This document shows, piece after piece, positions 1-64,000 of a DNA stretch of 64,000 nucleotides. Both the position numbers and the translations under genes were made by a program. Every line of letters begins with the position of its first letter. Position 1 is the first letter of the stretch. Source of the DNA: Streptococcus halotolerans (GTDB lineage: Bacteria > Bacillota > Bacilli > Lactobacillales > Streptococcaceae); NCBI RefSeq assembly GCF_001598035.1, contig NZ_CP014835.1, positions 372,001 to 436,000 on the forward strand, in the 5' to 3' direction. Under the pieces are notes generated by a model, which was not told where the DNA came from, searched no databases, and was given only the letters and a program-made list of their open reading frames with translations.

Positions 1-210
1 TCTTGGGATCAACTGACGATTGCTCTGTTAATATTTATTGTAGCCACTTTTCTGCTTAATTGGACAATCTACCAGGTCGCTGACAATTCTTGGATAGCTG
101 ATGCAGTTGAGAGAGTTGAAAAACGGCTGTTACCTCTGGTCTTGATTGGACTTGGACTTTATCTGTTAATAGAGAATGGAACGGTAAGTCACCTATTGAA
201 CATAGGCTAA
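1..210 (+). CDS. CadD-like cadmium/cation permease, C-terminal part
   Basis: The reading frame is open from the window edge to a TAA at 208-210 and gives the last 69 residues of a membrane protein. A hydrophobic helix (about residues 6-18) is followed by an amphipathic stretch, a second hydrophobic segment reading LPLVLIGLGLYLL, then the tail IENGT. This ending resembles the CadD cadmium-resistance transporter family. The N-terminal majority lies outside the window, so the family call is a recognition from the tail only. Confidence 0.6.
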   Translation, partial: SWDQLTIALLIFIVATFLLNWTIYQVADNSWIADAVERVEKRLLPLVLIGLGLYLLIENGTVSHLLNIG

Positions 211-276
211 TCTCATCAGAAATCAATGTTTTCGTAATTGGTTGGCCAAAAAAAATAAAAAAATCGCATAAAAAAC

Positions 277-308
277 TTGCATCTTTTGAAAAAGAATGAT
301 ATTATGAT
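277..308 (+). promoter_or_regulatory. probable promoter of the rplJ-rplL unit
   Basis: A -35-like TTGCAT at 277-282 and a -10-like TATGAT at 303-308 lie just upstream of the L10 leader. The 20-base spacer is longer than ideal; an overlapping GATATT at 298-303 would give 15. Position supports it more than the boxes do. Confidence 0.45.
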
Positions 309-324
309 AAAGGTTTTGAAATAA

Positions 325-455
325 AACTGACCTAAGACAGCAGGGGAGCACGACTCATAAACATCCTGCCGAGGCACAAAACGTAACGAATAAATTGTAA
401 CGTATTGTACTTTCGTGTCTAGGTTTAGGTGCGATTTTTTTGTGCCTAGCCCAAA
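325..455 (+). promoter_or_regulatory. ribosomal protein L10 leader RNA
   Basis: This transcribed leader precedes rplJ and has the hallmarks of the Firmicute L10 leader: CCTAAGACAGCAGGG at about 330-344 and CATCCTGCCGAGGCAC at 362-377, with complementary CAGCAGG and CCTGCCG arms, then a hairpin CTAGG...CCTAG at 419-450. In this family the L10-L12 complex binds the leader and represses its own operon. The match is by eye, without a covariance model. Confidence 0.8.
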
Positions 456-481
456 AAATAAAAACGGAGGTAAAACTACTA

Positions 482-985
482 ATGAGTGAAGCAATTATTG
501 CTAAAAAAGCTGAACAAGTCTCAGTTGTTGCTGAGAAAATGAAAGCTGCAGCATCTATCGTAGTTGTCGATTCACGTGGACTTACAGTTGATCAAGATAC
601 TGTACTTCGTCGTAATCTTCGTGAAAGCGATGTTGAGTTTAAAGTAATTAAAAACTCAATTTTGTCACGTGCTGCTGAAGAAGCTGGACTTTCAGAACTT
701 AAAGAACTTTTTGTTGGACCATCTGCTGTAGCCTTTTCTAACGAAGATGTTATCGCACCAGCTAAAGTTATCAGCGAATTCGCTAAAGACGCAGAAGCTC
801 TTGAGATTAAAGGTGGTGTTGTTGACGGTTCATTCACATCTGTGGAAGAAATCAACGCTCTTGCATCACTTCCAAACAAAGAGGGTATGCTATCTATGCT
901 CCTTTCTGTTCTTCAAGCGCCAGTTCGCAACGTTGCATACGCTGTCAAAGCTGTTGCAGAAAAAGACGAAGACGGTGCTGCATAA
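482..985 (+). CDS. rplJ: 50S ribosomal protein L10
   Basis: The 167-residue product forms the base of the ribosomal stalk, binding 23S rRNA and carrying L7/L12 dimers. The start at 482 is chosen because ACGGAGG precedes it at proper spacing and the protein then begins [13 protein letters not shown] as in streptococcal L10. An upstream in-frame ATG at 440 lies inside the leader hairpin and is rejected. The C-terminal helix ending [10 protein letters not shown] is the L12-binding tail. It is followed 74 bases later by rplL, its partner, and is preceded by the autoregulatory L10 leader. Confidence 0.97.
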
Positions 986-1059
986 GCATCTCTTCGCAAC
1001 TCGTAGCCTAAGGTTACAAACATTTTATATTATATCATCTATACTTGGAGGAAATTACA

Positions 1060-1428
1060 ATGGCATTGAACATTGAAAACATTATTGCTGAAATTAAAGA
1101 AGCTACTATTCTTGAGCTTAACGACCTTGTAAAAGCTATCGAAGAAGAATTTGGTGTAACTGCAGCTGCTCCTGTAGCTGCAGCTGCAGCAGGTGCTGCT
1201 GACGCAGGTGCTGCTAAAGATTCATTCGACGTAGAATTGACAGCTGCTGGTGACAAAAAAGTTGGCGTTATCAAAGTTGTTCGTGAAATCACAGGCGAAG
1301 GTCTTAAAGAAGCTAAAGCTATCGTTGATGGTGCACCATCAGTTATTAAAGAAGGTGCTTCAGAAGCAGAAGCTAACGAAATCAAAGAAAAACTTGAAGC
1401 AGCAGGTGCTTCAGTTACTCTTAAATAA
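1060..1428 (+). CDS. rplL: 50S ribosomal protein L7/L12
   Basis: The 122-residue protein has the standard layout: an N-terminal dimerisation helix ([15 protein letters not shown]), an Ala/Gly-rich hinge (about residues 35-55) and the C-terminal factor-binding domain with [23 protein letters not shown]. It recruits translation GTPases to the ribosome. The start at 1060 follows TTGGAGG at a spacing of about 7; the ATG at 1045 is too early and would add a non-family extension. It is co-transcribed with rplJ and closed by a clear terminator. Confidence 0.97.
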
Positions 1429-1463
1429 TTATTTTTATAGCTTAACAGCTTAAAAATATGATT

Positions 1464-1494
1464 AAACCGCTATTCTTAGGAGTAGCGGTTTTTT
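1464..1494 (+). terminator. terminator of rplJ-rplL
   Basis: AAACCGCTA (1464-1472) pairs with TAGCGGTTT (1483-1491) around a 10-base loop, followed by T residues. Confidence 0.9.
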
Positions 1495-1512
1495 GTGCGT
1501 TATATGATTTTT

Positions 1513-2930
1513 GGCTCTTTGTCAACTGTAGTGGGTTGACTTATAGCTAACACCGAGAGAGGACCAGTTTGGTCTTCTCTTTTGTTGTATTCAAAGCAAG
1601 ATAAATCCGTTTTTTTGAAGTTTTCATCTTCCTAAAGCTAAAAGCATTTCGCTTAATGACTTTAATAAGGTTGTTGGTCGCCTCTGGTTTGGCATTGGAA
1701 TAAGGTAGTTTCAGAGCATTAATAATCTTCTCTTTGTCTTTTAGAAAGGTTGACAAGACGGTCTTGAAGATGGGATGGACCTGTTTGATGGTATCAGAAA
1801 TGAGTTCAAAGAAGTGTTTCTCCTGCTTTTCTTGGTAATGAAAGAGAAAGCATTGGAAGAGGTCATAGTGGTGACGTAGCTCATCAGAGTAGCTCAAAAG
1901 ACGTTGCACAATCTCTTGATTGGTCAAGTGCATGCGAAAAGTTGGACGATAAAACCGTTTATCGTTTAGGTTACGACTATCTTGTTGGATGAGTTTCCAG
2001 TAACGTTTCAAGGCCTTATAGTCGTAAGATTGATGCTCAAATTGGTTCATGATTTGGATACGGAAACGGTTCATGGCACGAGATAACTGTTGAACAATGT
2101 GGAACCTATCGAGAACAATCTTAGCCTTAGGAAACAGTTGCTTAGCGATGTCATAGTAGGGACTAAACATATCCATGGTGATGACTTTGACACGACTGCG
2201 CACCTTGTGAGAATACCGCATGAAATGATTTCTGATGACAGCTTGCGTCCGCCCATCAAGGATAGCGATAATCTTGTTAGCATCGAAATCTTGGGCAATA
2301 AAGCTCATCTTTCCCTTCTTGAAAGCATACTCATCCCAGGACATGTTCTCAGGTAACCAGGTTAAATCGGTCTTGCATTCAAAGCGGTTGAGTTGCCGAT
2401 AGACGGTTGACACAGAGACAGACAGGTCTTCAGCGATTTTTGTCATTGCCTCACGACTCATGAGTTTGTCGGTGATTTTGTGGTTAATGATGTTGGGAAT
2501 CTGGTGATTTTCTCTGACGAGAGAGGTCTTAGCGACAGCCATTTTCCCACACGCTTGACATTTGAAGCGACGCTTTTTGAGACGAATCAGTACTTTACAA
2601 CCCGCCATTTCCAGATAGGGAATTTTGCATGGCTTTTGGAAGTCGTACTTTGCCATTTTATCTTGACAATCAGGGCATTGCGGGGCATTATAATCTAACT
2701 TGGCATGATATTCTCTGTGAGTGAAGAACTTGTCAAATGTCTTTTCAAAAGTGATGTTAGGATCTTTAATGTCAAGCGAATCTTTGATATCATCTAGTTG
2801 TTCCATATGAGTCTTTCTAATGAGTGGTTTGGTTGCTCTTCATTATAAGTCATATGGGACTTTTTTGCTATATTCAAAAAGACTCCATAATCTCTGAGGA
2901 GAATTTACCCACTACAGAAATTATAGAGCC
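1513..2930. mobile_element. complete ISL3-family insertion sequence
   Basis: The element is 1418 bp. Its imperfect terminal inverted repeats begin GGCTCT at 1513 and, inverted, at 2930, and share CTGTAGTGGGT seven bases further in. Identical 8-bp direct repeats TGATTTTT flank it at 1505-1512 and 2931-2938, the target-duplication length expected for ISL3. One intact transposase on the minus strand fills it. The perfect duplication and open transposase suggest a recent insertion between the rplL terminator and the 3' end of the alpha-galactosidase gene. Confidence 0.92.
1547..2806 (-). CDS. ISL3-family transposase
   Basis: The 419-residue protein is full length for ISL3 (IS1193/IS1167-like) transposases. 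An N-terminal zinc-finger-like region has CPDC near residue 44 and CQAC near residue 84. A helix-turn-helix reading AEDLSVSVSTVYRQL follows. The catalytic DDE core shows WDEY, TMDMFSPY with LDRFHIV, and a late glutamate in KPEATNNLIK, the usual ISL3 layout. There is no frameshift or internal stop, so it is probably functional. It acts on the inverted repeats at 1513 and 2930. Confidence 0.93.
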   Translation of the reverse strand: MEQLDDIKDSLDIKDPNITFEKTFDKFFTHREYHAKLDYNAPQCPDCQDKMAKYDFQKPCKIPYLEMAGCKVLIRLKKRRFKCQACGKMAVAKTSLVRENHQIPNIINHKITDKLMSREAMTKIAEDLSVSVSTVYRQLNRFECKTDLTWLPENMSWDEYAFKKGKMSFIAQDFDANKIIAILDGRTQAVIRNHFMRYSHKVRSRVKVITMDMFSPYYDIAKQLFPKAKIVLDRFHIVQQLSRAMNRFRIQIMNQFEHQSYDYKALKRYWKLIQQDSRNLNDKRFYRPTFRMHLTNQEIVQRLLSYSDELRHHYDLFQCFLFHYQEKQEKHFFELISDTIKQVHPIFKTVLSTFLKDKEKIINALKLPYSNAKPEATNNLIKVIKRNAFSFRKMKTSKKRIYLALNTTKEKTKLVLSRC

Positions 2931-2948
2931 TGATTTTTTTAATTGGGA

Positions 2949-5138
2949 TTATGTTTTGGAAAAGTGGAGAATAATACTATCCCAGTCTTTTTTTTCAAAT
3001 TGTAGATGGATGCCTGAGTATATTAACTCAGTTCCGGAAATTACAGCGCTATTTTTTTCAAAAATATAATCAGCATCTGGATTTAGATAGGGTATTTTGA
3101 TTATATGGTGATGTTCATTGACATGGAATCTATTTCTAAAAACAGTGAGAATATATTCGGATTTGTTCTTGCTTTCAAACAACCACGCAGTCAGATTACT
3201 ATTAAAGGGTGAAGAGAGCCTATAGAAATTTGAGGATGAAATCAGTTTACGGTCGTGTTTATACTGATCAATATGTTCCTTCACTAGAATAGTATCACAC
3301 GTTTCTAAGTCAAGAATATCAAGTTCATATCCCATATTGGTTGAAGAAGCTAAATTTTGGCGTGTAGTAAGCGGCGTCTGCCTCTGCGTTTGATGGTTAG
3401 GAGTTACAGAAACGTGGCCAGTCATTTGATAAGGGTGAAAAAGATAACTAGCCCCATATTGGATCTCTTGTCTATCTAAGCCATCTGTGTTATCACTAGC
3501 CCATGTTTGTGGGAAATAGTAAAGCATTCCAAAATCAAATCGTCCTCCGCCACTCGAGCAGTTTTCAAATAATACATTAGGGAATTTGGACGTTAACTGA
3601 TTGATTACTTTGTAAAGCCCAAGCATATACTGGTGTGAATATGCTTTAGGGTGTTGCAATGTATTGATTTGGCTAAATGGTTCGGTAATATGTCTATTCA
3701 TGTCCCATTTAATATAGTCAATTTTATAATTGTGAATGAAGTTTGATAGGGTTGAAATTAGAAAGTCCTGCACTTCAATTTGTGCTAAGTCTAAAACATA
3801 TTGATTCCTTCCAAGTAGTGGTTCATACCACTTAGATTTCATAATCCAGTCAGGATGCTTATTGAGCAATTGACTATCAGGAGAAACCATCTCAGGCTCG
3901 AACCAGATACCAAATTTTAATCCAAGTAAATGAGCTTTATTAATTATGTGATGTAAATCATTTGGAAACTTTCTCTTATCTATCAACCAATCACCCAGAG
4001 AGGTTTTCGAATTATTGCGTCCTAAGAACCAGCCATCGTCTAAGATAACGGCCTCGAAACCAAGCTCACATGCTTTATTAACTAGTGAATCCATTTTTTG
4101 CTCATTCACATCAAAATAGGACATTTCCCAACTGTTTATGAGAATAGGAGCAGTGCCATTCCGAAAATGTGGTGGAACAATATGATTAGTTGCAAAATCA
4201 TGAAAAATTTGGGACATCCCATTAAATCCAATTGAACTATAAACTAAAACTGCTTGAGGACTGTAGAAACTCTGATTTTTTTCTAAGGTCCAAGAAAAGT
4301 GGTCAGAATTTAAACCGATTTGGAGACGTATTTGATTATATTGGTCACGTTCAACCAGCTCTGTATGGTTACCACTATAAATAAGAGTTAATGCGTGTAC
4401 TTCTCCAGATGTTTCCGAATTATTTTCGCTTAAAGCTATAAACGGGACATGTTGTGGACCGCTTGCACCGCGAGATGTACCAGTTTTAAATTGGCCGTGA
4501 TGAATTTTGTGCGAGTCAAGTTGAAATTCTTTTTGGTGTGAACCATGCATTGTCGTAACATTTTGGCCTTGGTAGTAACAATCAATCGATGCACTTGCTA
4601 ACTGCTCAACGGATAATATAGCACTTCCGTGATTTGTAATTTTACTAGAACGAATGATAGCATTGCTATTTTCAAAAATACTGTAGTATAGATCAACTTT
4701 TACCTTAGCAATGTCATCAATCATAGAAATAATTAGGGTTCTAGCCAAGTCTTCACTGGACTCTCTAGCTTGAGGTAATTCAGGAATACGAGGTAACCCA
4801 TTGATAATTTTATGGCTATGATATTTCAGCCTAATTTGATCAATAGTCATATTTCGCGTAACACGAATAGCAGGATTCTTAAAGTCACCTTGATATGACT
4901 GCGGGAATTCCATTGGAAGAAATTCTAAACTAAACTCAGGTCTATTAGCGTATGGGGATGCTGCAAAAGTTTTTTTATACATTGGTACTTGATTGTGTTT
5001 TCCATAGTCTCTTAATGCTTTTCCCCAGTAACGATGAGCTAAGTAGGTGTTATGCACAATTTCAATGATATAACTAATATCACCATTTGTAAGATGGAAC
5101 AGTTGAGTTTCCTCAGAAAAAGAAATATTAAGTGTCAT
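2949..5138 (-). CDS. alpha-galactosidase, GH36
   Basis: The 729-residue enzyme should release terminal alpha-1,6-galactose from melibiose, raffinose and related sugars. The catalytic domain carries DDGWF, the nucleophile motif KWDMNR (Asp about 479) and the acid/base motif SDNTD (Asp about 549), with CSSGGGR between them. No signal peptide is seen, so it is cytoplasmic and its substrate must be imported. The start is ATG at 5138, preceded by AAAGGAA; a longer frame to 5240 lies inside the regulator gene. It overlaps the araC-type gene by 11 bases, so the two are co-transcribed. The ISL3 element ends 18 bases past its stop codon. Confidence 0.93.
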   Translation of the reverse strand: MTLNISFSEETQLFHLTNGDISYIIEIVHNTYLAHRYWGKALRDYGKHNQVPMYKKTFAASPYANRPEFSLEFLPMEFPQSYQGDFKNPAIRVTRNMTIDQIRLKYHSHKIINGLPRIPELPQARESSEDLARTLIISMIDDIAKVKVDLYYSIFENSNAIIRSSKITNHGSAILSVEQLASASIDCYYQGQNVTTMHGSHQKEFQLDSHKIHHGQFKTGTSRGASGPQHVPFIALSENNSETSGEVHALTLIYSGNHTELVERDQYNQIRLQIGLNSDHFSWTLEKNQSFYSPQAVLVYSSIGFNGMSQIFHDFATNHIVPPHFRNGTAPILINSWEMSYFDVNEQKMDSLVNKACELGFEAVILDDGWFLGRNNSKTSLGDWLIDKRKFPNDLHHIINKAHLLGLKFGIWFEPEMVSPDSQLLNKHPDWIMKSKWYEPLLGRNQYVLDLAQIEVQDFLISTLSNFIHNYKIDYIKWDMNRHITEPFSQINTLQHPKAYSHQYMLGLYKVINQLTSKFPNVLFENCSSGGGRFDFGMLYYFPQTWASDNTDGLDRQEIQYGASYLFHPYQMTGHVSVTPNHQTQRQTPLTTRQNLASSTNMGYELDILDLETCDTILVKEHIDQYKHDRKLISSSNFYRLSSPFNSNLTAWLFESKNKSEYILTVFRNRFHVNEHHHIIKIPYLNPDADYIFEKNSAVISGTELIYSGIHLQFEKKDWDSIILHFSKT

Positions 5139-5964
5139 GAGCGAATTCCTTTCTATAGTTAGTTGGCGAGAGTCCTGTGTATTTTTTAAAAAATTTTGAA
5201 AAACTAAGCACATCAGAAAAGCCGACGTAACCTGCAACAATGTTAATAGCGTCCTGAGTTTGTAGGAGCAATTCTTTTGATTTTTTTATTTTTAGATTGA
5301 TAAGATATTGTTTTGGTGAGATTCCTTGTTCTTCTTTAAATAAATTTGCAAAATAATTGGGATGAAGCCCTACAAAATTAGCAATGTCAGAAATCTGAAT
5401 AGCCTCGTGGTAATGTAATTCCATATAATGAATAGCAAGTGAAGATAAGGACTGCTTTGATTGATAATCCAACATTTCAATCTCATCAACAAGTTTTCCA
5501 AGTAGATGGTACATCAGTCCGTTAATTTTTAAGAACGAACTAAACGAGTTATCTGATATTTGCAGTATCTCTCGGATAATATCTTCATATTTTGCTGCAT
5601 TTTGACAGTCAAAAACAAATTGATTGCGTGCAGCAACTTGATAAATAAAATGCGATTTGATTCCTAAAAATCCAAACCAAGAGTATTGAAACGGATGTTT
5701 AAAATCTGACTGGTAGTGAAAAGCATATCCTGCTGGAATGATAAATAGTTGATTAGGAGTGACTTGGTAAGTTTTTCCCTCGATTGTAAAAGTTCCACAA
5801 CCGTCTCTCACAAAATGAATGACATGATAATCTTTGCCACGTAATTCATAGCTATAACCTGGGGTACAGTGCTCAATCCCACTACTATATAGGATTAGAT
5901 CAGATATGCTTTTGTTATTGAAATCTGTAAAGCGATCTGTATATTGTTTAAGGTAATGTTTCAT
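5128..5964 (-). CDS. AraC-family sugar regulator (MsmR/RafR type)
   Basis: The 278-residue protein has an N-terminal cupin sensor (about residues 20-140, with YHVIHFVRDGCGTF and IPAGYAFHYQSD) and a C-terminal double helix-turn-helix (about residues 170-270, with AIQISDIANFVGLHPNYFANLFK and the signature VGFSDVLSFSKFFKKYTGLSP). This is the arrangement of activators of raffinose/melibiose loci. ATG at 5964 is preferred over an upstream TTG at 5979, although neither has a good ribosome site. It lies upstream of alpha-galactosidase and divergent from the fructosidase/PTS pair, so it likely controls both directions. Confidence 0.85.
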   Translation of the reverse strand: MKHYLKQYTDRFTDFNNKSISDLILYSSGIEHCTPGYSYELRGKDYHVIHFVRDGCGTFTIEGKTYQVTPNQLFIIPAGYAFHYQSDFKHPFQYSWFGFLGIKSHFIYQVAARNQFVFDCQNAAKYEDIIREILQISDNSFSSFLKINGLMYHLLGKLVDEIEMLDYQSKQSLSSLAIHYMELHYHEAIQISDIANFVGLHPNYFANLFKEEQGISPKQYLINLKIKKSKELLLQTQDAINIVAGYVGFSDVLSFSKFFKKYTGLSPTNYRKEFAHDT

Positions 5965-6107
5965 AGTGACAGTATACAATATCTTTAAGATGAATGGTAT
6001 ATAATCTTAGAAATTTCCATATTTTCCTTAAATTATACTATGTTTATAAATTGTAAAAAGGGCTATTATAAGTCTATAGAAACAATAAAAAGAATAGAAA
6101 AGAAGAT
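5965..6107. promoter_or_regulatory. divergent promoter region of the sugar locus
   Basis: This 143-bp AT-rich interval separates the araC-type gene from the GH32 gene and must hold both promoters. Plausible -10 boxes on the plus strand are TATTAT/TATAAG at about 6064-6071. No strong -35 is seen, as is common for activator-dependent promoters. No convincing catabolite-responsive (cre) element was found. Confidence 0.5.
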
Positions 6108-7448
6108 ATGAAAAATCACTATAAGAATAAGATTCATTTAGAGCCACCGCAAGGGCTTATTAACGATCCAAATGGACTGAGTTATTTTAACGGTGAATAC
6201 TATGTGTTTCATCAATGGAATCGTTTTTCATGTAATCATACCTATAAAGAATGGGGATTATTTAAGTCGAAAGACTTGCTAACTTGGGAACACAAAGGTT
6301 CTGCCATATTACCAGACAGTCAGATAGATTCACACGGTGTCTATTCGGGTTCTGCTGTTGTCGCGGAGGATAAACTTAGAATTTTCTATACAGGTAACAC
6401 CAAAAGTAAGTTTGGGAGAAAATCTTATCAGTGTTTGGTGGAGAGTGAGGATGGGCAAACCTTTATTAAGAAAAGTAGTTTTGAAACTCCAAATAATTTG
6501 ACAGAACATCATCGTGATCCAAAAGTATTTTACTTCAATAATACTTGGCATATGCTTATTGGAAGTCAAAATTTAAATGATAGAGGAACTATTGCTTTAT
6601 ACACATCGGATAACCTAGAAGAGTGGCATTATCAAGGGATTTTTTTTGAATCGCCTAAACTAGAGCAAATGTGTGAATGTCCAGATTTGATTGACTTTGG
6701 TGAACAACAAGTGTTGCTAGCCTGTCCCCAGAAGCGAAATGTTTTTGAAGATACTGCTATCTCTAGTTATTCAGGATACTACATTGGTAAAATTGTAAAT
6801 CAAAGTTTTCAATCATTTACAGACTTTTCTTCAGTAGATGATGGTTTTGATTTTTATGCTCCTCAAACGTTTAGAGATCCAAAAGGACGATGTCTGATGT
6901 GGGCATGGATGAGCCGAATGTCTGAACAAGAAGAGCAAGCTTGCCCAACCAAGATGTTTGGCTATATGCACTGTTTAACAATGCCTAGAGAAGTTGTTCT
7001 AGAAAATGGTGTGCTGCTTCAAAAGCCATTAGAGGAATTTCTTAATCAAAGAAGGACGCTAGAGATAGATTATTCTAATTGGTTTATTTTTGAGCAAAAA
7101 GAGGACGTACTTTTGTTTGAAGTTGACTTTTTTGAAACAGCAACAAAGTTTCAGATGGAACTAGCAGAAGGGAATGTAACGCTCACTTATAGGAACAACC
7201 AACTTTCACTAAAAAGACAAAGTTGGCTGGATAATCAAATGCAAGCAAAATTAATCAAAATAAAAGAAATAAAAAAGTTACAAGCATTTATTGACCAATC
7301 TTCGTTAGAAATATTTATCAATAATGGAGAAAAGGTTATGTCCTTAAGGTACTTTCCTAAAACTCCAAATAAAGTCCATCAATTTAACTGTGATACCAAT
7401 CACAAAGCTACACTATCAAAAATAGAAATAGGAGAAGAAAATGGATAA
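6108..7448 (+). CDS. GH32 beta-fructosidase / sucrose-6-phosphate hydrolase
   Basis: The 446-residue enzyme should split fructose from sucrose, sucrose-6-phosphate or a related fructoside. The three GH32 acidic motifs are present: NDPNG (nucleophile Asp20), RDP (136-138) and ECPD (acid/base Glu190). The five-bladed catalytic domain covers about the first 300 residues, with a beta-sandwich after. No signal peptide, so it is cytoplasmic. It overlaps the PTS gene by 8 bases, so its substrate is probably a sugar phosphate delivered by that transporter. Whether it prefers sucrose-6-P or a raffinose derivative cannot be read from sequence. Confidence 0.88.
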   Translation: MKNHYKNKIHLEPPQGLINDPNGLSYFNGEYYVFHQWNRFSCNHTYKEWGLFKSKDLLTWEHKGSAILPDSQIDSHGVYSGSAVVAEDKLRIFYTGNTKSKFGRKSYQCLVESEDGQTFIKKSSFETPNNLTEHHRDPKVFYFNNTWHMLIGSQNLNDRGTIALYTSDNLEEWHYQGIFFESPKLEQMCECPDLIDFGEQQVLLACPQKRNVFEDTAISSYSGYYIGKIVNQSFQSFTDFSSVDDGFDFYAPQTFRDPKGRCLMWAWMSRMSEQEEQACPTKMFGYMHCLTMPREVVLENGVLLQKPLEEFLNQRRTLEIDYSNWFIFEQKEDVLLFEVDFFETATKFQMELAEGNVTLTYRNNQLSLKRQSWLDNQMQAKLIKIKEIKKLQAFIDQSSLEIFINNGEKVMSLRYFPKTPNKVHQFNCDTNHKATLSKIEIGEENG

Positions 7449-8829
7449 CAAAACATTAGCAAGAGAAATACTCGACAATGTTGGAGGTATTAAGAACATA
7501 AAATCTGCTCAACATTGTGCTACTAGACTACGTATCATTACTAAGAATCAAGAATTAGTTGATGTTAAAGCCATTGAGAATCTCGACAAGGTTAAAGGAA
7601 GTTTTTATAACTCTGGACAATATCAAATTATTCTAGGAACTGGACTTGTTGACAAGGTCTATGAAGAATTTATGCCTCTAATTGGACAAGAGACAACAGC
7701 CAAGGTTGAAGATGAACTGCCTGGATCAGAAAAAATAACTTTTAGGAGAGCCATTAGAATATTTGGTGACGTTTTCGTGCCAATCATTCCAGTATTGGTG
7801 GCGACTGGTCTTTTCATGGGATTACGTGGCCTGCTCACACAAGAGGCCATACTAAGTGTGCTCGGATTAACACCAGGTGATGTTCCGGTTCAACTAATTC
7901 AATTCACTCAAATCTTAACAGATACAGCATTTGCTTTTCTACCAGCCTTAGTTGCATGGTCAACGTTTAAAATTTTTGGCGGTACACCTATTATCGGGCT
8001 AGTATTAGGTTTGATGCTTGTTCATTCTATTTTACCGAGTGCCTACGCTGTGGGGGCAGGGGAAGCGGAACCATTGATTTTCTTTGGCTTTATTAAAGTC
8101 GTCGGTTATCAAGCTTCTGTTTTGCCGGCTTTTATGACAGCTATCGCAACTGCAACTATTGAGAAATGGTTCAAAAAAGTTATTCCAGACTCACTGGATT
8201 TGATTTTACGACCGTTTCTAACCTTACTCTGTGGTTTGATTTTAGGTTTATTTATCATCGGTCCAGTCTTCCATGAAGTTGAAAATTATGTATTAGCGGC
8301 TGTTAAATTCTTATTAACCTTGCCATTTGGGCTTGGAGGTCTTATTTATGGGTCTTTTGGTCAATTGCTAGGTATTATAGGAATTCACCATATCCTTAGC
8401 CTTTTAGAAATCAATATGTTAGCAAAAGATGGCTGGAATTTGCTCAATCCTGTTGGTACGTGTGGCAATGTCGCACAAGCAGGAGCTGTTTTAGCAATTG
8501 CGGTTAAGACGGCTTCAAATAAAATGAAACAAATTGCTTATCCGTCAGCCTTATCAGCTGCTTTGGGAATTACGGAACCTGCTGTGTTTGGTGTTACTTT
8601 ACGACTTGGTAAACCGTTTATCATGTCAATGATTGGAGGCGGCGTTGGTGGTTTCTTTGCTTCAATTTTCCAACTAAGGGCTACGGGATTAGGTTTGACG
8701 GGTATTCCAGGAACATTGCTATATCTCAACGGACAATTACCTCTATACATTCTGACAAACTTAATCGCATTTGCTACTGCATTTGCATTGACGTGGGTGT
8801 TTGGATACAAGAAAGACGACACATTATAA
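7441..8829 (+). CDS. PTS EIIBC permease, sucrose family, without EIIA
   Basis: The 462-residue protein has an EIIB domain (about 1-85) with the phosphorylated cysteine in HCATRLR (Cys26) and an EIIC membrane domain (about 105-455) with GITEPAVFGV. Length and order match the SacP type of EIIBC; streptococcal ScrA normally carries a fused EIIA, absent here, so an EIIA must act in trans. It takes up and phosphorylates a glucosyl sugar such as sucrose. The gene overlaps the GH32 gene upstream and ends at a strong terminator. The neighbouring alpha-galactosidase makes raffinose or a sucrose derivative a possible substrate. Confidence 0.88.
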   Translation: MDNKTLAREILDNVGGIKNIKSAQHCATRLRIITKNQELVDVKAIENLDKVKGSFYNSGQYQIILGTGLVDKVYEEFMPLIGQETTAKVEDELPGSEKITFRRAIRIFGDVFVPIIPVLVATGLFMGLRGLLTQEAILSVLGLTPGDVPVQLIQFTQILTDTAFAFLPALVAWSTFKIFGGTPIIGLVLGLMLVHSILPSAYAVGAGEAEPLIFFGFIKVVGYQASVLPAFMTAIATATIEKWFKKVIPDSLDLILRPFLTLLCGLILGLFIIGPVFHEVENYVLAAVKFLLTLPFGLGGLIYGSFGQLLGIIGIHHILSLLEINMLAKDGWNLLNPVGTCGNVAQAGAVLAIAVKTASNKMKQIAYPSALSAALGITEPAVFGVTLRLGKPFIMSMIGGGVGGFFASIFQLRATGLGLTGIPGTLLYLNGQLPLYILTNLIAFATAFALTWVFGYKKDDTL

Positions 8830-8834
8830 GTAAT

Positions 8835-8886
8835 AAAGAGTGGAATTTGATAAATTATTCTGATTTATTAATAATTCCACTCTTTT
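8835..8886 (+). terminator. terminator after the PTS gene
   Basis: AAAGAGTGGAATT (8835-8847) is complementary to AATTCCACTCTTT (8873-8885), a 13-bp stem with A residues before and T residues after; it could work in both directions. Confidence 0.88.
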
Positions 8887-8980
8887 ATATATTCATACAA
8901 GTAAGGTATAGTCAAATGAATTGCCATTGCTAGATTGTCACTTTTGAATGATTAACAATATTTCTCATAATTGATAATAG

Positions 8981-9020
8981 TTGACAAAATATCACAGGGG
9001 GTTTACTATTTAATTGAATA
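8981..9020 (+). promoter_or_regulatory. promoter of the arsR-rhodanese gene with operator half-site
   Basis: TTGACA (8981-8986), a 17-base spacer and TACTAT (9004-9009) form a good promoter. Immediately downstream is TTGAATA (9014-9020), identical to one arm of the two inverted repeats before trxA. The partner arm is missing here, so autoregulation is only suggested. Confidence 0.75.
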
Positions 9021-9037
9021 GTTTAGGAGTTATCATT

Positions 9038-9682
9038 ATGGAAGAAAAAATAGTAGCATACAAAAATAATTTATATCAAGTATTATCAAAATTAACAAAA
9101 GGACTCGGTAGTGAGAAGCGTTTAGAAATTTTAAATGCTTTACTGCATGGCGCTAAAACTGTAGATGCTATTGCTAAAGTGACAGGTTTGTCAGTAGCTA
9201 ATACGTCAAGACACTTGCAAGTCTTAAAAGAAGGGGCGCTTGTTGTTACGACTAGAGAAGGAAATTTTATTCGTTATCGTCTAGCTTCTAAAAAAATAGC
9301 TGAGTTGCTTCTTTTGTTATGCCATGTGGGAGAAGAACAATTGACAGATATGAGAGTAATCGAAAATGACTATGACCAGGAAATCGCCGTTAGGAAAGTC
9401 GAACTGGATGAAGCGTTAGAAATGGCAAAGGATGATAAAGCTGTTTTACTAGATGTGAGACCATTTGAAGAATTTGAATCAGGTCATCTACCAAATGCAG
9501 TTAACTTACCAATGGATGAGTTTGAATCGCAAAAATATAAACTCCCGATTGAGAAAACAATTATCGTTTATTGTAGGGGGAGACTTTGTGGTTATGCCAA
9601 TCTTGCTGCTAAAGACCTTCAAGAATTGGGTTATGATACTTATAGTCTTAATCGTAGTTTTTCAGACTGGAAATGGGGATAA
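9038..9682 (+). CDS. ArsR-family regulator fused to a rhodanese domain
   Basis: The 214-residue protein joins an ArsR winged helix (about 1-100, with TKGLGSEKRLEILNALL and recognition helix LSVANTSRHLQVLKEGAL) to a rhodanese domain (about 115-214, with LLDVRPFEEFESGHLPNAVNLP and active-site loop CRGRLCG). A lone cysteine sits in the last ArsR helix (LLLLCHVGEE). The start at 9038 follows TAGGAG; the longer frame from a TTG at 9014 is rejected. Such fusions are inferred to sense thiol or persulfide chemistry. A terminator separates it from trxA, whose promoter region carries two inverted repeats it may bind. Confidence 0.9.
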   Translation: MEEKIVAYKNNLYQVLSKLTKGLGSEKRLEILNALLHGAKTVDAIAKVTGLSVANTSRHLQVLKEGALVVTTREGNFIRYRLASKKIAELLLLLCHVGEEQLTDMRVIENDYDQEIAVRKVELDEALEMAKDDKAVLLDVRPFEEFESGHLPNAVNLPMDEFESQKYKLPIEKTIIVYCRGRLCGYANLAAKDLQELGYDTYSLNRSFSDWKWG

Positions 9683-9695
9683 AAATAATAAAAAT

Positions 9696-9730
9696 GGGGG
9701 CTGAGCATGTTATCAGCCCCCTCGTTTTTT
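9696..9730 (+). terminator. terminator after the arsR-rhodanese gene
   Basis: GGGGGCTGA (9696-9704) pairs perfectly with TCAGCCCCC (9713-9721) over an 8-base loop, followed by CTCG and six T residues. Confidence 0.93.
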
Positions 9731-9768
9731 ACTGAATGTAATGATTCTATAGGTTTGAAACAAAATAG

Positions 9769-9796
9769 TTGCTTCTTTTTTTGGGTGTGTTATGAT
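9769..9796 (+). promoter_or_regulatory. promoter of the trx redox operon
   Basis: TTGCTT (9769-9774), a 16-base spacer and TATGAT (9791-9796). The first inverted repeat begins six bases downstream, over the expected transcription start, a position suited to repression. Confidence 0.7.
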
Positions 9797-9801
9797 TCAA
9801 T

Positions 9802-9823
9802 TATTCAATAAAATGATTGAATA
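9802..9823. promoter_or_regulatory. candidate ArsR operator 1
   Basis: Inverted repeat TATTCAA-N8-TTGAATA just after the -10 box of the trx promoter. Arms and spacing equal those of the second repeat at 9866-9887. Assignment to the adjacent ArsR-rhodanese protein is an inference. Confidence 0.7.
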
Positions 9824-9865
9824 CGTAAAACAGGAACGTGTTCAGTCAAAAAAAATTAGAAGTGG

Positions 9866-9887
9866 TATTCAATAATTTGGTTGAATA
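9866..9887. promoter_or_regulatory. candidate ArsR operator 2
   Basis: Second TATTCAA-N8-TTGAATA repeat, centre 64 bp from the first and ending just before the AGGAGG ribosome site of trxA. The eight-base spacer sequence differs from the first copy while the arms are identical, which argues for selection on the arms. Confidence 0.7.
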
Positions 9888-9899
9888 CAGGAGGTTGAT

Positions 9900-10211
9900 A
9901 TGACTAAACAAGTAATAACAGATAATTTTGCTAAAGAAATTGAAACAGGTGTTTCTCTGGTAGATTTTGGTGCAACTTGGTGCCCACCTTGTCAAATGAT
10001 GGAGCCAGTGATTGATGAACTATCTCGTGACTTTGCTGGAAAGGCAACTATTGTAAAGGTAGATGTTGATCAGTCTCCTGAACTAGCACAGATGTTTAAT
10101 ATTCGTTCTATTCCAACTATGATTTTCTTTAAAGATGGACAAGCAATAGATGCTACTCTTGGCGTTCAATCTAAAAAATCATTAGCAGAGAAAATTGAAG
10201 CAAGCTTATAG
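9900..10211 (+). CDS. trxA: thioredoxin
   Basis: The 103-residue protein has the thioredoxin fold with active site WCPPC (rather than the usual WCGPC), preceded by VDFGATWC, and the cis-proline loop SIPTMIFFKDG. It reduces protein disulfides in the cytoplasm, using electrons from the reductase encoded next. The Pro for Gly change in the CxxC is expected to shift the redox potential, so this is probably an accessory thioredoxin. An AGGAGG site lies at 9889-9894. It is the first gene of the redox operon. Confidence 0.92.
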   Translation: MTKQVITDNFAKEIETGVSLVDFGATWCPPCQMMEPVIDELSRDFAGKATIVKVDVDQSPELAQMFNIRSIPTMIFFKDGQAIDATLGVQSKKSLAEKIEASL

Positions 10212-10220
10212 GAGATGATG

Positions 10221-11141
10221 ATGTACGATGCTATTATTGTAGGGTCTGGTCCAGCAGGTTATACCGCTGCTATTTATTTAAGTAGAGCTGGTTTAAACAA
10301 TAAGTTGATTTCTGGTTATTCAGAAGGCGGACAGTTAACAACGACTACTTTGGTTGAGAATTATCCTGGTTTTGAAGTTGGCGTCGATGGTAATGAGCTT
10401 GTTAAAAGCATGCGTCGGCAAGCTTCTTCTTTCGGAACTGAAATGGTTTTTGGTCAAGTCGAGAAAATAGAAGGGGAACAGTCACCGTTTAAAGTATATG
10501 TTGATAATGGAGAGGTCATTGAGACCAAGGCTGTTATTATTGCAACAGGTTCTAGTGCTAAATACTTAGGGATTGAAGGCGAAGAAGAGGCTGTTGGTAA
10601 AGGTGTCAGTGCCTGCGCAACCTGCGATGGTTTCTTTTATAAAGAGAAAGAAGTAGTAGTCGTTGGTGGTGGTGATGTGGCTATGGAAGAAGCCTTATTT
10701 CTGACACGGTTTGCTTCTAAAGTGACGATTGTGCACCGACGTGATATCTTGAGAGCATCAGATATAATGGTACAGCGAGCTAAAGGTAATGATAAGATTC
10801 ATTGGAAATTGGATTACACCCCTGTTGAGGTTCATTCTGATATGTTGGGAATGACGGGACTTGACGTGACAAATAATCAAACGGGTGCTGTTGAGCATCT
10901 AAAAGCAGATGGGCTTTTTGTTGCTATTGGACATAGTCCTAATACTGGATTTTTAGATGGTAAGTTAGATTTGGATAATAAAGGTTACATCCAAACAGAA
11001 TCAGGAACTTCTAAAACCTCTGTAGCAGGCATTTTTGCTGCAGGAGATGTACAAGATCCAAAATATCAGCAAGCTGTGACAGCTGCTGGTAGCGGAGCTA
11101 TTGCGGCTTTAGATGCCCTAGAATATATTAATGATTTATGA
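10221..11141 (+). CDS. trxB: thioredoxin reductase
   Basis: The 306-residue flavoprotein transfers electrons from NADPH to thioredoxin. Visible are the FAD dinucleotide fold GSGPAGYTAAIYLSRA, the redox-active CATC (in SACATCDGFF), the NADPH fold VVGGGDVAMEEALFL and the C-terminal GIFAAGDVQDPKYQQA. Three ATG codons occur in tandem at 10215, 10218 and 10221; the third has the best distance (6) from GGAG at 10211-10214. It overlaps the next ORF by 4 bases (ATGA). Probably the partner of the trxA product here and additional to a housekeeping copy elsewhere. Confidence 0.92.
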   Translation: MYDAIIVGSGPAGYTAAIYLSRAGLNNKLISGYSEGGQLTTTTLVENYPGFEVGVDGNELVKSMRRQASSFGTEMVFGQVEKIEGEQSPFKVYVDNGEVIETKAVIIATGSSAKYLGIEGEEEAVGKGVSACATCDGFFYKEKEVVVVGGGDVAMEEALFLTRFASKVTIVHRRDILRASDIMVQRAKGNDKIHWKLDYTPVEVHSDMLGMTGLDVTNNQTGAVEHLKADGLFVAIGHSPNTGFLDGKLDLDNKGYIQTESGTSKTSVAGIFAAGDVQDPKYQQAVTAAGSGAIAALDALEYINDL

Positions 11142-11407
11142 TAAAAACAGTGACGTCTAGTTTAGAACTAGAAGATTTGTTAAAAACAAAAGGCGATCTT
11201 GCTCTTATTGTATCTGGTAATCAATGTAGTATTGCCTCTCTTGAATTAGGAAATCTTATTTCTAGGATACAGGAAGACAATTTACCGATTTACCAAGCAG
11301 ATATTTTTCAAGTGCCACGGCTCATTTCTTTATTTGATTTGGAACCAACTGTCTCTACTTTCTTACAATTTAGAGGTGGCCAAGTGATTCTTAAGAAGGA
11401 GGTGTAA
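11138..11407 (+). CDS. thioredoxin-like protein with a single cysteine
   Basis: This 89-residue protein overlaps trxB by ATGA, implying translational coupling. Its pattern (short strand, helix, [61 protein letters not shown]) resembles a thioredoxin fold without the CxxC: only Cys30 remains, in NQCS, and the cis-proline loop is EPTVSTF. It may be a monothiol carrier, adaptor or degenerate thioredoxin. No named family was recognised with certainty. Confidence 0.75.
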
Positions 11408-11408
11408 T

Positions 11409-11588
11409 ATGGCGCGAAAAGCATTAAGGGTAAAAAAAGAAAAAGCCTATTCGGTACAAGAATATACGAGATGCTTAGAATGTGGTCGTCCACATTCGGT
11501 ATATCGCAAGTTTAATCTGTGTCGGATTTGTCTTCGTAAAAATGCTTACCAAGGGATGATCCCCGGATTAAAAAAAGCATCTTGGTAA
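11409..11588 (+). CDS. paralogue of zinc-type ribosomal protein S14
   Basis: This 59-residue ORF has the full S14 (type Z) signature: YTRC-x2[16 protein letters not shown] and the C-terminal PGLKKASW, with four cysteines in two CxxC pairs able to hold zinc. The first 20 residues ([16 protein letters not shown]) differ from usual streptococcal RpsN. S14 normally sits in the S10/spc ribosomal cluster, not among redox genes, so this should be a second copy. It starts one base past the upstream stop with an AAGGAGG site at 11396-11402. It may replace the housekeeping S14 under stress; that is inference. Confidence 0.88.
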
Positions 11589-11604
11589 ACAGAAAGGAAA
11601 TATA

Positions 11605-12246
11605 ATGGAAATTAGTTACTGGTCAGATATAGCTTGCCCATTTTGTTACATCGGTGCTGCTCGGATGAAACGAGCGATGATAGCAGTTGGCATGGATCCT
11701 TTTGATTTAAAAATGAAAGCCTATCAACTTAACCCACAGGCGCCGATTGAGACAGATCAAACCATGGCAACACAATTTGCAGCTAGTCACGGAATGACTG
11801 ATGAAGAAGCACAGCAACAATTTGCACATATGTCAGCAATGGGAGCGGAAGAAGGTTTACATTTGGATGTTGCCTCTGCCATACCGACAAACACGATGTC
11901 GGCTCATCGATTGGTTAAATGGGCAGAAAATCGTCTGGATAAAGTTGCGCACCAAGAGTTCATTATGAAGCTTTACAAACTTTATTTTGAAGATTATGTT
12001 TCTATTGCAGATAAGGCTGTTCTTCTACAAGCAGCTGTTGAGATGAATTTACCAGAATCAGAAGTAGCAACATTACTAGATAGCCAAGAATTTGAAGATG
12101 AAGTTAAACAAGATATGCTCGAAGCTCAACAATCAGGTGTTCAAGGAGCCCCATTTTTTGTAATCAATAATAAGTATGGGATTTCAGGAGCACAGCCCTA
12201 CGATTATATGGTAGCTGTTTTAAAACAAATCCAAGAAGAAGGATGA
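11605..12246 (+). CDS. DsbA/FrnE-family thiol oxidoreductase
   Basis: The 213-residue protein has an N-terminal thioredoxin strand with WSDIACPFCYIGAARM (active site CPFC), an inserted helical domain (about 55-165) and the C-terminal VQGAPFFVINNKYGISGAQP with the cis-Pro loop. This is the FrnE subgroup of DsbA-like proteins, which are cytoplasmic; no signal peptide or lipobox is present. FrnE proteins are linked to oxidative stress tolerance in other bacteria. It follows the S14 paralogue by 16 bases with an AAAGGAA site and continues the trx operon. Confidence 0.9.
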   Translation: MEISYWSDIACPFCYIGAARMKRAMIAVGMDPFDLKMKAYQLNPQAPIETDQTMATQFAASHGMTDEEAQQQFAHMSAMGAEEGLHLDVASAIPTNTMSAHRLVKWAENRLDKVAHQEFIMKLYKLYFEDYVSIADKAVLLQAAVEMNLPESEVATLLDSQEFEDEVKQDMLEAQQSGVQGAPFFVINNKYGISGAQPYDYMVAVLKQIQEEG

Positions 12247-12250
12247 CGAT

Positions 12251-12415
12251 ATGAAAACATTTAAATTAGACTTGCTTGAAGATAGTCCTAATCAAGGTCT
12301 TGATTTGGTTTGTGGAATAGATGGTTGCCATGTTAATTTAGAGGAGGCTAATCGTTCAGACGCAGCTACTGAAGGTAATAAAGCTTCAAAGAATAGCAGG
12401 ATGAGAGTAAGGTGA
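12251..12415 (+). CDS. small unknown protein at the end of the redox operon
   Basis: A 54-residue ORF begins 4 bases after the DsbA-like stop, with GAAGGATGA as ribosome site. The product is MKTFKLDLLEDSPNQGLDLV, then CGIDGC (Cys21 and Cys26), then a hydrophilic tail. Position and coupling favour a real gene, and the two cysteines fit the redox theme. I do not recognise a family, and the tail (SKNSRMRVR) could reflect decay of a longer gene. Confidence 0.45.
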   Translation: MKTFKLDLLEDSPNQGLDLVCGIDGCHVNLEEANRSDAATEGNKASKNSRMRVR

Positions 12416-12466
12416 GTAATGATTGATTAACTGGAAGATTATCGCATAGCCTTATAATGTCATGAT

Positions 12467-12500
12467 CAGGGTAAGCCATGTTTGGTTTATCCTGTTTCGT
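12467..12500 (+). terminator. terminator of the redox operon
   Basis: CAGGGTAAGCC (12467-12477) pairs with GGTTTATCCTG (12484-12494), including wobble pairs, over a 6-base loop and is followed by TTTCGTTT. Confidence 0.7.
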
Positions 12501-12802
12501 TTGGACAATCTTCCAAAAGATTGCTAGAGTTGTGTTTCACACGTGTTATCTTAGTTTGGCTGCTAATAGCGATAGTTATTTGACAGACAAGTAAAAGATC
12601 AATCAGCCTCATAAAATGACTTGAGTGGTCGGATCAAATGTTTTTCGACTAATCTAGATGGTGGTTGCGAGTTATCAGACTCAAAAGTTTATACTATATG
12701 TTACCATTGGTAATGATCCTTGCTATTTGTGTTAGATTTAGCCATTTATTGCGAGAGAGTTGTTATGAATTAATAGAATTATCAAAAAATATTGAAAAAA
12801 GC
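12501..12802. other. intergenic stretch without recognisable gene
   Basis: No frame here has a convincing ribosome site or family match. A 74-residue frame at 12665-12889 overlaps the promoter and leader peptide that follow and is rejected. Its only assigned role is separation of the redox operon from the leader-controlled transporter. Confidence 0.5.
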
Positions 12803-12831
12803 TTGACAAGTCATTTTTATCATACTATACT
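12803..12831 (+). promoter_or_regulatory. promoter of the first attenuated transporter gene
   Basis: Consensus TTGACA (12803-12808), a 17-base spacer and TATACT (12826-12831). A matching arrangement, also 17 bases, is found before the second leader. Confidence 0.88.
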
Positions 12832-12863
12832 GGTAACCAATCATAAACAAAGGAGAATAAGAA

Positions 12864-12929
12864 ATGCTTTTAACTCAGTTATCTACTAGTAACCAGAATA
12901 CTTTCTTCAACTTTAGTTTCTTTAGATAG
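12864..12929 (+). CDS. Phe-rich leader peptide 1
   Basis: A 21-residue ORF after AAAGGAG reads MLLTQLSTSNQNT, then FFNFSFFR and stop. Five of the last eight residues are Phe and none is Tyr. It lies between a strong promoter and a chain of competing hairpins ending in a terminator before a transporter gene, the classical layout of translation-coupled attenuation. The last five codons (F-S-F-F-R and TAG) are identical at the DNA level to leader 2. Inference: ribosome stalling at Phe codons when charged tRNA-Phe is low permits read-through. Confidence 0.8.
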   Translation: MLLTQLSTSNQNTFFNFSFFR

Positions 12930-13106
12930 CCGTTTGTGTCTCTTAGGTACAAACGGTGCGCAGGTTTGTATCTATGAGGCTAAAGCATTTCGTTTTGACT
13001 TGGCTGATTAGATGATTATCTAACTGGTCAAGGGGAAACTTTTGATAAGTGGCTTTTGGGTTAAAGTCAGTGTAAACCAGTTAGAATTTTTCTAGCTGGT
13101 TTTTTG
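12930..13106 (+). promoter_or_regulatory. attenuator region 1
   Basis: CCGTTTGT (12930-12937) pairs with ACAAACGG (12949-12956) directly after the leader stop. The same ACAAAC can instead pair with GTTTGT (12964-12969), giving mutually exclusive folds. GGCTAAAG near 12979 can reach back to CTTTAG at the leader end. Downstream, TCTAACTGG (about 13019-13027) is complementary to CCAGTTAGA (13077-13085), which otherwise forms the terminator AACCAGTTAGA/TCTAGCTGGTT (13075-13101) with a T run. No T-box consensus (TGGNACCGCG) is present. Pairings are by eye. Confidence 0.72.
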
Positions 13107-13188
13107 GTTATGACGATAATGTTCTGGATTTTTAGGCTGGTAATCCTAAATCCTAATAGCTGATTCAAGTGATTTGGAGGATTTTAAA

Positions 13189-14154
13189 ATGAAAAAAATA
13201 TGGAAAACAGTTGCTACGCTTGGAGCTGCAACACTTTTATTAGCCGCTTGTTCTCAATCAGGAGACAAGAATGGTACAAAAGAAATGCCTAACGTTGGGA
13301 TTTTACAGTATGTCGAGCATGAGTCTCTTACAGCAGCACGCAAGGGATTTGAGAAAGGGTTAGCAGAAGAAGGATACAAGGAGGGCAAAAACATCAACAT
13401 TTCTTATGAAAATGCTCAAGGCGATCAAGCCAATCTTCAGTCTATCTCTGAAAAATTGGTTTCTGATAATGATTTGGTTCTAGGGATTGCTACACCAGCT
13501 GCTCAGTCTTTGGTGGCAGCATCTTCAGATACGCCCATCTTATTTACTGCGGTAACAGATCCAGTCTCTGCTAAATTAGTTAAAAGTATGAAGAATCCGG
13601 CCGGTATGGCAACAGGTACTAGCGATATGTCACCAATTGATAAGCAAGTGCAATTGGTCAAAGAAGTTCTTCCAGATGCTAAAAAGGTTGGTATCATGTA
13701 TACAACGGGTGAACGTAATTCAGAAGTTCAAGTGAAGCAAGCTGAAAAACTCTTTAAAAAAGCAGGAATCAAGGTCATTTCAAAAGGTATTTCGTCAACC
13801 AATGATGTACAAGATACTGCTAAAAGTTTGATGAAAGCTGTCGATGTCATTTTCGTACCAACGGACAATACCATTGCTAGTGCAGTAACGCTTTTAGGCG
13901 ACTTATCGAAAGAAACCAAGGTGCCTGTTGTTGGTGGATCCGCTGACATGGTTAAGGGTGGTGTGCTCTTCTCGTATGGGCCAGATTACGAAAAATTGGG
14001 TGAGCAGACCGCTAAATTAGCGGTCAAGATCATTGAGGGAAAAGATGTTGCTAAGATTTCTGCAGAATACCCAGAGGCGTTAACGGTAGCGGTCAATGAC
14101 AACATGGCAAAAGCGTTAAATATCGATGTTTCAGGCATCAAAAAAGAAAAATAA
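13189..14154 (+). CDS. ABC transporter substrate-binding lipoprotein 1 (TrpX-like)
   Basis: The 321-residue protein begins with a lipoprotein signal peptide ending LLLAAC-SQSG (lipid Cys about 22) and then the PF04392-type binding domain: VGILQYVEHESLTAARKGFEKGL, DLVLGIATPAAQSL, FTAVTDPVSAKLV, VGIMYTTGERNSEVQV, VPTDNTIASAV. Such proteins bind aromatic amino acids for TrpXYZ importers. The start at 13189 follows TTGGAGG; an ATG at 13174 overlaps that site. It has its own promoter and Phe-rich attenuator and is paralogous to the gene at 14682. Substrate preference is inferred only from the leader. Confidence 0.88.
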   Translation: MKKIWKTVATLGAATLLLAACSQSGDKNGTKEMPNVGILQYVEHESLTAARKGFEKGLAEEGYKEGKNINISYENAQGDQANLQSISEKLVSDNDLVLGIATPAAQSLVAASSDTPILFTAVTDPVSAKLVKSMKNPAGMATGTSDMSPIDKQVQLVKEVLPDAKKVGIMYTTGERNSEVQVKQAEKLFKKAGIKVISKGISSTNDVQDTAKSLMKAVDVIFVPTDNTIASAVTLLGDLSKETKVPVVGGSADMVKGGVLFSYGPDYEKLGEQTAKLAVKIIEGKDVAKISAEYPEALTVAVNDNMAKALNIDVSGIKKEK

Positions 14155-14338
14155 GGAACTTTGTCCAAGTTTTGTGCAAAAAATAGAGATGATTGCAACA
14201 AAAAAAGAACGATTATTGAAAAAATACCAAAGATTCCATTAGTATCCTTCTTTTTAGGTAACGATTATGGCGATAAGGTACTAAAGCTAGTTATTAGTGA
14301 GAAAGTATAATATTTTTGAATTATTCAGAAAAAACAAC

Positions 14339-14367
14339 TTGACAAAGTCATTTCTTTAAGATAAACT
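14339..14367 (+). promoter_or_regulatory. promoter of the second attenuated transporter gene
   Basis: TTGACA (14339-14344), a 17-base spacer and TAAACT (14362-14367), paralogous in layout and partly in spacer sequence to the promoter at 12803. Confidence 0.82.
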
Positions 14368-14398
14368 TAGAACCATCATAAAACAAGGAGAAAGAAAT

Positions 14399-14467
14399 AT
14401 GTTACGACAAACGTCTGCCATTATGGCTCAAGCAAACTCATATTATTACTTTAGTTTCTTTAGATAG
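14399..14467 (+). CDS. Tyr/Phe-rich leader peptide 2
   Basis: A 22-residue ORF after CAAGGAG reads MLRQTSAIMAQANS, then YYYFSFFR and stop. Three consecutive Tyr codons replace the FFN of leader 1, while the FSFFR-stop ending is conserved codon for codon. The N-terminal halves of the two leaders are unrelated, so selection seems to act on the aromatic block and the overlapping RNA structure. This suggests the second unit answers to tyrosine (with phenylalanine) and the first to phenylalanine alone. Confidence 0.8.
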   Translation: MLRQTSAIMAQANSYYYFSFFR

Positions 14468-14636
14468 ACGTTTGTACCTTGTAGATACAAACGTTGCAAG
14501 TTTGTATCTATGAGGCTAAAGCATTTTTCGATTGTCGATAGCCGATTAGATGATATCAGTCTAAGCGGCTATTTTTAGGATTTAATGCATGCACCTAAAG
14601 AAAGCCGGTTGGACTATAGTCTAATCGGCTTTTTGT
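14467..14636 (+). promoter_or_regulatory. attenuator region 2
   Basis: ACGTTTGTA...TACAAACGT (about 14468-14494) follows the leader stop. The ACAAAC strand can alternatively pair with the next GTTTGT, in a block (GTTTGTATCTATGAGGCTAAAGCA) also present in attenuator 1. Two terminator-like hairpins follow: AGCCGATTAGA/AGTCTAAGCGGCT with ATTTTT (about 14540-14576) and AGCCGGTTGGACT/AGTCTAATCGGCT with TTTTTG (about 14602-14635). The 3' arm of the first is complementary to the 5' arm of the second, so antitermination is possible. Confidence 0.72.
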
Positions 14637-14681
14637 TTATGATTTTTTAAATGTAATGTTTTGATGGTAAAGGAGTTTATG

Positions 14682-15644
14682 ATGACAAATCGATTTAAAA
14701 TAATGGTTGGTATTGTAGCGGCAAGTCTTTTGTTAACAGGGTGTTCTCAGTCTTCTGAGAAGGCCGATAAAGACGTCAAACATATTGGTATCTTACAATA
14801 CGTCGAATTTGAAACCTTAGACGTTGCGCGTGAAGGATTTGTAGACGAGTTGGCGAAAAAAGGCTACAAAGATGGCAAGAATATTGTGATTGATTACCAA
14901 AATTCACAAGGTGATCAAGCTAATCTGCAAAGCATTTCGGAAAAATTGGTCAAAGACAATGACTTGGTTCTAGGGATTGCCACTCCAGCAGCCCAAGCTC
15001 TAACAACAGCTTCCTCAGAAGTACCGATTACCTTTACAGCTGTGACGGATCCTCTTTCGGCTAAGCTGGTTAAAAGTATGAAAAAACCTGGCACTAATGC
15101 AACAGGAACTATTGATATGGCACCAACTAAAGAACGCGTTGCTCTTTTGAAAAAGGTAATGCCAAACTTGAAAAAAGTGGGCATTATGTACACGACTAAT
15201 GAACGTAACTCAGAGGTACAAGTCAAGGAAGCTAAAAAAGTTTTTAAAAGAGAAGGCATTAAAGTGGTTACCAAAGGGATTTCATCAACCAATGATGTTC
15301 AAGATACAGCACGTTCTCTAATGAACCAAACAGAAGTGCTTTACATGCCAACGGATAACTTAATTGATAGCTCAATCACCCTTGTGACCGATTTATCTAA
15401 GGAAATGAAAATTCCAGTGTACGCGGCCAATGCAGACTTGGTTGAAAAAGGAGCGCTCTTCTCGTACGGACCAGACTTTGAAGCCTTAGGGCGTCAAACA
15501 GCACGCCAAGCCGTAAAAATCTTAGAAGGGAAAAAAGTTTCCCAAGTACCAGTGGAAGCTCCTGAAAATCTGACGGTTAAAGTTAATGATGAAATGGCTA
15601 AACTTTTGAAGATTGACATGTCAGCAGTGAAAGACAAAAAATAA
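14682..15644 (+). CDS. ABC transporter substrate-binding lipoprotein 2 (TrpX-like)
   Basis: The 320-residue paralogue of the 13189 gene has a signal peptide ending LLLTGC-SQSS and the same binding-domain landmarks (HIGILQYVEFETLDVAREGF, DLVLGIATPAAQALT, FTAVTDPLSAKLV, VGIMYTTNERNSEVQV, MPTDNLIDSSITL). Two ATG codons follow AAAGGAG; the second at 14682 has the better spacing. It precedes the only permease gene by 22 bases, so it is the core binding protein, while copy 1 is an extra binding protein that must share the same permease. It carries its own Tyr/Phe-type attenuator. Confidence 0.88.
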   Translation: MTNRFKIMVGIVAASLLLTGCSQSSEKADKDVKHIGILQYVEFETLDVAREGFVDELAKKGYKDGKNIVIDYQNSQGDQANLQSISEKLVKDNDLVLGIATPAAQALTTASSEVPITFTAVTDPLSAKLVKSMKKPGTNATGTIDMAPTKERVALLKKVMPNLKKVGIMYTTNERNSEVQVKEAKKVFKREGIKVVTKGISSTNDVQDTARSLMNQTEVLYMPTDNLIDSSITLVTDLSKEMKIPVYAANADLVEKGALFSYGPDFEALGRQTARQAVKILEGKKVSQVPVEAPENLTVKVNDEMAKLLKIDMSAVKDKK

Positions 15645-15666
15645 GTATTAGAAAAAGGAAAATAAG

Positions 15667-16563
15667 ATGTTGGATATTGTATTATCAAGTATTTCTCAAG
15701 GGCTTCTTTGGTCAATTATGGCTATTGGGGTCTTCATAACTTTCCGTATTTTGGATATTGCGGATTTGTCAGCGGAGGGTGCCTTTCCAATGGGAGCTGC
15801 GGTAGCATCAGTTGGCATTCTTAATGGTTGGCACCCTATTTTAGCAACGCTTGCTGGTTTAGCTGGTGGTATGCTTGTTGGTCTGGTGGCTGGTTTCCTA
15901 CATACCAAGATGAACATCCCACCCTTGTTGACAGGGATTATCACCTTAACAGGATTATACTCAACAAACCTTCTGGTGATGGGGCGCTCAAACGTCTCAC
16001 TGTCCATGCAAAAGACTTTGGTGACGATGTTCCAAGAGATGGGACTTGATAAAACTTACGCTGTCATTCTTATTGGTGTGATTTTTATTGCCTTGGTTAT
16101 CTTGTCTCTCATGCTTTTATTGAATACACAGTTAGGACTTTCGCTGCGTGCGACAGGTGATAATATCGATATGGGGCAGGCTAATGGGATTAACGTTAAT
16201 CAGATGAAAGTCCTTGGCTATATGATTGGTAATGGCTTGATTGCTCTCTCTGGTGCTCTTTTAGCCCAAAATAATGGCTACGCTGACCTTAATATGGGTG
16301 TAGGTACTATTATCATTGGTTTGGCATCCGTTATTTTGGCAGAAGTCATCATCAAGCACCTATCACTTGGTAAGCGGCTCCTTTCTATCGTTTTGGGTTC
16401 GGTCATCTATCGTTTGATTATCGTGGTTATTTTAACGGCTAATGTCGATGCGCAAATGATCAAATTGGTATCTGCAGTTCTTCTTGCTATCATTTTATAC
16501 ATTCCAGAAATTCGCTCAAAACTTGGGATTAAAGCTTCAAAATCACTAACGGAGGAAAACTAA
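15667..16563 (+). CDS. ABC transporter permease (TrpY-like)
   Basis: The 298-residue integral membrane protein has about eight hydrophobic segments and belongs to the branched-chain-type permeases (BPD_transp_2, LivH-like) that pair with PF04392 binding proteins. Landmarks are FRILDIADLSAEGAFPMGAA near the N-terminus and LRATGDNIDMGQANGIN in the central loop, the expected ATPase contact. It forms the channel for the lipoproteins encoded upstream. The ATPase gene begins one base past its stop codon. Confidence 0.9.
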   Translation: MLDIVLSSISQGLLWSIMAIGVFITFRILDIADLSAEGAFPMGAAVASVGILNGWHPILATLAGLAGGMLVGLVAGFLHTKMNIPPLLTGIITLTGLYSTNLLVMGRSNVSLSMQKTLVTMFQEMGLDKTYAVILIGVIFIALVILSLMLLLNTQLGLSLRATGDNIDMGQANGINVNQMKVLGYMIGNGLIALSGALLAQNNGYADLNMGVGTIIIGLASVILAEVIIKHLSLGKRLLSIVLGSVIYRLIIVVILTANVDAQMIKLVSAVLLAIILYIPEIRSKLGIKASKSLTEEN

Positions 16564-16564
16564 T

Positions 16565-17368
16565 ATGTCTTTACTGAGTCTACGAAATGTTCATAAAATT
16601 TTTGAAAAAGGAACAATCAATGAAAATCATGTGCTTCGCGGTTTAGATTTAGAAGTTGAAGAAGGTGATTTCATCTCTATTATCGGTGGTAATGGTGCTG
16701 GTAAGTCAACGCTTCTTAATACCATTGCGGGTGTTGTTCCAATGGATGAGGGAGATATTTCGCTTAATGGTAAATCTATCAAGAAAGATTCTGTCGCAAC
16801 TCGCTCAAAGCATATCAGTCGTGTTTTTCAAGACCCTCGTATGGGAACAGCCACTAATTTGACGATTGAAGAAAATATGGCGATTGCTTACCTTCGTGGT
16901 AAAAAACGTAGCATTTTCAAAAAAGCTGTTACGGATAAAGAACGTCAGATTTTCAAAGGGGCTTTAAAAGAGTTAGGTCTTGGTTTAGAAAACCGCATGA
17001 AGACTGATGCTGGTTTCTTATCAGGTGGGCAACGTCAAGCGCTGACGCTTTCTATGGCAACTCTTGTTCGACCTGATATGTTACTTTTGGATGAACACAT
17101 TGCGGCCCTTGACCCCAAAACGAGTGATATGGTTATGGCTTTAACTGAGAAAGTGGTTGAAGAACATGCCCTTACAACACTTATGATTACTCACAATATG
17201 GAACATGCGATCGCGTATGGCAATCGTCTTGTTATGCTTTATCAGGGTAAAATTGTTGTGGATGTTAAGGGAAAGGAAAAGAAAAATCTTACTGTGTCAC
17301 AACTGATGGATCTTTTCCATAAAAATTCTGGTCAAATACTCAATGACGATGCGCTTGTATTAGGATAA
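16565..17368 (+). CDS. ABC transporter ATP-binding protein (TrpZ-like)
   Basis: The 267-residue ATPase powers the aromatic amino-acid importer. It has Walker A GGNGAGKST, signature LSGGQRQ (in AGFLSGGQRQALTLSMA), Walker B MLLLDE and the switch histidine in MITHN. The D-loop reads HIAALDPKT with His replacing the usual Pro after DE, a change common in this subfamily. It is the last gene of the cluster and ends before a long hairpin terminator. Confidence 0.92.
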   Translation: MSLLSLRNVHKIFEKGTINENHVLRGLDLEVEEGDFISIIGGNGAGKSTLLNTIAGVVPMDEGDISLNGKSIKKDSVATRSKHISRVFQDPRMGTATNLTIEENMAIAYLRGKKRSIFKKAVTDKERQIFKGALKELGLGLENRMKTDAGFLSGGQRQALTLSMATLVRPDMLLLDEHIAALDPKTSDMVMALTEKVVEEHALTTLMITHNMEHAIAYGNRLVMLYQGKIVVDVKGKEKKNLTVSQLMDLFHKNSGQILNDDALVLG

Positions 17369-17380
17369 GAAAGTAACTGG

Positions 17381-17440
17381 GTCTGGGATGGACAGTCATG
17401 ATGATCAAAGGATCATGATTGTTTATCTCAGTCTTTTTTT
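17381..17440 (+). terminator. terminator of the aromatic transporter operon
   Basis: A 22-base arm at 17381-17402 pairs with 17412-17433, several pairs being G-U wobbles, around a 9-base loop and followed by seven T residues. Confidence 0.88.
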
Positions 17441-17821
17441 ATACTAGTTGTTTTGTATATCCAATATCCTCTCAAAGATTGGTGTTATTTAGAAGAGATA
17501 GTGAGTAGATTTGTAACGGTCAGATATAGCTCCAAACACATGTTTCAAAAAAACTAGCGGACAATTGCTAACAAGAGATAAGTGGTAGCGATAACTCACA
17601 AAGCATTTTCTAGAGAGCACTCGTTTATCTAATACCATTCTAAGGAGTTGATCTAGGTGCTATTGTTGGGCAATTCTCGCCGATAGCGACGGTATTACTG
17701 TAAGGAAACTGATTGACTATCAGAATGTTACTAAATAGATATTTTGTGGCAACGTAAATGTAACATAAAGTTGTTTATTTTTTATTTAAATGACATTATA
17801 ATGATTATTGTAACGACTAAT
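17441..17821. other. intergenic stretch, no gene recognised
   Basis: About 380 bases without a supported frame. The last part is very AT-rich and contains TTGTAA and TATAAT-like boxes (about 17808-17830) that may once have driven the decayed toxin gene downstream. Confidence 0.4.
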
Positions 17822-17857
17822 TATAATATTATTTAATTATAATTAAATAATATTATA
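17822..17857. repeat. 36-bp perfect palindrome of A and T only
   Basis: Starting TATAATATTA and running to its exact reverse complement, every base from 17822 pairs with its partner up to 17857, with no loop and no G or C. It lies 26 bp upstream of the start of the decayed secreted-toxin gene. It could be an operator, a cruciform-forming site or a trace of an element end. Confidence 0.85.
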
Positions 17858-17882
17858 TTTTTTACTTTATTGTCATAGAGAG

Positions 17883-18636
17883 ATGTAGAAGATTACCGAA
17901 AAAGTTTAGAACTGGGATTTTTTCAAGTTCTGCGCTACTAGTTTCTTCGATACTGTTACCGTCTGTTGTGGTTTATGTAGAAGCAATGAGACAAGTACAG
18001 GAACGAGATCAGAGAGTTTTTCTGAATACTATAACATCCGCACAGGCTATTGAGAACAATTCCGTTTGTGTTTGGGAAACTCTAACTCTAACTGTAAGTT
18101 GAGATAAAAAGTTATCCGTAACAGCAGAAGCAGTATCAGAGCTACTATTGCCACTGGAAAGGTTTTGGCGGTATCAGCTAATGCGATGGAGATAATTCAT
18201 GTTGGTCATCAGAGGGAAAAGCTACTCCTAATGAACTTCAAGCTAGGTAGTCTTCTTCCATTTTCAACTGGATGAGTAGCGTTTATATAGGACGTGGTTT
18301 GCACTTATATCAAGACAAAAAACTTTGAAATCTTGTAAATGAGCGATCTTATCAAATGGAATAATATCAAAGCAATGTGGTTCATCTAGGGCAAATACTT
18401 CGTGTCAAATCTGTTAGTCAATTGTATCCTAATGATGGTATAGTGTCCTAACCCAATAATGATATTGAACCTTGGATTCTATATTCCAAGGACAAAGTGG
18501 AATTAGGGACTTTTAAAGATGATAGATAAACAGTAGAAAAAGATACTGCTCAGCATGGTGGTCGTCGGTGGAAGTTGAAAAAAGATGGCCGTCGAATTGG
18601 CTCACTAGACAAAGATGGAAATATTATTGCAGATTA
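17883..18636 (+). pseudogene. decayed secreted LysM/polymorphic toxin gene 1
   Basis: An ATG at 17883 is followed after a frameshift by an open stretch to 18102 coding a basic start and signal-like segment (GIFSSSALLVSSILLPSVVVYVEA). Many stops follow. At about 18370-18440 a LysM-like piece (HLGQILRVKSVSQLYPNDG) appears, and the last part to the TAA at 18636 ends HGGRRWKLKKDGRRIGSLDK plus a short tail, typical of a polymorphic-toxin tip. The immunity-like gene at 18650 starts 13 bases later. At least four stops or frameshifts make it non-functional. Confidence 0.65.
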
Positions 18637-18649
18637 AAAGGAGATAAAG

Positions 18650-18886
18650 ATGAAAAATATTAAACTATCACATTTCGAATTTGAATATAATCCGATTATG
18701 GATTGTGTTTTTGATGAAAAGCAAAATAGATTAGTTTTTGTATCAGAAAATTACGGCGACGTTCACCTAGCTATCGAATTAAAAGGGTCAACCCTAATAT
18801 TTCATCCAAGATGGAACATTAATATAGTAGTTGACGAAAAACACCCAAATAAATATATTATAGATGTTAATTCTACAAATTTTTAG
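18650..18886 (+). CDS. immunity-like protein, 3'-truncated copy
   Basis: A 78-residue protein (MKNIKLSHFEFEYNPIMDC...) follows AAGGAG and the decayed toxin. It is nearly identical over about 70 residues to the 89-residue protein at 20347, but its end is replaced by NSTNF and a stop, where the DNA joins an unrelated immunity remnant. The family is not recognised by name; the immunity role is inferred from its place behind a toxin tip and from the duplicated array. It may still fold, but its C-terminus is lost. Confidence 0.55.
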   Translation: MKNIKLSHFEFEYNPIMDCVFDEKQNRLVFVSENYGDVHLAIELKGSTLIFHPRWNINIVVDEKHPNKYIIDVNSTNF

Positions 18887-19056
18887 AAGCTATTACTACT
18901 GTCAAAAAACACAATTTGCTTATTTTGGGAAGAAAGTGTGTCACTTTATATTTTTTAGAGAGGGGGTAACAAGTTGAAGTATCGATTCGGTTTTTCAAAC
19001 CGTAATGTTAAATACTGTAATGTTTTAAAAATTACCGTTAGTTATGAAAGTGAAAA
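18887..19056 (+). pseudogene. fused remnants of two immunity genes
   Basis: Bases 18887-18945 match the middle of the Imm40-like gene (compare 21370-21425, both with the AATTGCTTATTTTGGGA block). From 18974 a TTG-started stretch (KYRFGFSNRNVKYCN) matches the start of the gene at 22083. Both are cut short, the second near the IS3-type element. This shows that the immunity array existed in two copies, and this copy collapsed. Confidence 0.6.
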
Positions 19057-19096
19057 GGCAACACTTTTCTGTACAATTTTTATAAAGTGTTTTTTG

Positions 19097-19875
19097 TCAA
19101 CCGATCACTCGCCTAGCCATGGGGGTTTGATAATTGAGACTGCCGTGAATGCGATGATGATTCCACCAGTGGACGTAGTCCTTGGTTTTAAGATTTAGTT
19201 CTTCAAGCGAATGAAAGATTTCTTGATTAATAAACTCAATTTTGAAGGAACGATAAGTATTTTCAGCCACGGCATTGTCATAAGGACAGCCTGCTTGACT
19301 AAGTGAACGGGTGATACCGAATGCTCCTAACACCTCATCAATCAGCTGATTATCAAACTCCTTACCACGATCAGAATGGAAAAGATTGACCTTGGTAGGG
19401 CATAAGGGATACTCTGAATCGCTTGCTTTACGAGCTCTGCGGTCTTCTGCCAACCGACTGACAGACCAATAATTTCACGATTATAGAGGTCTATTATCAA
19501 GCAAACATAAGCCCAGCGCTTACCAACACGGACATAAGTTAAGTCTGTTACAATCGCTTCAAGTGGCCTTTTTCGATTGAATTGTCTGGCTAAGCGATTT
19601 GGAATGGGTGCTTCATTTTTCCCTTTAGAATGCGACTTGAAGGTAGTCTGCTGGTAAACAGATACGAGATTCCATCGCTTCATGATCCGACGAATGCGAC
19701 GACGAGACAAGAGGATTCCTTCTGTTTCCAGACATTTCTTGATCTTTCGAGCACCATATCTAGATTTGTTCTCAAGGAAAATCTGCTTAACTTTTTCTTC
19801 AAGCTCTGTTTCCGATACTGGCTCTATGGCTTTGTAGTAATAGCTAGAACGAGGGAGGTTCAACCAACGACACAT
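19097..19875 (-). pseudogene. IS3-family orfB transposase with frameshift
   Basis: The N-terminal part (19875 down to about 19395) carries the HTH_21 region (YGARKIKKCLETEGILLSRR) and the first catalytic block AIVTDLTYVRVGKRWAYVCLIIDLYNREIIG. The C-terminal part, in another frame, carries VNLFHSDRGKEFDNQ and the glutamate region CPYDNAVAENTYRSFKIE. A one-base deletion near 19393-19400 separates them, so full-length transposase cannot be made. Normally orfB is expressed by a -1 frameshift from orfA; a slippery AAAAAGG occurs at the end of orfA. Confidence 0.85.
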
Positions 19876-19910
19876 GGCTGAAATGCTGTATTTATCCTTG
19901 TTAGCAGTGA

Positions 19911-20201
19911 TTATTTGCCTTTTTGTGCCATAATCACTGCCGCTTGCTTTAGGATGTCTAGCTGCATTTCGAATTCTTTATTGCGTTTTCTAAAGGCTAT
20001 TAGCTCCCGTTGGTCATCTGTTAGATTATCAACCGATTTGAAGGAACAAGTTGTTTTAGCTTGTCTCACCCATTTGTCAAAGGTTGAGGGGGTTAAATTA
20101 TATTCTTTGATGATTTCGCTACGTTTCATACCTGCATTGTGAAGGTCAACGATTTGTTGTTTAAAGTTATCTGTGAATTGACGACGTACTCTTCTAGACA
20201 T
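19911..20201 (-). CDS. IS3-family orfA
   Basis: The 96-residue protein starts MSRRVRRQFTDNFKQQIVDL and has a helix-turn-helix (AGMKRSEIIKEYNLTPSTFDKWVRQ) and a leucine-zipper-like helix (DDQRELIAFRKRNKEFEMQL), as in IS3 OrfA. The ATG at 20201 follows CAGGAGAAAT; an upstream start at 20234 is rejected. It ends AQKGK at an A-rich slippery site for frameshifting into orfB. Without intact orfB the element is immobile unless helped in trans. Confidence 0.85.
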   Translation of the reverse strand: MSRRVRRQFTDNFKQQIVDLHNAGMKRSEIIKEYNLTPSTFDKWVRQAKTTCSFKSVDNLTDDQRELIAFRKRNKEFEMQLDILKQAAVIMAQKGK

Positions 20202-20346
20202 ACATTTCTCCTGTTTTTGATTACTATAGAACACTTTATAAATTCTGTCTAGTTTAGTGTAACCGATTCAAAAGTTTAAATTGAAATCATGAGTAGTCTC
20301 ACTAGATAGTGGCGCAAGTACAATTCCACAGAACGAGAAGATAACA

Positions 20347-20616
20347 TTGAAAACAATTAAATTATCACATTTTGAGTTTGAGTATAATCCGATTATGGAC
20401 TGTGTTTTTGATGAAAAGCAAAATAGATTAGTATTTATATCAGGAAATTATGGAGATATTCATCTAGCTATCGAATTAAAAGGATCAATCCTAATATTTC
20501 ACCCAAAATGGAACATTAAAATATTGACTGACGAAAAGGAAAAAAACAAGTATATTCTCAATGTGAATTGTCCAGATGAGACACTCAACTTGGACGAATT
20601 GCATAAGAAATATTGA
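20347..20616 (+). CDS. immunity-like protein, full-length copy
   Basis: The 89-residue protein (start MKTIKLSHFEFEYNPIMDC, end DETLNLDELHKKY) is the complete form of the gene at 18650. Here the start codon is TTG (20347) rather than ATG and the ribosome site is poor, so expression may be weak. It precedes the second decayed LysM/toxin frame. I do not recognise a named family; a beta-rich small protein with HFEFEYNP and LKGSILIFHPKW is all that can be said. The immunity role is inferred from context. Confidence 0.6.
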   Translation: MKTIKLSHFEFEYNPIMDCVFDEKQNRLVFISGNYGDIHLAIELKGSILIFHPKWNIKILTDEKEKNKYILNVNCPDETLNLDELHKKY

Positions 20617-20659
20617 TACTATGTGATATGCTACCACGTATAGTGGACAGTGACATAAC

Positions 20660-21265
20660 GGCTCATTGCTCCCATACATGGTATTAGCATGGAAGAGTTG
20701 ATTGCTTTGAATGACATCAAGGACTACACGGTTCATTCAGGATAAATACTACGTATTAAAGCTGTTAATCAATTGTATCCTAAGGATAGTGTGGTTTTTC
20801 AACCAAATAATAGTAATGAAGCGGTAATTTCAACTATCCCAAAAGTTGAACTAGGGGAAAGTGTGACTAAGACTCCACAGAATGACCCCTACAATAGAAA
20901 TTCTGTGAAACTCATTTCCAAAGTTCAGCTGGATAATCTGATTACTACAACTTCAATTGTGAATGATACATTTGTTATTCAATATAACGAAGAACAAATA
21001 GAGAACCCTCTGATAAATACTAGATATGATGAAAACGTTATAAATCAGATGAAAGCGAAAGACTTTCATGGGTTTTCCAATGGAAGTAGATAATGTTGCT
21101 AGATATGGTAAAGTTTCTAAGTTAGTTGGTGGCGACAAGATTGAACGGACTCTGGTAGAAATTCCAGGCCACTACAAACCTCGAGAAGGTACTTTTGAGT
21201 ATATTATTGAGCCAGATGGTCTTATCAGACATAGATTTTTCAATCCAAACAATATCAAGAGGTAA
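20660..21265 (+). pseudogene. decayed LysM/polymorphic toxin gene 2
   Basis: One frame from about 20660 to 21093 encodes a LysM-like unit (IAPIHGISMEELIALNDIKD, then YTVHSG-stop-ILRIKAVNQLYP, where TAA replaces a Gln codon) and a linker. A frameshift near 21070 moves to the frame 21068-21265, giving FPMEVDNVARYGKVSKLVGG, then EIPGHYKPREGTFEYIIEPD and ending HRFFNPNNIKR. That last block looks like a polymorphic-toxin tip. Three lesions (missing start, one stop, one frameshift) make it a pseudogene. An Imm40-like gene follows at 21269. Confidence 0.68.
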
Positions 21266-21268
21266 ATT

Positions 21269-21653
21269 ATGATTGACTATAATACAATATTATCAAGAGA
21301 CTTATATCAGCGGGGTTATGATTTAAAAGGGGCTATACCTTAATGACCTTTCCTGGGATCATGATGATATTTTAGAAGTTATTGCCAGCGTAAAGAAGCA
21401 CAAATTGCTTATTTTGGGAGGAGATGTTTATCATTTTAGAAAGGGTAATGTTTCTTGGACCTATGATGGCTGGAGTTATCAAGGGGATGATTGGATGGCC
21501 TCAGTTCAGAAGAGTTTGAGATATATTAAAGGTTATCATGAGCTGAACGGTCCCCACTATCTATACTCTCTCGTTATTGCTAGTCCTATGATGGCGTCAC
21601 TTTGTTTTTCCAAGCACGATGAGTTAAGTCGTCGAGATAAAGTATGGTTTTAG
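21269..21653 (+). pseudogene. Imm40-like immunity gene, frameshifted
   Basis: From ATG at 21269 the frame reads MIDYNTILSRDLYQRGYDLK and stops after AIP near 21344. In the next frame it continues NDLSWDHDDILEVIASVKKH, then LLILGGDVYHF and SWTYDGWSYQ. The join, LSWDHDDILEVI to ILGGDVY, is the core of Imm40-type proteins. A one- or two-base indel near 21340-21346 breaks it. It lies 4 bases after the toxin-tip frame, the expected place for an immunity gene. Confidence 0.68.
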
Positions 21654-22068
21654 TCGGGACTGGAGTAATGTGAGAGATATTGGGCAAATATTTTCGGGAC
21701 AAAAGCTCACTCAAGCAACCTATGAAAGGGTTGAGAAACGCTATTTGGATGTTTTTAGAGATATCGCTAATATGATGTCTCTCTCCGAGGTTTACCTTTC
21801 TTCTTTGGAAGTCTTCAGTAGTGAGGTATTGATGGCTTATCCTTTCTTAGAAGAAGGGTATTCATTAACGTTGGACGAAGCTCTTTCCTGCATACAGTTA
21901 ATGCTTAGAGAGAAAATATGGTGCAAACTGATTAATCCTCACTTGGAATTCCATTATGGCTATGACTACTACGCTTATCTCTATTTTGATTGGGATAAGG
22001 AGAGAGTAAAAGCTATTATTAAAAAACATCAGCTTTTTTGGGAAGACCGAGATTCACCTTATCTTTAG
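21640..22068 (+). pseudogene. N-terminally truncated immunity-like gene
   Basis: The frame (KYGFSRDWSNVRDIGQ...) aligns with the gene at 22083 but lacks about 17 residues near the start (between KYxFS and RDW) and has no proper start codon or ribosome site; GTG at 21670 is the only candidate. The shared blocks are YERVE, SLTLDEALSCIQLMLREKIW and KRxxKKHQLFWE. An internal deletion is the simplest explanation. The protein part is otherwise open for 132 residues. Confidence 0.6.
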
Positions 22069-22082
22069 AACGGAGAAACAAG

Positions 22083-22571
22083 TTGAAGTATCGATTAAGC
22101 TTTTCAAAGTATGACATTAAATACCGTAATGAGCTGGGTCATTACTTGAGAGATGATTGGACGTCTATTTGGGATGTCGGTAAAGTCTGTGAAGGTGTTC
22201 TGGTGACGCTTGAGGAGTATGAGCGTGTAGAGAGCCAATACCTAAAGACATTAGAAGAAATTGTTAAGTTATTGGATATTGACTCTTTTCGCATTCGCGA
22301 TGTTGATTATTATGATAATGAATTCTCTGACTTAGGCTTTCCAGTAAAAGTTGGGGCTACTGTCACTATTGAACAATTTTTGATATTAGCTAAGCTAATC
22401 TTACGAGAAGAGTTATGGGTGAGTTTTGAACATCCCGACATTTGGGTCAATTTTGTGGATGATTATTATGTTTTTCTAGGTTTTAATCGAAACTTAGATG
22501 GTGTTAAGCGCATTGTCAAAGCTAATCATTTATTTTGGGAGAAAGAAAAAACAGTCTTTTTTGACGAATAA
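22083..22571 (+). CDS. immunity-like protein, intact paralogue
   Basis: The 162-residue protein starts at TTG 22083 after CGGAG, giving MKYRLSFSKYDIKYRNELGH, the same TTG-AAGTATCGATT start seen in the remnant at 18974. It is acidic and aromatic-rich, with EEYERVESQYLKTLEEIVKL, IEQFLILAKLILREELWVSF and a C-terminal VKRIVKANHLFWEKEK. No named family is certain. It is the only undamaged full-length member of its family in the array, which suggests it has been kept as protection against a toxin of other strains. Confidence 0.65.
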   Translation: MKYRLSFSKYDIKYRNELGHYLRDDWTSIWDVGKVCEGVLVTLEEYERVESQYLKTLEEIVKLLDIDSFRIRDVDYYDNEFSDLGFPVKVGATVTIEQFLILAKLILREELWVSFEHPDIWVNFVDDYYVFLGFNRNLDGVKRIVKANHLFWEKEKTVFFDE

Positions 22572-22618
22572 GATGAAGATTGATTTTAAGCCTTTAGTAT
22601 AGATATAGCATGTCACAT

Positions 22619-22669
22619 AACAGATGGCAGATGAGAACAATAGCTTCTTTGTTCTTCTATCTGTTTTTT
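22619..22669 (+). terminator. terminator of the immunity array
   Basis: AACAGAT (22619-22625) and ATCTGTT (22659-22665) enclose an inner stem GAGAACAA/TTGTTCTTC, followed by TTTTG. Confidence 0.75.
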
Positions 22670-22910
22670 GTTGACTATCTTTCGAAAGACGTTTCAGATG
22701 CTCGTTATTCCAGTAAAATCGGTTTAGATTTTCCCAGAGATTTCACTATATCGATCATTGATATGACTTCTCTAAAGTAGGTTTCAATCCTAACAAGTTG
22801 GCTTTTGTCGTCTTGCTATTAGTTTTGCTAATGTTTATTAGCCATAAAAGTCGTTTGGGAATTAGTTACGAAAAGCTTTTTTTGGTTAATGGCATTCTAA
22901 GTTATTAGTT
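22640..22910 (+). pseudogene. possible membrane-protein remnant
   Basis: One frame gives FYLFFVDYLSKDVSDARYSS, then FPRDFTISIIDMTSLK and a stop near 22780. A second frame continues VGFNPNKLAFVVLLLVLLMF, ISHKSRLGISYEKLFLVNG and stops near 22908. Joined, they would form a small protein with one transmembrane helix. No family was recognised, and it overlaps the terminator of the preceding gene. A tentative call. Confidence 0.3.
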
Positions 22911-22940
22911 TTGTCAAACCACTAGAAAAGACGAGAAATC

Positions 22941-22970
22941 TTGTAAATTATCAGAAAGTTTTGCTATACT
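22941..22970 (+). promoter_or_regulatory. promoter of hom-thrB
   Basis: TTGTAA (22941-22946), an 18-base spacer and TATACT (22965-22970), 38 bases before the hom start. Confidence 0.75.
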
Positions 22971-23007
22971 AGATAGAACAATTTAAACAAGAAAAATGAG
23001 GTATGTT

Positions 23008-24294
23008 ATGGCAATGAAAATTGGCTTGCTCGGATTTGGGACAGTTGCCAGTGGTATTCCTTTTTTATTGAAAGAAAATCAATTAAAGATTAGGGAATTA
23101 GCGGGAGACGATATCGAAATCGAGAAAGTTTTGATAAGATCATCGGATGATGCCGACCGTTTGATCTCCCAAGGGTATGATTATGATTTTGTAACTTCGA
23201 TTGAGGATATCATTTCTGACCGTTCTATTGATATTGTGGTTGAATTGATAGGTCGTATCGAGCCTGCTAAGACTTACATCAGTCAAGCACTCAAAGCTCA
23301 GAAACATGTTGTTTCGGCTAATAAGGATTTGATTGCTATTCATGGTCAAGAACTTATTGCCTTGGCTCAAGAAAATGACGTCATGTTTGCCTATGAAGCT
23401 GCTGTTGCAGGGGGGATTCCCATTCTTAGGACCTTATCTGAGTCTCTGATGGCTGATAAAATCACTCGTATACTTGGTGTTCTTAATGGGACATCCAACT
23501 ATATGCTCACTAAAATGGTCGAAGAAAATTGGACTTATGACGAAGCCTTAATGGGTGCTCAAAAACTAGGTTATGCTGAAAGTGATCCGACAAATGATGT
23601 TGAAGGTATCGATGCAGCTTACAAAGTCGCCATTTTGAGCCAGTTCGGTTTCGGTATGGCTATTGATTTTGAAACCATTGATCACAAAGGGATTAATGTC
23701 ATCAAATCAGAAGATGTTAACGCAGCTAAGGAGTTAGGGTATGTTATCAAATTAGTCGGTGATATCCAAGAAACTGACTCAGGACTTTGGGCAGAAGTTG
23801 TTCCAACGCTTGTTCCTTTCAATCACCCCTTAGCAGCTGTCAATGATGTCATGAATGCGGTTTTTGTGGAATCTGTTGGAGTTGGGCAATCCATGTATTA
23901 TGGTCCTGGTGCAGGTCAAAAACCGACAGCAACTTCTGTTATGGCAGATATCATGCAGATTAGTCGACACATGCTTGAAGGAAAAGTGGTTAAACCATTT
24001 AATGCTTATCAAAGATCGATCCGGCTGGCTGAGGCAGAAGAAGTTGTTAGTGCTTATTATTTTGCGGTGGAAGCGAGCGATCAACCAGGTCAACTCTCAC
24101 ATTTAGCGCAGTTGTTTGAAGCATATGCTATTTCCTTAGACCAAGTGTTACAAGGTAGGGCTGACCATGGCAAAGCCTTGATTATGGTTATTACTCATCG
24201 TATTAACCGTCAACAGTTAGCAGATATCATGACTGCCATCGATAGTTCAGAAGCCTTTGTCTTAGAAAATGCCTTTAAAGTTTTAGGAGAATAA
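23008..24294 (+). CDS. hom: homoserine dehydrogenase
   Basis: The 428-residue enzyme reduces aspartate semialdehyde to homoserine, the branch point to threonine and methionine. The nucleotide fold [12 protein letters not shown] is at the N-terminus, followed by the catalytic domain with [25 protein letters not shown] and [14 protein letters not shown]-terminal ACT-like domain (from about 345) probably gives threonine feedback. ATG at 23008 is chosen because GAGG lies 6 bases before it; ATG at 22996 overlaps that site. thrB starts one base after the stop codon. Confidence 0.95.
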
Positions 24295-24295
24295 T

Positions 24296-25156
24296 ATGAA
24301 GATTAGTGTTCCAGCTACTTCAGCCAATTTGGGACCGGGGTTTGATTCGGTTGGACTGGCTGTTAGCTGTTATTTAAGCATCGAATTGTTGGAAGAAAGT
24401 CCTGAATGGGTGATCGAACATGATCTAGTAGGAGTTCCTTCTGATGAGAATAATTTATTAATTAAGACAGCCTTAGAAGTAGCGCCTGACATACAGCCTC
24501 ATAGGATCAAAATGATCTCTGATATTCCTCTTGCGAGAGGCCTGGGGTCGTCGTCATCGGTTATTGTGGCAGGAATTGAGTTGGCCAACCAACTAGGGGA
24601 GCTCCATTTATCTGATGATGAGAAATTAAATATTGCGACAAAAATGGAAGGGCATCCTGATAATGTGGCACCTGCCATTTTTGGAAACTTAGTAGTGGCT
24701 TCTTTCATCTATCAAGACGTGAACAAGATTGTGGCGGATGTCCCAGAAGCGGCTTTGGTGGCTTATGTACCAGCCTATGAGTTAAAAACCAGTGATTCTA
24801 GACAGGCGCTTCCACAAGAATTACCGTTTAAAGAGGCTGTTTTGGCCTCCTCTGTGGCGAATATGGCAATAGCTGGTTTGTTGACTGGTGATTTGAAAAC
24901 GGCAGGACGTGCTATGAGTCAGGATCGTTTCCATGAACCTTATCGTCAGAAACTAGTTCCAGAATTTGCAGAAATTCGAAAACTAGGGCAAGACTTTGAA
25001 GCTTATGCGACCTATCTTTCAGGGGCTGGGCCGACTGTTATGACTCTACTTCCAAAAGATAAAAAAGCGGCTTTTATCTTAGCTTTAGAAAACCAGTTAC
25101 CAGCTAAAGTGCTTGATTTAGAGGTGGATCGTAAAGGGGTATTTGTTGAACTTTAA
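24296..25156 (+). CDS. thrB: homoserine kinase
   Basis: The 286-residue GHMP-family kinase phosphorylates homoserine in threonine synthesis. It begins [18 protein letters not shown], has the ATP-binding motif [16 protein letters not shown] (about residues 80-95) and the C-terminal GHMP motif [20 protein letters not shown] lies before its start inside the end of hom, so the two are translated together. No thrC follows. Confidence 0.95.
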
Positions 25157-25770
25157 AGCAAATGTGCTGAAGAGTTAAACTTAACTTTTTGTCAATGTTT
25201 TGTGAAAACTGTGACCTCTGTCCTGAAATCTTTAGATAAATCCTCAAGACACTAGTTTTCTTATCGTATTTTTTAGATGATTATTACCATGAATGCTCAA
25301 AGTGTTTTTACTTGCTTGATTTTTGGTATCTATTCTAATAAGAGAAACTAACTTTTTTAGATCTGGAGTTCCCCATCGTTAAAGAGCAGAAACAGCTCCA
25401 GCTTACGATGTTATGCCTTGATTGCTATCTTTTTTAAAGAAACTTTTTCAAGTTAGCCTTAGGTTTCGACTGTTCAGATTCCAAGTCTAGCTGATGGGAT
25501 ACTTAGTTTCCTGAGATTTTTGTTTTTGAGTTATGAAACGATCGCTTTGAGAAAGCTATAAAATCAATGCCTTCTACCTAAATAAGATTAGTTTGCGACA
25601 TTAACTCGACGATGTGCTTGTTGATGACTGTCAGCATGTTTAGGGAAAGGTGTTTTTGGAGAAGGTTAGCCATTTGTTTTTATCTGAATCACTGCCCTAG
25701 TCTCTATCTTGGGACAAGGGTGATCACAAAAAAAGTTAAAAACGGAAATTTAATAAAAATATTAGCTTTG
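25157..25770. other. 614-bp intergenic stretch
   Basis: No convincing gene on either strand. A weak hairpin with a T run (about 25174-25193) may end thrB transcription. A 64-residue frame at 25612-25806 lacks a ribosome site and overlaps the folC promoter, so it is rejected. The stretch may be a fully decayed gene. Confidence 0.45.
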
Positions 25771-25803
25771 AGTTGGTCAAAAGACCAGCTCTTTTGTTAT
25801 ACT
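25771..25803 (+). promoter_or_regulatory. hairpin and extended -10 promoter of folC
   Basis: AGTTGGTC (25771-25778) pairs with GACCAGCT (25783-25790), followed by CTTTTGTT, a small terminator. Overlapping it is a promoter: TTGGTC (25773-25778), 19 bases, and an extended -10 TGTTATACT whose TATACT is 25798-25803. Transcription should start at or next to the A of the folC ATG (25810). Confidence 0.6.
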
Positions 25804-25809
25804 TAGGTT

Positions 25810-27078
25810 ATGATACATCAGATTGAAACAATGACTTACGAAGAGGGTCTTGCTTGGATTCATGACCAATTAAAATTTGGTATTAAGCCTGGGATTGAAC
25901 GTATGAAGTGGCTGCTCAATGAATTGGGCAACCCACAAGAAAAAGTGAAAGGCATTCATGTGGTTGGGACCAATGGTAAAGGGTCAACCGTTAATTATTT
26001 ACAAACAATGTTCACAGAGGCAGGCTATGAAGTAGGAACCTTTACGTCACCTTATATCATGGACTTTAGAGAACGGATTGCCTTAAACGGTGAGATGATT
26101 TCTAAAGAAGATTTATTACATCTGCTTTCTATGGTTAAACCTTTAGCAGAACGATTACCATCGGAGACAGGCTATGAGCCAGCCACTGAGTTTGAAATCA
26201 TCACAGCCATGATGTTTCTCTATTTCGGGCAGGTTCATCCAGTCGATATCGCAATCATTGAAGCTGGGCTTGGTGGTCTTTACGACTCTACGAATATCTT
26301 TAAACCTCTAGCAGTTATATGTACCTCAATTGGACTAGACCACCAAACTATCTTAGGTCAAACCTACGAAGAGATTGCTACGCAAAAAGTGGGGGTTTTA
26401 AAAGATAACGTTCCTTTCGTTTTTGCTGAAAATCGGATTGGCGTGAAGTCGGTATTTTACAAGAAAGCCAATGAGATGGGCAGTCAGACGTTTGAGATGG
26501 GGCATGATTTTGAGGTTTCTGGACATAGCAGAGCTTTTGATTTTATAGGACAAGGCTTTAAGTTAGAGAAATTAACCTTGAAAATGCGTGGACAGCATCA
26601 GGTCACTAATGCTAGTTTGGCCCTTATGACAGCCCTCTTGTTGCAAGAAAAATACCCTCAACTGACTGAAGGTGTTCTTCGCAATGCACTCGCCAAAGCT
26701 TCTTGGCTAGGTCGAATAGAATTCCTAGAAGACAATCTAATGATTGATGGCGCCCATAATAATGAAAGCATAGCGGTACTGGTAGCATTATTGAAAAAAG
26801 AGTTTGCTGAAAAGAACATTCATATCCTTTTTTCAGCTATTGATACCAAGCCTATTCAAGGGATGATAGAGCAGTTAGCCACTGTTGGCGAATTAACCCT
26901 TACGACTTTTAATTATCCCAATGCCGTCCCATTAGAACACTATCCTAGTGCTTATCCTAAGGTGGCGAATTTTAAAGAATGGCTAAATACTTACAAGTCA
27001 TCAGAAGAAGACCTCTATGTTATCACAGGATCACTTTATTTCATCTCACAAGTGAGACAATTTTTATTAGAAAAATAA
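25810..27078 (+). CDS. folC: folylpolyglutamate / dihydrofolate synthase
   Basis: The 422-residue ligase adds glutamate to dihydropteroate and folates. It has the Mur-ligase P-loop GTNGKGST (about residues 53-60), TFTSPYIMDFRERI, EAGLGGLYDSTN and the C-terminal MIDGAHNNES. Length is normal. No ribosome site precedes the ATG; the -10 box ends 6 bases upstream, so the mRNA is probably leaderless. It opens the folate cluster, with folE following after 21 bases. Confidence 0.94.
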   Translation: MIHQIETMTYEEGLAWIHDQLKFGIKPGIERMKWLLNELGNPQEKVKGIHVVGTNGKGSTVNYLQTMFTEAGYEVGTFTSPYIMDFRERIALNGEMISKEDLLHLLSMVKPLAERLPSETGYEPATEFEIITAMMFLYFGQVHPVDIAIIEAGLGGLYDSTNIFKPLAVICTSIGLDHQTILGQTYEEIATQKVGVLKDNVPFVFAENRIGVKSVFYKKANEMGSQTFEMGHDFEVSGHSRAFDFIGQGFKLEKLTLKMRGQHQVTNASLALMTALLLQEKYPQLTEGVLRNALAKASWLGRIEFLEDNLMIDGAHNNESIAVLVALLKKEFAEKNIHILFSAIDTKPIQGMIEQLATVGELTLTTFNYPNAVPLEHYPSAYPKVANFKEWLNTYKSSEEDLYVITGSLYFISQVRQFLLEK

Positions 27079-27099
27079 ATTAGAAATTTAGGAAAAATC

Positions 27100-27657
27100 A
27101 TGAATCAAAAAAAAGCAGAAGCAGCTGTTTATCAACTTTTAGAAGCTATTGGTGAAAATCCTAATCGTGAAGGACTCTTAGATACGCCAAAACGTGTGGC
27201 TAAAATGTACGCTGAAATGTTTTCAGGTTTGAAGGAAGATCCTAAAGATCAATTCACAGCCGTCTTTTCAGAAGGACATGAAGAGATGATTTTGGTCAAG
27301 GATATCCCCTTTTACTCCATGTGCGAGCATCATTTAGTTCCCTTCTATGGTGTGGCTCATGTAGCCTACTTGCCTAGTGATGGACGAGTGACAGGATTGA
27401 GCAAATTAGCTCGCGCTGTTGAAGTCGCTGCGCGTCGTCCGCAATTGCAAGAACGCCTAACGGCTCAAGTGGCAAATGCTTTGGAAGAAGCCATGAATCC
27501 TAGAGGTGTGTTTGTCATGGTCGAAGCAGAGCATATGTGTATGACCATGCGAGGCATTAAAAAACCTGGTAGTAAAACTGTTACAACTGTGGCTCGAGGC
27601 CTTTATCAAGAAGATGGAGCAGCCCGACGCGAAGTGATGGCAATGATTAAGGAGTAA
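27100..27657 (+). CDS. folE: GTP cyclohydrolase I
   Basis: The 185-residue enzyme makes 7,8-dihydroneopterin triphosphate from GTP, the first step of folate synthesis. Zinc and active-site residues are visible in [20 protein letters not shown] and in [17 protein letters not shown]. The C-terminus reads REVMAMIKE. Its stop codon overlaps an ATG of folP, giving coupled translation. The ribosome site is weak (TTTAGGAAAA). Confidence 0.96.
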
Positions 27658-27659
27658 TG

Positions 27660-28463
27660 ATGGTTAAAATTGGTAAATATGAACTTGCTGGTAAGGCACT
27701 TATCATGGGAATTCTCAATGTGACACCAGATTCTTTTTCGGATGGTGGTAAGTATGACAGTATTGACAAGGCACTCCAGCAAGCTGAAGAAATGATTAAA
27801 GCTGGCGTCCATGTGATTGATGTCGGTGGTGAATCCACTCGTCCAGGAGCATCATTTGTAACGGCAGAAGACGAAATCAATCGTGTTGTGCCTATTATAA
27901 AAGCCATTAAAGAAAAATTTGATGTCCTAATTAGTATCGATACTTACAAAACACAGACAGCCAGAGCTGCTCTTGAAGCAGGGGCTGATATTCTAAATGA
28001 TGTTTGGTCTGGGCTTTATGACGGTCAGATGATGGCGTTAGCAGCTGAATGGCAAGTGCCTTATATGCTCATGCACAATCAGGAAGAAGAAGGGTATGAG
28101 AATATTACGCAAGAGGTGATAGATTTCCTGAAAGAACGCGCACAAGCGGCACTAGATGCTGGAATTGCTAAAGATAACATTTGGATTGATCCAGGTTATG
28201 GCTTTGCAAAGTCAGCTCAGGATAATATTGATTTGCTTAAAGGTTTAGACCAAATTACAGCTCTAGATTACCCTGTCTTGTTTGGCATTTCCAGAAAGCG
28301 CACAGTGGTTTCTCTACTAGATGGGGAAACGGATATGGATGAAAGAGATCAAGCGACAGCTGCTTTGTCAGCCTATGCCATTATGAAAGGGGCAAAAATC
28401 GTACGTGTCCATAATGTGGCTGCCAATCGTGCTATTGTCAAAGTCATTAACCAACTGATATAG
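27660..28463 (+). CDS. folP: dihydropteroate synthase
   Basis: The 267-residue TIM-barrel enzyme joins pterin pyrophosphate to p-aminobenzoate and is the sulfonamide target. Motifs are MGILNVTPDSFSDGG, GGESTRPGA, ISIDTYK and WIDPGYGFAKS. Of two overlapping ATG codons (27657, 27660), the second is better placed after GGAG at 27651-27654. The gene sits between folE and folB in the usual streptococcal order. Confidence 0.96.
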   Translation: MVKIGKYELAGKALIMGILNVTPDSFSDGGKYDSIDKALQQAEEMIKAGVHVIDVGGESTRPGASFVTAEDEINRVVPIIKAIKEKFDVLISIDTYKTQTARAALEAGADILNDVWSGLYDGQMMALAAEWQVPYMLMHNQEEEGYENITQEVIDFLKERAQAALDAGIAKDNIWIDPGYGFAKSAQDNIDLLKGLDQITALDYPVLFGISRKRTVVSLLDGETDMDERDQATAALSAYAIMKGAKIVRVHNVAANRAIVKVINQLI

Positions 28464-28472
28464 GAGACTGAA

Positions 28473-28832
28473 ATGGACAAGATTATTATAAAAAATAGTC
28501 GTTTTTATGGGTATCATGGTGCCTTGTCCGAAGAAAATACACTAGGACAAATTTTTGTGGTCAATGCTACCTTGTCACTTGATTTGCGTCAAGCCTCTTT
28601 ATCTGATGACTTAGAGGATACGGTGCATTATGGGATGGTTTTTGACTGTATCAAGCATCAAGTTGAAAACCAACGTTATCAGCTTATCGAGCGTTTGGCG
28701 GGCGCCATTTGCCAAGATATTTTTGATCAGTTTATGCCTGTTCAGGCGATTACTCTTGAAATTACTAAAGAAAATCCACCTATTAATGGACATTACGATG
28801 CTGTCGGTATCAGATTGGAGCGTCACAGATGA
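28473..28832 (+). CDS. folB: dihydroneopterin aldolase
   Basis: The 119-residue protein splits dihydroneopterin to 6-hydroxymethyl-dihydropterin and glycolaldehyde. It shows the fold markers FYGYHGALSEENTLGQ, the DTVHYGMVFD segment, the active-site glutamate region LIERLAGAI and the lysine in TKENPP. It follows folP by 9 bases with AGGAG and overlaps folK by ATGA. Confidence 0.95.
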   Translation: MDKIIIKNSRFYGYHGALSEENTLGQIFVVNATLSLDLRQASLSDDLEDTVHYGMVFDCIKHQVENQRYQLIERLAGAICQDIFDQFMPVQAITLEITKENPPINGHYDAVGIRLERHR

Positions 28833-29308
28833 CAGTTGTTTTTTTGAGCTTAGGTTCTAATATGGGGGATAAATTGGCCTACCTCAACCAAGCGATTCAA
28901 GCCTTATCAGAAATTCCTCAAACGCAATTGGTAAACGTTTCGTCTTTCTATCAAACAGTGGCCTGGGGTAAGACCGATCAAGATGATTTTGTGAATGCAG
29001 CGGTTGAGCTAGAAACCAACTTAGAAGCTCTTGAGGTTCTTCGAGAATGCCAACAGATTGAGAAGGATTTGGATAGAGTTCGTCACGAACATTGGGGACC
29101 GCGCACCATTGATATTGATATTTTGTTATATGGGAAAGAAACATTTAATATGCCAGATCTAAAAGTGCCTCATCCTTACATGACTGAGCGTGCTTTTGTT
29201 CTGGTTCCTTTGGCTGAATTAACTGAGAATGTGATGATTCCCAATACAGGGCAAACGGTTCTGGAAGCCCTATCTCGATTAAGTCATGAAGACGTTGTGA
29301 AAATTTAA
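28829..29308 (+). CDS. folK: 2-amino-4-hydroxy-6-hydroxymethyldihydropteridine pyrophosphokinase
   Basis: The 159-residue kinase transfers pyrophosphate from ATP to hydroxymethyl-dihydropterin, making the substrate of FolP. Family blocks are [30 protein letters not shown] and the catalytic [18 protein letters not shown], with [20 protein letters not shown]. It overlaps folB by 4 bases and is the last folate gene; murB then has its own promoter. Confidence 0.96.
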
Positions 29309-29387
29309 AAATTTACTGTCACACCAGTTAATTTTTGGTATAATGAAGCTTGGCTATGCCAATTTTTGTATGTATGAGGGAAATGTG

Positions 29388-30287
29388 ATGCTGAAAGAAA
29401 TGGAAGAGGCTTTGTCTGGCATTGATATTCGTGTCGATGAGCCTTTGAAAAATTATACTTATACTAAGGTTGGAGGGCCGGCAGACTATCTTGCCTTCCC
29501 TCGTAATCGTTTTGAGCTGATCCGTTTGGTCAACTTTGCAAACAAGCATGATATCCCTTGGTTGGTTCTTGGAAATGCTAGTAATCTGATTGTTCGTGAT
29601 GGCGGTATTCGTGGTATGGTTATCATGTTTGACCGTTTGAAAACGACAACGATTGATGGCTATGTGATGGAAGTCGAAGCTGGCGCTAATCTCAAGGAAA
29701 CGACTAAAGTAGCACGTGATCATAGTTTGACAGGTTTCGAGTTTGCGGCCGGTATTCCTGGGAGCGTCGGCGGTGCTGTCTTTATGAATGCAGGTGCCTA
29801 TTGGGGTGAAATCGCCCATGTCCTTGTTTCAGCTCAAGTCTTAACACGTGACGGTGTCGTCAAAACACTTGACGCCAAAGACTTAACCTTCGGTTATCGC
29901 CAATCTGCATTACAAACCTCAGGTGATATTGTCATTTCGGCTAAATTTGCTTTGAAACCAGGTGATTATACTGCAATCACCCAAGAGATGAATCGTCTCA
30001 ATCACCTACGTGAGTTGAAGCAACCTCTGGAATACCCATCTTGTGGTTCTGTTTTTAAACGTCCACCGGGACATTTTGCAGGTCAATTGATTACCGAAGC
30101 TAACCTTAAAGGACACCGTATTGGAGGCGTTGAAGTTTCTGAAAAACATGCTGGCTTCATGATCAATGTCGATAATGGAACCGCCAAAGATTATGAGGAT
30201 TTGATTGCCTATGTTATTGAAACGGTTGCCAAGACATCTGGCATTACGCTAGAACGTGAAGTTCGCATCATTGGAGAATCTCTTTAA
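29388..30287 (+). CDS. murB: UDP-N-acetylenolpyruvoylglucosamine reductase
   Basis: The 299-residue FAD enzyme completes UDP-N-acetylmuramate for peptidoglycan. Landmarks are [49 protein letters not shown] and the proton-donor segment [15 protein letters not shown] at 29388 follows GAGGGAAA; an earlier ATG at 29343 lies on the -10 box. An extended -10 promoter (TGGTATAAT, 29336-29344) precedes it, so it is at least partly independent of the folate operon. Confidence 0.96.
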
Positions 30288-30502
30288 TAAAAAATGTCAG
30301 CTCAGAAAGTCATCTTTCTGGGCTGATTAGCAGTTTAGACTCTTTAACTGGCTGAAGACCAGACGGTGAACGTCGTTTGATGCCTTTAAGGGTCATTGTG
30401 ACCATATTACCAAGTTTAGTTTTTCAGTTGAGAATCTTTGAACAAACTAACTGAGCCAAAGCTAAGCAAATGACACAAGCAAACATTTGCTAGAAAATCT
30501 AT

Positions 30503-30526
30503 GGAGGATTTATGACCATTGACTAA
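30503..30526 (+). promoter_or_regulatory. potA initiation region with overlapping mini-ORF
   Basis: GGAGG (30503-30507) is followed by ATG at 30512, opening a four-codon ORF (M-T-I-D, stop TAA 30524-30526) that overlaps the TTG start of potA at 30519 in another frame. The ribosome site is 4 bases from the ATG and 11 from the TTG, so both may compete. Confidence 0.55.
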
Positions 30527-31673
30527 TCCAATTATTGCCTTCAAAAATGTAACAAAGACATTTGAGGACAGTGGGACAACTGTTTTAAAAGATATTAACT
30601 TCGAATTGGAAGAAGGAAAATTTTACACGCTTCTCGGAGCATCTGGTTCTGGGAAATCAACGATCCTCAATATTATTGCAGGACTTTTAGAAGCCACATC
30701 TGGCGATGTGTTATTAGATGGAAAGCGTATTAATGATGTTCCCATCAACAAACGCGATGTCCACACAGTATTCCAATCGTACGCTCTTTTTCCGCACATG
30801 ACTGTTTATGAGAATGTGGCTTTCGCTTTAAAATTAAAGAAAGTAGCTAAAAAAGAGATTGATCAACGTGTTAAAGAAGCCCTTAAGATGGTGCAACTCG
30901 AAGGCTATGAAAAACGTTCGATTCAAAAACTATCGGGCGGGCAACGCCAACGCGTCGCTATTGCGCGAGCGATTATCAATCAACCCAGAGTGGTTCTTTT
31001 GGACGAACCGTTATCAGCGCTTGATTTAAAACTTCGTACAGAAATGCAATATGAACTTCGTGAATTGCAACAACGTCTTGGTATTACCTTTGTTTTTGTT
31101 ACTCACGACCAGGAAGAAGCTCTAGCCATGAGTGACTGGATTTTTGTAATGAATGAGGGGGAGATCGTTCAGTCTGGAACGCCAGTCGATATCTATGATG
31201 AACCCATCAATCATTTTGTGGCGACCTTCATCGGTGAATCTAATATTCTTCCAGCGACGATGATTGAAGACTATTTGGTTGAATTCAATGGAAAGCGTTT
31301 TGAAGCGGTTGATGGGGGTATGCGCCCTAATGAACCGGTAGAAGTGGTTATTCGTCCCGAGGATTTACAAATTACCCTACCTGATGAAGGAAAACTTCAA
31401 GTAAAAGTAGATACGCAGCTTTTCCGAGGTGTTCACTACGAAATCATCGCTTACGATGAACTTGGTAATGAATGGATGATTCATTCGACTCGTAAAGCCA
31501 TTGAAGGTGAGATTATTGGACTGGATTTCACGCCAGAAGATATTCATATTATGCGTCTTCATGAGACAGAAGAAGAATTTGATGCGCGTCTTGAAGAATA
31601 TGTTGAAACAGAAGAAGTTGAAGATGGTTTAATCAATTTTATCGAGGAGGAGCGTCATGAAGAAAACGGCTAG
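30519..31673 (+). CDS. potA: spermidine/putrescine ABC transporter, ATPase
   Basis: The 384-residue ATPase energises polyamine uptake. It has Walker [11 protein letters not shown]-loop [10 protein letters not shown], signature [14 protein letters not shown], Walker [13 protein letters not shown] and VTHDQEEA, followed by a TOBE-type regulatory domain. The only start matching the family N-terminus ([17 protein letters not shown]) is TTG at 30519; an ATG seven bases upstream is in another frame. It overlaps potB by 17 bases. The 230 bp between murB and potA holds a hairpin (CAGCTCAGAAAG/CTTTCTGGGCTG, about 30298-30325) without a T run. Confidence 0.94.
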
Positions 31674-32451
31674 CTTTTTCTCAATTCCCTATTTTTTATG
31701 GGTCTTTCTCTTTGTTTTAGCACCAGTTGCCATGATTATCTGGAAATCCTTCTTTGATATATCAGGTCAGGCTACTTTGGGAAATTACCAAACTTTCTTT
31801 GGGTCATGGACATACTTAAAGATGAGTTTAAACTCTATTCTCTATGCTGGTTTGATTACCTTAGTAACCCTCTTAATTGCTTATCCGACAGCCTTTATTT
31901 TAACCAGTCTCAAGCACAAACAGCTTTGGTTGATGTTGGTTATTTTACCAACTTGGGTCAATCTGCTCTTGAAGGCTTACGCATTTATGGGGATTTTTGG
32001 TCAACAAGGTGGGGTCAATGCCTTTTTAAGCTTCATGGGCTTGGGTCCCCAGCAGATCCTCTTTACTGATTTTTCATTTGTATTTGTAGCCGCTTACATC
32101 GAGATACCATTTATGATTTTACCGATATTCAATGCTTTGGATGATATTGATCGTAACCTTATTGATGCTAGTCGTGACTTAGGAGCCAGCGGTCTTCAAA
32201 CCTTTACCAAGATTATTTTCCCCTTATCCTTGAATGGCGTTAGATCAGGTGTCCAGTCTGTTTTTATTCCGAGTTTGAGTCTTTTTATGTTGACGAGGCT
32301 TATCGGAGGTAACCGTGTTATTACTCTGGGTACCGCCATTGAACAACATTTTCTCACTACTCAAAACTGGGGGATGGGATCAACCATCGGTGTGGTCCTA
32401 ATTGCTGCGATGTTAATGATTATGTGGGCGACAAAGGAGAGAAAATCATGA
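31657..32451 (+). CDS. potB: spermidine/putrescine ABC transporter, permease
   Basis: The 264-residue membrane protein has six predicted helices and the permease-ATPase contact motif around [22 protein letters not shown]. It pairs with PotC to form the channel. It begins within the end of potA after GAGGAG, and its stop overlaps the potC start. Confidence 0.94.
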
Positions 32452-33224
32452 AAAAATTAGCTAATATCTATTTGATTTTTGTTTTTGTCCTCCTTTATGC
32501 ACCGATTTTTTATTTGATTTTCTATTCCTTTAATAAAGGCGGGGACATGAATGGCTTTGCAGGCTTTACCATGGAGCATTATCGGAATATGCTTTCAGAT
32601 AGTCGTCTCATGCTGATATTGGCCCAAACCTTCTTTTTAGCTTTTTTAAGTTCTTTGATAGCGACAGCTATTGGAACTTTTGGGGCAATTTTTATTCATG
32701 AAAGTAAAAAACGCTATCAAAATAGCATGCTGTCAACGAATAATATCCTCATGGTGGCACCTGATGTTATGATTGGGGCATCTTTCTTGATTTTATTCAC
32801 AACGATTAAATTTCAATTGGGATTCGCCACTGTTTTACTCAGTCACATTGCCTTTTCGATTCCCATTGTTGTTCTGATGGTTTTGCCCAGACTTAAAGAA
32901 ATGAATCAGGATATGATTCATGCTGCCTATGATTTGGGAGCTAGTCGCTCTCAAATGCTCAAAGAAGTCATGTTGCCTTACTTGACACCAAGTATTATTG
33001 CTGGGTATTTTATGGCATTTACCTACTCTTTAGATGATTTTGCAGTGACTTTCTTTGTAACTGGCAATGGCTTTTCGACCCTTTCTGTTGAGATTTATTC
33101 TCGCGCTCGTCAGGGAATTTCCTTAGACATTAATGCTCTCTCAACCTTAGTCTTTTTCTTTAGTATTCTTTTAGTGATTGGCTATTATTTCATTTCTCAA
33201 GACAAGGAGGTTAAAGATGCGTAA
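32448..33224 (+). CDS. potC: spermidine/putrescine ABC transporter, permease
   Basis: The 258-residue second permease has about six helices and the contact loop AAYDLGASRSQMLKEVMLPYLTP. ATG at 32448 follows AAAGGAGAG and overlaps the potB stop by ATGA; the longer frame from 32424 is rejected. Its end overlaps potD by 8 bases, so the four genes are tightly coupled. Confidence 0.94.
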   Translation: MKKLANIYLIFVFVLLYAPIFYLIFYSFNKGGDMNGFAGFTMEHYRNMLSDSRLMLILAQTFFLAFLSSLIATAIGTFGAIFIHESKKRYQNSMLSTNNILMVAPDVMIGASFLILFTTIKFQLGFATVLLSHIAFSIPIVVLMVLPRLKEMNQDMIHAAYDLGASRSQMLKEVMLPYLTPSIIAGYFMAFTYSLDDFAVTFFVTGNGFSTLSVEIYSRARQGISLDINALSTLVFFFSILLVIGYYFISQDKEVKDA

Positions 33225-34284
33225 ATTAACATCCTTTCTGACAGGTATTGTTGCTATCATTATTCTTTTGTGGGGGACTAGTTTTATCTTGCAAAAGCGA
33301 TCAGGTGATGTCTCAGATAAGTTAGTCATCTATAACTGGGGTGATTATATTGACCCAGATTTGTTGACCAAATTTACCAAAGAGACTGGTATTAAGGTTC
33401 AATACGAAACCTTTGATTCCAACGAAGCCATGTATACCAAAATTAAGCAAGGTGGTACCACTTACGATATTGCCATTCCGAGTGATTATACGATTGATAA
33501 GATGATTAAAGAAAACATGCTTATCAAATTGGACAAATCAAAAATACAAGGGCTTGATCATATTGGTAAAGAATTCTTAGGAAAGAGTTTTGATCCTTCT
33601 AATGATTATTCAATTCCTTACTTTTGGGGAACCGTTGGTATTGTTTACAATAAAAAACAACTCGATACTTACCCTAAGCATTGGAATGACCTTTGGAAGC
33701 CGGAATATAAGGATAGTATCATGATGGTTGACGGCGCTAGAGAAGTGCTTGGAGTTGGGCTAAATAGCTTGGGATATAGCCTTAATTCCAAAAATAGGGC
33801 ACACCTTGATCAAGTAGAGGAGAAGTTGAATCAACTAACCCCTAATATCAAAGCTTTGGTTGGCGATGAGTTGAAAGGGTATATGATTCAGGGGGATGCA
33901 CCGATTGGTGTGACTTTCTCTGGAGAAGCTAGTGAAATGCTTTATGAAAATAAAGATTTGGTTTACGTTGTTCCGACAGAAGGGTCTAATCTATGGTTTG
34001 ATAACATGGTTTTACCTAAAACAGCTAAACACACTAAAGAAGCTTACCAATTCATCAATTTCATGCTAGAACCTCAAAATGCAGCTCAAAATGCAGAATA
34101 TATCGGTTATTCAACCCCTAATAACACAGCAAAGGCTTTACTACCAAAAGAAATCAAGAACGATAAGGCCTTTTATCCAAGTCAAAAAACCATCGACCGC
34201 TTAGAAGTATATGATAATCTTGGACAAAAATGGCTTGGTATCTATAATGATCTGTATCTTCAAATCAAGATGTATCGTAAATAA
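33217..34284 (+). CDS. potD: spermidine/putrescine-binding protein
   Basis: The 355-residue binding protein starts with a hydrophobic segment (FLTGIVAIIILLWGTSFI) without a lipobox, so it is likely anchored by an uncleaved signal sequence. The mature part has LVIYNWGDYIDPDLLTKF, YDIAIPSDYTIDKM, PYFWGTVGIVYNKK and FINFMLEPQNAAQNAEYIGYSTPN, all typical of PotD. ATG at 33217 follows AAGGAGG. It is the last gene of the pot operon. Confidence 0.94.
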   Translation: MRKLTSFLTGIVAIIILLWGTSFILQKRSGDVSDKLVIYNWGDYIDPDLLTKFTKETGIKVQYETFDSNEAMYTKIKQGGTTYDIAIPSDYTIDKMIKENMLIKLDKSKIQGLDHIGKEFLGKSFDPSNDYSIPYFWGTVGIVYNKKQLDTYPKHWNDLWKPEYKDSIMMVDGAREVLGVGLNSLGYSLNSKNRAHLDQVEEKLNQLTPNIKALVGDELKGYMIQGDAPIGVTFSGEASEMLYENKDLVYVVPTEGSNLWFDNMVLPKTAKHTKEAYQFINFMLEPQNAAQNAEYIGYSTPNNTAKALLPKEIKNDKAFYPSQKTIDRLEVYDNLGQKWLGIYNDLYLQIKMYRK

Positions 34285-34530
34285 CAAGCTTATTTAAGGA
34301 GCTAGTTTTCCTTTTAAGCCGTTTGTGTTATTTGCTGACGACGTAAGAAGATTTTAGGTCTTAAGGATTAACCGTTACGATACGAGCGCTATACGTTATA
34401 GGTGGAGACCTGGTGCCCTCTCAAAACGCTCTTCTAGGTGAATGTTATGTCAATTTTGAAGAGTAGTGATGTCACCTATCAACCCATGTCTTACTGATAC
34501 CTCTCTCGTCTCAGTACAATATTGCGACAA
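34285..34530. other. intergenic stretch after potD
   Basis: No gene was recognised. A short hairpin AAGGA...TCCTT occurs just after potD (about 34296-34315) and may slow transcription. Confidence 0.4.
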
Positions 34531-34557
34531 AACTCATCCTCTTGGATGAGTTTTTTT
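34531..34557 (+). terminator. terminator upstream of the GNAT gene
   Basis: AACTCATCC pairs with GGATGAGTT over a short TCTT loop, followed by seven T residues. Confidence 0.85.
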
Positions 34558-34610
34558 AGATATTACCTTTGGATTTGTGATATGATAATAACACAATAGG
34601 GAGGTAGCAG

Positions 34611-35099
34611 ATGATTAGAAGAGCTGTTTTGGCAGATATTCCAAGGTTACAAGTGTTACTGGGTCAAATTTTAAGCGTACATCATGCTGTCAGACCAGAT
34701 ATATTTAAAGCAAGTGGTAGTAAATTTTCAGATCAAGCGCTCAAAGAACTCATGTTTAATGACCAGCGTCCCATTTTTGTTTATGAAGATGATAAGGGTG
34801 AGCTTTTAGGTCACTTATTTTTAATGATTCAAGAAGCGCAAGGGTCAGCTATGATGCCTAATAAAACACTTTTTATTGATGATCTTTGTGTTGATGAAGC
34901 TGCACGTGGTCAAAAAATAGGAGAGACACTGTACCAGTTTGCTTGTCGAAAAGCGTTTGAATGGGATTGCTACAATCTCACACTGAACGTTTGGAATGCT
35001 AATGCTGGTGCTGTTAACTTCTACGAACGTATGGGCATGACACCTCAAGAAATGAGAATGGAAACCATTATCCATCCTCACTTAGAAAATGAGCAATAG
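34611..35099 (+). CDS. GNAT-family N-acetyltransferase
   Basis: The 162-residue protein has the GNAT fold: N-terminal IRRAVLADIPRLQVLL, central strand LFIDDLCVDEAARGQKIGETLY with the acetyl-CoA loop (ARGQKIG), and LNVWNANAGAVNFYERMGMTPQEMRME. It should acetylate an amine from acetyl-CoA; the substrate is unknown. It has its own upstream terminator and a GGGAGG site, and is followed after 2 bases by the lipase-like gene, so the two form an operon. Confidence 0.9.
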   Translation: MIRRAVLADIPRLQVLLGQILSVHHAVRPDIFKASGSKFSDQALKELMFNDQRPIFVYEDDKGELLGHLFLMIQEAQGSAMMPNKTLFIDDLCVDEAARGQKIGETLYQFACRKAFEWDCYNLTLNVWNANAGAVNFYERMGMTPQEMRMETIIHPHLENEQ

Positions 35100-35101
35100 C
35101 A

Positions 35102-36256
35102 ATGAAAAATCTTTTAGATTATGTCGCCAATGTAGGTCAAACATTGTTTTCTGAAAAATCCCTGACCAGTTTAGATTTCGCCTTATTTAATGAATTGAGC
35201 TATCTGTCGATCTTCGAGTATTTGCCCAATGACTTGAAGTTAGCGGAATCCCTTGTCATTCATGATTTGGCTTTACTATTTCAGCAGTATGATCAAGACA
35301 TTCAATTTACCTTTTTAAACACCAAGGAGCGTATCGATCTTTTGAAAATGGTTCTCGAGAGTAAGCGCTATCAACATGTGATGATTAATCATTATGTTAA
35401 TGATATTAATGCTGAGTTTGAACGCCAGTTTGCAGCTATGGTCTTCTCCATACCAGAAGAAAATACGCATCAGCTAGTTTTTCGTGGCACAGATGATAGT
35501 TTGATTGGTTGGAAGGAAGATTTTAAATTGACTTACATGCGAGAAATTCCAGCTCAACGTGCAGCATCTATTTATTTAAAGGAAATTCTTCCGACTTTGT
35601 CTGGTCAAGTGTTGGTTTCAGGGCACTCTAAAGGTGGTAATTTAGCCGTTTATGCAGCTGCGCATTTACCAATAGAACTGCAAGATAAGATTGCACTTAT
35701 TTACATGTATGATGCTCCTGGCTTTCGTCAAAACTTTTTACAATCACAAGGCTATCTAGCTATTAGGTCTAAGATTGTTGCCATGAAACCCTTCGAATCC
35801 GTAGTTGGTGTTATGTTGGAATCCGATAGAAAGCCAATAATTGTAGCTTCTAAGGATCGAGGCATGGGCCAACACCCTATGTTGAATTGGTCGATAGATG
35901 CGGACAAAAATGAATTTGAAACCGTCACACAATTATCTCCAATGAGCCGGAAACTTGAAAAGACATTTGCGATTTGGAATAAGAGTTTGTCTCATTATGA
36001 GCTGAAAAACTTATTTGACCTTCTGTTTGATCAATTGATTGCTAGTGGTGTTACCAGTCTTAATGATTTCTCTGCGAAGAAACCTCTAGGAGTAGCAAAA
36101 TATTTTGAGGTTTATCGAAGGCTATCGCCAAAACAGAAACGAGTATTTACTAGAGCACTTCATTTATTTATACAAGCTTATCGAAGCAATGCAGTGAACC
36201 CTCGAAAGGCTAACTTGACAAGTATGTTAACAAAATGGCAACGAGAGAGAGATTAA
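35102..36256 (+). CDS. DUF2974 (Mbeg1-like) alpha/beta hydrolase
   Basis: The 384-residue cytoplasmic protein has a lipase-like core: FRGTDDSLIGWKEDF (oxyanion region) and the nucleophile elbow VSGHSKGGNLAVYAAAHL (Ser about 179), with YDAPGFR after it. This is the DUF2974 family common in streptococci; no signal peptide is present. The substrate is unknown. It is coupled to the GNAT gene and ends at a convergent terminator shared with the DUF3278 gene. Confidence 0.87.
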   Translation: MKNLLDYVANVGQTLFSEKSLTSLDFALFNELSYLSIFEYLPNDLKLAESLVIHDLALLFQQYDQDIQFTFLNTKERIDLLKMVLESKRYQHVMINHYVNDINAEFERQFAAMVFSIPEENTHQLVFRGTDDSLIGWKEDFKLTYMREIPAQRAASIYLKEILPTLSGQVLVSGHSKGGNLAVYAAAHLPIELQDKIALIYMYDAPGFRQNFLQSQGYLAIRSKIVAMKPFESVVGVMLESDRKPIIVASKDRGMGQHPMLNWSIDADKNEFETVTQLSPMSRKLEKTFAIWNKSLSHYELKNLFDLLFDQLIASGVTSLNDFSAKKPLGVAKYFEVYRRLSPKQKRVFTRALHLFIQAYRSNAVNPRKANLTSMLTKWQRERD

Positions 36257-36295
36257 AAGGATTTGGAGTATGACCCCCAAATCCTTTTAATCTTT
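36255..36295. terminator. bidirectional terminator
   Basis: AAAAGGATTTGG (36255-36266) is complementary to CCAAATCCTTTT (36277-36288). T residues follow in the plus direction, and the stem overlaps the stop of the minus-strand gene. Confidence 0.8.
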
Positions 36296-36826
36296 TTCTT
36301 GACTAATACTGTAATAGGCCAGAGCAGTCATGAATCCAGCGAAGATAATACCACCAATAAGGGTTCCAATTAGTGCTCCAGGCTGAGTTACTAAGTCCCA
36401 CAAGGATTTCCCATTTTTCAAAGCAGTTAGACTATTTTGTATGAGCATGAAACCTGTAAATAAGATGCCAGACAAGATACCGCGTTTGATGGCTTTACGT
36501 CTTTCTTTATCAATATTCTCTTTTGGAACTTCAATCATACCACTGGTATCAATATCAGCCTTATCCGTTTTCATTTTAAGCGTAAGTGGAATGATAAATA
36601 CAGTCACTAAAATATTGATTCCCACATAAATCAGTCCTGAACAGTTGGGAAGAAAGTCGTTTATTGTTAGAAAAATCAGCGATGATAACAAGATGTAATA
36701 AGTTAGGATAAGATAGGCATGACCAGCTAGTCGATAAGCGATTTGCTGAACGTATTCATCAAACACACCGCTGATTCCAAAAAAGCGAGCAAATTGTTTT
36801 TCAAGTCGATTAGTTTTCTTTGACAT
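36287..36826 (-). CDS. DUF3278 membrane protein
   Basis: The 179-residue protein has four predicted helices (about 33-55, 62-82, 115-132, 148-170) and a hydrophilic central loop rich in Lys, Asp and Glu. Family members usually sit beside an XRE regulator, as here, and have no known function. The start follows GAAAGGAAAC. About 600 bp separate it from the regulator gene at 37633, a stretch that looks like a decayed second membrane gene. Confidence 0.75.
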   Translation of the reverse strand: MSKKTNRLEKQFARFFGISGVFDEYVQQIAYRLAGHAYLILTYYILLSSLIFLTINDFLPNCSGLIYVGINILVTVFIIPLTLKMKTDKADIDTSGMIEVPKENIDKERRKAIKRGILSGILFTGFMLIQNSLTALKNGKSLWDLVTQPGALIGTLIGGIIFAGFMTALAYYSISQEKD

Positions 36827-36859
36827 GATCGTTTCCTTTCAAGTGTACAACATAAATGA

Positions 36860-37400
36860 AGTGACTAGTGATTGAGTCAACATAAAACATAAAACAAAGT
36901 GAAGATAGCCAGGCCAAATGTCAATAGTGATTATTGGTATAGTCATGCTATCAAGCATTAAGTGCTATATAAGGTAAAAGGGCTGCGGCTGCTTTTAAAA
37001 CTTTTAAGGCAGGATAGGCATACTTGACAATCAAATGAGTTGAAACAAGAGAGGACTGATGACTTGTTTTAAGCCATAGTAACCGAGCCCATTAACAGAA
37101 CAGCATGAGTATGGAAAAAGATCAATGAATCAGTCTTTTTAGTCATAAAGCTATTCCCTTCCCAAAAGATGATTTCCAGTGGCTGTCCCATTATCAAGAG
37201 TCACACGGTGATAGAAAAAACTCGAATAATATTGCCCAAAGTTAGAAAAATAAAGAGAAGGTTAACTGAAAGTCGCTCGTTTTTTGCGGTCTCAGTAGAA
37301 AAATAATATTGAGAACCTACTAATGTTCCAAATCATGCCTTGTGTTTGGCTAGGATAGAACAATAGAGGAGAATGTCTAACAACATGAACTCTCTACTAA
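36860..37400 (-). pseudogene. decayed membrane-protein gene between DUF3278 and XRE genes
   Basis: Read on the minus strand, short hydrophobic pieces appear in changing frames, for example FQLTFSLFF, MTKKTDSLIFFHTHAVLLMG and YAYPALKVLKAAAALLPYIALNA, separated by stops. No full frame remains. Position inside a regulator/membrane pair suggests a former member of the same unit. Confidence 0.4.
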
Positions 37401-37417
37401 TGCATATGATTTTCTTT

Positions 37418-37633
37418 TCAAACGCTGTCCTTATTCTTTCTTTTACTTGGTTCCCAAAACAATGTGTTAAGGTCACTTTGGAGGGTTTCGGCAAGTCTAA
37501 TACAAAGGTCGAGCGAGGGATTATATTTATCGTTTTCAATCAAGTTGATCGTTTGTCTGGCTACTCCAATCGATTTGGCAAGGACCAGTTGTGAAATCCC
37601 CTGTTTAACACGAAATTCTCTGACACGATTCAT
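37418..37633 (-). CDS. XRE-family repressor
   Basis: The 71-residue protein is almost wholly a helix-turn-helix domain: MNRVREFRVKQGISQLVLAK, VARQTINLIENDKYNPSLDL, IRLAETLQSDLNTLFW. This is the short YozG/Cro-type repressor usually paired with DUF3278 or DUF3169 membrane proteins. ATG at 37633 follows AGAAAGGAT; longer starts are rejected. Its promoter, on the minus strand, carries two TGTCA-N8-TGACA operators, suggesting tight autorepression. Confidence 0.88.
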   Translation of the reverse strand: MNRVREFRVKQGISQLVLAKSIGVARQTINLIENDKYNPSLDLCIRLAETLQSDLNTLFWEPSKRKNKDSV

Positions 37634-37708
37634 GATAATCCTTTCTAGAATGAAATGTCCTGGTATATGTGATAGCATCAATAAAAAAACAAGACGTAGA
37701 GGGCTAAA

Positions 37709-37726
37709 TGTCAGATATATATGACA
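37709..37726. promoter_or_regulatory. candidate XRE operator 1
   Basis: Inverted repeat TGTCA-N8-TGACA just downstream of the -10 box (minus-strand TATAAC, 37732-37737) of the repressor promoter. Confidence 0.72.
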
Positions 37727-37731
37727 CTATC

Positions 37732-37759
37732 GTTATAGCAATAAGATGAAAAATGTCAA
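37732..37759 (-). promoter_or_regulatory. promoter of the XRE regulator unit
   Basis: On the minus strand TTGACA (37759-37754), a 16-base spacer and TATAAC (37737-37732). Confidence 0.75.
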
Positions 37760-37771
37760 TTATAGATGACA
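37754..37771. promoter_or_regulatory. candidate XRE operator 2
   Basis: Second TGTCA-N8-TGACA repeat, centre 45 bp from the first. One arm is part of the -35 TTGACA, so binding would block polymerase. Confidence 0.72.
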
Positions 37772-37825
37772 TAATTGTTAAAGTAAACTAAAAAACGATA
37801 CTAAGATCGTTTGTAGTAATATCTG

Positions 37826-38443
37826 TTACTTTTTGCCTAAAACCTTTTTCAAGGTAAAGAGAACATAGCCAACAAAAATATAAGCTAACAGGATAAAAAG
37901 AGTATTCTTACCAACTTGAGCCCAGCCATATTTGTTAATATTGATAAAAAAGTAAGCAAAGGGACTATCTTCAGCGCCAGGGATTGGCCATTTAAGGATT
38001 GTACCGTTAAAAAGCGCAAAGATAAAATAAGCTAATGGTGCAGCAGTCCACCAAAATGGATCATACCAACAATAACTATTTTTACGATCGATGAAAAACG
38101 TATCTGAAATAAAGCCAATAGGAACAAGGTAGTGAACAATTATATTTCTAACATTCCAAAATTCATCAGCCTCTACTAAAGGAGCCAGCATGAAATGGTA
38201 AACTAAAAAAGTAATCGTGATACTCATGGTGACAGCAGCCTTTAGCCTGAGTGTGTTACTGTCAGAAATCTTTCCTGACCTAATGTCCCTAAAAACCAGA
38301 TCAAAAAGAAATGAAAACACAAGGATGTTAGAGAGAACCGTGTAATAGAGCAACATTCCCCAGCCGTCTTCGCGAATTTGCATAGACACGCCAACTAGCC
38401 CAATAATGGCAAGGGATAAGCGATAGATAATAGTTTTTGACAT
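37826..38443 (-). CDS. Pr6Pr-type membrane protein
   Basis: The 205-residue protein has six evenly spaced hydrophobic helices and conserved-looking blocks MQIREDGWGMLLYYTVLSN, VHYLVPIGFISDTFFIDR and SYCWYDPFWWTAAPLAYF, as in the Pr6Pr family. Function is unknown. The ribosome site is AGAAAGGAT before the ATG. It is a single gene on the minus strand. Confidence 0.75.
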   Translation of the reverse strand: MSKTIIYRLSLAIIGLVGVSMQIREDGWGMLLYYTVLSNILVFSFLFDLVFRDIRSGKISDSNTLRLKAAVTMSITITFLVYHFMLAPLVEADEFWNVRNIIVHYLVPIGFISDTFFIDRKNSYCWYDPFWWTAAPLAYFIFALFNGTILKWPIPGAEDSPFAYFFININKYGWAQVGKNTLFILLAYIFVGYVLFTLKKVLGKK

Positions 38444-38512
38444 GGTAATCCTTTCTAGATTAAGAAGCTAGTCTACTAATGTGGAAAATGTTTCAAGCTA
38501 TTTTTAAAAAAT

Positions 38513-39466
38513 TTATCGCTTTCTCATATAATTGGTTAATGTTTCAAGCAATACTTGCGATTTTTGATATAATTGGTAGGAAAGAGAAGGTCCCTTAGTC
38601 TGCATGGCAGTTGCTAAAATAGTCTTCTCTTCAGAAGACAAAACACCAATAGATTGCCAATAATTCAGAATGTCCAGAGATAAATCATCCAGTCGCAAAT
38701 TTCGTCGATTTTTACGACGCCGGCACAAGGTTTGCAAAGTCTGGTAATTATCGGGGAGCAATGGTGCTTCCTCGTGTTTTTTAGCTTTTGGTAAATGCTT
38801 CGAAGTTTGTAACTCCAGGGCTTGACGTAGGCGTTCGTTTTCAGCTTGTAGCGCTTTTATTTGTTGCAAATAGTACTCGTTATCATTAGAAAACTGTGAG
38901 ATTGATTCAATAGATATTTCGGGGCGTTCTTCCTCAAGCAAGAATGGTTTGATATAATCGGTCCAAAGTTGGATGAGTTGGGCAAATTCTTCAGAGCTAT
39001 GGGCTTCTTTACGACCGCCTTTATAAATGAAATCTTTTAAACGTTTATAATCATTGAAAGCATGAAAGTTATTTTCAGGGCGTTCTCTAAAGACATCATT
39101 TTCTAAAAAGTAAGTGAGTAAAGGCCTCGAAAAATAGGTTTTGGTAAATTCTGGCAGTTGCTGATGACTTGCCAAGCGTTTGAGATGACCTAGTTTTTTG
39201 ACTTCTTTGGCTGGTAGATAGTCGGTTGCAGCGGTAAAATAGGTGATGCAGTTAGCACCGATATGAACTAATCGTTTGCCATTTTTAGCATTGATTAATT
39301 CATACCAATCTTTGATGCCTCTGGTTCCACATAAACAGCGGATAGAATCATCAATCTCATTATGGATTTTAGCGATGCTTTGCCATTCCTTGATTGCTGT
39401 TGGTAAATGCTTAGACACAGAATTCTCCAATATTTTGTCAGCTAGTGGTTGACGAATTTTTCCCAA
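38513..39466 (-). CDS. unknown protein with CxC...C zinc-knuckle-like N-terminus
   Basis: The 317-residue cytoplasmic protein is not recognised. Near residue 44 it has CLCGTRGIKDWYELINAKNG followed by HIGANCI, a possible metal-binding knuckle resembling small domains of phage proteins. About residues 205-230 (LQQIKALQAENERLRQALEL) form a short coiled coil. The C-terminal part is basic (RRRKNRRNLR) then helical. The gene stands alone, divergent from serB. A nucleic-acid role is possible but not shown. Confidence 0.7.
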   Translation of the reverse strand: MGKIRQPLADKILENSVSKHLPTAIKEWQSIAKIHNEIDDSIRCLCGTRGIKDWYELINAKNGKRLVHIGANCITYFTAATDYLPAKEVKKLGHLKRLASHQQLPEFTKTYFSRPLLTYFLENDVFRERPENNFHAFNDYKRLKDFIYKGGRKEAHSSEEFAQLIQLWTDYIKPFLLEEERPEISIESISQFSNDNEYYLQQIKALQAENERLRQALELQTSKHLPKAKKHEEAPLLPDNYQTLQTLCRRRKNRRNLRLDDLSLDILNYWQSIGVLSSEEKTILATAMQTKGPSLSYQLYQKSQVLLETLTNYMRKR

Positions 39467-39521
39467 AATAGACCTCCTTTTTTAGTAAAAATATTATAGC
39501 ATAATCTTGGTGAGATGGCTC

Positions 39522-39550
39522 TTGCTATTGTATGAGGGTTTCGGTACAAT
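39522..39550 (+). promoter_or_regulatory. promoter of serB
   Basis: TTGCTA (39522-39527), a 17-base spacer and TACAAT (39545-39550). Confidence 0.75.
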
Positions 39551-39574
39551 AAGTGAAACAAATGGAGGTGTGTC

Positions 39575-40219
39575 ATGAAAGAGGTTAAGGGGCTTTTAGT
39601 CATGGATGTTGATTCAACTCTAGTTCAAGAAGAAGTTATTGACTTATTGGGTGAAGAAGCAGGTGTCGGTGACAAGGTTGCTGATATTACCGAACGTGCT
39701 ATGCGTGGCCAATTGGATTTTAAAGAAGCACTGGCAGAACGTGTCGCTTTACTGAAGGGCTTGCCTGCGTCTATTTTTGATAGGGTTTATGGTAAGATTC
39801 ACTTTAATCAAGGGGCTAAGGAATTAGTTGACGAATTACATGCGCGTGGCTATAAGGTGGGGCTAGTATCAGGCGGCTTTCATGAGACTGTTGATCGACT
39901 AGCCAATGAACTAGGAATTGACTATGTCAAAGCGAATCGTTTAGAAGTTGTTGATGGCTATTTGACTGGAAAAACAGAAAGGGAGATTGTAACCAAAGAA
40001 ACCAAGGTTGCTAAACTGAAAGAATGGGCTGCAGAAAATCACCTTGATCTTTCTCAAACTCTTGCTATGGGAGATGGGGCAAATGATCTTCCGATGATTA
40101 AAAATGCTGGTATCGGAATTGCTTTCTGCGCCAAACCAATCGTAAGAAAAGAAGCCCCTTACCGCATAGACAAACCAGATTTGTATGAGGTGATTGGGAT
40201 TTTAAATGAAAAAGAATAA
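39575..40219 (+). CDS. serB: phosphoserine phosphatase
   Basis: The 214-residue HAD-family phosphatase gives serine from phosphoserine. Motif I is MDVDSTLVQEE (with DVDST where most have DFDST), motif II is GLVSGGFHE, and motif III is AMGDGANDLPMIKNAG. Length is typical for the core enzyme without an ACT domain. It follows GGAGG, has its own promoter and terminator, and is not next to serA or serC. Confidence 0.92.
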   Translation: MKEVKGLLVMDVDSTLVQEEVIDLLGEEAGVGDKVADITERAMRGQLDFKEALAERVALLKGLPASIFDRVYGKIHFNQGAKELVDELHARGYKVGLVSGGFHETVDRLANELGIDYVKANRLEVVDGYLTGKTEREIVTKETKVAKLKEWAAENHLDLSQTLAMGDGANDLPMIKNAGIGIAFCAKPIVRKEAPYRIDKPDLYEVIGILNEKE

Positions 40220-40226
40220 GAGTAAA

Positions 40227-40254
40227 AGACGTGCCAATGACGGCGCGTTTTTTA
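40227..40254 (+). terminator. terminator of serB
   Basis: ACGTGCC and GGCGCGT form a 7-bp stem with one wobble pair, followed by TTTTTT. Confidence 0.75.
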
Positions 40255-40722
40255 ATGATGTTTTCCTAAAACGCATCTTGCTCTGTTAGAGGCGACACGC
40301 TAGAGTCATCAATTAGACAGGTGATTCAGAATGTAGACCAACCTTCTCGGACAGAGTAGTCTCAAGGCATTGACCTTTACATTATTAACTAAAAAAGATT
40401 GAAAAAATTGCCTCAGATTTGTTGTTTCTTCAACCTCCACCGTTCTTTTGACGAATGGGTGCTTATCTCATCACTAAAATAAAAAGTACCGATTCGGTAC
40501 TCACTTTAGTCAAGTTGATGAAGGACTAGCCTTAGTTTGCCTTACTGTCTTGCTCCGGATGGTTCCAAAATCAAGGGCTTTTCTAGTCGCATAAGTTTTT
40601 GGAGTTAGCGTTATGTTGTTTCCAATTTCTGTTTTCTCCAGTGTAGAACACTTTATAAATACTGTCTAGATTAGTGTAACCGATTTATGATTTTTGGTGC
40701 TAAAGTGGTGCTAATGACAAAA
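40255..40722. other. intergenic stretch with element remnants next to guaA
   Basis: No gene. It holds a near-perfect palindrome AGTACCGATTCGGTACT (about 40486-40502) of the TetR-operator kind without a nearby TetR gene. It also holds a solo copy of the IS3 end (about 40638-40687, closely matching 20224-20268) and a tandem GGTGCTAA at 40696-40703 and 40707-40714 of the kind seen at integrase/attachment borders. The 3' end of guaA is a known island integration site. Confidence 0.5.
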
Positions 40723-40761
40723 GAAAAAGCCTCAGAAACATTGGTTTCATTGGCTTTTTTT
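40723..40761 (-). terminator. terminator of guaA
   Basis: AAAAAGCC...GAAAC pairs with GTTTC...GGCTTTTTT across a small internal loop. T runs on both strands make it potentially bidirectional. Confidence 0.7.
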
Positions 40762-40772
40762 ACTTATTATCT

Positions 40773-42335
40773 CTATTCCCACTCAACGGTTGCTGGTGGT
40801 TTGCTTGTGATGTCGTAGACGATGCGGTTAACGTGGTCTACTTCGTTAACAATGCGCGTTGAGACTTTCTTGAGAACGTCCCATGGGAGTTGCGCAAAAT
40901 CAGCTGTCATTCCATCAATCGAAGTAATAGCTCGGATAGCAATGGTGTAGTCGTAAGTACGGCCATCTCCCATCACACCGACAGAACGCACCCCTGTATT
41001 AACAGTGAAGTATTGCCATACGTCGCGGTCTAAGCCAGCTTTAGCGATTTCTTCACGGAGAATAGCATCTGACTCACGGACAGTCTCTAATTTTTCTTTG
41101 GTAATAGCTCCCATGACGCGGATAGCTAGTCCTGGTCCAGGGAATGGTTGACGCCAAACGATCTCATCAGGCATTCCAAGAGCAGTACCAAGCGCACGAA
41201 CTTCGTCTTTGAAGAGGGTGTTAAGTGGCTCAATCAATTGGAATTGCATATCTTCTGGCAGTCCACCAACATTGTGATGTGATTTAATCGTTTGAGCTGT
41301 TTCGGTACCTGATTCAATGATATCAGTGTAAAGGGTACCTTGAGCTAAGAAATCAACACCTTTTAGCTTGCTTGCTTCGTCATCAAAGACATAAACAAAT
41401 TCATTACCGATGATTTTGCGTTTTTTCTCTGGATCTTCGATACCTTCAAGCAGGTCTAGAAACCGTTTTGAAGCATCAACTCTGATGATATTAAGACCAA
41501 ATTTGCCACCGAGCATTTCCATCACTTGGTCGCCTTCGTTTTTACGAAGAAGTCCATGATCAACAAAGATACAGGTTAGCTGATCACCGATAGCACGTTG
41601 GAGAAGGACACCGACAACTGAGGAGTCTACCCCACCTGAAAGTCCCAACAAGACTTTACGATCACCAACGGTTTCACGGATTTTCTCAACTTCCATATCG
41701 ATGAAGTTATCCATTGACCAGTCACCTTTGGCACCACAGATGTTCATCGCAAAGTTACGGAGCATGTCGTTTCCGTATTCAGAATGACGAACCTCAGGAT
41801 GGAATTGGATACCGTAGATTTTCTTATCGGTGTTTTCCATGGCAGCGTAAGGGCAATCAACAGAGTCACCAACTAGGTGGAAACCTTGCGGAATTTCTGT
41901 AACGGCATCACCATGGCTCATTAACACAAGCTGTTGTTCGGGTGTGTTAGCAAAAAGTTCAGAAGTTGATTTTAAACGAAGGTAGGATTGGCCGTATTCA
42001 CGATTACCAGCATCACCAGCAGGAACGACTTTACCGCCCAATTTGTGAGTGATGAGTTGCATACCGTAACAGATACCAAGGATTGGGATTCCTAATTCGA
42101 AGATTTCTTCATCAATGCCAAAAGCATTATCAGCGTAAACGGAATTAGGACCACCAGATAGCACAATACCAATTGGGTTAATCTCACGGATTTCAGCAGC
42201 AGTGATTTTGTGACTCATTAGCTCTGAGAAGACCCCAAATTCACGAATACGACGTGCAATCAACTGGTTGTACTGGCTACCATAGTCAAGGACAATGATT
42301 TTTTGAACTTCATTCAAAAGTGAAACGTCAGTCAT
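40773..42335 (-). CDS. guaA: GMP synthase (glutamine-hydrolysing)
   Basis: The 520-residue enzyme converts XMP to GMP. The class I glutaminase domain has the nucleophile in GICYGMQL (Cys about 93), and [12 protein letters not shown] with the catalytic His; the ATP-pyrophosphatase domain has [10 protein letters not shown]. The dimerisation domain ends [19 protein letters not shown]. The ribosome site is AAGGAAG. It is divergent from the GntR regulator gene. Confidence 0.97.
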
Positions 42336-42554
42336 GATTACCTTCCTTTTTTTACGTCACTTGGACTTTAGTTAATTTATTCTAGCACAATTGCCTAAGA
42401 TTCGCATTAGCTTTCTTCAAAAAACAGAAGAAACCTTTCTTTAAAGATATCTTATTTTTTAGAAATTATGATAAACTATTGGTATAGATGTTTTAGTCAA
42501 TAAATTAATAAACTAAAAAGAAGAAACATTGAGAAACGATAGAGGAGTTGTGCC

Positions 42555-43253
42555 ATGATACCGGCTTACATAAGAATTCATGATAGTATCAAAAAGGGAA
42601 TTGATGAAGGAAAATGGAAAATTGGTCAACGACTTCCAAGCGAACGCGACCTTTCTGATCATTTTGAAGTGAGTCGGATGACATTGAGACAGGCTGTGAC
42701 GCTTTTGGTTGAAGAAGGTATCTTAGAGAGACGTGTGGGAAGCGGTACCTTTGTGGCTAGCAGTCGTGTGCAGGAGAAAATGCGAGGGACAACTAGTTTT
42801 ACTGAAATTATCAAGTCTCAAGGCAAAGTCCCCTCTACTAAATTGATTTCTTATAAGCGAAGTCATCCCAATGAACAAGAAGTAAGGCATTTAAATGTTA
42901 AACCACACTCTTATATCATTCGGATGGAAAGGATTCGTTATGCGGATCATATCCCAGTCTTGTTTGAAGTGACTAGTGTTCCTGAAAAATTGGTGAGGGA
43001 TTTTGATCAGACTGCTATCACAGAACATTTTTTTCAAACCATGACAGAAAATGGTTATGAGATTGCTAAAAGTCAACAGACCATTTCAGCTAAGACAGCA
43101 GATGATGAGGTGGCTTCTTATTTGGAAATAGCCCCTCACAGTGCTATTTTAGCCTTAACTCAGGTTTCTTATCTTATCGATGGACAGCCTTTTGAGTATG
43201 TTCGTAGCCAGTATGTTGGTGAGCGCTTTGAATTTTATTTAGAGAATAATTAG
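42555..43253 (+). CDS. GntR/HutC-family regulator
   Basis: The 232-residue repressor has an N-terminal winged helix (IRIHDSIKKGIDEGKWKIGQ, ERDLSDHFEVSRMTLRQAV, LERRVGSGTFVA) and a UTRA ligand domain (about 85-230, with SFTEIIKSQGKVPSTKL and PFEYVRSQYVGERFEFYL). UTRA proteins sense sugar phosphates or related small molecules; the ligand here is unknown. It follows GAGGAG and is divergent from guaA across a 219-bp gap. No metabolic operon follows it. Confidence 0.9.
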   Translation: MIPAYIRIHDSIKKGIDEGKWKIGQRLPSERDLSDHFEVSRMTLRQAVTLLVEEGILERRVGSGTFVASSRVQEKMRGTTSFTEIIKSQGKVPSTKLISYKRSHPNEQEVRHLNVKPHSYIIRMERIRYADHIPVLFEVTSVPEKLVRDFDQTAITEHFFQTMTENGYEIAKSQQTISAKTADDEVASYLEIAPHSAILALTQVSYLIDGQPFEYVRSQYVGERFEFYLENN

Positions 43254-43280
43254 CAGAATTTGGCTAATACATCTTAGAAG

Positions 43281-43311
43281 TTGGTCACTGATCTTCATTT
43301 TGTGGTAAAAT
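43281..43311 (+). promoter_or_regulatory. extended -10 promoter of ylxM
   Basis: TTGGTC (43281-43286), 19 bases, and extended -10 TGGTAAAAT with TAAAAT at 43306-43311. The ATG follows 7 bases later, the same geometry as at folC, which predicts a leaderless transcript. Confidence 0.6.
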
Positions 43312-43318
43312 AAACCTT

Positions 43319-43651
43319 ATGGAAATTGAAAAAACCAATCGCATGAATGCTCTCTTCGAATTCTACGCAGCCCTTTTAACGGACAAACAAATGAATTACA
43401 TAGAGCTGTATTATGCTGATGATTACAGTCTGGCAGAGATTGCAGAAGAGTTCGGTGTCAGCCGCCAAGCGGTCTATGATAATATCAAACGAACTGAAAA
43501 AGTTTTGGAAACTTATGAAATGAAGCTTCATATGTATTCCGATTACATTGTTCGAAATGAAATTTTTGATGAGATCACGACAAAATATGCTGATGATGAC
43601 TATTTACAAGAAAAGATTGCTATCCTGAGTAGCATAGATAATAGAGACTGA
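43319..43651 (+). CDS. ylxM: YlxM, putative SRP-associated helix-turn-helix protein
   Basis: The 110-residue protein has a sigma-70 region 4-like helix-turn-helix ([40 protein letters not shown]). It is encoded just before ffh in streptococci, lactococci and Bacillus and has been linked to SRP function. No ribosome site precedes the ATG; the -10 box is 7 bases away. ffh begins 58 bases after its stop, so both belong to one unit. Confidence 0.92.
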
Positions 43652-43709
43652 TTTAGGTGTTTTTAAGCCTTATCATTTAAAATAATAAGTAAGGAAGAGG
43701 AAGACTAAC

Positions 43710-45287
43710 ATGGCTTTTGAAAGCTTAACAGAACGCTTGCAAGGCGTCTTTAAAAACATTCGTGGGAAAAAGAAACTTTCTGAGAAAGAAGTTCAAGAGG
43801 TCACTAAGGAAATTCGCCTAGCCCTACTTGAGGCAGACGTAGCCTTACCAGTGGTGAAAACTTTCATTAAGCGGATTCGTGAACGTGCAGTTGGTCAGGA
43901 AATCATTGATACCCTTGATCCAACACAACAAATCATCAAGATTGTAAACGAAGAATTAACCGCGATTCTTGGTTCTGAGACGGCTGAACTTGAAAAATCA
44001 CCTAAGATTCCAACCATTATCATGATGGCTGGTCTTCAAGGAGCTGGTAAGACAACTTTTGCTGGTAAGTTAGCCAATAAATTAATCAAAGAAGAAAACG
44101 CCCGTCCTTTGATGATTGCTGCCGATATTTACCGTCCTGCAGCCATTGACCAGTTGAAAACCCTTGGTAGCCAAATTAATGTACCCGTTTTCGATATGGG
44201 GACTGAGACACCAGCTGTAGAGATCGTTAAGCAAGGACTTGAGCAAGCGCGTCAAAATCGCAATGACTATGTCCTTATTGATACAGCAGGTCGCTTGCAA
44301 ATTGATGAAACCTTGATGCAAGAGTTACGGGATATTCAAGCACTGGCGAAACCTAATGAAATCCTCTTAGTTGTTGACTCAATGATTGGTCAGGAAGCGG
44401 CCAATGTTGCGCGTGAATTTAACGAACAATTAAATATTACAGGTGTTATCTTAACCAAGATTGATGGCGATACACGTGGTGGTGCAGCACTTTCTATCCG
44501 AGAAATTACTGGTAAACCCATTAAATTTACTGGTACGGGTGAAAAAATTACCGATATTGAAACTTTCCACCCAGACCGTATGTCAAGTCGTATCTTGGGA
44601 ATGGGTGACTTGCTTACCTTAATCGAAAAAGCTAGTCAGGAATATGATGAGCAGCGTTCCATGGAACTCGCTGAAAAGATGCGTGAGAACACCTTTGATT
44701 TCAACGATTTCATTGATCAGCTTGACCAAGTTCAAAACATGGGACCTATGGAAGATCTTTTGAAGATGCTTCCGGGCATGGCCGGTAATCCAGCCTTGGC
44801 TAACCTGAAAGTTGATGAAAAACAAGTTGCTCGTAAGCGAGCTATTGTGTCATCGATGACTCCAGAAGAGCGTGAAAATCCAGACCTCCTAAATCCTAGT
44901 CGTCGTCGCCGTATTGCAGCTGGTTCGGGCAATAGTTTTGTGGAAGTCAATAAATTTATTAAAGATTTTAACCAAGCAAAACAAATGATGCAGGGCGTCA
45001 TGTCTGGAGATATGGAGAAGGCCATGCGTCAAATGGGGATTAACCCTAATAACTTGCCTAAGAATATGCCTAATATGCCAGATATGAGTGGTATGGATAT
45101 GTCTGCTCTAGAAGGAATGATGGGTCAAGGAGGCATGCCTGACATGTCAGCACTTGGTGGTAATATGGATATGAGCCAAATGTTTGGCGGTGGTATCAAA
45201 GGGAAAGCTGGTTCGTTCATGATGAAACAAGCTATGAAACGCCAAGCTAATAAAATCAAAAAAGCTAAGAAAAAACGTAAAAAATAA
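43710..45287 (+). CDS. ffh: signal recognition particle GTPase
   Basis: The 525-residue protein targets nascent membrane and secreted proteins to FtsY/SecYEG with 4.5S RNA. The N domain is followed by the G domain with GLQGAGKTT, DIYRPAA, DTAGRLQ and TKIDGDTRGGAAL, then the methionine-rich M domain (about 295-445, MGPMEDLLKMLPG). The C-terminal tail has many Met/Gly/Asp repeats (NMPNMPDMSGMD) and ends in basic residues (KIKKAKKKRKK), a long streptococcal-type extension. The ribosome site is GAAGAGGAAG. Confidence 0.97.
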   Translation: MAFESLTERLQGVFKNIRGKKKLSEKEVQEVTKEIRLALLEADVALPVVKTFIKRIRERAVGQEIIDTLDPTQQIIKIVNEELTAILGSETAELEKSPKIPTIIMMAGLQGAGKTTFAGKLANKLIKEENARPLMIAADIYRPAAIDQLKTLGSQINVPVFDMGTETPAVEIVKQGLEQARQNRNDYVLIDTAGRLQIDETLMQELRDIQALAKPNEILLVVDSMIGQEAANVAREFNEQLNITGVILTKIDGDTRGGAALSIREITGKPIKFTGTGEKITDIETFHPDRMSSRILGMGDLLTLIEKASQEYDEQRSMELAEKMRENTFDFNDFIDQLDQVQNMGPMEDLLKMLPGMAGNPALANLKVDEKQVARKRAIVSSMTPEERENPDLLNPSRRRRIAAGSGNSFVEVNKFIKDFNQAKQMMQGVMSGDMEKAMRQMGINPNNLPKNMPNMPDMSGMDMSALEGMMGQGGMPDMSALGGNMDMSQMFGGGIKGKAGSFMMKQAMKRQANKIKKAKKKRKK

Positions 45288-45300
45288 GTAAAATAATGTT

Positions 45301-45334
45301 AAATCCAGTTCTGAAAGGTTCTGGATTTTTTAAT
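45301..45334 (+). terminator. terminator of ylxM-ffh
   Basis: AAATCCAG (45301-45308) pairs with CTGGATTT (45321-45328), followed by TTTT. Confidence 0.88.
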
Positions 45335-45478
45335 GTTTCAAAAAAGTATTTTAATACTATCTTTGTTCAGTAAAAAATCACTATTTTTATAATATTTTAG
45401 GTCGTTTTACTTTAAATATACATAGATTCCTATATAATAGAGGTGTTAAAAAATGTTTTCAGTTTGGAGGTGTCTTAC

Positions 45479-46378
45479 TTGACTTTTCCTGACTTTCTGG
45501 AATTAGTCGAGATTAAAGCTAAAACAGCTAGTATCCTACCTTTCTTTATTGGTTGTTGTTTTTCATCCTATTACTACGACAGTACGCATATTGGTCTAGT
45601 ACTCTTGTATTTTGTAGCAATGGTTTTATTCAATATGTTTGTGGATGTTTGGGATAATTACAACGACTATCTTAATGCGAAGGATGATCTGTACCAAAGG
45701 CAAACTAATATCATTGGAAGAGAGAACCTTTCTTTGAAGACAATCAAACGATTGCTGTTTGTTCTTTTTATCTCTTCGCTTCTTATTGGCCTTTATCTGG
45801 CCAGTCGAGTTGGTTGGCCACTCTTAGTGATGGGTGGGTTTTGCTATGCTGTTGGTATTTTTTATTCTTCAGGACCTAAACCTTTATCAAGTCTTCCCTT
45901 AGGTGAAGTCTTTTCTGGTTTTACCATGGGTTTTATGATTACTCTGATTTGTGTGTATTTAAATACTTATCAAGATTTTTCATGGGAACTGAAAGAATTG
46001 GGATACATTGCTTTAATCTCACTTCCCAATACACTTTGGATTGCTAATCTTATGTTGGCTAATAACCTTTGTGATTTGGAAGAAGACGAAGCTAATCATC
46101 GTCATACTCTGGTGCATTACATAGGTAAAAAAAGAGCCTTAATCCTATTTAGTATGGCAAATGTCCTAGCTTTTGTAGCTGTGGTATTTCAATACTTTTT
46201 AGGCTTAGCACCTATAAGCGTTTTATTAACCTTGTTACTCATTCCGTTTGTTTATGGACAAAGTAAACAATTATGGCAAAAACAGGTCAAGGTTGAAACC
46301 TTTCCTTGTGCTATTCGTATCTTAGCATTGGGAGCAAGTTTTCTTGTGCTAACTTATTCAATCGGTTTTATTTTTTAG
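45479..46378 (+). CDS. UbiA-family prenyltransferase (MenA/DmkA-like)
   Basis: The 299-residue protein has about eight helices and the two Asp-rich prenyl-diphosphate motifs: DVWDNYNDY (about 54-62) and NLCDLEEDEANHRHTL. It should attach a polyprenyl chain to dihydroxynaphthoate, giving demethylmenaquinone. The start is TTG at 45479, placed 8 bases after GGAGG; the ATG at 45443 has none. A TATAAT (45433-45438) lies upstream. No other men genes occur here, so the naphthoate head may be scavenged; its neighbours are NDH-2 and cydAB. Confidence 0.88.
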   Translation: MTFPDFLELVEIKAKTASILPFFIGCCFSSYYYDSTHIGLVLLYFVAMVLFNMFVDVWDNYNDYLNAKDDLYQRQTNIIGRENLSLKTIKRLLFVLFISSLLIGLYLASRVGWPLLVMGGFCYAVGIFYSSGPKPLSSLPLGEVFSGFTMGFMITLICVYLNTYQDFSWELKELGYIALISLPNTLWIANLMLANNLCDLEEDEANHRHTLVHYIGKKRALILFSMANVLAFVAVVFQYFLGLAPISVLLTLLLIPFVYGQSKQLWQKQVKVETFPCAIRILALGASFLVLTYSIGFIF

Positions 46379-46391
46379 AAGGAGTTTTAAA

Positions 46392-47597
46392 ATGACAGAA
46401 GTAGTCGTTCTTGGAGCGGGTTATGCCGGTCTCAAAACTGTACGTGATTTGCAAAAACAATCAGGTGATTTTCATATTACCTTGATTGATCGTAATTCCT
46501 ACCATTATGAAGCAACTGAACTTCATGAGATAGCTTCTGGTACTCACCAGCCAGATAAAATTACATTCCCAATTGTGGATGCTATTGATACTAAAAAAGT
46601 CACTTTTTTACAGGATAAGGTGGAAAAAGTTGATTGTGACGCTAAAACGATTCAACTAGAAAAAACTGGAAACATGTCTTATGATTACCTAGTGATTTCA
46701 CTCGGTTTTCGTTCAGAAGGTTTCGGTATTCCAGGGGTTGTAGAAAACGCTCTTCAAATGGTTGATGTTGACTCAGCCAACCAAGTACATGAGCATGTTT
46801 TGTCAATGATGAAAAAATACCGCGAAACAAAGGATGCTAATCTTTTGAAACTAGTCATCTGTGGGGCTGGATTTACGGGGATTGAGTTGGCAGGAGCATT
46901 TGCTGATGAGAGAAGTGCTTACGCTGAAATAGCTGGTGTGAAACCAGAAGAAATCTCAATCACTTGTGTAGAAGCTATGGATAGCATTCTACCGATGTTT
47001 GACCGAGACATGGCGAACTATGCGATGGATGTTATTCAAAAACGTAACATCACTTTGATGCTCGGGGCAAAAATTAAAGAAATTCAAGACGGAAAAGTTG
47101 TTTACACCAAAGGTGATGATGAGGCACCTAACTTTGTAGAAGCTGGAACCATTGTTTGGACAACTGGTGTTAGTGGTAGTCAAGTTATGGAAGAATCAGG
47201 CTTTGAGCAACGCCGTGGTCGTGTCGTCGTTCAGTCGGACTTGCGTCATCCACATTATGAAACGGTTTACGTCATCGGGGATGTCTCTGCTTTCATGAAT
47301 CCTGAAAGTAATCGGCCTTATCCAACAACCGCTCAAATTGCAACGCAAATGGGGAAACATACTGCTAAAAATTTGGCTCATCAATTAAGAGGTGAAGCAA
47401 CAGAGGACTTTATTTATAATGAGCAAGGGACAGTTGCCTCAATTGGTAATACACATGGTTTGGGTAAGGTTGGTAAGATGTCTCTTAAAGGTTATCCTGC
47501 TTCTGTTATGAAAAAGGTCATTGTTGATAAATCACTTGTCGATATGGGTGGTTTGAAAGAACTGTTGGCCAAGGGACGCTTTGACTTTTACCATTAA
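46392..47597 (+). CDS. type II NADH dehydrogenase
   Basis: The 401-residue flavoprotein oxidises NADH and reduces quinone at the membrane. The FAD fold is VVVLGAGYAGLKTV at the N-terminus, the NADH fold is VICGAGFTGIELAGAF, and YVIGDVSAF closes the FAD site. It lies 13 bases after the prenyltransferase with AAGGAG and 97 bases before cydA, so electrons can pass NADH to quinone to cytochrome bd. A second, longer NDH-2 is encoded at 55372. Confidence 0.93.
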   Translation: MTEVVVLGAGYAGLKTVRDLQKQSGDFHITLIDRNSYHYEATELHEIASGTHQPDKITFPIVDAIDTKKVTFLQDKVEKVDCDAKTIQLEKTGNMSYDYLVISLGFRSEGFGIPGVVENALQMVDVDSANQVHEHVLSMMKKYRETKDANLLKLVICGAGFTGIELAGAFADERSAYAEIAGVKPEEISITCVEAMDSILPMFDRDMANYAMDVIQKRNITLMLGAKIKEIQDGKVVYTKGDDEAPNFVEAGTIVWTTGVSGSQVMEESGFEQRRGRVVVQSDLRHPHYETVYVIGDVSAFMNPESNRPYPTTAQIATQMGKHTAKNLAHQLRGEATEDFIYNEQGTVASIGNTHGLGKVGKMSLKGYPASVMKKVIVDKSLVDMGGLKELLAKGRFDFYH

Positions 47598-47694
47598 TCA
47601 GAACAAAATACGTTAGCAGAAAATCTTAGGAAATCCAATGGAAGAAGGATTTCTTAAAGTCAAATAAGATTATATTTTTCCCTGGAGGGGTTTT

Positions 47695-49116
47695 ATGACA
47701 ATTGAAACTTTGGCACGTTTGCAGTTTGCCATGACAACCGTTTTTCACTTTTTCTTTGTACCATTTACTATTGGGACATCGATTGTGGTTGCAATTATGG
47801 AAACTTGTTACGTGGTTACAAAAAATGAGGAGTACAAGAAGTTAACCAAGTTTTGGGGAAACATCATGTTGCTCAGTTTTGCGGTAGGTGTTGTGACGGG
47901 GATTATTCAGGAATTTCAATTTGGAATGAACTGGTCTGATTATTCTCGGTTTGTTGGAGATATTTTCGGTGCACCTTTGGCGGTTGAAGCACTCTTAGCT
48001 TTTTTCCTTGAGTCAACATTTTTGGGTCTCTGGATGTTCACATGGGATAATCCAAAGATTAGTAAGGTATTGCACGCTAGCTTTATCTGGTTAGTAGTCT
48101 TTGGGTCACTCATGTCTGCCTTTTGGATTCTGATTGCAAATAGCTTTATGCAACATCCAGTAGGTTATACGATTAAAAATGGTCGTGCACAGATGACGGA
48201 TTTCTTTGCGCTTATCACCAACCATCAATTCTTCTATGAATTTTCACACGTTATCACTGGAGCTATTACCATGGGAGGTATTGTTGTGGCTGGTATGGCT
48301 GCTTTCCGTTTACTCAAGCGTGATACCTTAACAGATTCTGTTCAAAAGCTTTACCAAAAATCACTTCGCATTGGCTTATTAGTGGCTTTAGTAGGTTCGA
48401 TTTCCGTTCTTGGGGCTGGGGATTTGCAGATGAAAGCTCTCATCAAGGATCAACCGATGAAATTTGCTGCCATGGAAGGTGGATACGAAGACTCTGGAGA
48501 CCCTGCTGCTTGGACTGTTCTTGCCTGGGCTAATGAAGCAGAGCACAAACAGGTCTTTGGTGTTAAAGTGCCGTACATGTTGTCTATCCTGTCTTATGGT
48601 AAACCATCAGGTGCCGTTAAGGGGATGGAAACAGCCAATAAAGAATTAATCGAAAAGTATGGCGAACGTGATTACTTTCCAATGGTTAACTTACTCTTTT
48701 ATGGTTTTCGTATCATGGCAGGTTTTGGCACACTGATGCTGGGTGTCTCTGCTGTTGGACTTTGGTTATCTCGTAAGAAAAAGCCTGTTTTATTTGAGAA
48801 AAATTGGATGCTGTGGGTGGTTGCCTTAACGACATTTGCGCCTTTCTTATCAAATAGCTTTGGTTGGATTATTACTGAAAATGGACGTTACCCTTGGACG
48901 GTCTACGGTCTCTTTACGATCAAGGAAAGTGTATCACCGAATGTGTCGGTAGCATCACTCTTGACGTCTAATATTGTTTACTTCTTGTTATTTAGTGGTT
49001 TGGCAGCAGCTATGATCACGTTTACCATTCGTGAGTTAAAACGTGGTCCGGAATATCAAGAGACTGCCTTAACCAATCAGTCTAGCATAGATCCATTTGA
49101 GAAAGGAGTGTACTAA
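47695..49116 (+). CDS. cydA: cytochrome bd oxidase subunit I
   Basis: The 473-residue membrane protein binds the three hemes. The b595 ligand His is in TVFHFFFVPFTIG (residue 18), the b558 His in YEFSHVITGA, and the glutamates near LLAFFLESTFLG are present. The Q loop is the short form typical of Firmicutes. GGAGGGG precedes the ATG. The oxidase works only if heme is acquired, as no heme synthesis genes are seen. Confidence 0.96.
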   Translation: MTIETLARLQFAMTTVFHFFFVPFTIGTSIVVAIMETCYVVTKNEEYKKLTKFWGNIMLLSFAVGVVTGIIQEFQFGMNWSDYSRFVGDIFGAPLAVEALLAFFLESTFLGLWMFTWDNPKISKVLHASFIWLVVFGSLMSAFWILIANSFMQHPVGYTIKNGRAQMTDFFALITNHQFFYEFSHVITGAITMGGIVVAGMAAFRLLKRDTLTDSVQKLYQKSLRIGLLVALVGSISVLGAGDLQMKALIKDQPMKFAAMEGGYEDSGDPAAWTVLAWANEAEHKQVFGVKVPYMLSILSYGKPSGAVKGMETANKELIEKYGERDYFPMVNLLFYGFRIMAGFGTLMLGVSAVGLWLSRKKKPVLFEKNWMLWVVALTTFAPFLSNSFGWIITENGRYPWTVYGLFTIKESVSPNVSVASLLTSNIVYFLLFSGLAAAMITFTIRELKRGPEYQETALTNQSSIDPFEKGVY

Positions 49117-50135
49117 TGTCAGGTTTACAAATGTTCTGGTTTTTCCTAATCGGCCTACTCTTTTCCATGTTTTTCTTCTTAGAAGGATTTGACTTTGGAG
49201 TTGGAATGTCTGTTCAATCATTGGCCCATACTGACGAAGAAAAAGATCAAATAGTTAATACCATCGGTCCTGTTTGGGATGGTAACGAGGTCTGGTTACT
49301 AACAGCGGGCGGCTCTATGTTTGCCTCTTTCCCCTACTGGTACGCGTCTCTTTTCAGCGGTTATTATCTGATCTTCTTACTCATCTTAGTTGGATTGATT
49401 ATTCGTGGGGTTTCGTTTGAATTTCGTTCCCACTGTAAGCCCAAGCAAAAGAATCTTTGGAACTGGACCTTGACCATAGGTTCAATCATGGTGCCCTTTT
49501 TCTTTGGTTTATTGTTTACTAGTTTGGTTCAGGGGATTCCGCTAGATGCGGCGGGAAATGTACAGGCTACTGTTACCGATTATATCAACCTATTCTCAGT
49601 TGTAGGTGGTCTCGCTGTAACCTTGCTAGCCTACCTTCATGGTTTAAACTATATTGCTCTTAAAACAGAAGGCCCTGTTCGTGAGCGTGCGCGGAACTAT
49701 GCCACCTTGTTTTACTGGGTGCTTTATCTTGGGCTTGTTGCATTTGCTGTCTTACTGTTTTTCCAAACAGACTTCTTCCAAAAGCATACGGTGTTGACTA
49801 GTCTTTTGGTTCTCTTAATGGTTGGTTTAACAGTTCTGGCGCATGTTTCTGTCTTTCGGAAGAAAGAACTGACTGCTTTTTTAGCAAGTGGTTTTACTCT
49901 GATTGCAGTTGTTGTGCTTTTATTCCAGGGCTTATTCCCTCGTGTCATGATAAGCTCGACAAATTCAAAATTCGATTTGTTGATTGAAAACGCCTCTTCA
50001 TCACCGTATACGCTTAAAATCATGTCTATCATCGCCTTAACCCTTGTCCCATTTGTATTAGCCTATGTGGCATGGTCCTACTATATTTTTAAAAAACGCG
50101 TTACCTTACCGACCGTTAAAACTGGAGGTCATTAA
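49116..50135 (+). CDS. cydB: cytochrome bd oxidase subunit II
   Basis: The 339-residue membrane protein has about eight or nine helices and family motifs FFLEGFDFGVGM near the N-terminus, GPVWDGNEVWLLTAGG and FEFRSH. It stabilises the hemes held by CydA. It begins at the last base of the cydA stop with AAAGGAG and shares one base with cydD. Confidence 0.96.
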   Translation: MSGLQMFWFFLIGLLFSMFFFLEGFDFGVGMSVQSLAHTDEEKDQIVNTIGPVWDGNEVWLLTAGGSMFASFPYWYASLFSGYYLIFLLILVGLIIRGVSFEFRSHCKPKQKNLWNWTLTIGSIMVPFFFGLLFTSLVQGIPLDAAGNVQATVTDYINLFSVVGGLAVTLLAYLHGLNYIALKTEGPVRERARNYATLFYWVLYLGLVAFAVLLFFQTDFFQKHTVLTSLLVLLMVGLTVLAHVSVFRKKELTAFLASGFTLIAVVVLLFQGLFPRVMISSTNSKFDLLIENASSSPYTLKIMSIIALTLVPFVLAYVAWSYYIFKKRVTLPTVKTGGH

Positions 50136-51856
50136 TGTTTGACAAAGCCTTAACTCGCTTGTCTGGTTTTAAACAAATGGTTGGACTGCTTGTTGGATTG
50201 GATATCCTGCAAGCTTTCTTTATTATCGGACAAGCTTATTTTTTGAGTTTATCGATCACCCGTGTGTGGGAAGGGCATTCTCTCAAGAGGCAGATCAGCT
50301 GGATTATTCTCTTTTTCGTCTGTCACTTGGCTAGGCATATAATGACCTTCATGAAAGATAAGCTTTTAGATGATTTTTCGGCGAGAGAAGCCAAACGGAT
50401 GCGTCAAAAGCTTCTAAAGAAATTATTTGATTTAGGTCCTGTCATCGTTCAGAAAGAAGGTGCTGGAAATACTATTACCATGGCGCTTGATGGTATCGAT
50501 TTGGTCGAAAATTATATACATCTTATTCTCAATAAAATGATTAACATGAGTATCATCCCATGGATTATTTTAGCCTTTGTTTTTCTTTTGGATTGGGAAT
50601 CTGGTCTTATTTTGACCATTGTCTTTCCAATCATTATCCTGTTTATGATAATTCTAGGTTTGGCAGCCAAAGCACGCGCTGACAAACAGTATGAAAGTTA
50701 CCAAGTGTTATCCAATCATTTTCTTGACACCCTTCGGGGAATTGACACGCTCAAATTCCTAGGCATCTCAAAACGCTATGGTAGCAGCATTTATCAAACC
50801 AGTGAAAATTTCCGAAAAGCAACCATGAGTGCTTTAAGAATTGGAATATTATCAACGTTTGCCTTAGATTTTTTTACAACTCTCTCAATCGCAGTCGTAG
50901 CTGTTTTTCTTGGATTACGGCTCATTAAAGGGGAATTCGGTCTCTTACCAGCTTTAACGATCTTGATTTTAGCACCAGAATACTTTTTGCCTGTACGTGA
51001 TTTTTCCAGTGATTACCATGCCACTCTAGATGGAAAAAATGCCATGCAAGCTATCGGAAAGATTTTAAAGCAAGATAGTATCCGTGGTCAACAAGTGGCC
51101 ATCAACGATTGGAGTGAAACCAGCCAATTGTCATTAGAAAACATTGCGATTTCTTATGAGGATAAAACCCTTCTTGAGGGAACTTCTTACCAAGTTCAAG
51201 GCTTTAAAACCGTAGCTTTAATTGGAATGAGCGGTTCTGGTAAATCAAGTCTCGTTAATCTCATCAGTGGTTTTTTGGATAAGTCAGCAGGAAAAATCCT
51301 AATTGATGGAGAAGAAGTGCCTAATCTTAATCAAGACAATTGGCAAAGACAAGTTATTTATATCCCACAGTCGCCTTATCTCTTTGATCTTAGTTTGAAA
51401 GAAAATATTGCCTTTTATACCCCACAAGCTTCCTTAAAAGACATCCAAGAAGCTATCAGAGTTGTTGGTTTAGAAGAATTTGTGGAAGGGCTACCTGATG
51501 GCTTAGATACTATGATTGGTGGCGGTTCGCGCCCTCTTAGTGGTGGTCAGGCGCAGCGCATTGCCTTGGCTCGTGCGTTTCTAGATAACTCACGCCGTGT
51601 CATGATTTTGGATGAGCCAACAGCGCATTTGGATATTGAAACAGAGTTAGAGTTAAAGACCAAGATTTTGCCACTTTTTAAAAATCGTCTGGTTTTCCTT
51701 GCAACGCATCGTTTGCATTGGTTAGCTGATGTGGATGATATTCTTGTCCTTGATGATGGTCAATTAGTCGAACAAGGGACTTATAATGACTTATGGGCTC
51801 AAAAGGGCCAATTATATCAACTGGTAACAGCCATGGGAGGTGGTCAAGATGTTTAA
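50135..51856 (+). CDS. cydD: heterodimeric ABC exporter CydD
   Basis: The 573-residue half-transporter has six helices (about 15-300) and an ATPase domain with Walker A GMSGSGKSS, signature LSGGQAQRIALARA and Walker B VMILDEPTAHLD. With CydC it exports cysteine or glutathione, needed for cytochrome bd assembly. GGAGG lies at the end of cydB. Its end overlaps cydC by 8 bases. Confidence 0.93.
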   Translation: MFDKALTRLSGFKQMVGLLVGLDILQAFFIIGQAYFLSLSITRVWEGHSLKRQISWIILFFVCHLARHIMTFMKDKLLDDFSAREAKRMRQKLLKKLFDLGPVIVQKEGAGNTITMALDGIDLVENYIHLILNKMINMSIIPWIILAFVFLLDWESGLILTIVFPIIILFMIILGLAAKARADKQYESYQVLSNHFLDTLRGIDTLKFLGISKRYGSSIYQTSENFRKATMSALRIGILSTFALDFFTTLSIAVVAVFLGLRLIKGEFGLLPALTILILAPEYFLPVRDFSSDYHATLDGKNAMQAIGKILKQDSIRGQQVAINDWSETSQLSLENIAISYEDKTLLEGTSYQVQGFKTVALIGMSGSGKSSLVNLISGFLDKSAGKILIDGEEVPNLNQDNWQRQVIYIPQSPYLFDLSLKENIAFYTPQASLKDIQEAIRVVGLEEFVEGLPDGLDTMIGGGSRPLSGGQAQRIALARAFLDNSRRVMILDEPTAHLDIETELELKTKILPLFKNRLVFLATHRLHWLADVDDILVLDDGQLVEQGTYNDLWAQKGQLYQLVTAMGGGQDV

Positions 51857-53606
51857 ATGGTCTATGGTAGAGACGTTAAAAAAAGATCACTGGGTCAAAC
51901 CCTTTTTCAAACAATACCGTAACTGGTTTTACCTTGCACTTTTTTTGGGATTTATAACCCTTTTTAGTGGAGCAGCCCTCATGTTTGTCTCGGGACTTTT
52001 GATTTCCAAATCAGCCTCCATGCCAAGTAATATTCTTTTGGTTTACATCCCTATTGTCTTGACTCGTGCATTTGGGATCAGTCGTCCTTTGTTTCGCTAT
52101 TTAGAACGCTTGACCAGTCATAATTGGGTCTTGAAAATTACGTCTAAGCTACGCTTAAAACTTTATCAGTCACTGGAAAAACGCGCCGCTTTCATCAAGA
52201 AAGATTTTCGTTTAGGAGACATGTTAGGTCTATTGGCTGAAGATATTAATCATCTGCAAAATCTGTATTTGAGAACTGTCTTTCCAACACTCATAGCATG
52301 GCTTTTATATACGGTTATTATTATCGGCTTAGGCTATTTCTCCTGGTGGTTTGCTTTGGTCATGCTGTTCTTGTTAGGGCTCTTGGTTTTTGTTATGCCG
52401 GTATACTCCTTAGTCTTCAATGGTGCCCGTCAAGCTAGAGAAAAAGAAATTAAAAACCGCCTCTACCAAGAACTGACAGATAATATTATCGGAATTTCTG
52501 ATTGGATTTTTAGTCAGCGCGGAGAAGATTATGTTGGCCTTCATGAAGCTAGCCAAGCTGAACTCTTAGAAATTCGAGACAAGATAAAACGATTTAACCG
52601 AAGACGACATCTTATGTTTGAAGCCATCTTTGGCTTAATAGTAACACTTGTTCTAGTATGGGCTAGTTACCGTTTCCCTGGAAATCACGGTAGTATGGCT
52701 AACTGGATAGCTGCCTTTGTCTTGGCCATTTTCCCATTAGCAGATGCCTTTGCCGGTTTGTCAGCTGCTAGTCAAGAAACGGTTATCTATCATGATTCCA
52801 TTATTCGTTTAAATGATTTGGATGATAGCGTGGATCACGAAAAGCTATCTAAAGCCCCTGTGACTAGATCACTTGATATTGCTATGACTAACCTTGGCTT
52901 TCATTATCAGGACAATGCAGCGTTTATTTTGAAAGATGTTAACTTAGCCATTCCTCAAGGTCAAAAGGTGGCTATTCTTGGGCGTAGTGGTACAGGAAAA
53001 TCAACTTTAGCTAGTCTTATCAGAGGTGATTTAAGAGCCAGTCAAGGTAGTGTCACCCTCGCTGGCATTGAAACGTCTGATTTTGGTGACGCTATCGCAG
53101 AGAAGATTGGCATTATGCAACAAAATCCTTATTTATTCAACACAAGTATTTTGAATAACTTGAGATTGGGCAACGCCAATGCTTCTGAAGAAGCTATTTG
53201 GAGAGTTCTTGAGCAGGTTGGCTTGAAAGACATGATTGCAAAGTTGCCTCATCAATTGGAAACACAGGTGGATGAGACTGGGCTTCGTTTTTCAGGAGGA
53301 GAACGTCATCGCTTAGCTTTGGCGCGAATACTACTCAAACAAACGCCTATTGTTATTCTTGATGAACCAACAGTAGGTCTTGATCCTGTTACAGAAATGG
53401 GGCTTATTAACACCATTATGTCTGCCTTTAATCACCAAACGGTTATTTGGATTACCCATCACTTAAAGGGAATTGAAAAAGTGGATCGTGTTCTTTTTTT
53501 GGAGCATGGTCAACTCGTCATGGATGGTAATCCTCATGACTTATTGTCAACGAACGAACGATTCGCCCAGCTAAAAGCAGTAGATGATGGACGTTTCACA
53601 GGATAA
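51849..53606 (+). CDS. cydC: heterodimeric ABC exporter CydC
   Basis: The 585-residue partner of CydD has a membrane domain with six helices and an ATPase domain with GRSGTGKST, FSGGERHRLALARI and VILDEPTVGLDP. The ATG at 51849 follows GGGAGGTGG; an upstream GTG at 51840 is less likely. It closes the cydABDC operon, and a strong hairpin separates it from the convergent polyprenyl synthase gene. Confidence 0.93.
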   Translation: MFKWSMVETLKKDHWVKPFFKQYRNWFYLALFLGFITLFSGAALMFVSGLLISKSASMPSNILLVYIPIVLTRAFGISRPLFRYLERLTSHNWVLKITSKLRLKLYQSLEKRAAFIKKDFRLGDMLGLLAEDINHLQNLYLRTVFPTLIAWLLYTVIIIGLGYFSWWFALVMLFLLGLLVFVMPVYSLVFNGARQAREKEIKNRLYQELTDNIIGISDWIFSQRGEDYVGLHEASQAELLEIRDKIKRFNRRRHLMFEAIFGLIVTLVLVWASYRFPGNHGSMANWIAAFVLAIFPLADAFAGLSAASQETVIYHDSIIRLNDLDDSVDHEKLSKAPVTRSLDIAMTNLGFHYQDNAAFILKDVNLAIPQGQKVAILGRSGTGKSTLASLIRGDLRASQGSVTLAGIETSDFGDAIAEKIGIMQQNPYLFNTSILNNLRLGNANASEEAIWRVLEQVGLKDMIAKLPHQLETQVDETGLRFSGGERHRLALARILLKQTPIVILDEPTVGLDPVTEMGLINTIMSAFNHQTVIWITHHLKGIEKVDRVLFLEHGQLVMDGNPHDLLSTNERFAQLKAVDDGRFTG

Positions 53607-53608
53607 GA

Positions 53609-53642
53609 AAAGATGCTGGACCATGTGTCCAACATCTTTTTT
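53609..53642. terminator. bidirectional terminator between cydC and polyprenyl synthase
   Basis: AAAAGATG-TGGAC and GTCCA-CATCTTTT form a long stem around a CATGT loop (one C and one A bulge opposite each other), with A and T runs at the two sides. Confidence 0.85.
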
Positions 53643-54621
53643 AAATACTGCGTTTTAGCAGTTCTTTGGTTAATCGTGATAGGATGTTACGTTCCTTGTT
53701 GCGCGGTAGTTTTTGAATATCTTCCAGAGCTTTGTTGGTGAAACGTTGCGCTAATGCCTTGGCCTTATCGATCCCTTGATTTTCTCGAACCAAGCTTGAC
53801 ACTGTCTTGATATCAACTTGGGTTATGTTTTCTTTTTTATTGAGTAACTCCTGAAAAGCTGCTGGATTTGTTTCCATTGCTAGTAGTAGCGGCAGCGAAT
53901 AAACACCAGTTGTTAAATCCTCTAAAACAGGCTTATTGAACTTTTCTTTATCAGCACTGTAATCCAAAATATCATCAAGAATTTGAAAAGCCATACCAAT
54001 GTTATGACCGATGTGGCCTGCCAAACGAATAATGTCTTTGTTGGCTTCGGAGAAGTAAGCTCCCTCACGACAAGCTAATTGAAAGAGAGCGGCAGTTTTA
54101 CCAGAAACAGCTCTAAGATAATCTCTGACTTTTTGGTCTTGATGATAACGAAGTTGCATTTGGTCCAATTCCCCAACCAAAATTTTCTTCATAGTTTTGG
54201 CATTGACAGCCATGTAAGGAGAACCATTCATATTCCTTAGAACCAAATCAAAGAAAACGGTGAAGAGAAAGTCACCGGTATAAACAGCGACATCTTTGCC
54301 AAACTGTGATTGAATCGTAACAGTGCCTCGTCTAAGCGGTGAATCATCAATAATATCATCGTGGATAAGAGTTGCCATATGGAGAATTTCCAAGGAAGCA
54401 GCGATTTCTATTAGAGAGTGATTGGTTTTAGGGTTCTCAGGTCCAAAACTCGTAAATAAAAAGAAAAATGCTGGTCTGAGATATTTTCCACCAGACTTAG
54501 TTAGAGTTTCTAGAGCAGACCTTATATCGTCATTGCGAACCTGAATAGATTGTTCAATCAGAAGACGAGTTTTATTGAGATTATTGTTTAAGTCAGGATA
54601 CTGTTTCCATTGGGTGGACAT
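53641..54621 (-). CDS. polyprenyl diphosphate synthase (DmkB/HepT-like) 1
   Basis: The 326-residue enzyme extends allylic diphosphates for quinone side chains. Asp-rich motifs are HDDIIDDSPLRRG (about 92-104) and FQILDDILDYSAD (about 219-231), with GGKYLRPAFF near residue 46. ATG at 54621 is preferred to 54630 because AAAGG lies 8 bases before it. It is downstream of the EetB-like gene on the same strand. A second such enzyme is encoded at 57432; they could be subunits or serve different chain lengths. Confidence 0.9.
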   Translation of the reverse strand: MSTQWKQYPDLNNNLNKTRLLIEQSIQVRNDDIRSALETLTKSGGKYLRPAFFFLFTSFGPENPKTNHSLIEIAASLEILHMATLIHDDIIDDSPLRRGTVTIQSQFGKDVAVYTGDFLFTVFFDLVLRNMNGSPYMAVNAKTMKKILVGELDQMQLRYHQDQKVRDYLRAVSGKTAALFQLACREGAYFSEANKDIIRLAGHIGHNIGMAFQILDDILDYSADKEKFNKPVLEDLTTGVYSLPLLLAMETNPAAFQELLNKKENITQVDIKTVSSLVRENQGIDKAKALAQRFTNKALEDIQKLPRNKERNILSRLTKELLKRSI

Positions 54622-54699
54622 CTGTATCATCCTTTCACGCTATGATATTTCATTTTACGCTAAATGAATCAAATTCACCAGTATTATGTCAGTTGACTT

Positions 54700-55245
54700 T
54701 TAAGAGATTTGCCAACCATCAGGAAGTGATGATTGAAAGTCTCGAAGTGGTTTTAGCTTGGTTAATAAATAATTTCCTGTGAGACCAACGAAAAAACCAG
54801 AGAGAATGCCACTGAATGACAAAACCGGCAGATAATTTAAGACCAACCAAGACTGTCCAATCAGGGCAAAGACAAGTAATTGTCCGATATTATGCATGAT
54901 CCCTCCCATAACTGAAATGCCAATAACGCTGACGCGTTTGGGACCTAGTGCCTTAATCCATACCATCATCAAATAACTTAGCAAAGTGCCTGCTAAACCA
55001 TATAAGAAGGTAGAAAAGGTGCCACTCAGAAAAGTTGAAACCAATAGTCGGAAGGTAACAACTTTAGCACTATCCTTGAAAGGCAGAGTAAATAGGGAAA
55101 TGATGGTAATGAGATTTCCTAAACCCAGCTTGGCACCTGGGGCAAAAGCAAAAGGTGTTGGAAGGAAACGTTCAAAAAAGGAAATGACCACTGCTTGAGC
55201 AACGAGCATGGTGATGAACATTAGTTTGCGATTGGAATTTGTCAT
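54700..55245 (-). CDS. Gx transporter / EetB-like membrane protein
   Basis: The 181-residue protein has about five helices, with FERFLPTPFAFAPGAKLGLG and GGIMHNIGQLLVFALIG, typical of COG4769 (old name heptaprenyl synthase component I). Its structure is ECF-S-like. In Listeria the homologue EetB is encoded beside EetA, Ndh2 and DmkB in the extracellular electron-transfer locus; here Ndh2-like and DmkB-like genes flank it, but no EetA-like gene is present. The true substrate is unknown. Confidence 0.83.
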   Translation of the reverse strand: MTNSNRKLMFITMLVAQAVVISFFERFLPTPFAFAPGAKLGLGNLITIISLFTLPFKDSAKVVTFRLLVSTFLSGTFSTFLYGLAGTLLSYLMMVWIKALGPKRVSVIGISVMGGIMHNIGQLLVFALIGQSWLVLNYLPVLSFSGILSGFFVGLTGNYLLTKLKPLRDFQSSLPDGWQIS

Positions 55246-55303
55246 AGGTCTATTTTACCATAAAACGCAGTCCTTATTTTTGTGAAATAAATCCCAAAGT
55301 ATG

Positions 55304-55332
55304 TTGTTTAATACTAATTAGTCTGATATAAT
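55304..55332 (+). promoter_or_regulatory. promoter of the Ndh2-like gene
   Basis: TTGTTT (55304-55309), a 17-base spacer and consensus TATAAT (55327-55332), within the 126-bp divergent gap. Confidence 0.82.
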
Positions 55333-55371
55333 TGTAAGCGTATTATGAAAAATAAATAGGGGGATTTAGCT

Positions 55372-57291
55372 ATGACAAAAGACATTGTTGTCGTTGGTGC
55401 CGGTTATGCAGGAGTGACTGCCGCTCGCCAATTAGCTAAAAAATACAAAAAAGACAAGGATGTGACGATTACCTTAATCGATAAAAATTCCTTTCAAACT
55501 TATATGACTGAACTGCACGAAGTTGCCGCTGGCCGTGTGGAACCAGAAGCCATCAAATACGATTTGCAACGTATTTTTAAAAAATATCCCAAAGTCAACT
55601 TGGTAACAGACAAAGTTGTCTCAATTGATTATGACAATAAAAAAGTGGTTGCTGAACATCAAACGCTGACTTTTGATTATTTGCTCTTGGCCATGGGTAG
55701 CGAAGCCAATGACTTTGGAACACCAGGTGTGAAAGAAAATGCTTTTACCCTCTGGTCAATTGAAGCAGCCGAAAAACTTCATGATCACATCGTTAATTCC
55801 TGCTTGCAAGCGATGGGGGAACACGATGAGGCTAAACGTCGTGCTCTGTTAACCTTCACTGTTATCGGTGCTGGTTTTACCGGTATCGAGATGGTTGGTG
55901 AACTTATTGATTGGGTGCCCATTTTAGCGAAACGCTACAAACTCGATCCAGAAGAATTCTCACTCAAGGTTGTCGAAGCGACGCCGAATATCCTCAGCAT
56001 GGTGACTGAGAAAGAACAGACAAAAGCCCGTAAATACCTTGAGAAAAAGGGAGTTGAATTGGTTCTCTCCGACGGTGTTGTCAGTGTTGATAAAGAATCA
56101 TTGACTCTTTCGTCTGGTCGTGTTATTCTAACCTACACGTCAATCTGGACAGCTGGGGTGAAAGCCAATACTGACGCAGCAAACTTTGGTATTGACCAAG
56201 CGCGTGCAGGTCGTCTCGTGGCAAACCAATACATGGAAGCCGAAGGCAAAGAAAATGTTTACCTAGCAGGCGATATCATGTACTACGAAGATGGCTCTCA
56301 AGAAGGTCGTCCAGTTCCTCAGATAGTACAAGCCGCTGAACAGACAGGTCATACGGCAGCGCATAATATTATCGCAGCGATTAGCGGAGGTGAAAAAGAA
56401 ACCTTCAAAGGAAAATATGATGGTTTCCTTATTTCCATCGGCACTAAGTATACTGTTGCCTTTGTCATGGATAAGTATCATGTCTCAGGTTTTATAGCCA
56501 GTGCTATGAAACACTTCACTAATCTTCTATACTTCTTTACTATCCGTAGTTTTTACAATATTGGTGCTTACATGCGTCATGAATTTTTTGACGTCGCAAA
56601 TGGACGAAACATGTTCGGTAGCCATACATCAAGTAAAGGAAATCGTATGTGGTTAGTGCCACTGCGTATCTTCTATGGTTCTGTTTGGTTGCTGGAAGGG
56701 GTTAAGAAGGCCTTTGGGCTATTTGGAACCCAATCGTGGTTTGGTGATAAGGTCGTTTTCCCGTTTCCGTGGTTGCAAGAGGTAGCTGAAGCCACTTCAG
56801 GAGCTTCAGAGACAGTTGCTTCTTCAGAAGTCGTATCAGCAGCGTCTCAAGTAGCAGAAGGTGCCGCGCAAGCAACTACAGAAGCGAGTCATCAAATCTT
56901 TAGTTTGAGCTATGCCTATGGTGAGGAGCCAATGCAAGTCTTGAAAGAAATGCCAGATTGGTTTGCCTCAATCATGAAATTCATGTTGCCAAACCAAGAA
57001 GTGGCTCTCTTCATGCAGAAAATGATGACCTGTGTTGAGATTGCCATTGGCCTTGCCCTTATTGTTGGTGCCTTTGTGTGGTTGGTATCAGCTGTAACAG
57101 CAGCCTTCGTTCTTATGTTTAGTCTTTCAGGAATGTTCTTCTGGGTAAACATTTGGTTCATCCCAGTTGCTCTTGCTCTGATGGCCGGAGCGGGACGCTC
57201 CTTTGGGCTTGACTACTGGATAATGCCATGGTTAGGCCGTTGCCTTGATCAGTGGATTTATGGAAAGCCGAGCCATCTCTACAGACGTTAA
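55372..57291 (+). CDS. membrane-extended type II NADH dehydrogenase (Ndh2-like)
   Basis: The 639-residue protein has an N-terminal NDH-2 module (1 to about 400) with VVVGAGYAGVTAARQL, VIGAGFTGIEMVGEL and YLAGDIMYYED. A C-terminal membrane part (about 420-639) has several helices (RIFYGSVWLLEGVKKAFGLF; IAIGLALIVGAFVWLVSAV; FWVNIWFIPVALALMAGAG) broken by an Ala/Ser-rich linker (about 475-510). The extension is the feature of Listeria Ndh2, which feeds extracellular electron transfer. It is divergent from the EetB-like gene and followed by a second polyprenyl synthase. GGGGGA precedes the ATG. Confidence 0.9.
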   Translation: MTKDIVVVGAGYAGVTAARQLAKKYKKDKDVTITLIDKNSFQTYMTELHEVAAGRVEPEAIKYDLQRIFKKYPKVNLVTDKVVSIDYDNKKVVAEHQTLTFDYLLLAMGSEANDFGTPGVKENAFTLWSIEAAEKLHDHIVNSCLQAMGEHDEAKRRALLTFTVIGAGFTGIEMVGELIDWVPILAKRYKLDPEEFSLKVVEATPNILSMVTEKEQTKARKYLEKKGVELVLSDGVVSVDKESLTLSSGRVILTYTSIWTAGVKANTDAANFGIDQARAGRLVANQYMEAEGKENVYLAGDIMYYEDGSQEGRPVPQIVQAAEQTGHTAAHNIIAAISGGEKETFKGKYDGFLISIGTKYTVAFVMDKYHVSGFIASAMKHFTNLLYFFTIRSFYNIGAYMRHEFFDVANGRNMFGSHTSSKGNRMWLVPLRIFYGSVWLLEGVKKAFGLFGTQSWFGDKVVFPFPWLQEVAEATSGASETVASSEVVSAASQVAEGAAQATTEASHQIFSLSYAYGEEPMQVLKEMPDWFASIMKFMLPNQEVALFMQKMMTCVEIAIGLALIVGAFVWLVSAVTAAFVLMFSLSGMFFWVNIWFIPVALALMAGAGRSFGLDYWIMPWLGRCLDQWIYGKPSHLYRR

Positions 57292-57342
57292 TAAGGATGA
57301 TAGGATTTCTAAAAAATCCATGCTATAATAAGAATAAGGTTA

Positions 57343-57391
57343 TCTTATGGTGGTTGTATTGACTAACCTGAGATAGCCTTTCTTTTTAAAT
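57343..57391 (+). promoter_or_regulatory. leader hairpin before the second polyprenyl synthase
   Basis: AAGGTTATCTTA (about 57338-57349) can pair with TGAGATAGCCTT (about 57370-57381), followed by TCTTTTTA, a terminator-like hairpin. A TATAAT-like box lies just upstream (about 57324-57329). This may be an attenuator or simply the end of the Ndh2-like transcript. Confidence 0.45.
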
Positions 57392-57431
57392 TAGTCGAAA
57401 AAACGAGTCATTTGTTAATAAGGAGTTTTAC

Positions 57432-58427
57432 GTGGTACATCACATTTGGGATGACTTCCCAGAGATTCAAAAAGGCTTAGAATCAGTTAGAACAATTATG
57501 ATCTCGGAATTATCAGTGATACATCCAGAGGTTAAAGAAAAGATTATTGATTATATGGAAGCTCCTGGAAAGTATTTGCGATCAGGTTTGTGCCTTTTGC
57601 TTTCTCAATCTAAAACAGGGCATATTCCAGAAGGAAAACTTTACCTTGCAGTTTATTTGGAAACCTTACATTTAGCGACGTTAATCCATGACGATGTCAT
57701 TGATGAAGCGGATAGTCGTCGTGGTTTGCAAGTCATGAATAAATCCTTTTCAAACCGCATTGCCATCTATGCCGGAGACTATTTGCTGGCCTATGCTAAT
57801 CAATTTTTACGGAAAGCTTCTGAGCTCTTAGATATCGGCAAAGAAGAGCAAGAGCTGGGCAAGCATAAGGTGATTGAGCGCATTTTGGTAGGTGAGTTGG
57901 CGCAATTAATGAACCAATACGATTATCAGGTGTCTATGAAAGCTTATCTGAAGCAAATTAAAGGGAAGACGGCCACACTTTTTGCATTAGCCTGCCAAAT
58001 GGGGGCTTGGGAAAAAGGGACCACAAAGCGAGAATCTCGCTTAGCCTATCGTCTAGGACAATCTATTGGTATGGCTTTTCAAATCAGTGATGATCTGATT
58101 GATTACCAAATTGATGAGAAAAACTCAGGCAAACCTCGAATGCAGGATATTCAAAATGGAATCTATACAGCACCTTTCTTATTTGCCAGAGAAACGGATC
58201 ATCAACTTATTGACCATTTCCAATTAGAACAGAAAAAAGACTGGTCAGAAGAAGAGTTAAGAGACTTTTACCATCGCTTGACTCAGGCACAAGCTTTCGA
58301 AAAAACAGAACAATTAATAAAAGCTTATCTAGGAAAAATGAAAGAACAAAGCCAAAAACTCTTGCCTCCTGATAAAGCAGAAGAATTAGTAAGTTTCCTA
58401 TTTAAGGTAATGGATAGGCAATTTTAA
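57432..58427 (+). CDS. polyprenyl diphosphate synthase 2
   Basis: The 331-residue enzyme has the Asp-rich motifs HDDVIDEADSRRG (about 91-103) and FQISDDLIDYQID, and GKYLRSGLCLLL. It is paralogous to the 53641 gene but diverged; in the second motif the first Asp position is Ser (ISDDLID versus LDDILD), normal for the family. The start is GTG at 57432, 7 bases after AAGGAG. It probably makes a quinone side chain or is a partner subunit. Confidence 0.88.
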   Translation: MVHHIWDDFPEIQKGLESVRTIMISELSVIHPEVKEKIIDYMEAPGKYLRSGLCLLLSQSKTGHIPEGKLYLAVYLETLHLATLIHDDVIDEADSRRGLQVMNKSFSNRIAIYAGDYLLAYANQFLRKASELLDIGKEEQELGKHKVIERILVGELAQLMNQYDYQVSMKAYLKQIKGKTATLFALACQMGAWEKGTTKRESRLAYRLGQSIGMAFQISDDLIDYQIDEKNSGKPRMQDIQNGIYTAPFLFARETDHQLIDHFQLEQKKDWSEEELRDFYHRLTQAQAFEKTEQLIKAYLGKMKEQSQKLLPPDKAEELVSFLFKVMDRQF

Positions 58428-58440
58428 TCAGAGCTTTACA

Positions 58441-58471
58441 AAAAAGAACTAGTAGTGGCTAGTTCTTTTTA
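58441..58471 (+). terminator. terminator of polyprenyl synthase 2
   Basis: AAAAGAACTAG pairs with CTAGTTCTTTT over a TAGTGG loop. Confidence 0.88.
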
Positions 58472-58530
58472 CTATTCAGCTAGTCAACCATGATAACTTA
58501 TATTATTAAAATTACTGAAAAAGGAGTATA

Positions 58531-58630
58531 ATACTCAATGAAAACCAGAAGTGGACTAGGCGTCGCTGATGCAGATAGAACTATGTTCTGTCAAATCAAG
58601 TCAATAAGGTCTCTTTTTGAGTTTTGAAAA
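58531..58630. repeat. MITE-like intergenic repeat, copy 1
   Basis: About 100 bp starting ATACTCAATGAAAACCAGAAG and ending CTTTTTGAGTTTTGAAAA, with roughly inverted ends. The core (GACTAGGCGTCGCTGATGC, CAAATCAAGTCAA) matches copy 2 at 61946-62050. It lies just before the alcohol dehydrogenase gene. Confidence 0.65.
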
Positions 58631-58659
58631 CTATAAGTCCAAAAGGAAAGAGGTAATCC

Positions 58660-59694
58660 ATGAAAGTAGCTACTTTTATACAGCCGTATGAGATGACGGT
58701 AACAGAAACTGAAAAATCACAAATTGAGGAGTCAACTGATGCCGTCATTCGAGTGGTCCGTGCCTGTGTCTGTGGTTCAGATTTATGGTGGTATCGTGGG
58801 ATTTCTCAAAAAGAATCTGGAACGTTCGCCGGTCATGAAGCTATCGGTGTTGTTGAAGCAGTTGGAAGTGACGTGACTCAGGTTAGACCTGGCGACTTTG
58901 TTGTTGTTCCTTTTACGCATGGTTGTGGTCATTGTGCTACCTGTAAGGCAGGTTTTGACGGCAATTGTCAACACTATCAATCAGGCCCTATTATTGGCTA
59001 CCAAGCAGAGTACATGCGTTATCGTAATGCTGACTGGGCCTTGGTCAAAATCCCTGGTCAGCCAGAAGATTATTCTGACGACCAACTGAAATCACTCCTA
59101 ACCTTGTCTGATGTCATGGCGACCGGTTTTCATGCGGCTAAGACAGCTGAAGTTAAGTCAGGTGACACGGTGGTTGTTATGGGGGATGGAGCGGTTGGTC
59201 TCTGCGGTGTTATTGGTGCCAAACTTTTGGGTGCTGACCGTATTATTGCCATGAGTAAATACCCTGATCGTCAAGCCTTGGCTAAAGAATTCGGTGCAAC
59301 TGATATCATTGCGGAACGTGGTGATGAAGCTGTCAATCGGGTCATGGAACTGACTGGCGGAACGGGAGTCGATGCTATTTTAGAGTGTGTTGGTACTGAG
59401 CAATCAGTGGACACAGCCATTAATGTTGCACGTCCAGGCGCCATTATTGGTCGTGTAGGAATTCCACAAAACGAGAACATGAACACCAACCAACTCTTTT
59501 TTAAGAATATCGGACTTCGTGGCGGCATTGCTTCTGTCACGACATTTGACAAAGAAATTCTACTAGAAGCTGTTTTATCAGGACAGATTAACCCAGGAAA
59601 GGTCTTTACAAAAGCGTTTGCTTTGGATGAGATACAGGCTGCTTATGAAGCGATGGATAAGCGAGAAGCGATTAAGTCTTTGATTGTTTTTTAA
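58660..59694 (+). CDS. zinc-dependent alcohol dehydrogenase
   Basis: The 344-residue medium-chain dehydrogenase has the catalytic-zinc residues in ACVCGSD and GHEAIGVVEAVG, the structural-zinc cysteines in CGHCATCKAGFDGNC and the NAD(P) fold VVMGDGAVGLCGVIGAKLLG. It oxidises an alcohol or reduces an aldehyde; the substrate is not readable. GGAAAGAGG precedes the ATG. It stands alone between terminators. Confidence 0.9.
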   Translation: MKVATFIQPYEMTVTETEKSQIEESTDAVIRVVRACVCGSDLWWYRGISQKESGTFAGHEAIGVVEAVGSDVTQVRPGDFVVVPFTHGCGHCATCKAGFDGNCQHYQSGPIIGYQAEYMRYRNADWALVKIPGQPEDYSDDQLKSLLTLSDVMATGFHAAKTAEVKSGDTVVVMGDGAVGLCGVIGAKLLGADRIIAMSKYPDRQALAKEFGATDIIAERGDEAVNRVMELTGGTGVDAILECVGTEQSVDTAINVARPGAIIGRVGIPQNENMNTNQLFFKNIGLRGGIASVTTFDKEILLEAVLSGQINPGKVFTKAFALDEIQAAYEAMDKREAIKSLIVF

Positions 59695-59706
59695 GGAGAT
59701 GATATT

Positions 59707-59741
59707 AAAAAGTTGAGCAGCCTTAAACGCTCAGCTTTTTT
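59707..59741 (+). terminator. terminator of the alcohol dehydrogenase gene
   Basis: AAGTTGAGC pairs with GCTCAGCTT (one wobble), followed by a T run. Confidence 0.85.
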
Positions 59742-59917
59742 AGTTGGTAATGCTAATCTGACCAAAGGGGTTATTTTCTCAAAAAAGAGTGATCCAATCA
59801 GTCAAGTGATGTTAAGTACTTTCAAACTGACCGTTTAATAACTTTTTGCTATGGTGACTAGGTTATATCCGTTGACTATATCGGTCAAAAGTTGTAAATT
59901 ATACCCTGGAGGAATTT

Positions 59918-61465
59918 ATGAATAAAAAAATATCGACTAAAGTCTTTATGTGGTCAGCAGCCATAACTGTCTTGTTAGTAATGTTAGGGATTGTCATTCC
60001 AAAGCCGTTTCAAACGACAACACAGCACTTGAGAAACGTTATTACGACAAACTTTGGTTGGCTTTACTTGCTATTAGTAACGACTATTTTAATGTTTTGT
60101 ATTTTCTTTATTGTTAGTCCACTTGGACAGATTCGTCTGGGGAATCCAAATTCTAAACCAGAACATGACACCGCATCTTGGATTGCGATGATGTTCTCAG
60201 CGGGTATGGGAATTGGCTTGGTCTTCTACGGAGCAGCAGAGCCCTTGAGTCACTTTGCCATCTCAACACCTAATGCACCACTGCAATCACAAGAGGCTCT
60301 GGCCGATTCATTCCGTTTTACCTTTTTCCACTGGGGTGTCCACGCTTGGGCTGTTTATGCGTTGGTTGCATTAGCACTTGCTTATTTTGGTTTTCGTAAA
60401 AAAGAAAAATACCTCTTGTCTGTTACTTTGAAACCATTTTTTGGTGAGAGAGTAAATGGACCATTAGGAACGATTGTTGACACTATTACGGTTTTAGCGA
60501 CGGTTATTGGGGTGGCGACAACACTTGGTTTTGGTGCCGCTCAAATCAATGGCGGTCTGTCATATGTCTTTGGTCTTCCTAATAACCAGTTTGTACAGAT
60601 TATTATTATTGTTATCACAACTGGGCTTTTTATCATGTCAGCTTTGTCTGGTCTAGGTAAAGGGGTTAAAATTTTATCAAATATTAATTTGATTTTAGCC
60701 ATAGGTCTCTTAGCTTTAGCGATTATCCTAGGACCAACAGTTACTATTTTTGATACCTTTACAGAAGCTATTGGTCTTTACCTTCAAAACTTTTTCCGCA
60801 TGAGTTTCCGGGCGGCAGCTTTTGATAATGCTAAACGGACCTGGATTAACAACTGGACTGTCTTTTATTGGGCTTGGTGGATTTCTTGGTCACCATTTGT
60901 TGGGGTCTTTATTGCTCGTATTTCTAAAGGACGTACTATCCGAGAATTTTTAACCGTAGTCCTTTTGGTACCAACTGTTTTGAGTTTCCTTTGGTTTTCA
61001 TCATTTGGTACACTTGCCAATAATGTCCAAATGGCGGGTACAGATTTAACAGGTTATGCAACAGAAGAAATTCTTTTTGCGACATTTGGGCAATATCCAA
61101 TGGGGATTATTTTATCAATTGTTGCTATTATCTTAGTTTCAACCTTCTTTATTACCTCAGCTGATTCAGCGACTTATGTTTTAGCGATGCTGACAGAAGA
61201 TGGCCATTTGAACCCAACGAATCGCAAAAAATTAATTTGGGGTGTTGCCTTAGCAGGAATTGCTATTGCACTCTTGCTTTCAGGTGGTTTAAATGCTCTT
61301 CAAAATACCTTGATTATTGCTGCTTTGCCATTTTCAGTTGTTCTTATCTTAGTGCTCTTTGCCCTTTTAAAGGAGCTTTATCACGAGAAAAACGAAATGG
61401 GACTTGAGATCACACCAGATCGTCAACCTAAGAAAAATGAACCATTCCGTTCATACGAAGATTAA
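59918..61465 (+). CDS. BCCT-family betaine/choline transporter
   Basis: The 515-residue protein has twelve predicted helices and the family signature FYWAWWISWSPFVGVFIARI, with GMGIGLVFYGAAEPLSHF near residue 95 (the Gly-rich TM3 region). Members such as OpuD and BetL take up glycine betaine or choline by sodium symport against osmotic stress. The C-terminus is hydrophilic. GGAGG precedes the start. It is monocistronic. Confidence 0.93.
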   Translation: MNKKISTKVFMWSAAITVLLVMLGIVIPKPFQTTTQHLRNVITTNFGWLYLLLVTTILMFCIFFIVSPLGQIRLGNPNSKPEHDTASWIAMMFSAGMGIGLVFYGAAEPLSHFAISTPNAPLQSQEALADSFRFTFFHWGVHAWAVYALVALALAYFGFRKKEKYLLSVTLKPFFGERVNGPLGTIVDTITVLATVIGVATTLGFGAAQINGGLSYVFGLPNNQFVQIIIIVITTGLFIMSALSGLGKGVKILSNINLILAIGLLALAIILGPTVTIFDTFTEAIGLYLQNFFRMSFRAAAFDNAKRTWINNWTVFYWAWWISWSPFVGVFIARISKGRTIREFLTVVLLVPTVLSFLWFSSFGTLANNVQMAGTDLTGYATEEILFATFGQYPMGIILSIVAIILVSTFFITSADSATYVLAMLTEDGHLNPTNRKKLIWGVALAGIAIALLLSGGLNALQNTLIIAALPFSVVLILVLFALLKELYHEKNEMGLEITPDRQPKKNEPFRSYED

Positions 61466-61506
61466 ACAAGTAACGTTTGTTACTGTTAGTGGCTGATTAC
61501 AGCCAG

Positions 61507-61541
61507 AAAGGAGAGGAGACCTTTTGTCTTCTCTTTTTTGT
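61507..61541 (+). terminator. terminator of the BCCT gene
   Basis: GGAGAGGAGAC and GTCTTCTCTTTTTT form a stem of about 9 bp with a CTTTT loop and T run. Confidence 0.83.
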
Positions 61542-61945
61542 GTTCAAAATCCCAAATGACTTAACCTCAGCGTGTTTAAGACTTTCTAAATGACCAGATT
61601 ACGTTAGACACTCTCAGCTAGTTCAGAGAAGGTGATATTAGGTTTACTATTAGTTTGATCAAGAAGATAGTGGCACAAAGCCAGTACAACTAGGATTCAA
61701 TAACTACTGGTACGGCAAAGTCATTACATTTTTGTAAAGAAGTTCAGATATAATCCTTGACTGTCTTGAAAAAAGTCCATCTGCCTAAGCCATTCGTGGT
61801 CCCTTTGTCAATTGCTAAAAGGCTTTATTTAAAGAGATTGCTGCCGATATTATTTACCAAGAAGGATGTTTTAGATGAAGACATCACCTCAATCAGAAAG
61901 ACACGAGGACTTTAGCTGACAGATGTTTCTAATAGCGTAATCGTT
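61542..61945. other. intergenic stretch without recognisable gene
   Basis: No long frame. A short piece reading IAADIIYQEG (about 61835-61863) suggests an old decayed gene but is too short to name. Confidence 0.35.
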
Positions 61946-62050
61946 TATACTCTTCAAAAATCAAAAGAAGTCTAGGAGGTGCCGATGTAGATATATTTGA
62001 AGTTTATCAAATCAAGTCAACAAGTTCTGCTTTGCTTTTCATTAAGTATT
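61946..62050. repeat. MITE-like intergenic repeat, copy 2
   Basis: Starts TATACTCTTCAAAAATCAAA, contains GTCTAGGAGGTGCCGATGTAG and TATCAAATCAAGTCAACAAG, and ends near ATTAAGTATTAG. It is collinear with copy 1 at 58531 with many substitutions. Confidence 0.65.
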
Positions 62051-62199
62051 AGGTGACGTCTCCTAGCTAAATGGGGATCTTTAGCTATGCCAAACATAAA
62101 TTATTCTTTGTGTCTAGCATAATCTTATACTTCAGAAACTAAAGATTGACTTAGAACTTGTGGTATAATAAAGATTATCAATACCAAGAAAGTAAAATT

Positions 62200-62700
62200 A
62201 TGGCAGATCAAGTAGATATTAATCGTTATCATCAACTAGCCCTTCAAAAACAGGATGTTCATCGTAAATTTCTTGCCAAACTCAAGAAAAAACCACCTAA
62301 ACAGCTAGATAAAATCACCAAAGAACTTCATGAGCAAGTCTTTAGCGAGATTGATTGCACCAAGTGTGCCAACTGTTGTAGAGATTTAGGACCTGATCTG
62401 ACAGAAGCAGATATTACCCGTATGTCAAAACTCTTTCGCATGACATTATCAAGCTTTGAAAAGACTTATCTTCGCGTAGACGAAGATGGTGACAAGGTTT
62501 TTAAGGCCATGCCATGCCCATTCCTAGGACCTGACAATCTCTGTGATGTCTACGATGCTAGGCCCAAAGCTTGCGCAGCCTTTCCCCATACAGATCGCAA
62601 GCGTATCTATCAAATTAATCACCTGACCTTAAAAAATACACTTATTTGTCCAGCTGCCTATCTTTTCGTTGAAAAATTACGACAACGATTAGACTACTAA
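62200..62700 (+). CDS. YkgJ-family cysteine-cluster protein
   Basis: The 166-residue protein has the Cx2Cx2CC cluster in DCTKCANCCRDLG (about 62-74) and further cysteines in CPFLGPDNLCDVYDARPKAC, the YkgJ pattern thought to bind zinc or an iron-sulfur centre. No function is established. ATG at 62200 is chosen because the frame upstream runs over the -10 box (TATAAT, 62162-62167). Single gene. Confidence 0.87.
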   Translation: MADQVDINRYHQLALQKQDVHRKFLAKLKKKPPKQLDKITKELHEQVFSEIDCTKCANCCRDLGPDLTEADITRMSKLFRMTLSSFEKTYLRVDEDGDKVFKAMPCPFLGPDNLCDVYDARPKACAAFPHTDRKRIYQINHLTLKNTLICPAAYLFVEKLRQRLDY

Positions 62701-62749
62701 AAAGATGATGGAAAAGTTTGTCTATCTTGATTCAAGATTAAGCTAGAAT

Positions 62750-62771
62750 GCCGACTACTTTCGGCTTTTTT
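62750..62771 (+). terminator. terminator of the YkgJ-like gene
   Basis: GCCGA pairs with TCGGC over a 6-base loop, followed by six T residues. Confidence 0.7.
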
Positions 62772-63116
62772 CAGTCATTAAAAATTATTACAATTTGCTA
62801 AGGCTTAACAATCAAGTCAGGATGAAGAAGAATGGGTTTTAGCTGACAAGACCTATTTTGGAATACTTCTTTTGTCTTAAAAACCTAGAACATAACCGTT
62901 TTCTACGGCAGGAGACGATCGCATCGTTTAGAAAGGTAAACCGAGCATGACGTTCCAAATCATAAAACCTGCTGTTCAGAGATATTGATGATGTCATTGT
63001 TGTCACGACGAGCTCTAATGATTTAGATAGACCTTATATAACTTAGACCAGTTAGAGAGTTGACCAAACTATCGTTACATAAAGATAGACTTTTTTGCAA
63101 TAAAACTAGTTTTTTC
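62772..63116. other. intergenic stretch, no gene seen
   Basis: About 345 bases with stops in all frames at short intervals and no family match. It ends at the MerR promoter. Confidence 0.4.
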
Positions 63117-63147
63117 TTGACTTAGAGTTAGTCTAACTTGATACAAT
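63117..63147 (+). promoter_or_regulatory. MerR-type promoter with 19-base spacer and dyad
   Basis: TTGACT (63117-63122) and TACAAT (63142-63147) are 19 bases apart, the overlong spacing typical of MerR-activated promoters. The spacer holds the dyad AGTTAG-T-CTAACT. Confidence 0.8.
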
Positions 63148-63166
63148 ATAAGCGAAGGAGTGTTCA

Positions 63167-63562
63167 ATGCCTACAATCAAAGATATATCAGAAATGATAG
63201 GCATTTCTGCACATGCCATTCGGTTTTATGAAAAAGAAGGTATGGTGGAGATTCCGAGAAATTCAAGAGGCATTCGTCAATTTGATGATGCTAGTATTAG
63301 CCGCTTGAAGGCTATTGTGCATTATCGTAGGGTGGGGATGTCCTTAGAGGATATCCGACGTATTTTAGCAGAGTATCACAATCATGCCTTGTCAACTGAG
63401 CTTTTGGAGAAAACCCAACTTGAGTTGGAAAAGCAAATCGCAGAACTCCAAGAAACCCATCGCTATCTGATGGCAAAAATAAAAATTCATCGCCGCTTGG
63501 CTGAGCTGGAAAAACAAAGTTTGTCAGATGTCGAGTGGGCTGATTACGACAGGCTCAGATAA
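63167..63562 (+). CDS. MerR-family regulator
   Basis: The 131-residue protein has the MerR winged helix (IKDISEMIGISAHAIRFYEKEG, RQFDDASISRLKAI), a dimerisation coiled coil (TQLELEKQIAELQETHRYLMAKI) and a short C-terminus without the metal-binding cysteines of metal sensors. This is the NmlR/AdhR-like subgroup tied to aldehyde or redox stress, though the sensing Cys is also absent. It controls itself and the following aldo/keto reductase through the 19-base-spacer promoter. Confidence 0.9.
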   Translation: MPTIKDISEMIGISAHAIRFYEKEGMVEIPRNSRGIRQFDDASISRLKAIVHYRRVGMSLEDIRRILAEYHNHALSTELLEKTQLELEKQIAELQETHRYLMAKIKIHRRLAELEKQSLSDVEWADYDRLR

Positions 63563-63641
63563 AAAAGATTTATCAGAGAGAACACTTTTTAATCATAGCT
63601 AGTAAATAACCGATGACAAACGAGTCATCAAGGAGGATTTT

Positions 63642-64000
63642 ATGGAAAATTATACACTTTCTAACGGCGTTCAAATCCCTAAAATTGGATTTGGAACATG
63701 GCAAATTCCTGACGGAGATGAAGCATATAATAGTGTTTCACATGCGCTTAAAGTTGGTTACAATCACGTTGATACCGCTCAAGTTTATGGTAATGAAGTG
63801 AGTGTTGGAAAAGCAATCGCTGACAGCAATCTTGCGCGTGAAGATATCTTTTTAACCACCAAGGTATGGAATGACAAGCACGATTATGAGTTGGCTAAGG
63901 CTTCCATTGATGAATCACTTGAAAAACTAGGCGTCTCATACGTTGATCTTCTCTTGATTCATTGGCCAAATCCAAAACCAATCCGTGACCACTGGAAAGA
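63642..64000 (+). CDS. aldo/keto reductase, N-terminal part
   Basis: The frame is open from ATG at 63642 (AAGGAGG before it) to the window end, giving 119 residues. It shows LSNGVQIPKIGFGTWQIPDG, VDTAQVYGNE with the catalytic Asp and Tyr, the Lys in LTTKVWND, and YVDLLLIHWPNP with the catalytic His, as in AKR5-type NADPH-dependent reductases. It lies 79 bases after merR and likely detoxifies carbonyl compounds under its control. A hairpin GATGAC/GTCATC (63612-63629) sits just before the ribosome site. Confidence 0.93.
   Translation, partial: MENYTLSNGVQIPKIGFGTWQIPDGDEAYNSVSHALKVGYNHVDTAQVYGNEVSVGKAIADSNLAREDIFLTTKVWNDKHDYELAKASIDESLEKLGVSYVDLLLIHWPNPKPIRDHWK

Follow-up and report, generated by a model that had tools for sequence, protein, structure and literature searches.

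Aromatic leader-peptide attenuators ahead of paralogous binding-protein genes: a predicted family of switches across the Lactobacillales that takes in two orphan RNAs

Two short genes rich in Phe or Tyr codons in Streptococcus halotolerans probably sense starvation and, in response, turn on two amino acid importers. Judged by comparative sequence analysis, the leaders that contain them belong to a genuine family, made up of attenuators with aromatic leader peptides, that extends over much of an order; the kind of control is known, the variant is new, and the family absorbs two orphan RNA families. Both leaders are predicted, with considerable confidence, to be ribosome-operated transcription attenuators, the first sensing charged tRNA-Phe and the second sensing first tRNA-Tyr and then tRNA-Phe. 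A broader reading is favored with some reserve: a single RNA chassis with exchangeable sensor codons for Phe, Tyr, and Trp would be in use across the Lactobacillales (perhaps with His outside that order), its open reading frame (ORF) would fold onto a hub segment such that only a stalled ribosome gives read-through, a pairing relay would switch two terminators, and the trpB motif and sRNA_2410 would both be this device rather than a riboswitch or a small RNA. If true, two orphan Rfam RNAs, one of them a listed strong riboswitch candidate, would gain a mechanism, and leader-peptide attenuation would serve all three aromatic amino acids in these bacteria. Bacteria of the Lactobacillales type are usually discussed in T-box terms.

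The window, that is, the whole stretch of 64,000 nucleotides that was analyzed (G000:C1:372001-436000, from a host genome of 2.18 Mb), carries on its forward strand, in this order, leader 1, a first binding protein (BP1), leader 2, a second binding protein (BP2), an ABC permease, and an ABC ATPase. The feature exceeds the interval 12864-14636 originally assigned to it, running from promoter 1 at 12803 to the end of the BP2 gene at 15644. Promoter 1 (12803-12831; TTGACA-17-TATACT, 11 of 12 consensus positions) is as described in the earlier note, and promoter 2 (14339-14367; TTGACA-17-TAAACT, 10 of 12) departs slightly from the consensus quoted there. Promoter-like matches in the region are not enriched relative to shuffled sequences (4, against 6.5 on average); for sites that resemble terminators, the excess over shuffles is slight (2 versus 0.9). 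The two short ORFs with good ribosome sites were recovered: both start with ATG, and each is preceded by AAGGAG, read directly at 12850-12855 and 14385-14390. Leader peptide 1 (12864-12929; MLLTQLSTSNQNTFFNFSFFR, ending in FFNFSFFR-stop) has only Phe among its aromatic codons and has a near-identical counterpart in Streptococcus thoraltensis DSM 12221 (locus L008), the permease of which is 98% identical to that in the window. Leader peptide 2 (14399-14467; MLRQTSAIMAQANSYYYFSFFR, ending in YYYFSFFR-stop) presents three Tyr codons followed by three Phe codons. The earlier note had the last five codons plus the stop and a downstream block shared between the leaders, and both are: the leaders end in the same six codons, stop included (TTTAGTTTCTTTAGATAG), and exact copies of the block GTTTGTATCTATGAGGC lie at 12964-12980 and 14500-14516. 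With up to three mismatches, this block has five matches in the window versus 0.16 expected, two of which are the reverse-complementary B segments introduced below and one of which (29364) is unrelated. The RNA 3' of the stop codons folds with z scores of -7.39 (leader 1) and -8.83 (leader 2), and none of 200 shuffles was equally stable. BP1 (13189-14154) and BP2 (14682-15644) are, as had been noted, TrpX-family lipoproteins; they reach 333.3 and 325.5 bits on the TrpX model NF041285, below its equivalog cut-off of 390. The permease (15667-16563; NCBIfam matches below cut-off) and the ATPase (16565-17368; profile matches below cut-off) are common to both binding proteins.

Conservation of the ORFs and stems in orthologous loci, on which the proposal had been staked, is evident, and non-conservation was clearly not the outcome. 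In 76 of 80 permease-linked loci, the binding-protein gene is preceded by a short ORF in which four or more of eight residues are aromatic; the exceptions are L025, L050, L066, and L075, and in the last two the gene lies at a contig edge. Alignment A1 comprises 51 leaders; S. mitis/parasanguinis-type near-copies and a few other leaders were excluded, as was L085 because its C block was unmatched by the search pattern. Counted back from the stop, aromatic codons occupy position -7 in 51/51 leaders, -6 in 46/51, -5 in 48/51, -3 in 51/51, and -2 in 48/49; further 5', the counts are 12/51 at -8 and 0/51 at -9. Seven segments, A, B, C, D, E, F, and G, follow the leader ORF, and a further one, segment 0, lies inside it.

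In the window, segment 0 (12911-12928 in leader 1 and 14449-14466 in leader 2) forms two helices, assigned from pair counts on the 51 leaders: P0 (12911-12918 with 12978-12985; 14449-14456 with 14514-14521) and P0b (12923-12928 with 12969-12974; 14461-14466 in leader 2). Segment A (12930-12941 and 14468-14478), immediately 3' of the stop codon in leader 1, pairs with B (12946-12956 and 14484-14494), which can pair with A or C. The hub, C plus C' (12964-12985, GTTTGTATCTATGAGGCTAAAG; 14500-14521), pairs with B, D, or the leader ORF, and D (13000-13013 and 14540-14551) pairs with C, as an antiterminator, or with E. The pairing in the 51 leaders places A, B, the hub, and D in both leaders. Segment E of leader 1 (13018-13029) pairs with D or F and has no U-run after it, whereas E and the U-run of leader 2 (14559-14576) are the 3' part of a first terminator hairpin (hairpin plus U-run at 14540-14576, read directly). 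Segments F and G constitute an intrinsic terminator in leader 1 (13074-13105, of which a terminator scan marks 13074-13102) and the second terminator in leader 2 (14599-14634), where F also pairs with E. With these terminators in place and the alternative helices conserved in the 51 aligned leaders, the proposal of mutually exclusive hairpins ending in a terminator stands.

By comparison, the ORF, its codon pattern, and the helices 0:C, A:B, B:C, and D:E are conserved; C:D pairing is kept, with weak covariation. Helix P0 joins leader codons -6 to -3 to the bases that follow C; 97.0% of its cells are paired, and five of its eight pairs have changed on both sides. One of its pairs is UA in 23 leaders, AU in 22, UG in 3, CG in 2, and GU in 1, and is broken in none. 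Even in the atypical leader L078, Thr and Asp codons are matched by downstream partners and P0 is kept, as read from the alignment. Helix P0b, in which the last codon and the stop pair with the middle of C, is paired in 90.5% of cells, with a double change at one of six pairs (A-U 36, G-C 14); the helix ties the final codon (AGA or GGA) to C. Together, P0 and P0b have six pairs with double changes, a number reached by 126 of 500 shuffles, and a covariation score reached by none. Elsewhere, 92.8 and 99.5% of cells are paired in A:B, 98.9% in B:C, 86.1% in D:E, and 86.6% in C:D, compared with 26 to 46% when the partners are slid by one to three columns. By covariation, C:D is the weakest helix: 3 of 10 pairs have changed on both sides, a count that 395 of 500 shuffles attain. 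Its double-change cells, however, number 20, more than in any of the 500. On this evidence from aligned leaders, the helix in the leader ORF rivals B and D for the hub segment.

The pairing with the hub also bears on what stalls the ribosome. The leader C terminus is conserved, as (aromatic)3-S/G-(aromatic)2-R/G-stop, and the N terminus is free to vary, a pattern that would suit nascent-peptide arrest, in which the C terminus itself, perhaps with a small ligand, stalls the ribosome and the signal is something other than starvation. P0 and P0b pairing with the hub would, however, account for the fixed codons for Ser/Gly and Arg/Gly; Phe, Tyr, and Trp interchange in step with the binding protein controlled; and an out-of-class copy, L175, has an Asn-Asn-His hinge with the pairing kept, as read by eye. 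Peptide arrest is accordingly improbable. Codon -7, which lies outside P0, is Phe or Tyr in 51/51 leaders through mixed synonymous codons.

For attenuation by codon reading, the following scheme is proposed. With ample aminoacyl-tRNA, the ribosome at the stop codon would cover A, B:C and D:E would form, and transcription would end. Under starvation, a ribosome stalled at the aromatic codons would cover segment 0 and leave A free; A:B, C:D, and E:F would then pair, neither terminator would form, and the binding-protein operon would be transcribed. In a leader without a ribosome, the leader RNA would pair with C through P0 and P0b around A:B, and the terminator would re-form, so that the mere absence of a ribosome would not suffice for read-through, which would require a stalled one. 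What we infer in this mechanism is the sequence of events, where the ribosome sits, and the starvation response. Its least certain part is the E:F link, a relay that may switch the two terminators together and to which pairing energies point. Segment E can pair with the 5' arm of the second terminator, at a mean of -13.5 versus -7.8 kcal/mol for shuffled sequences; with D and E positions taken from alignment A1 and shuffles that preserve base composition only, E:F beats all 40 shuffles in 31/51 leaders and is matched by at most two in 38/51. The pairing is no better than shuffles in L014 and L017.

The 51 leaders were folded with ribosome edges set by assumption; in L037 to L040, where the stop is further on, the stall was placed by the aligned TAG. 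For RNA up to D, the mean probability of C:D is 0.47 with the ribosome stalled at -7, 0.21 with it at the stop, and 0.13 without it. Stalling raises this probability by more than 0.2 in 29/51 leaders relative to the stop state and in 26/51 relative to no ribosome, and lowers it by that much in 4/51 and 0, respectively. When the RNA includes E, D:E is favored at equilibrium in every state (means of 0.78, 0.64, and 0.78). The two leaders of the window do not switch in equilibrium folding because B:C is too strong and prevails in the stalled state; in leader 2, P0 is absent at equilibrium even without a ribosome. When A:B, which is transcribed first, is held, C:D reaches probabilities of 0.75 and 0.73 in the window leaders and a mean of 0.70 over the 51, exceeding 0.5 in 41. 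Since the window leaders are static at equilibrium and form C:D only with A:B kept, the switch has to rest on kinetics; other attenuators likewise rely on kinetics.

The binding proteins were examined for residues that might discriminate between ligands. The closest solved structure to BP1 and BP2 is 6hni, that of CD0873, described as a tyrosine-binding protein (PMC6816091). In that description, Glu-263 holds the Tyr hydroxyl and is Ala in Phe- and Trp-binding relatives, and Tyr-279 is replaced by Gln in a Trp binder (PMC6816091). At the Tyr hydroxyl position and the second pocket position, respectively, BP1 has Ser and Tyr, and BP2 has Asn and Phe. The pocket survey covers 94 proteins; L033 and 11 Trp-led loci, 12 rows in all, were left out because no full gene was found in the stretch. 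The residue reads for L013, L015, and L016 conflict (Ser versus Leu), probably through misaligned long fused ORFs, and are not relied on. In this set, all 15 proteins behind Trp leaders carry Gln at the Tyr-279 position. At the Tyr hydroxyl position, with related rows included in the counts, proteins behind Phe-first leaders have Ala (13), Phe (5), or Ser (20), and those behind Tyr-first leaders have Asp (22), Asn (2), Thr (1), or Ser (16). Ser-type proteins are thus found behind either leader type, and the first sensor codon divides the proteins without Ser 25:0 and 0:18. Where Lactobacillaceae have separate leaders, a pure Phe leader is followed by an Ala protein in 6/6 cases and a pure Tyr leader by an Asp protein in 7/7, independent of gene order. 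The Tyr-led proteins of this family, together with two Tyr-first mixed ones, form one clade (9 rows, support 99/99); a single clade of its Phe-led proteins was not recovered in the tree. S. suis-type leaders contain both Tyr and Phe codons, and tandem Asp and Ser proteins follow them in 11/12 loci, L033 being the exception. In L008, the first protein behind the Tyr leader has Ser, and the second alone has Asn.

Within this sample, the codons of a leader correspond to the pocket residue of the protein it controls. For many TrpX-like importers with no clear substrate, the leader codons may predict the ligand. The earlier note proposed separate Phe and Tyr sensing for two binding proteins that share a permease, and the Lactobacillaceae, as an independent case, support that proposal. 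It could be that attenuation is real and Phe and Tyr are not separated, both leaders answering a general aromatic shortage: 57 of the 94 leaders are classed as mixed, leader 2 itself contains three Phe codons, and the leader of BP1 in the close relative L009 (L009_1) is mixed, YFYF. The strict correspondence in the Lactobacillaceae and the clean split of the proteins without Ser argue against such a common response, which is considered rather unlikely.

The distribution of the element was surveyed with a model, R1, built from the 51 leaders and applied at E ≤0.001. Matches were found in 269/395 Lactobacillales genomes, representing 64 of 80 genera, which rules out confinement to the lineage of the window. 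In a draw across the phylum, 5/398 genomes matched, three of them Lactobacillales; the match in genome G536 resembles a plain terminator and was rejected. No further copies of the Phe/Tyr version were found by R1 in the host genome, where the next match has an E value of 0.9. Forty stretches were picked for reading, with multi-copy genomes favored; one has no copy, and eight weak opposite-strand matches were dropped. Among the 41 strong copies read, 28 precede TrpX-family binding proteins, and the remaining 13 include 9 before shikimate dehydrogenase (above the aroE cut-off) and 2 before DAHP synthase (above cut-off), a 28:13 ratio that is not a census since the stretches were chosen. Downstream of the other copies are an aroB-like protein well below cut-off (L155) and a family-3 solute-binding protein (L163).

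The enterobacterial trp, pheA, pheST, and his operons use leader-peptide attenuators. Three features of such attenuators are found together here: a short ORF with a ribosome site and codons of the regulated amino acid (its translation being predicted), conserved mutually exclusive helices that end in an intrinsic terminator (with weak covariation in C:D), and controlled genes that handle the same amino acid (the ligands being predicted). Like the his leader-peptide attenuator described in PMC9413887, the family combines the short ORF with alternative hairpins and an intrinsic terminator. Unlike the enterobacterial attenuators, it has a hub with three rival partners, a helix formed by the ORF, and two possibly linked terminators, and its members form a single sequence family in much of a bacterial order. 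T-box leaders, such as that described for S. suis trpXYZ (PMC9382623), share with it the TrpX gene family and read-through upon uncharged tRNA and differ in that the RNA binds tRNA directly. The absence of a T-box had been noted at the outset, and a T-box family search of the window gave no match at the element, and that identity was set aside; seven T-box-like matches elsewhere in the genome are all below cut-off. The accompanying remark, that T-boxes are the usual device of Firmicutes, holds only in part, because leader-peptide attenuators have been reported or predicted in some Firmicutes: His leader peptides in Bacillus and Erysipelotrichales (PMC2965389, PMC9413887) and a Leu attenuator in S. 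aureus (PMC5794164). Likened by description, these also use attenuation instead of a T-box, for other amino acids. Also likened by description and not by RNA is uORFC-13-1, a candidate Phe-codon upstream ORF with a terminator before the shikimate-pathway gene aroF, reported with 24 representatives from Acholeplasma and environmental DNA (PMC8632094). In full-text searches of one open-access library, no Phe/Tyr leader-peptide attenuator from Lactobacillales came up.

Two Rfam families match the element. One is RF02863, sRNA_2410, described in Enterococcus faecium as a small RNA of 195 nt with two transcripts (PMC5593968). The copy before DAHP synthase in L136 scores 73.7 bits on this family, above the gathering score of 61; the two copies in the window fall below it, at 41.6 and 36.0 bits. 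Differently presented in print, sRNA_2410 has the same fold, P0 plus P0b plus A:B, and, on score and fold, is the Phe/Tyr version of the leader RNA; its two transcripts would fit the two terminators. The other is RF04312, the trpB motif, on which leader 2 scores 30.9 bits, below the gathering score of 59, and from the matches of which leader 1 is absent.

The trpB motif leads to a Trp version of the leader family. The host genome's own TrpX, outside the window (453 bits on NF041285), has the leader peptide MTTPITLWQSWRR upstream, with matching B and C segments, and this leader scores 53.3 bits on RF04312, again below the gathering score; the Trp-version loci L207, L178, L211, L214, and L218 exceed it. 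In 70 TrpX upstream regions, comprising the 30 best scoring and 40 chosen among the matches listed, a strict filter found a W-Q/R-x-W leader in 29. At E ≤0.001, Rfam assigned the 40 chosen regions to the T-box (14, of which 2 are below gathering), the trpB motif (19, of which 12 are below gathering), or neither (7), and none to both. The trpB motif occurs in 10/299 genomes of a draw across the class, nine of them Lactobacillales, and in 3/398 of the phylum draw.

The publication on this motif calls it a strong riboswitch candidate while allowing for a protein factor or a classic attenuator (PMC11109978); the text of that paper on the motif proposes a riboswitch and does not mention a Trp-codon ORF. 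By extension, the whole family might be a metabolite riboswitch or a protein-binding RNA in which the ORF is incidental. The loci suggest otherwise: in the 19 above together with L095, L178, and L207, a Trp-codon ORF is present in 22/22, its stop about 10 to 34 nt upstream of the motif. In 36 Trp leaders, moreover, the ORF pairs with the C segment of the motif at a mean of -16.0 versus -8.1 kcal/mol for shuffled sequences, 18/36 beating all 100 shuffles, and exchanging partners between two Trp leader subtypes weakens the pairing to -9.4 and -13.7 kcal/mol. In the Phe/Tyr class, P0 likewise sits within the ORF and covaries. A riboswitch or protein-binding RNA with an incidental ORF is very improbable. 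Given the 22 upstream ORFs and the ORF:C pairing above shuffles, the best reading of the trpB motif in these bacteria is that it forms the RNA half of a Trp attenuator and that the Trp version of the leader family is this motif. Six further places with the motif were inspected, and a Trp-codon ORF is present in four (L250, L252, L254, and L256). The other two, both below the gathering score, have Phe codons (L261, the same place as L175) or His codons (L257), the latter a His leader met in passing.

The RNA core of the trpB motif (RF04312), which we read as the Trp version of the attenuator, may also serve His: in a genome of another order, a match to this motif (L257, G814:C19:14519-14626; 54.5 bits, under the gathering score of 59) carries a leader that ends in FQFHHHHRFKGL before the stop codon, with four His codons, and the gene that follows looks, by eye, like hisZ. 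Two further leaders with the trpB motif, at loci L250 and L254, contain Trp codons (TWQNWHR and TWQNWQI, respectively) and lie at sites distinct from the TrpX genes of their genomes; no large ORF was found in the 1.5 kb downstream of either.

An attenuator copy with Phe codons was found outside the class (L175, at L261; G751:C31:23834-24011), its leader ending in IQIFFNNHFR and the stop codon. The gene after it resembles, by eye, that of an NSS-type sodium symporter, and the putative P0 helix of this copy would be formed by AATAACCAT pairing with ATGGTTATT. At locus L136 (2550-2724), a DAHP synthase gene has a leader that matches the Enterococcus sRNA_2410 family (RF02863), the Phe/Tyr version. 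At the Streptococcus thoraltensis locus (L008, 2322-6463), two leaders accompany three binding proteins, with no leader found upstream of the third.

Other elements in the window are an L10 leader (313-449), the Streptococcus RNA Srn266 (2819-2930), a tracrRNA (RF02348; 40479-40570, minus strand), and ORFs that, judged by eye, resemble a two-part IS3-type transposase (19097-20234, minus strand).
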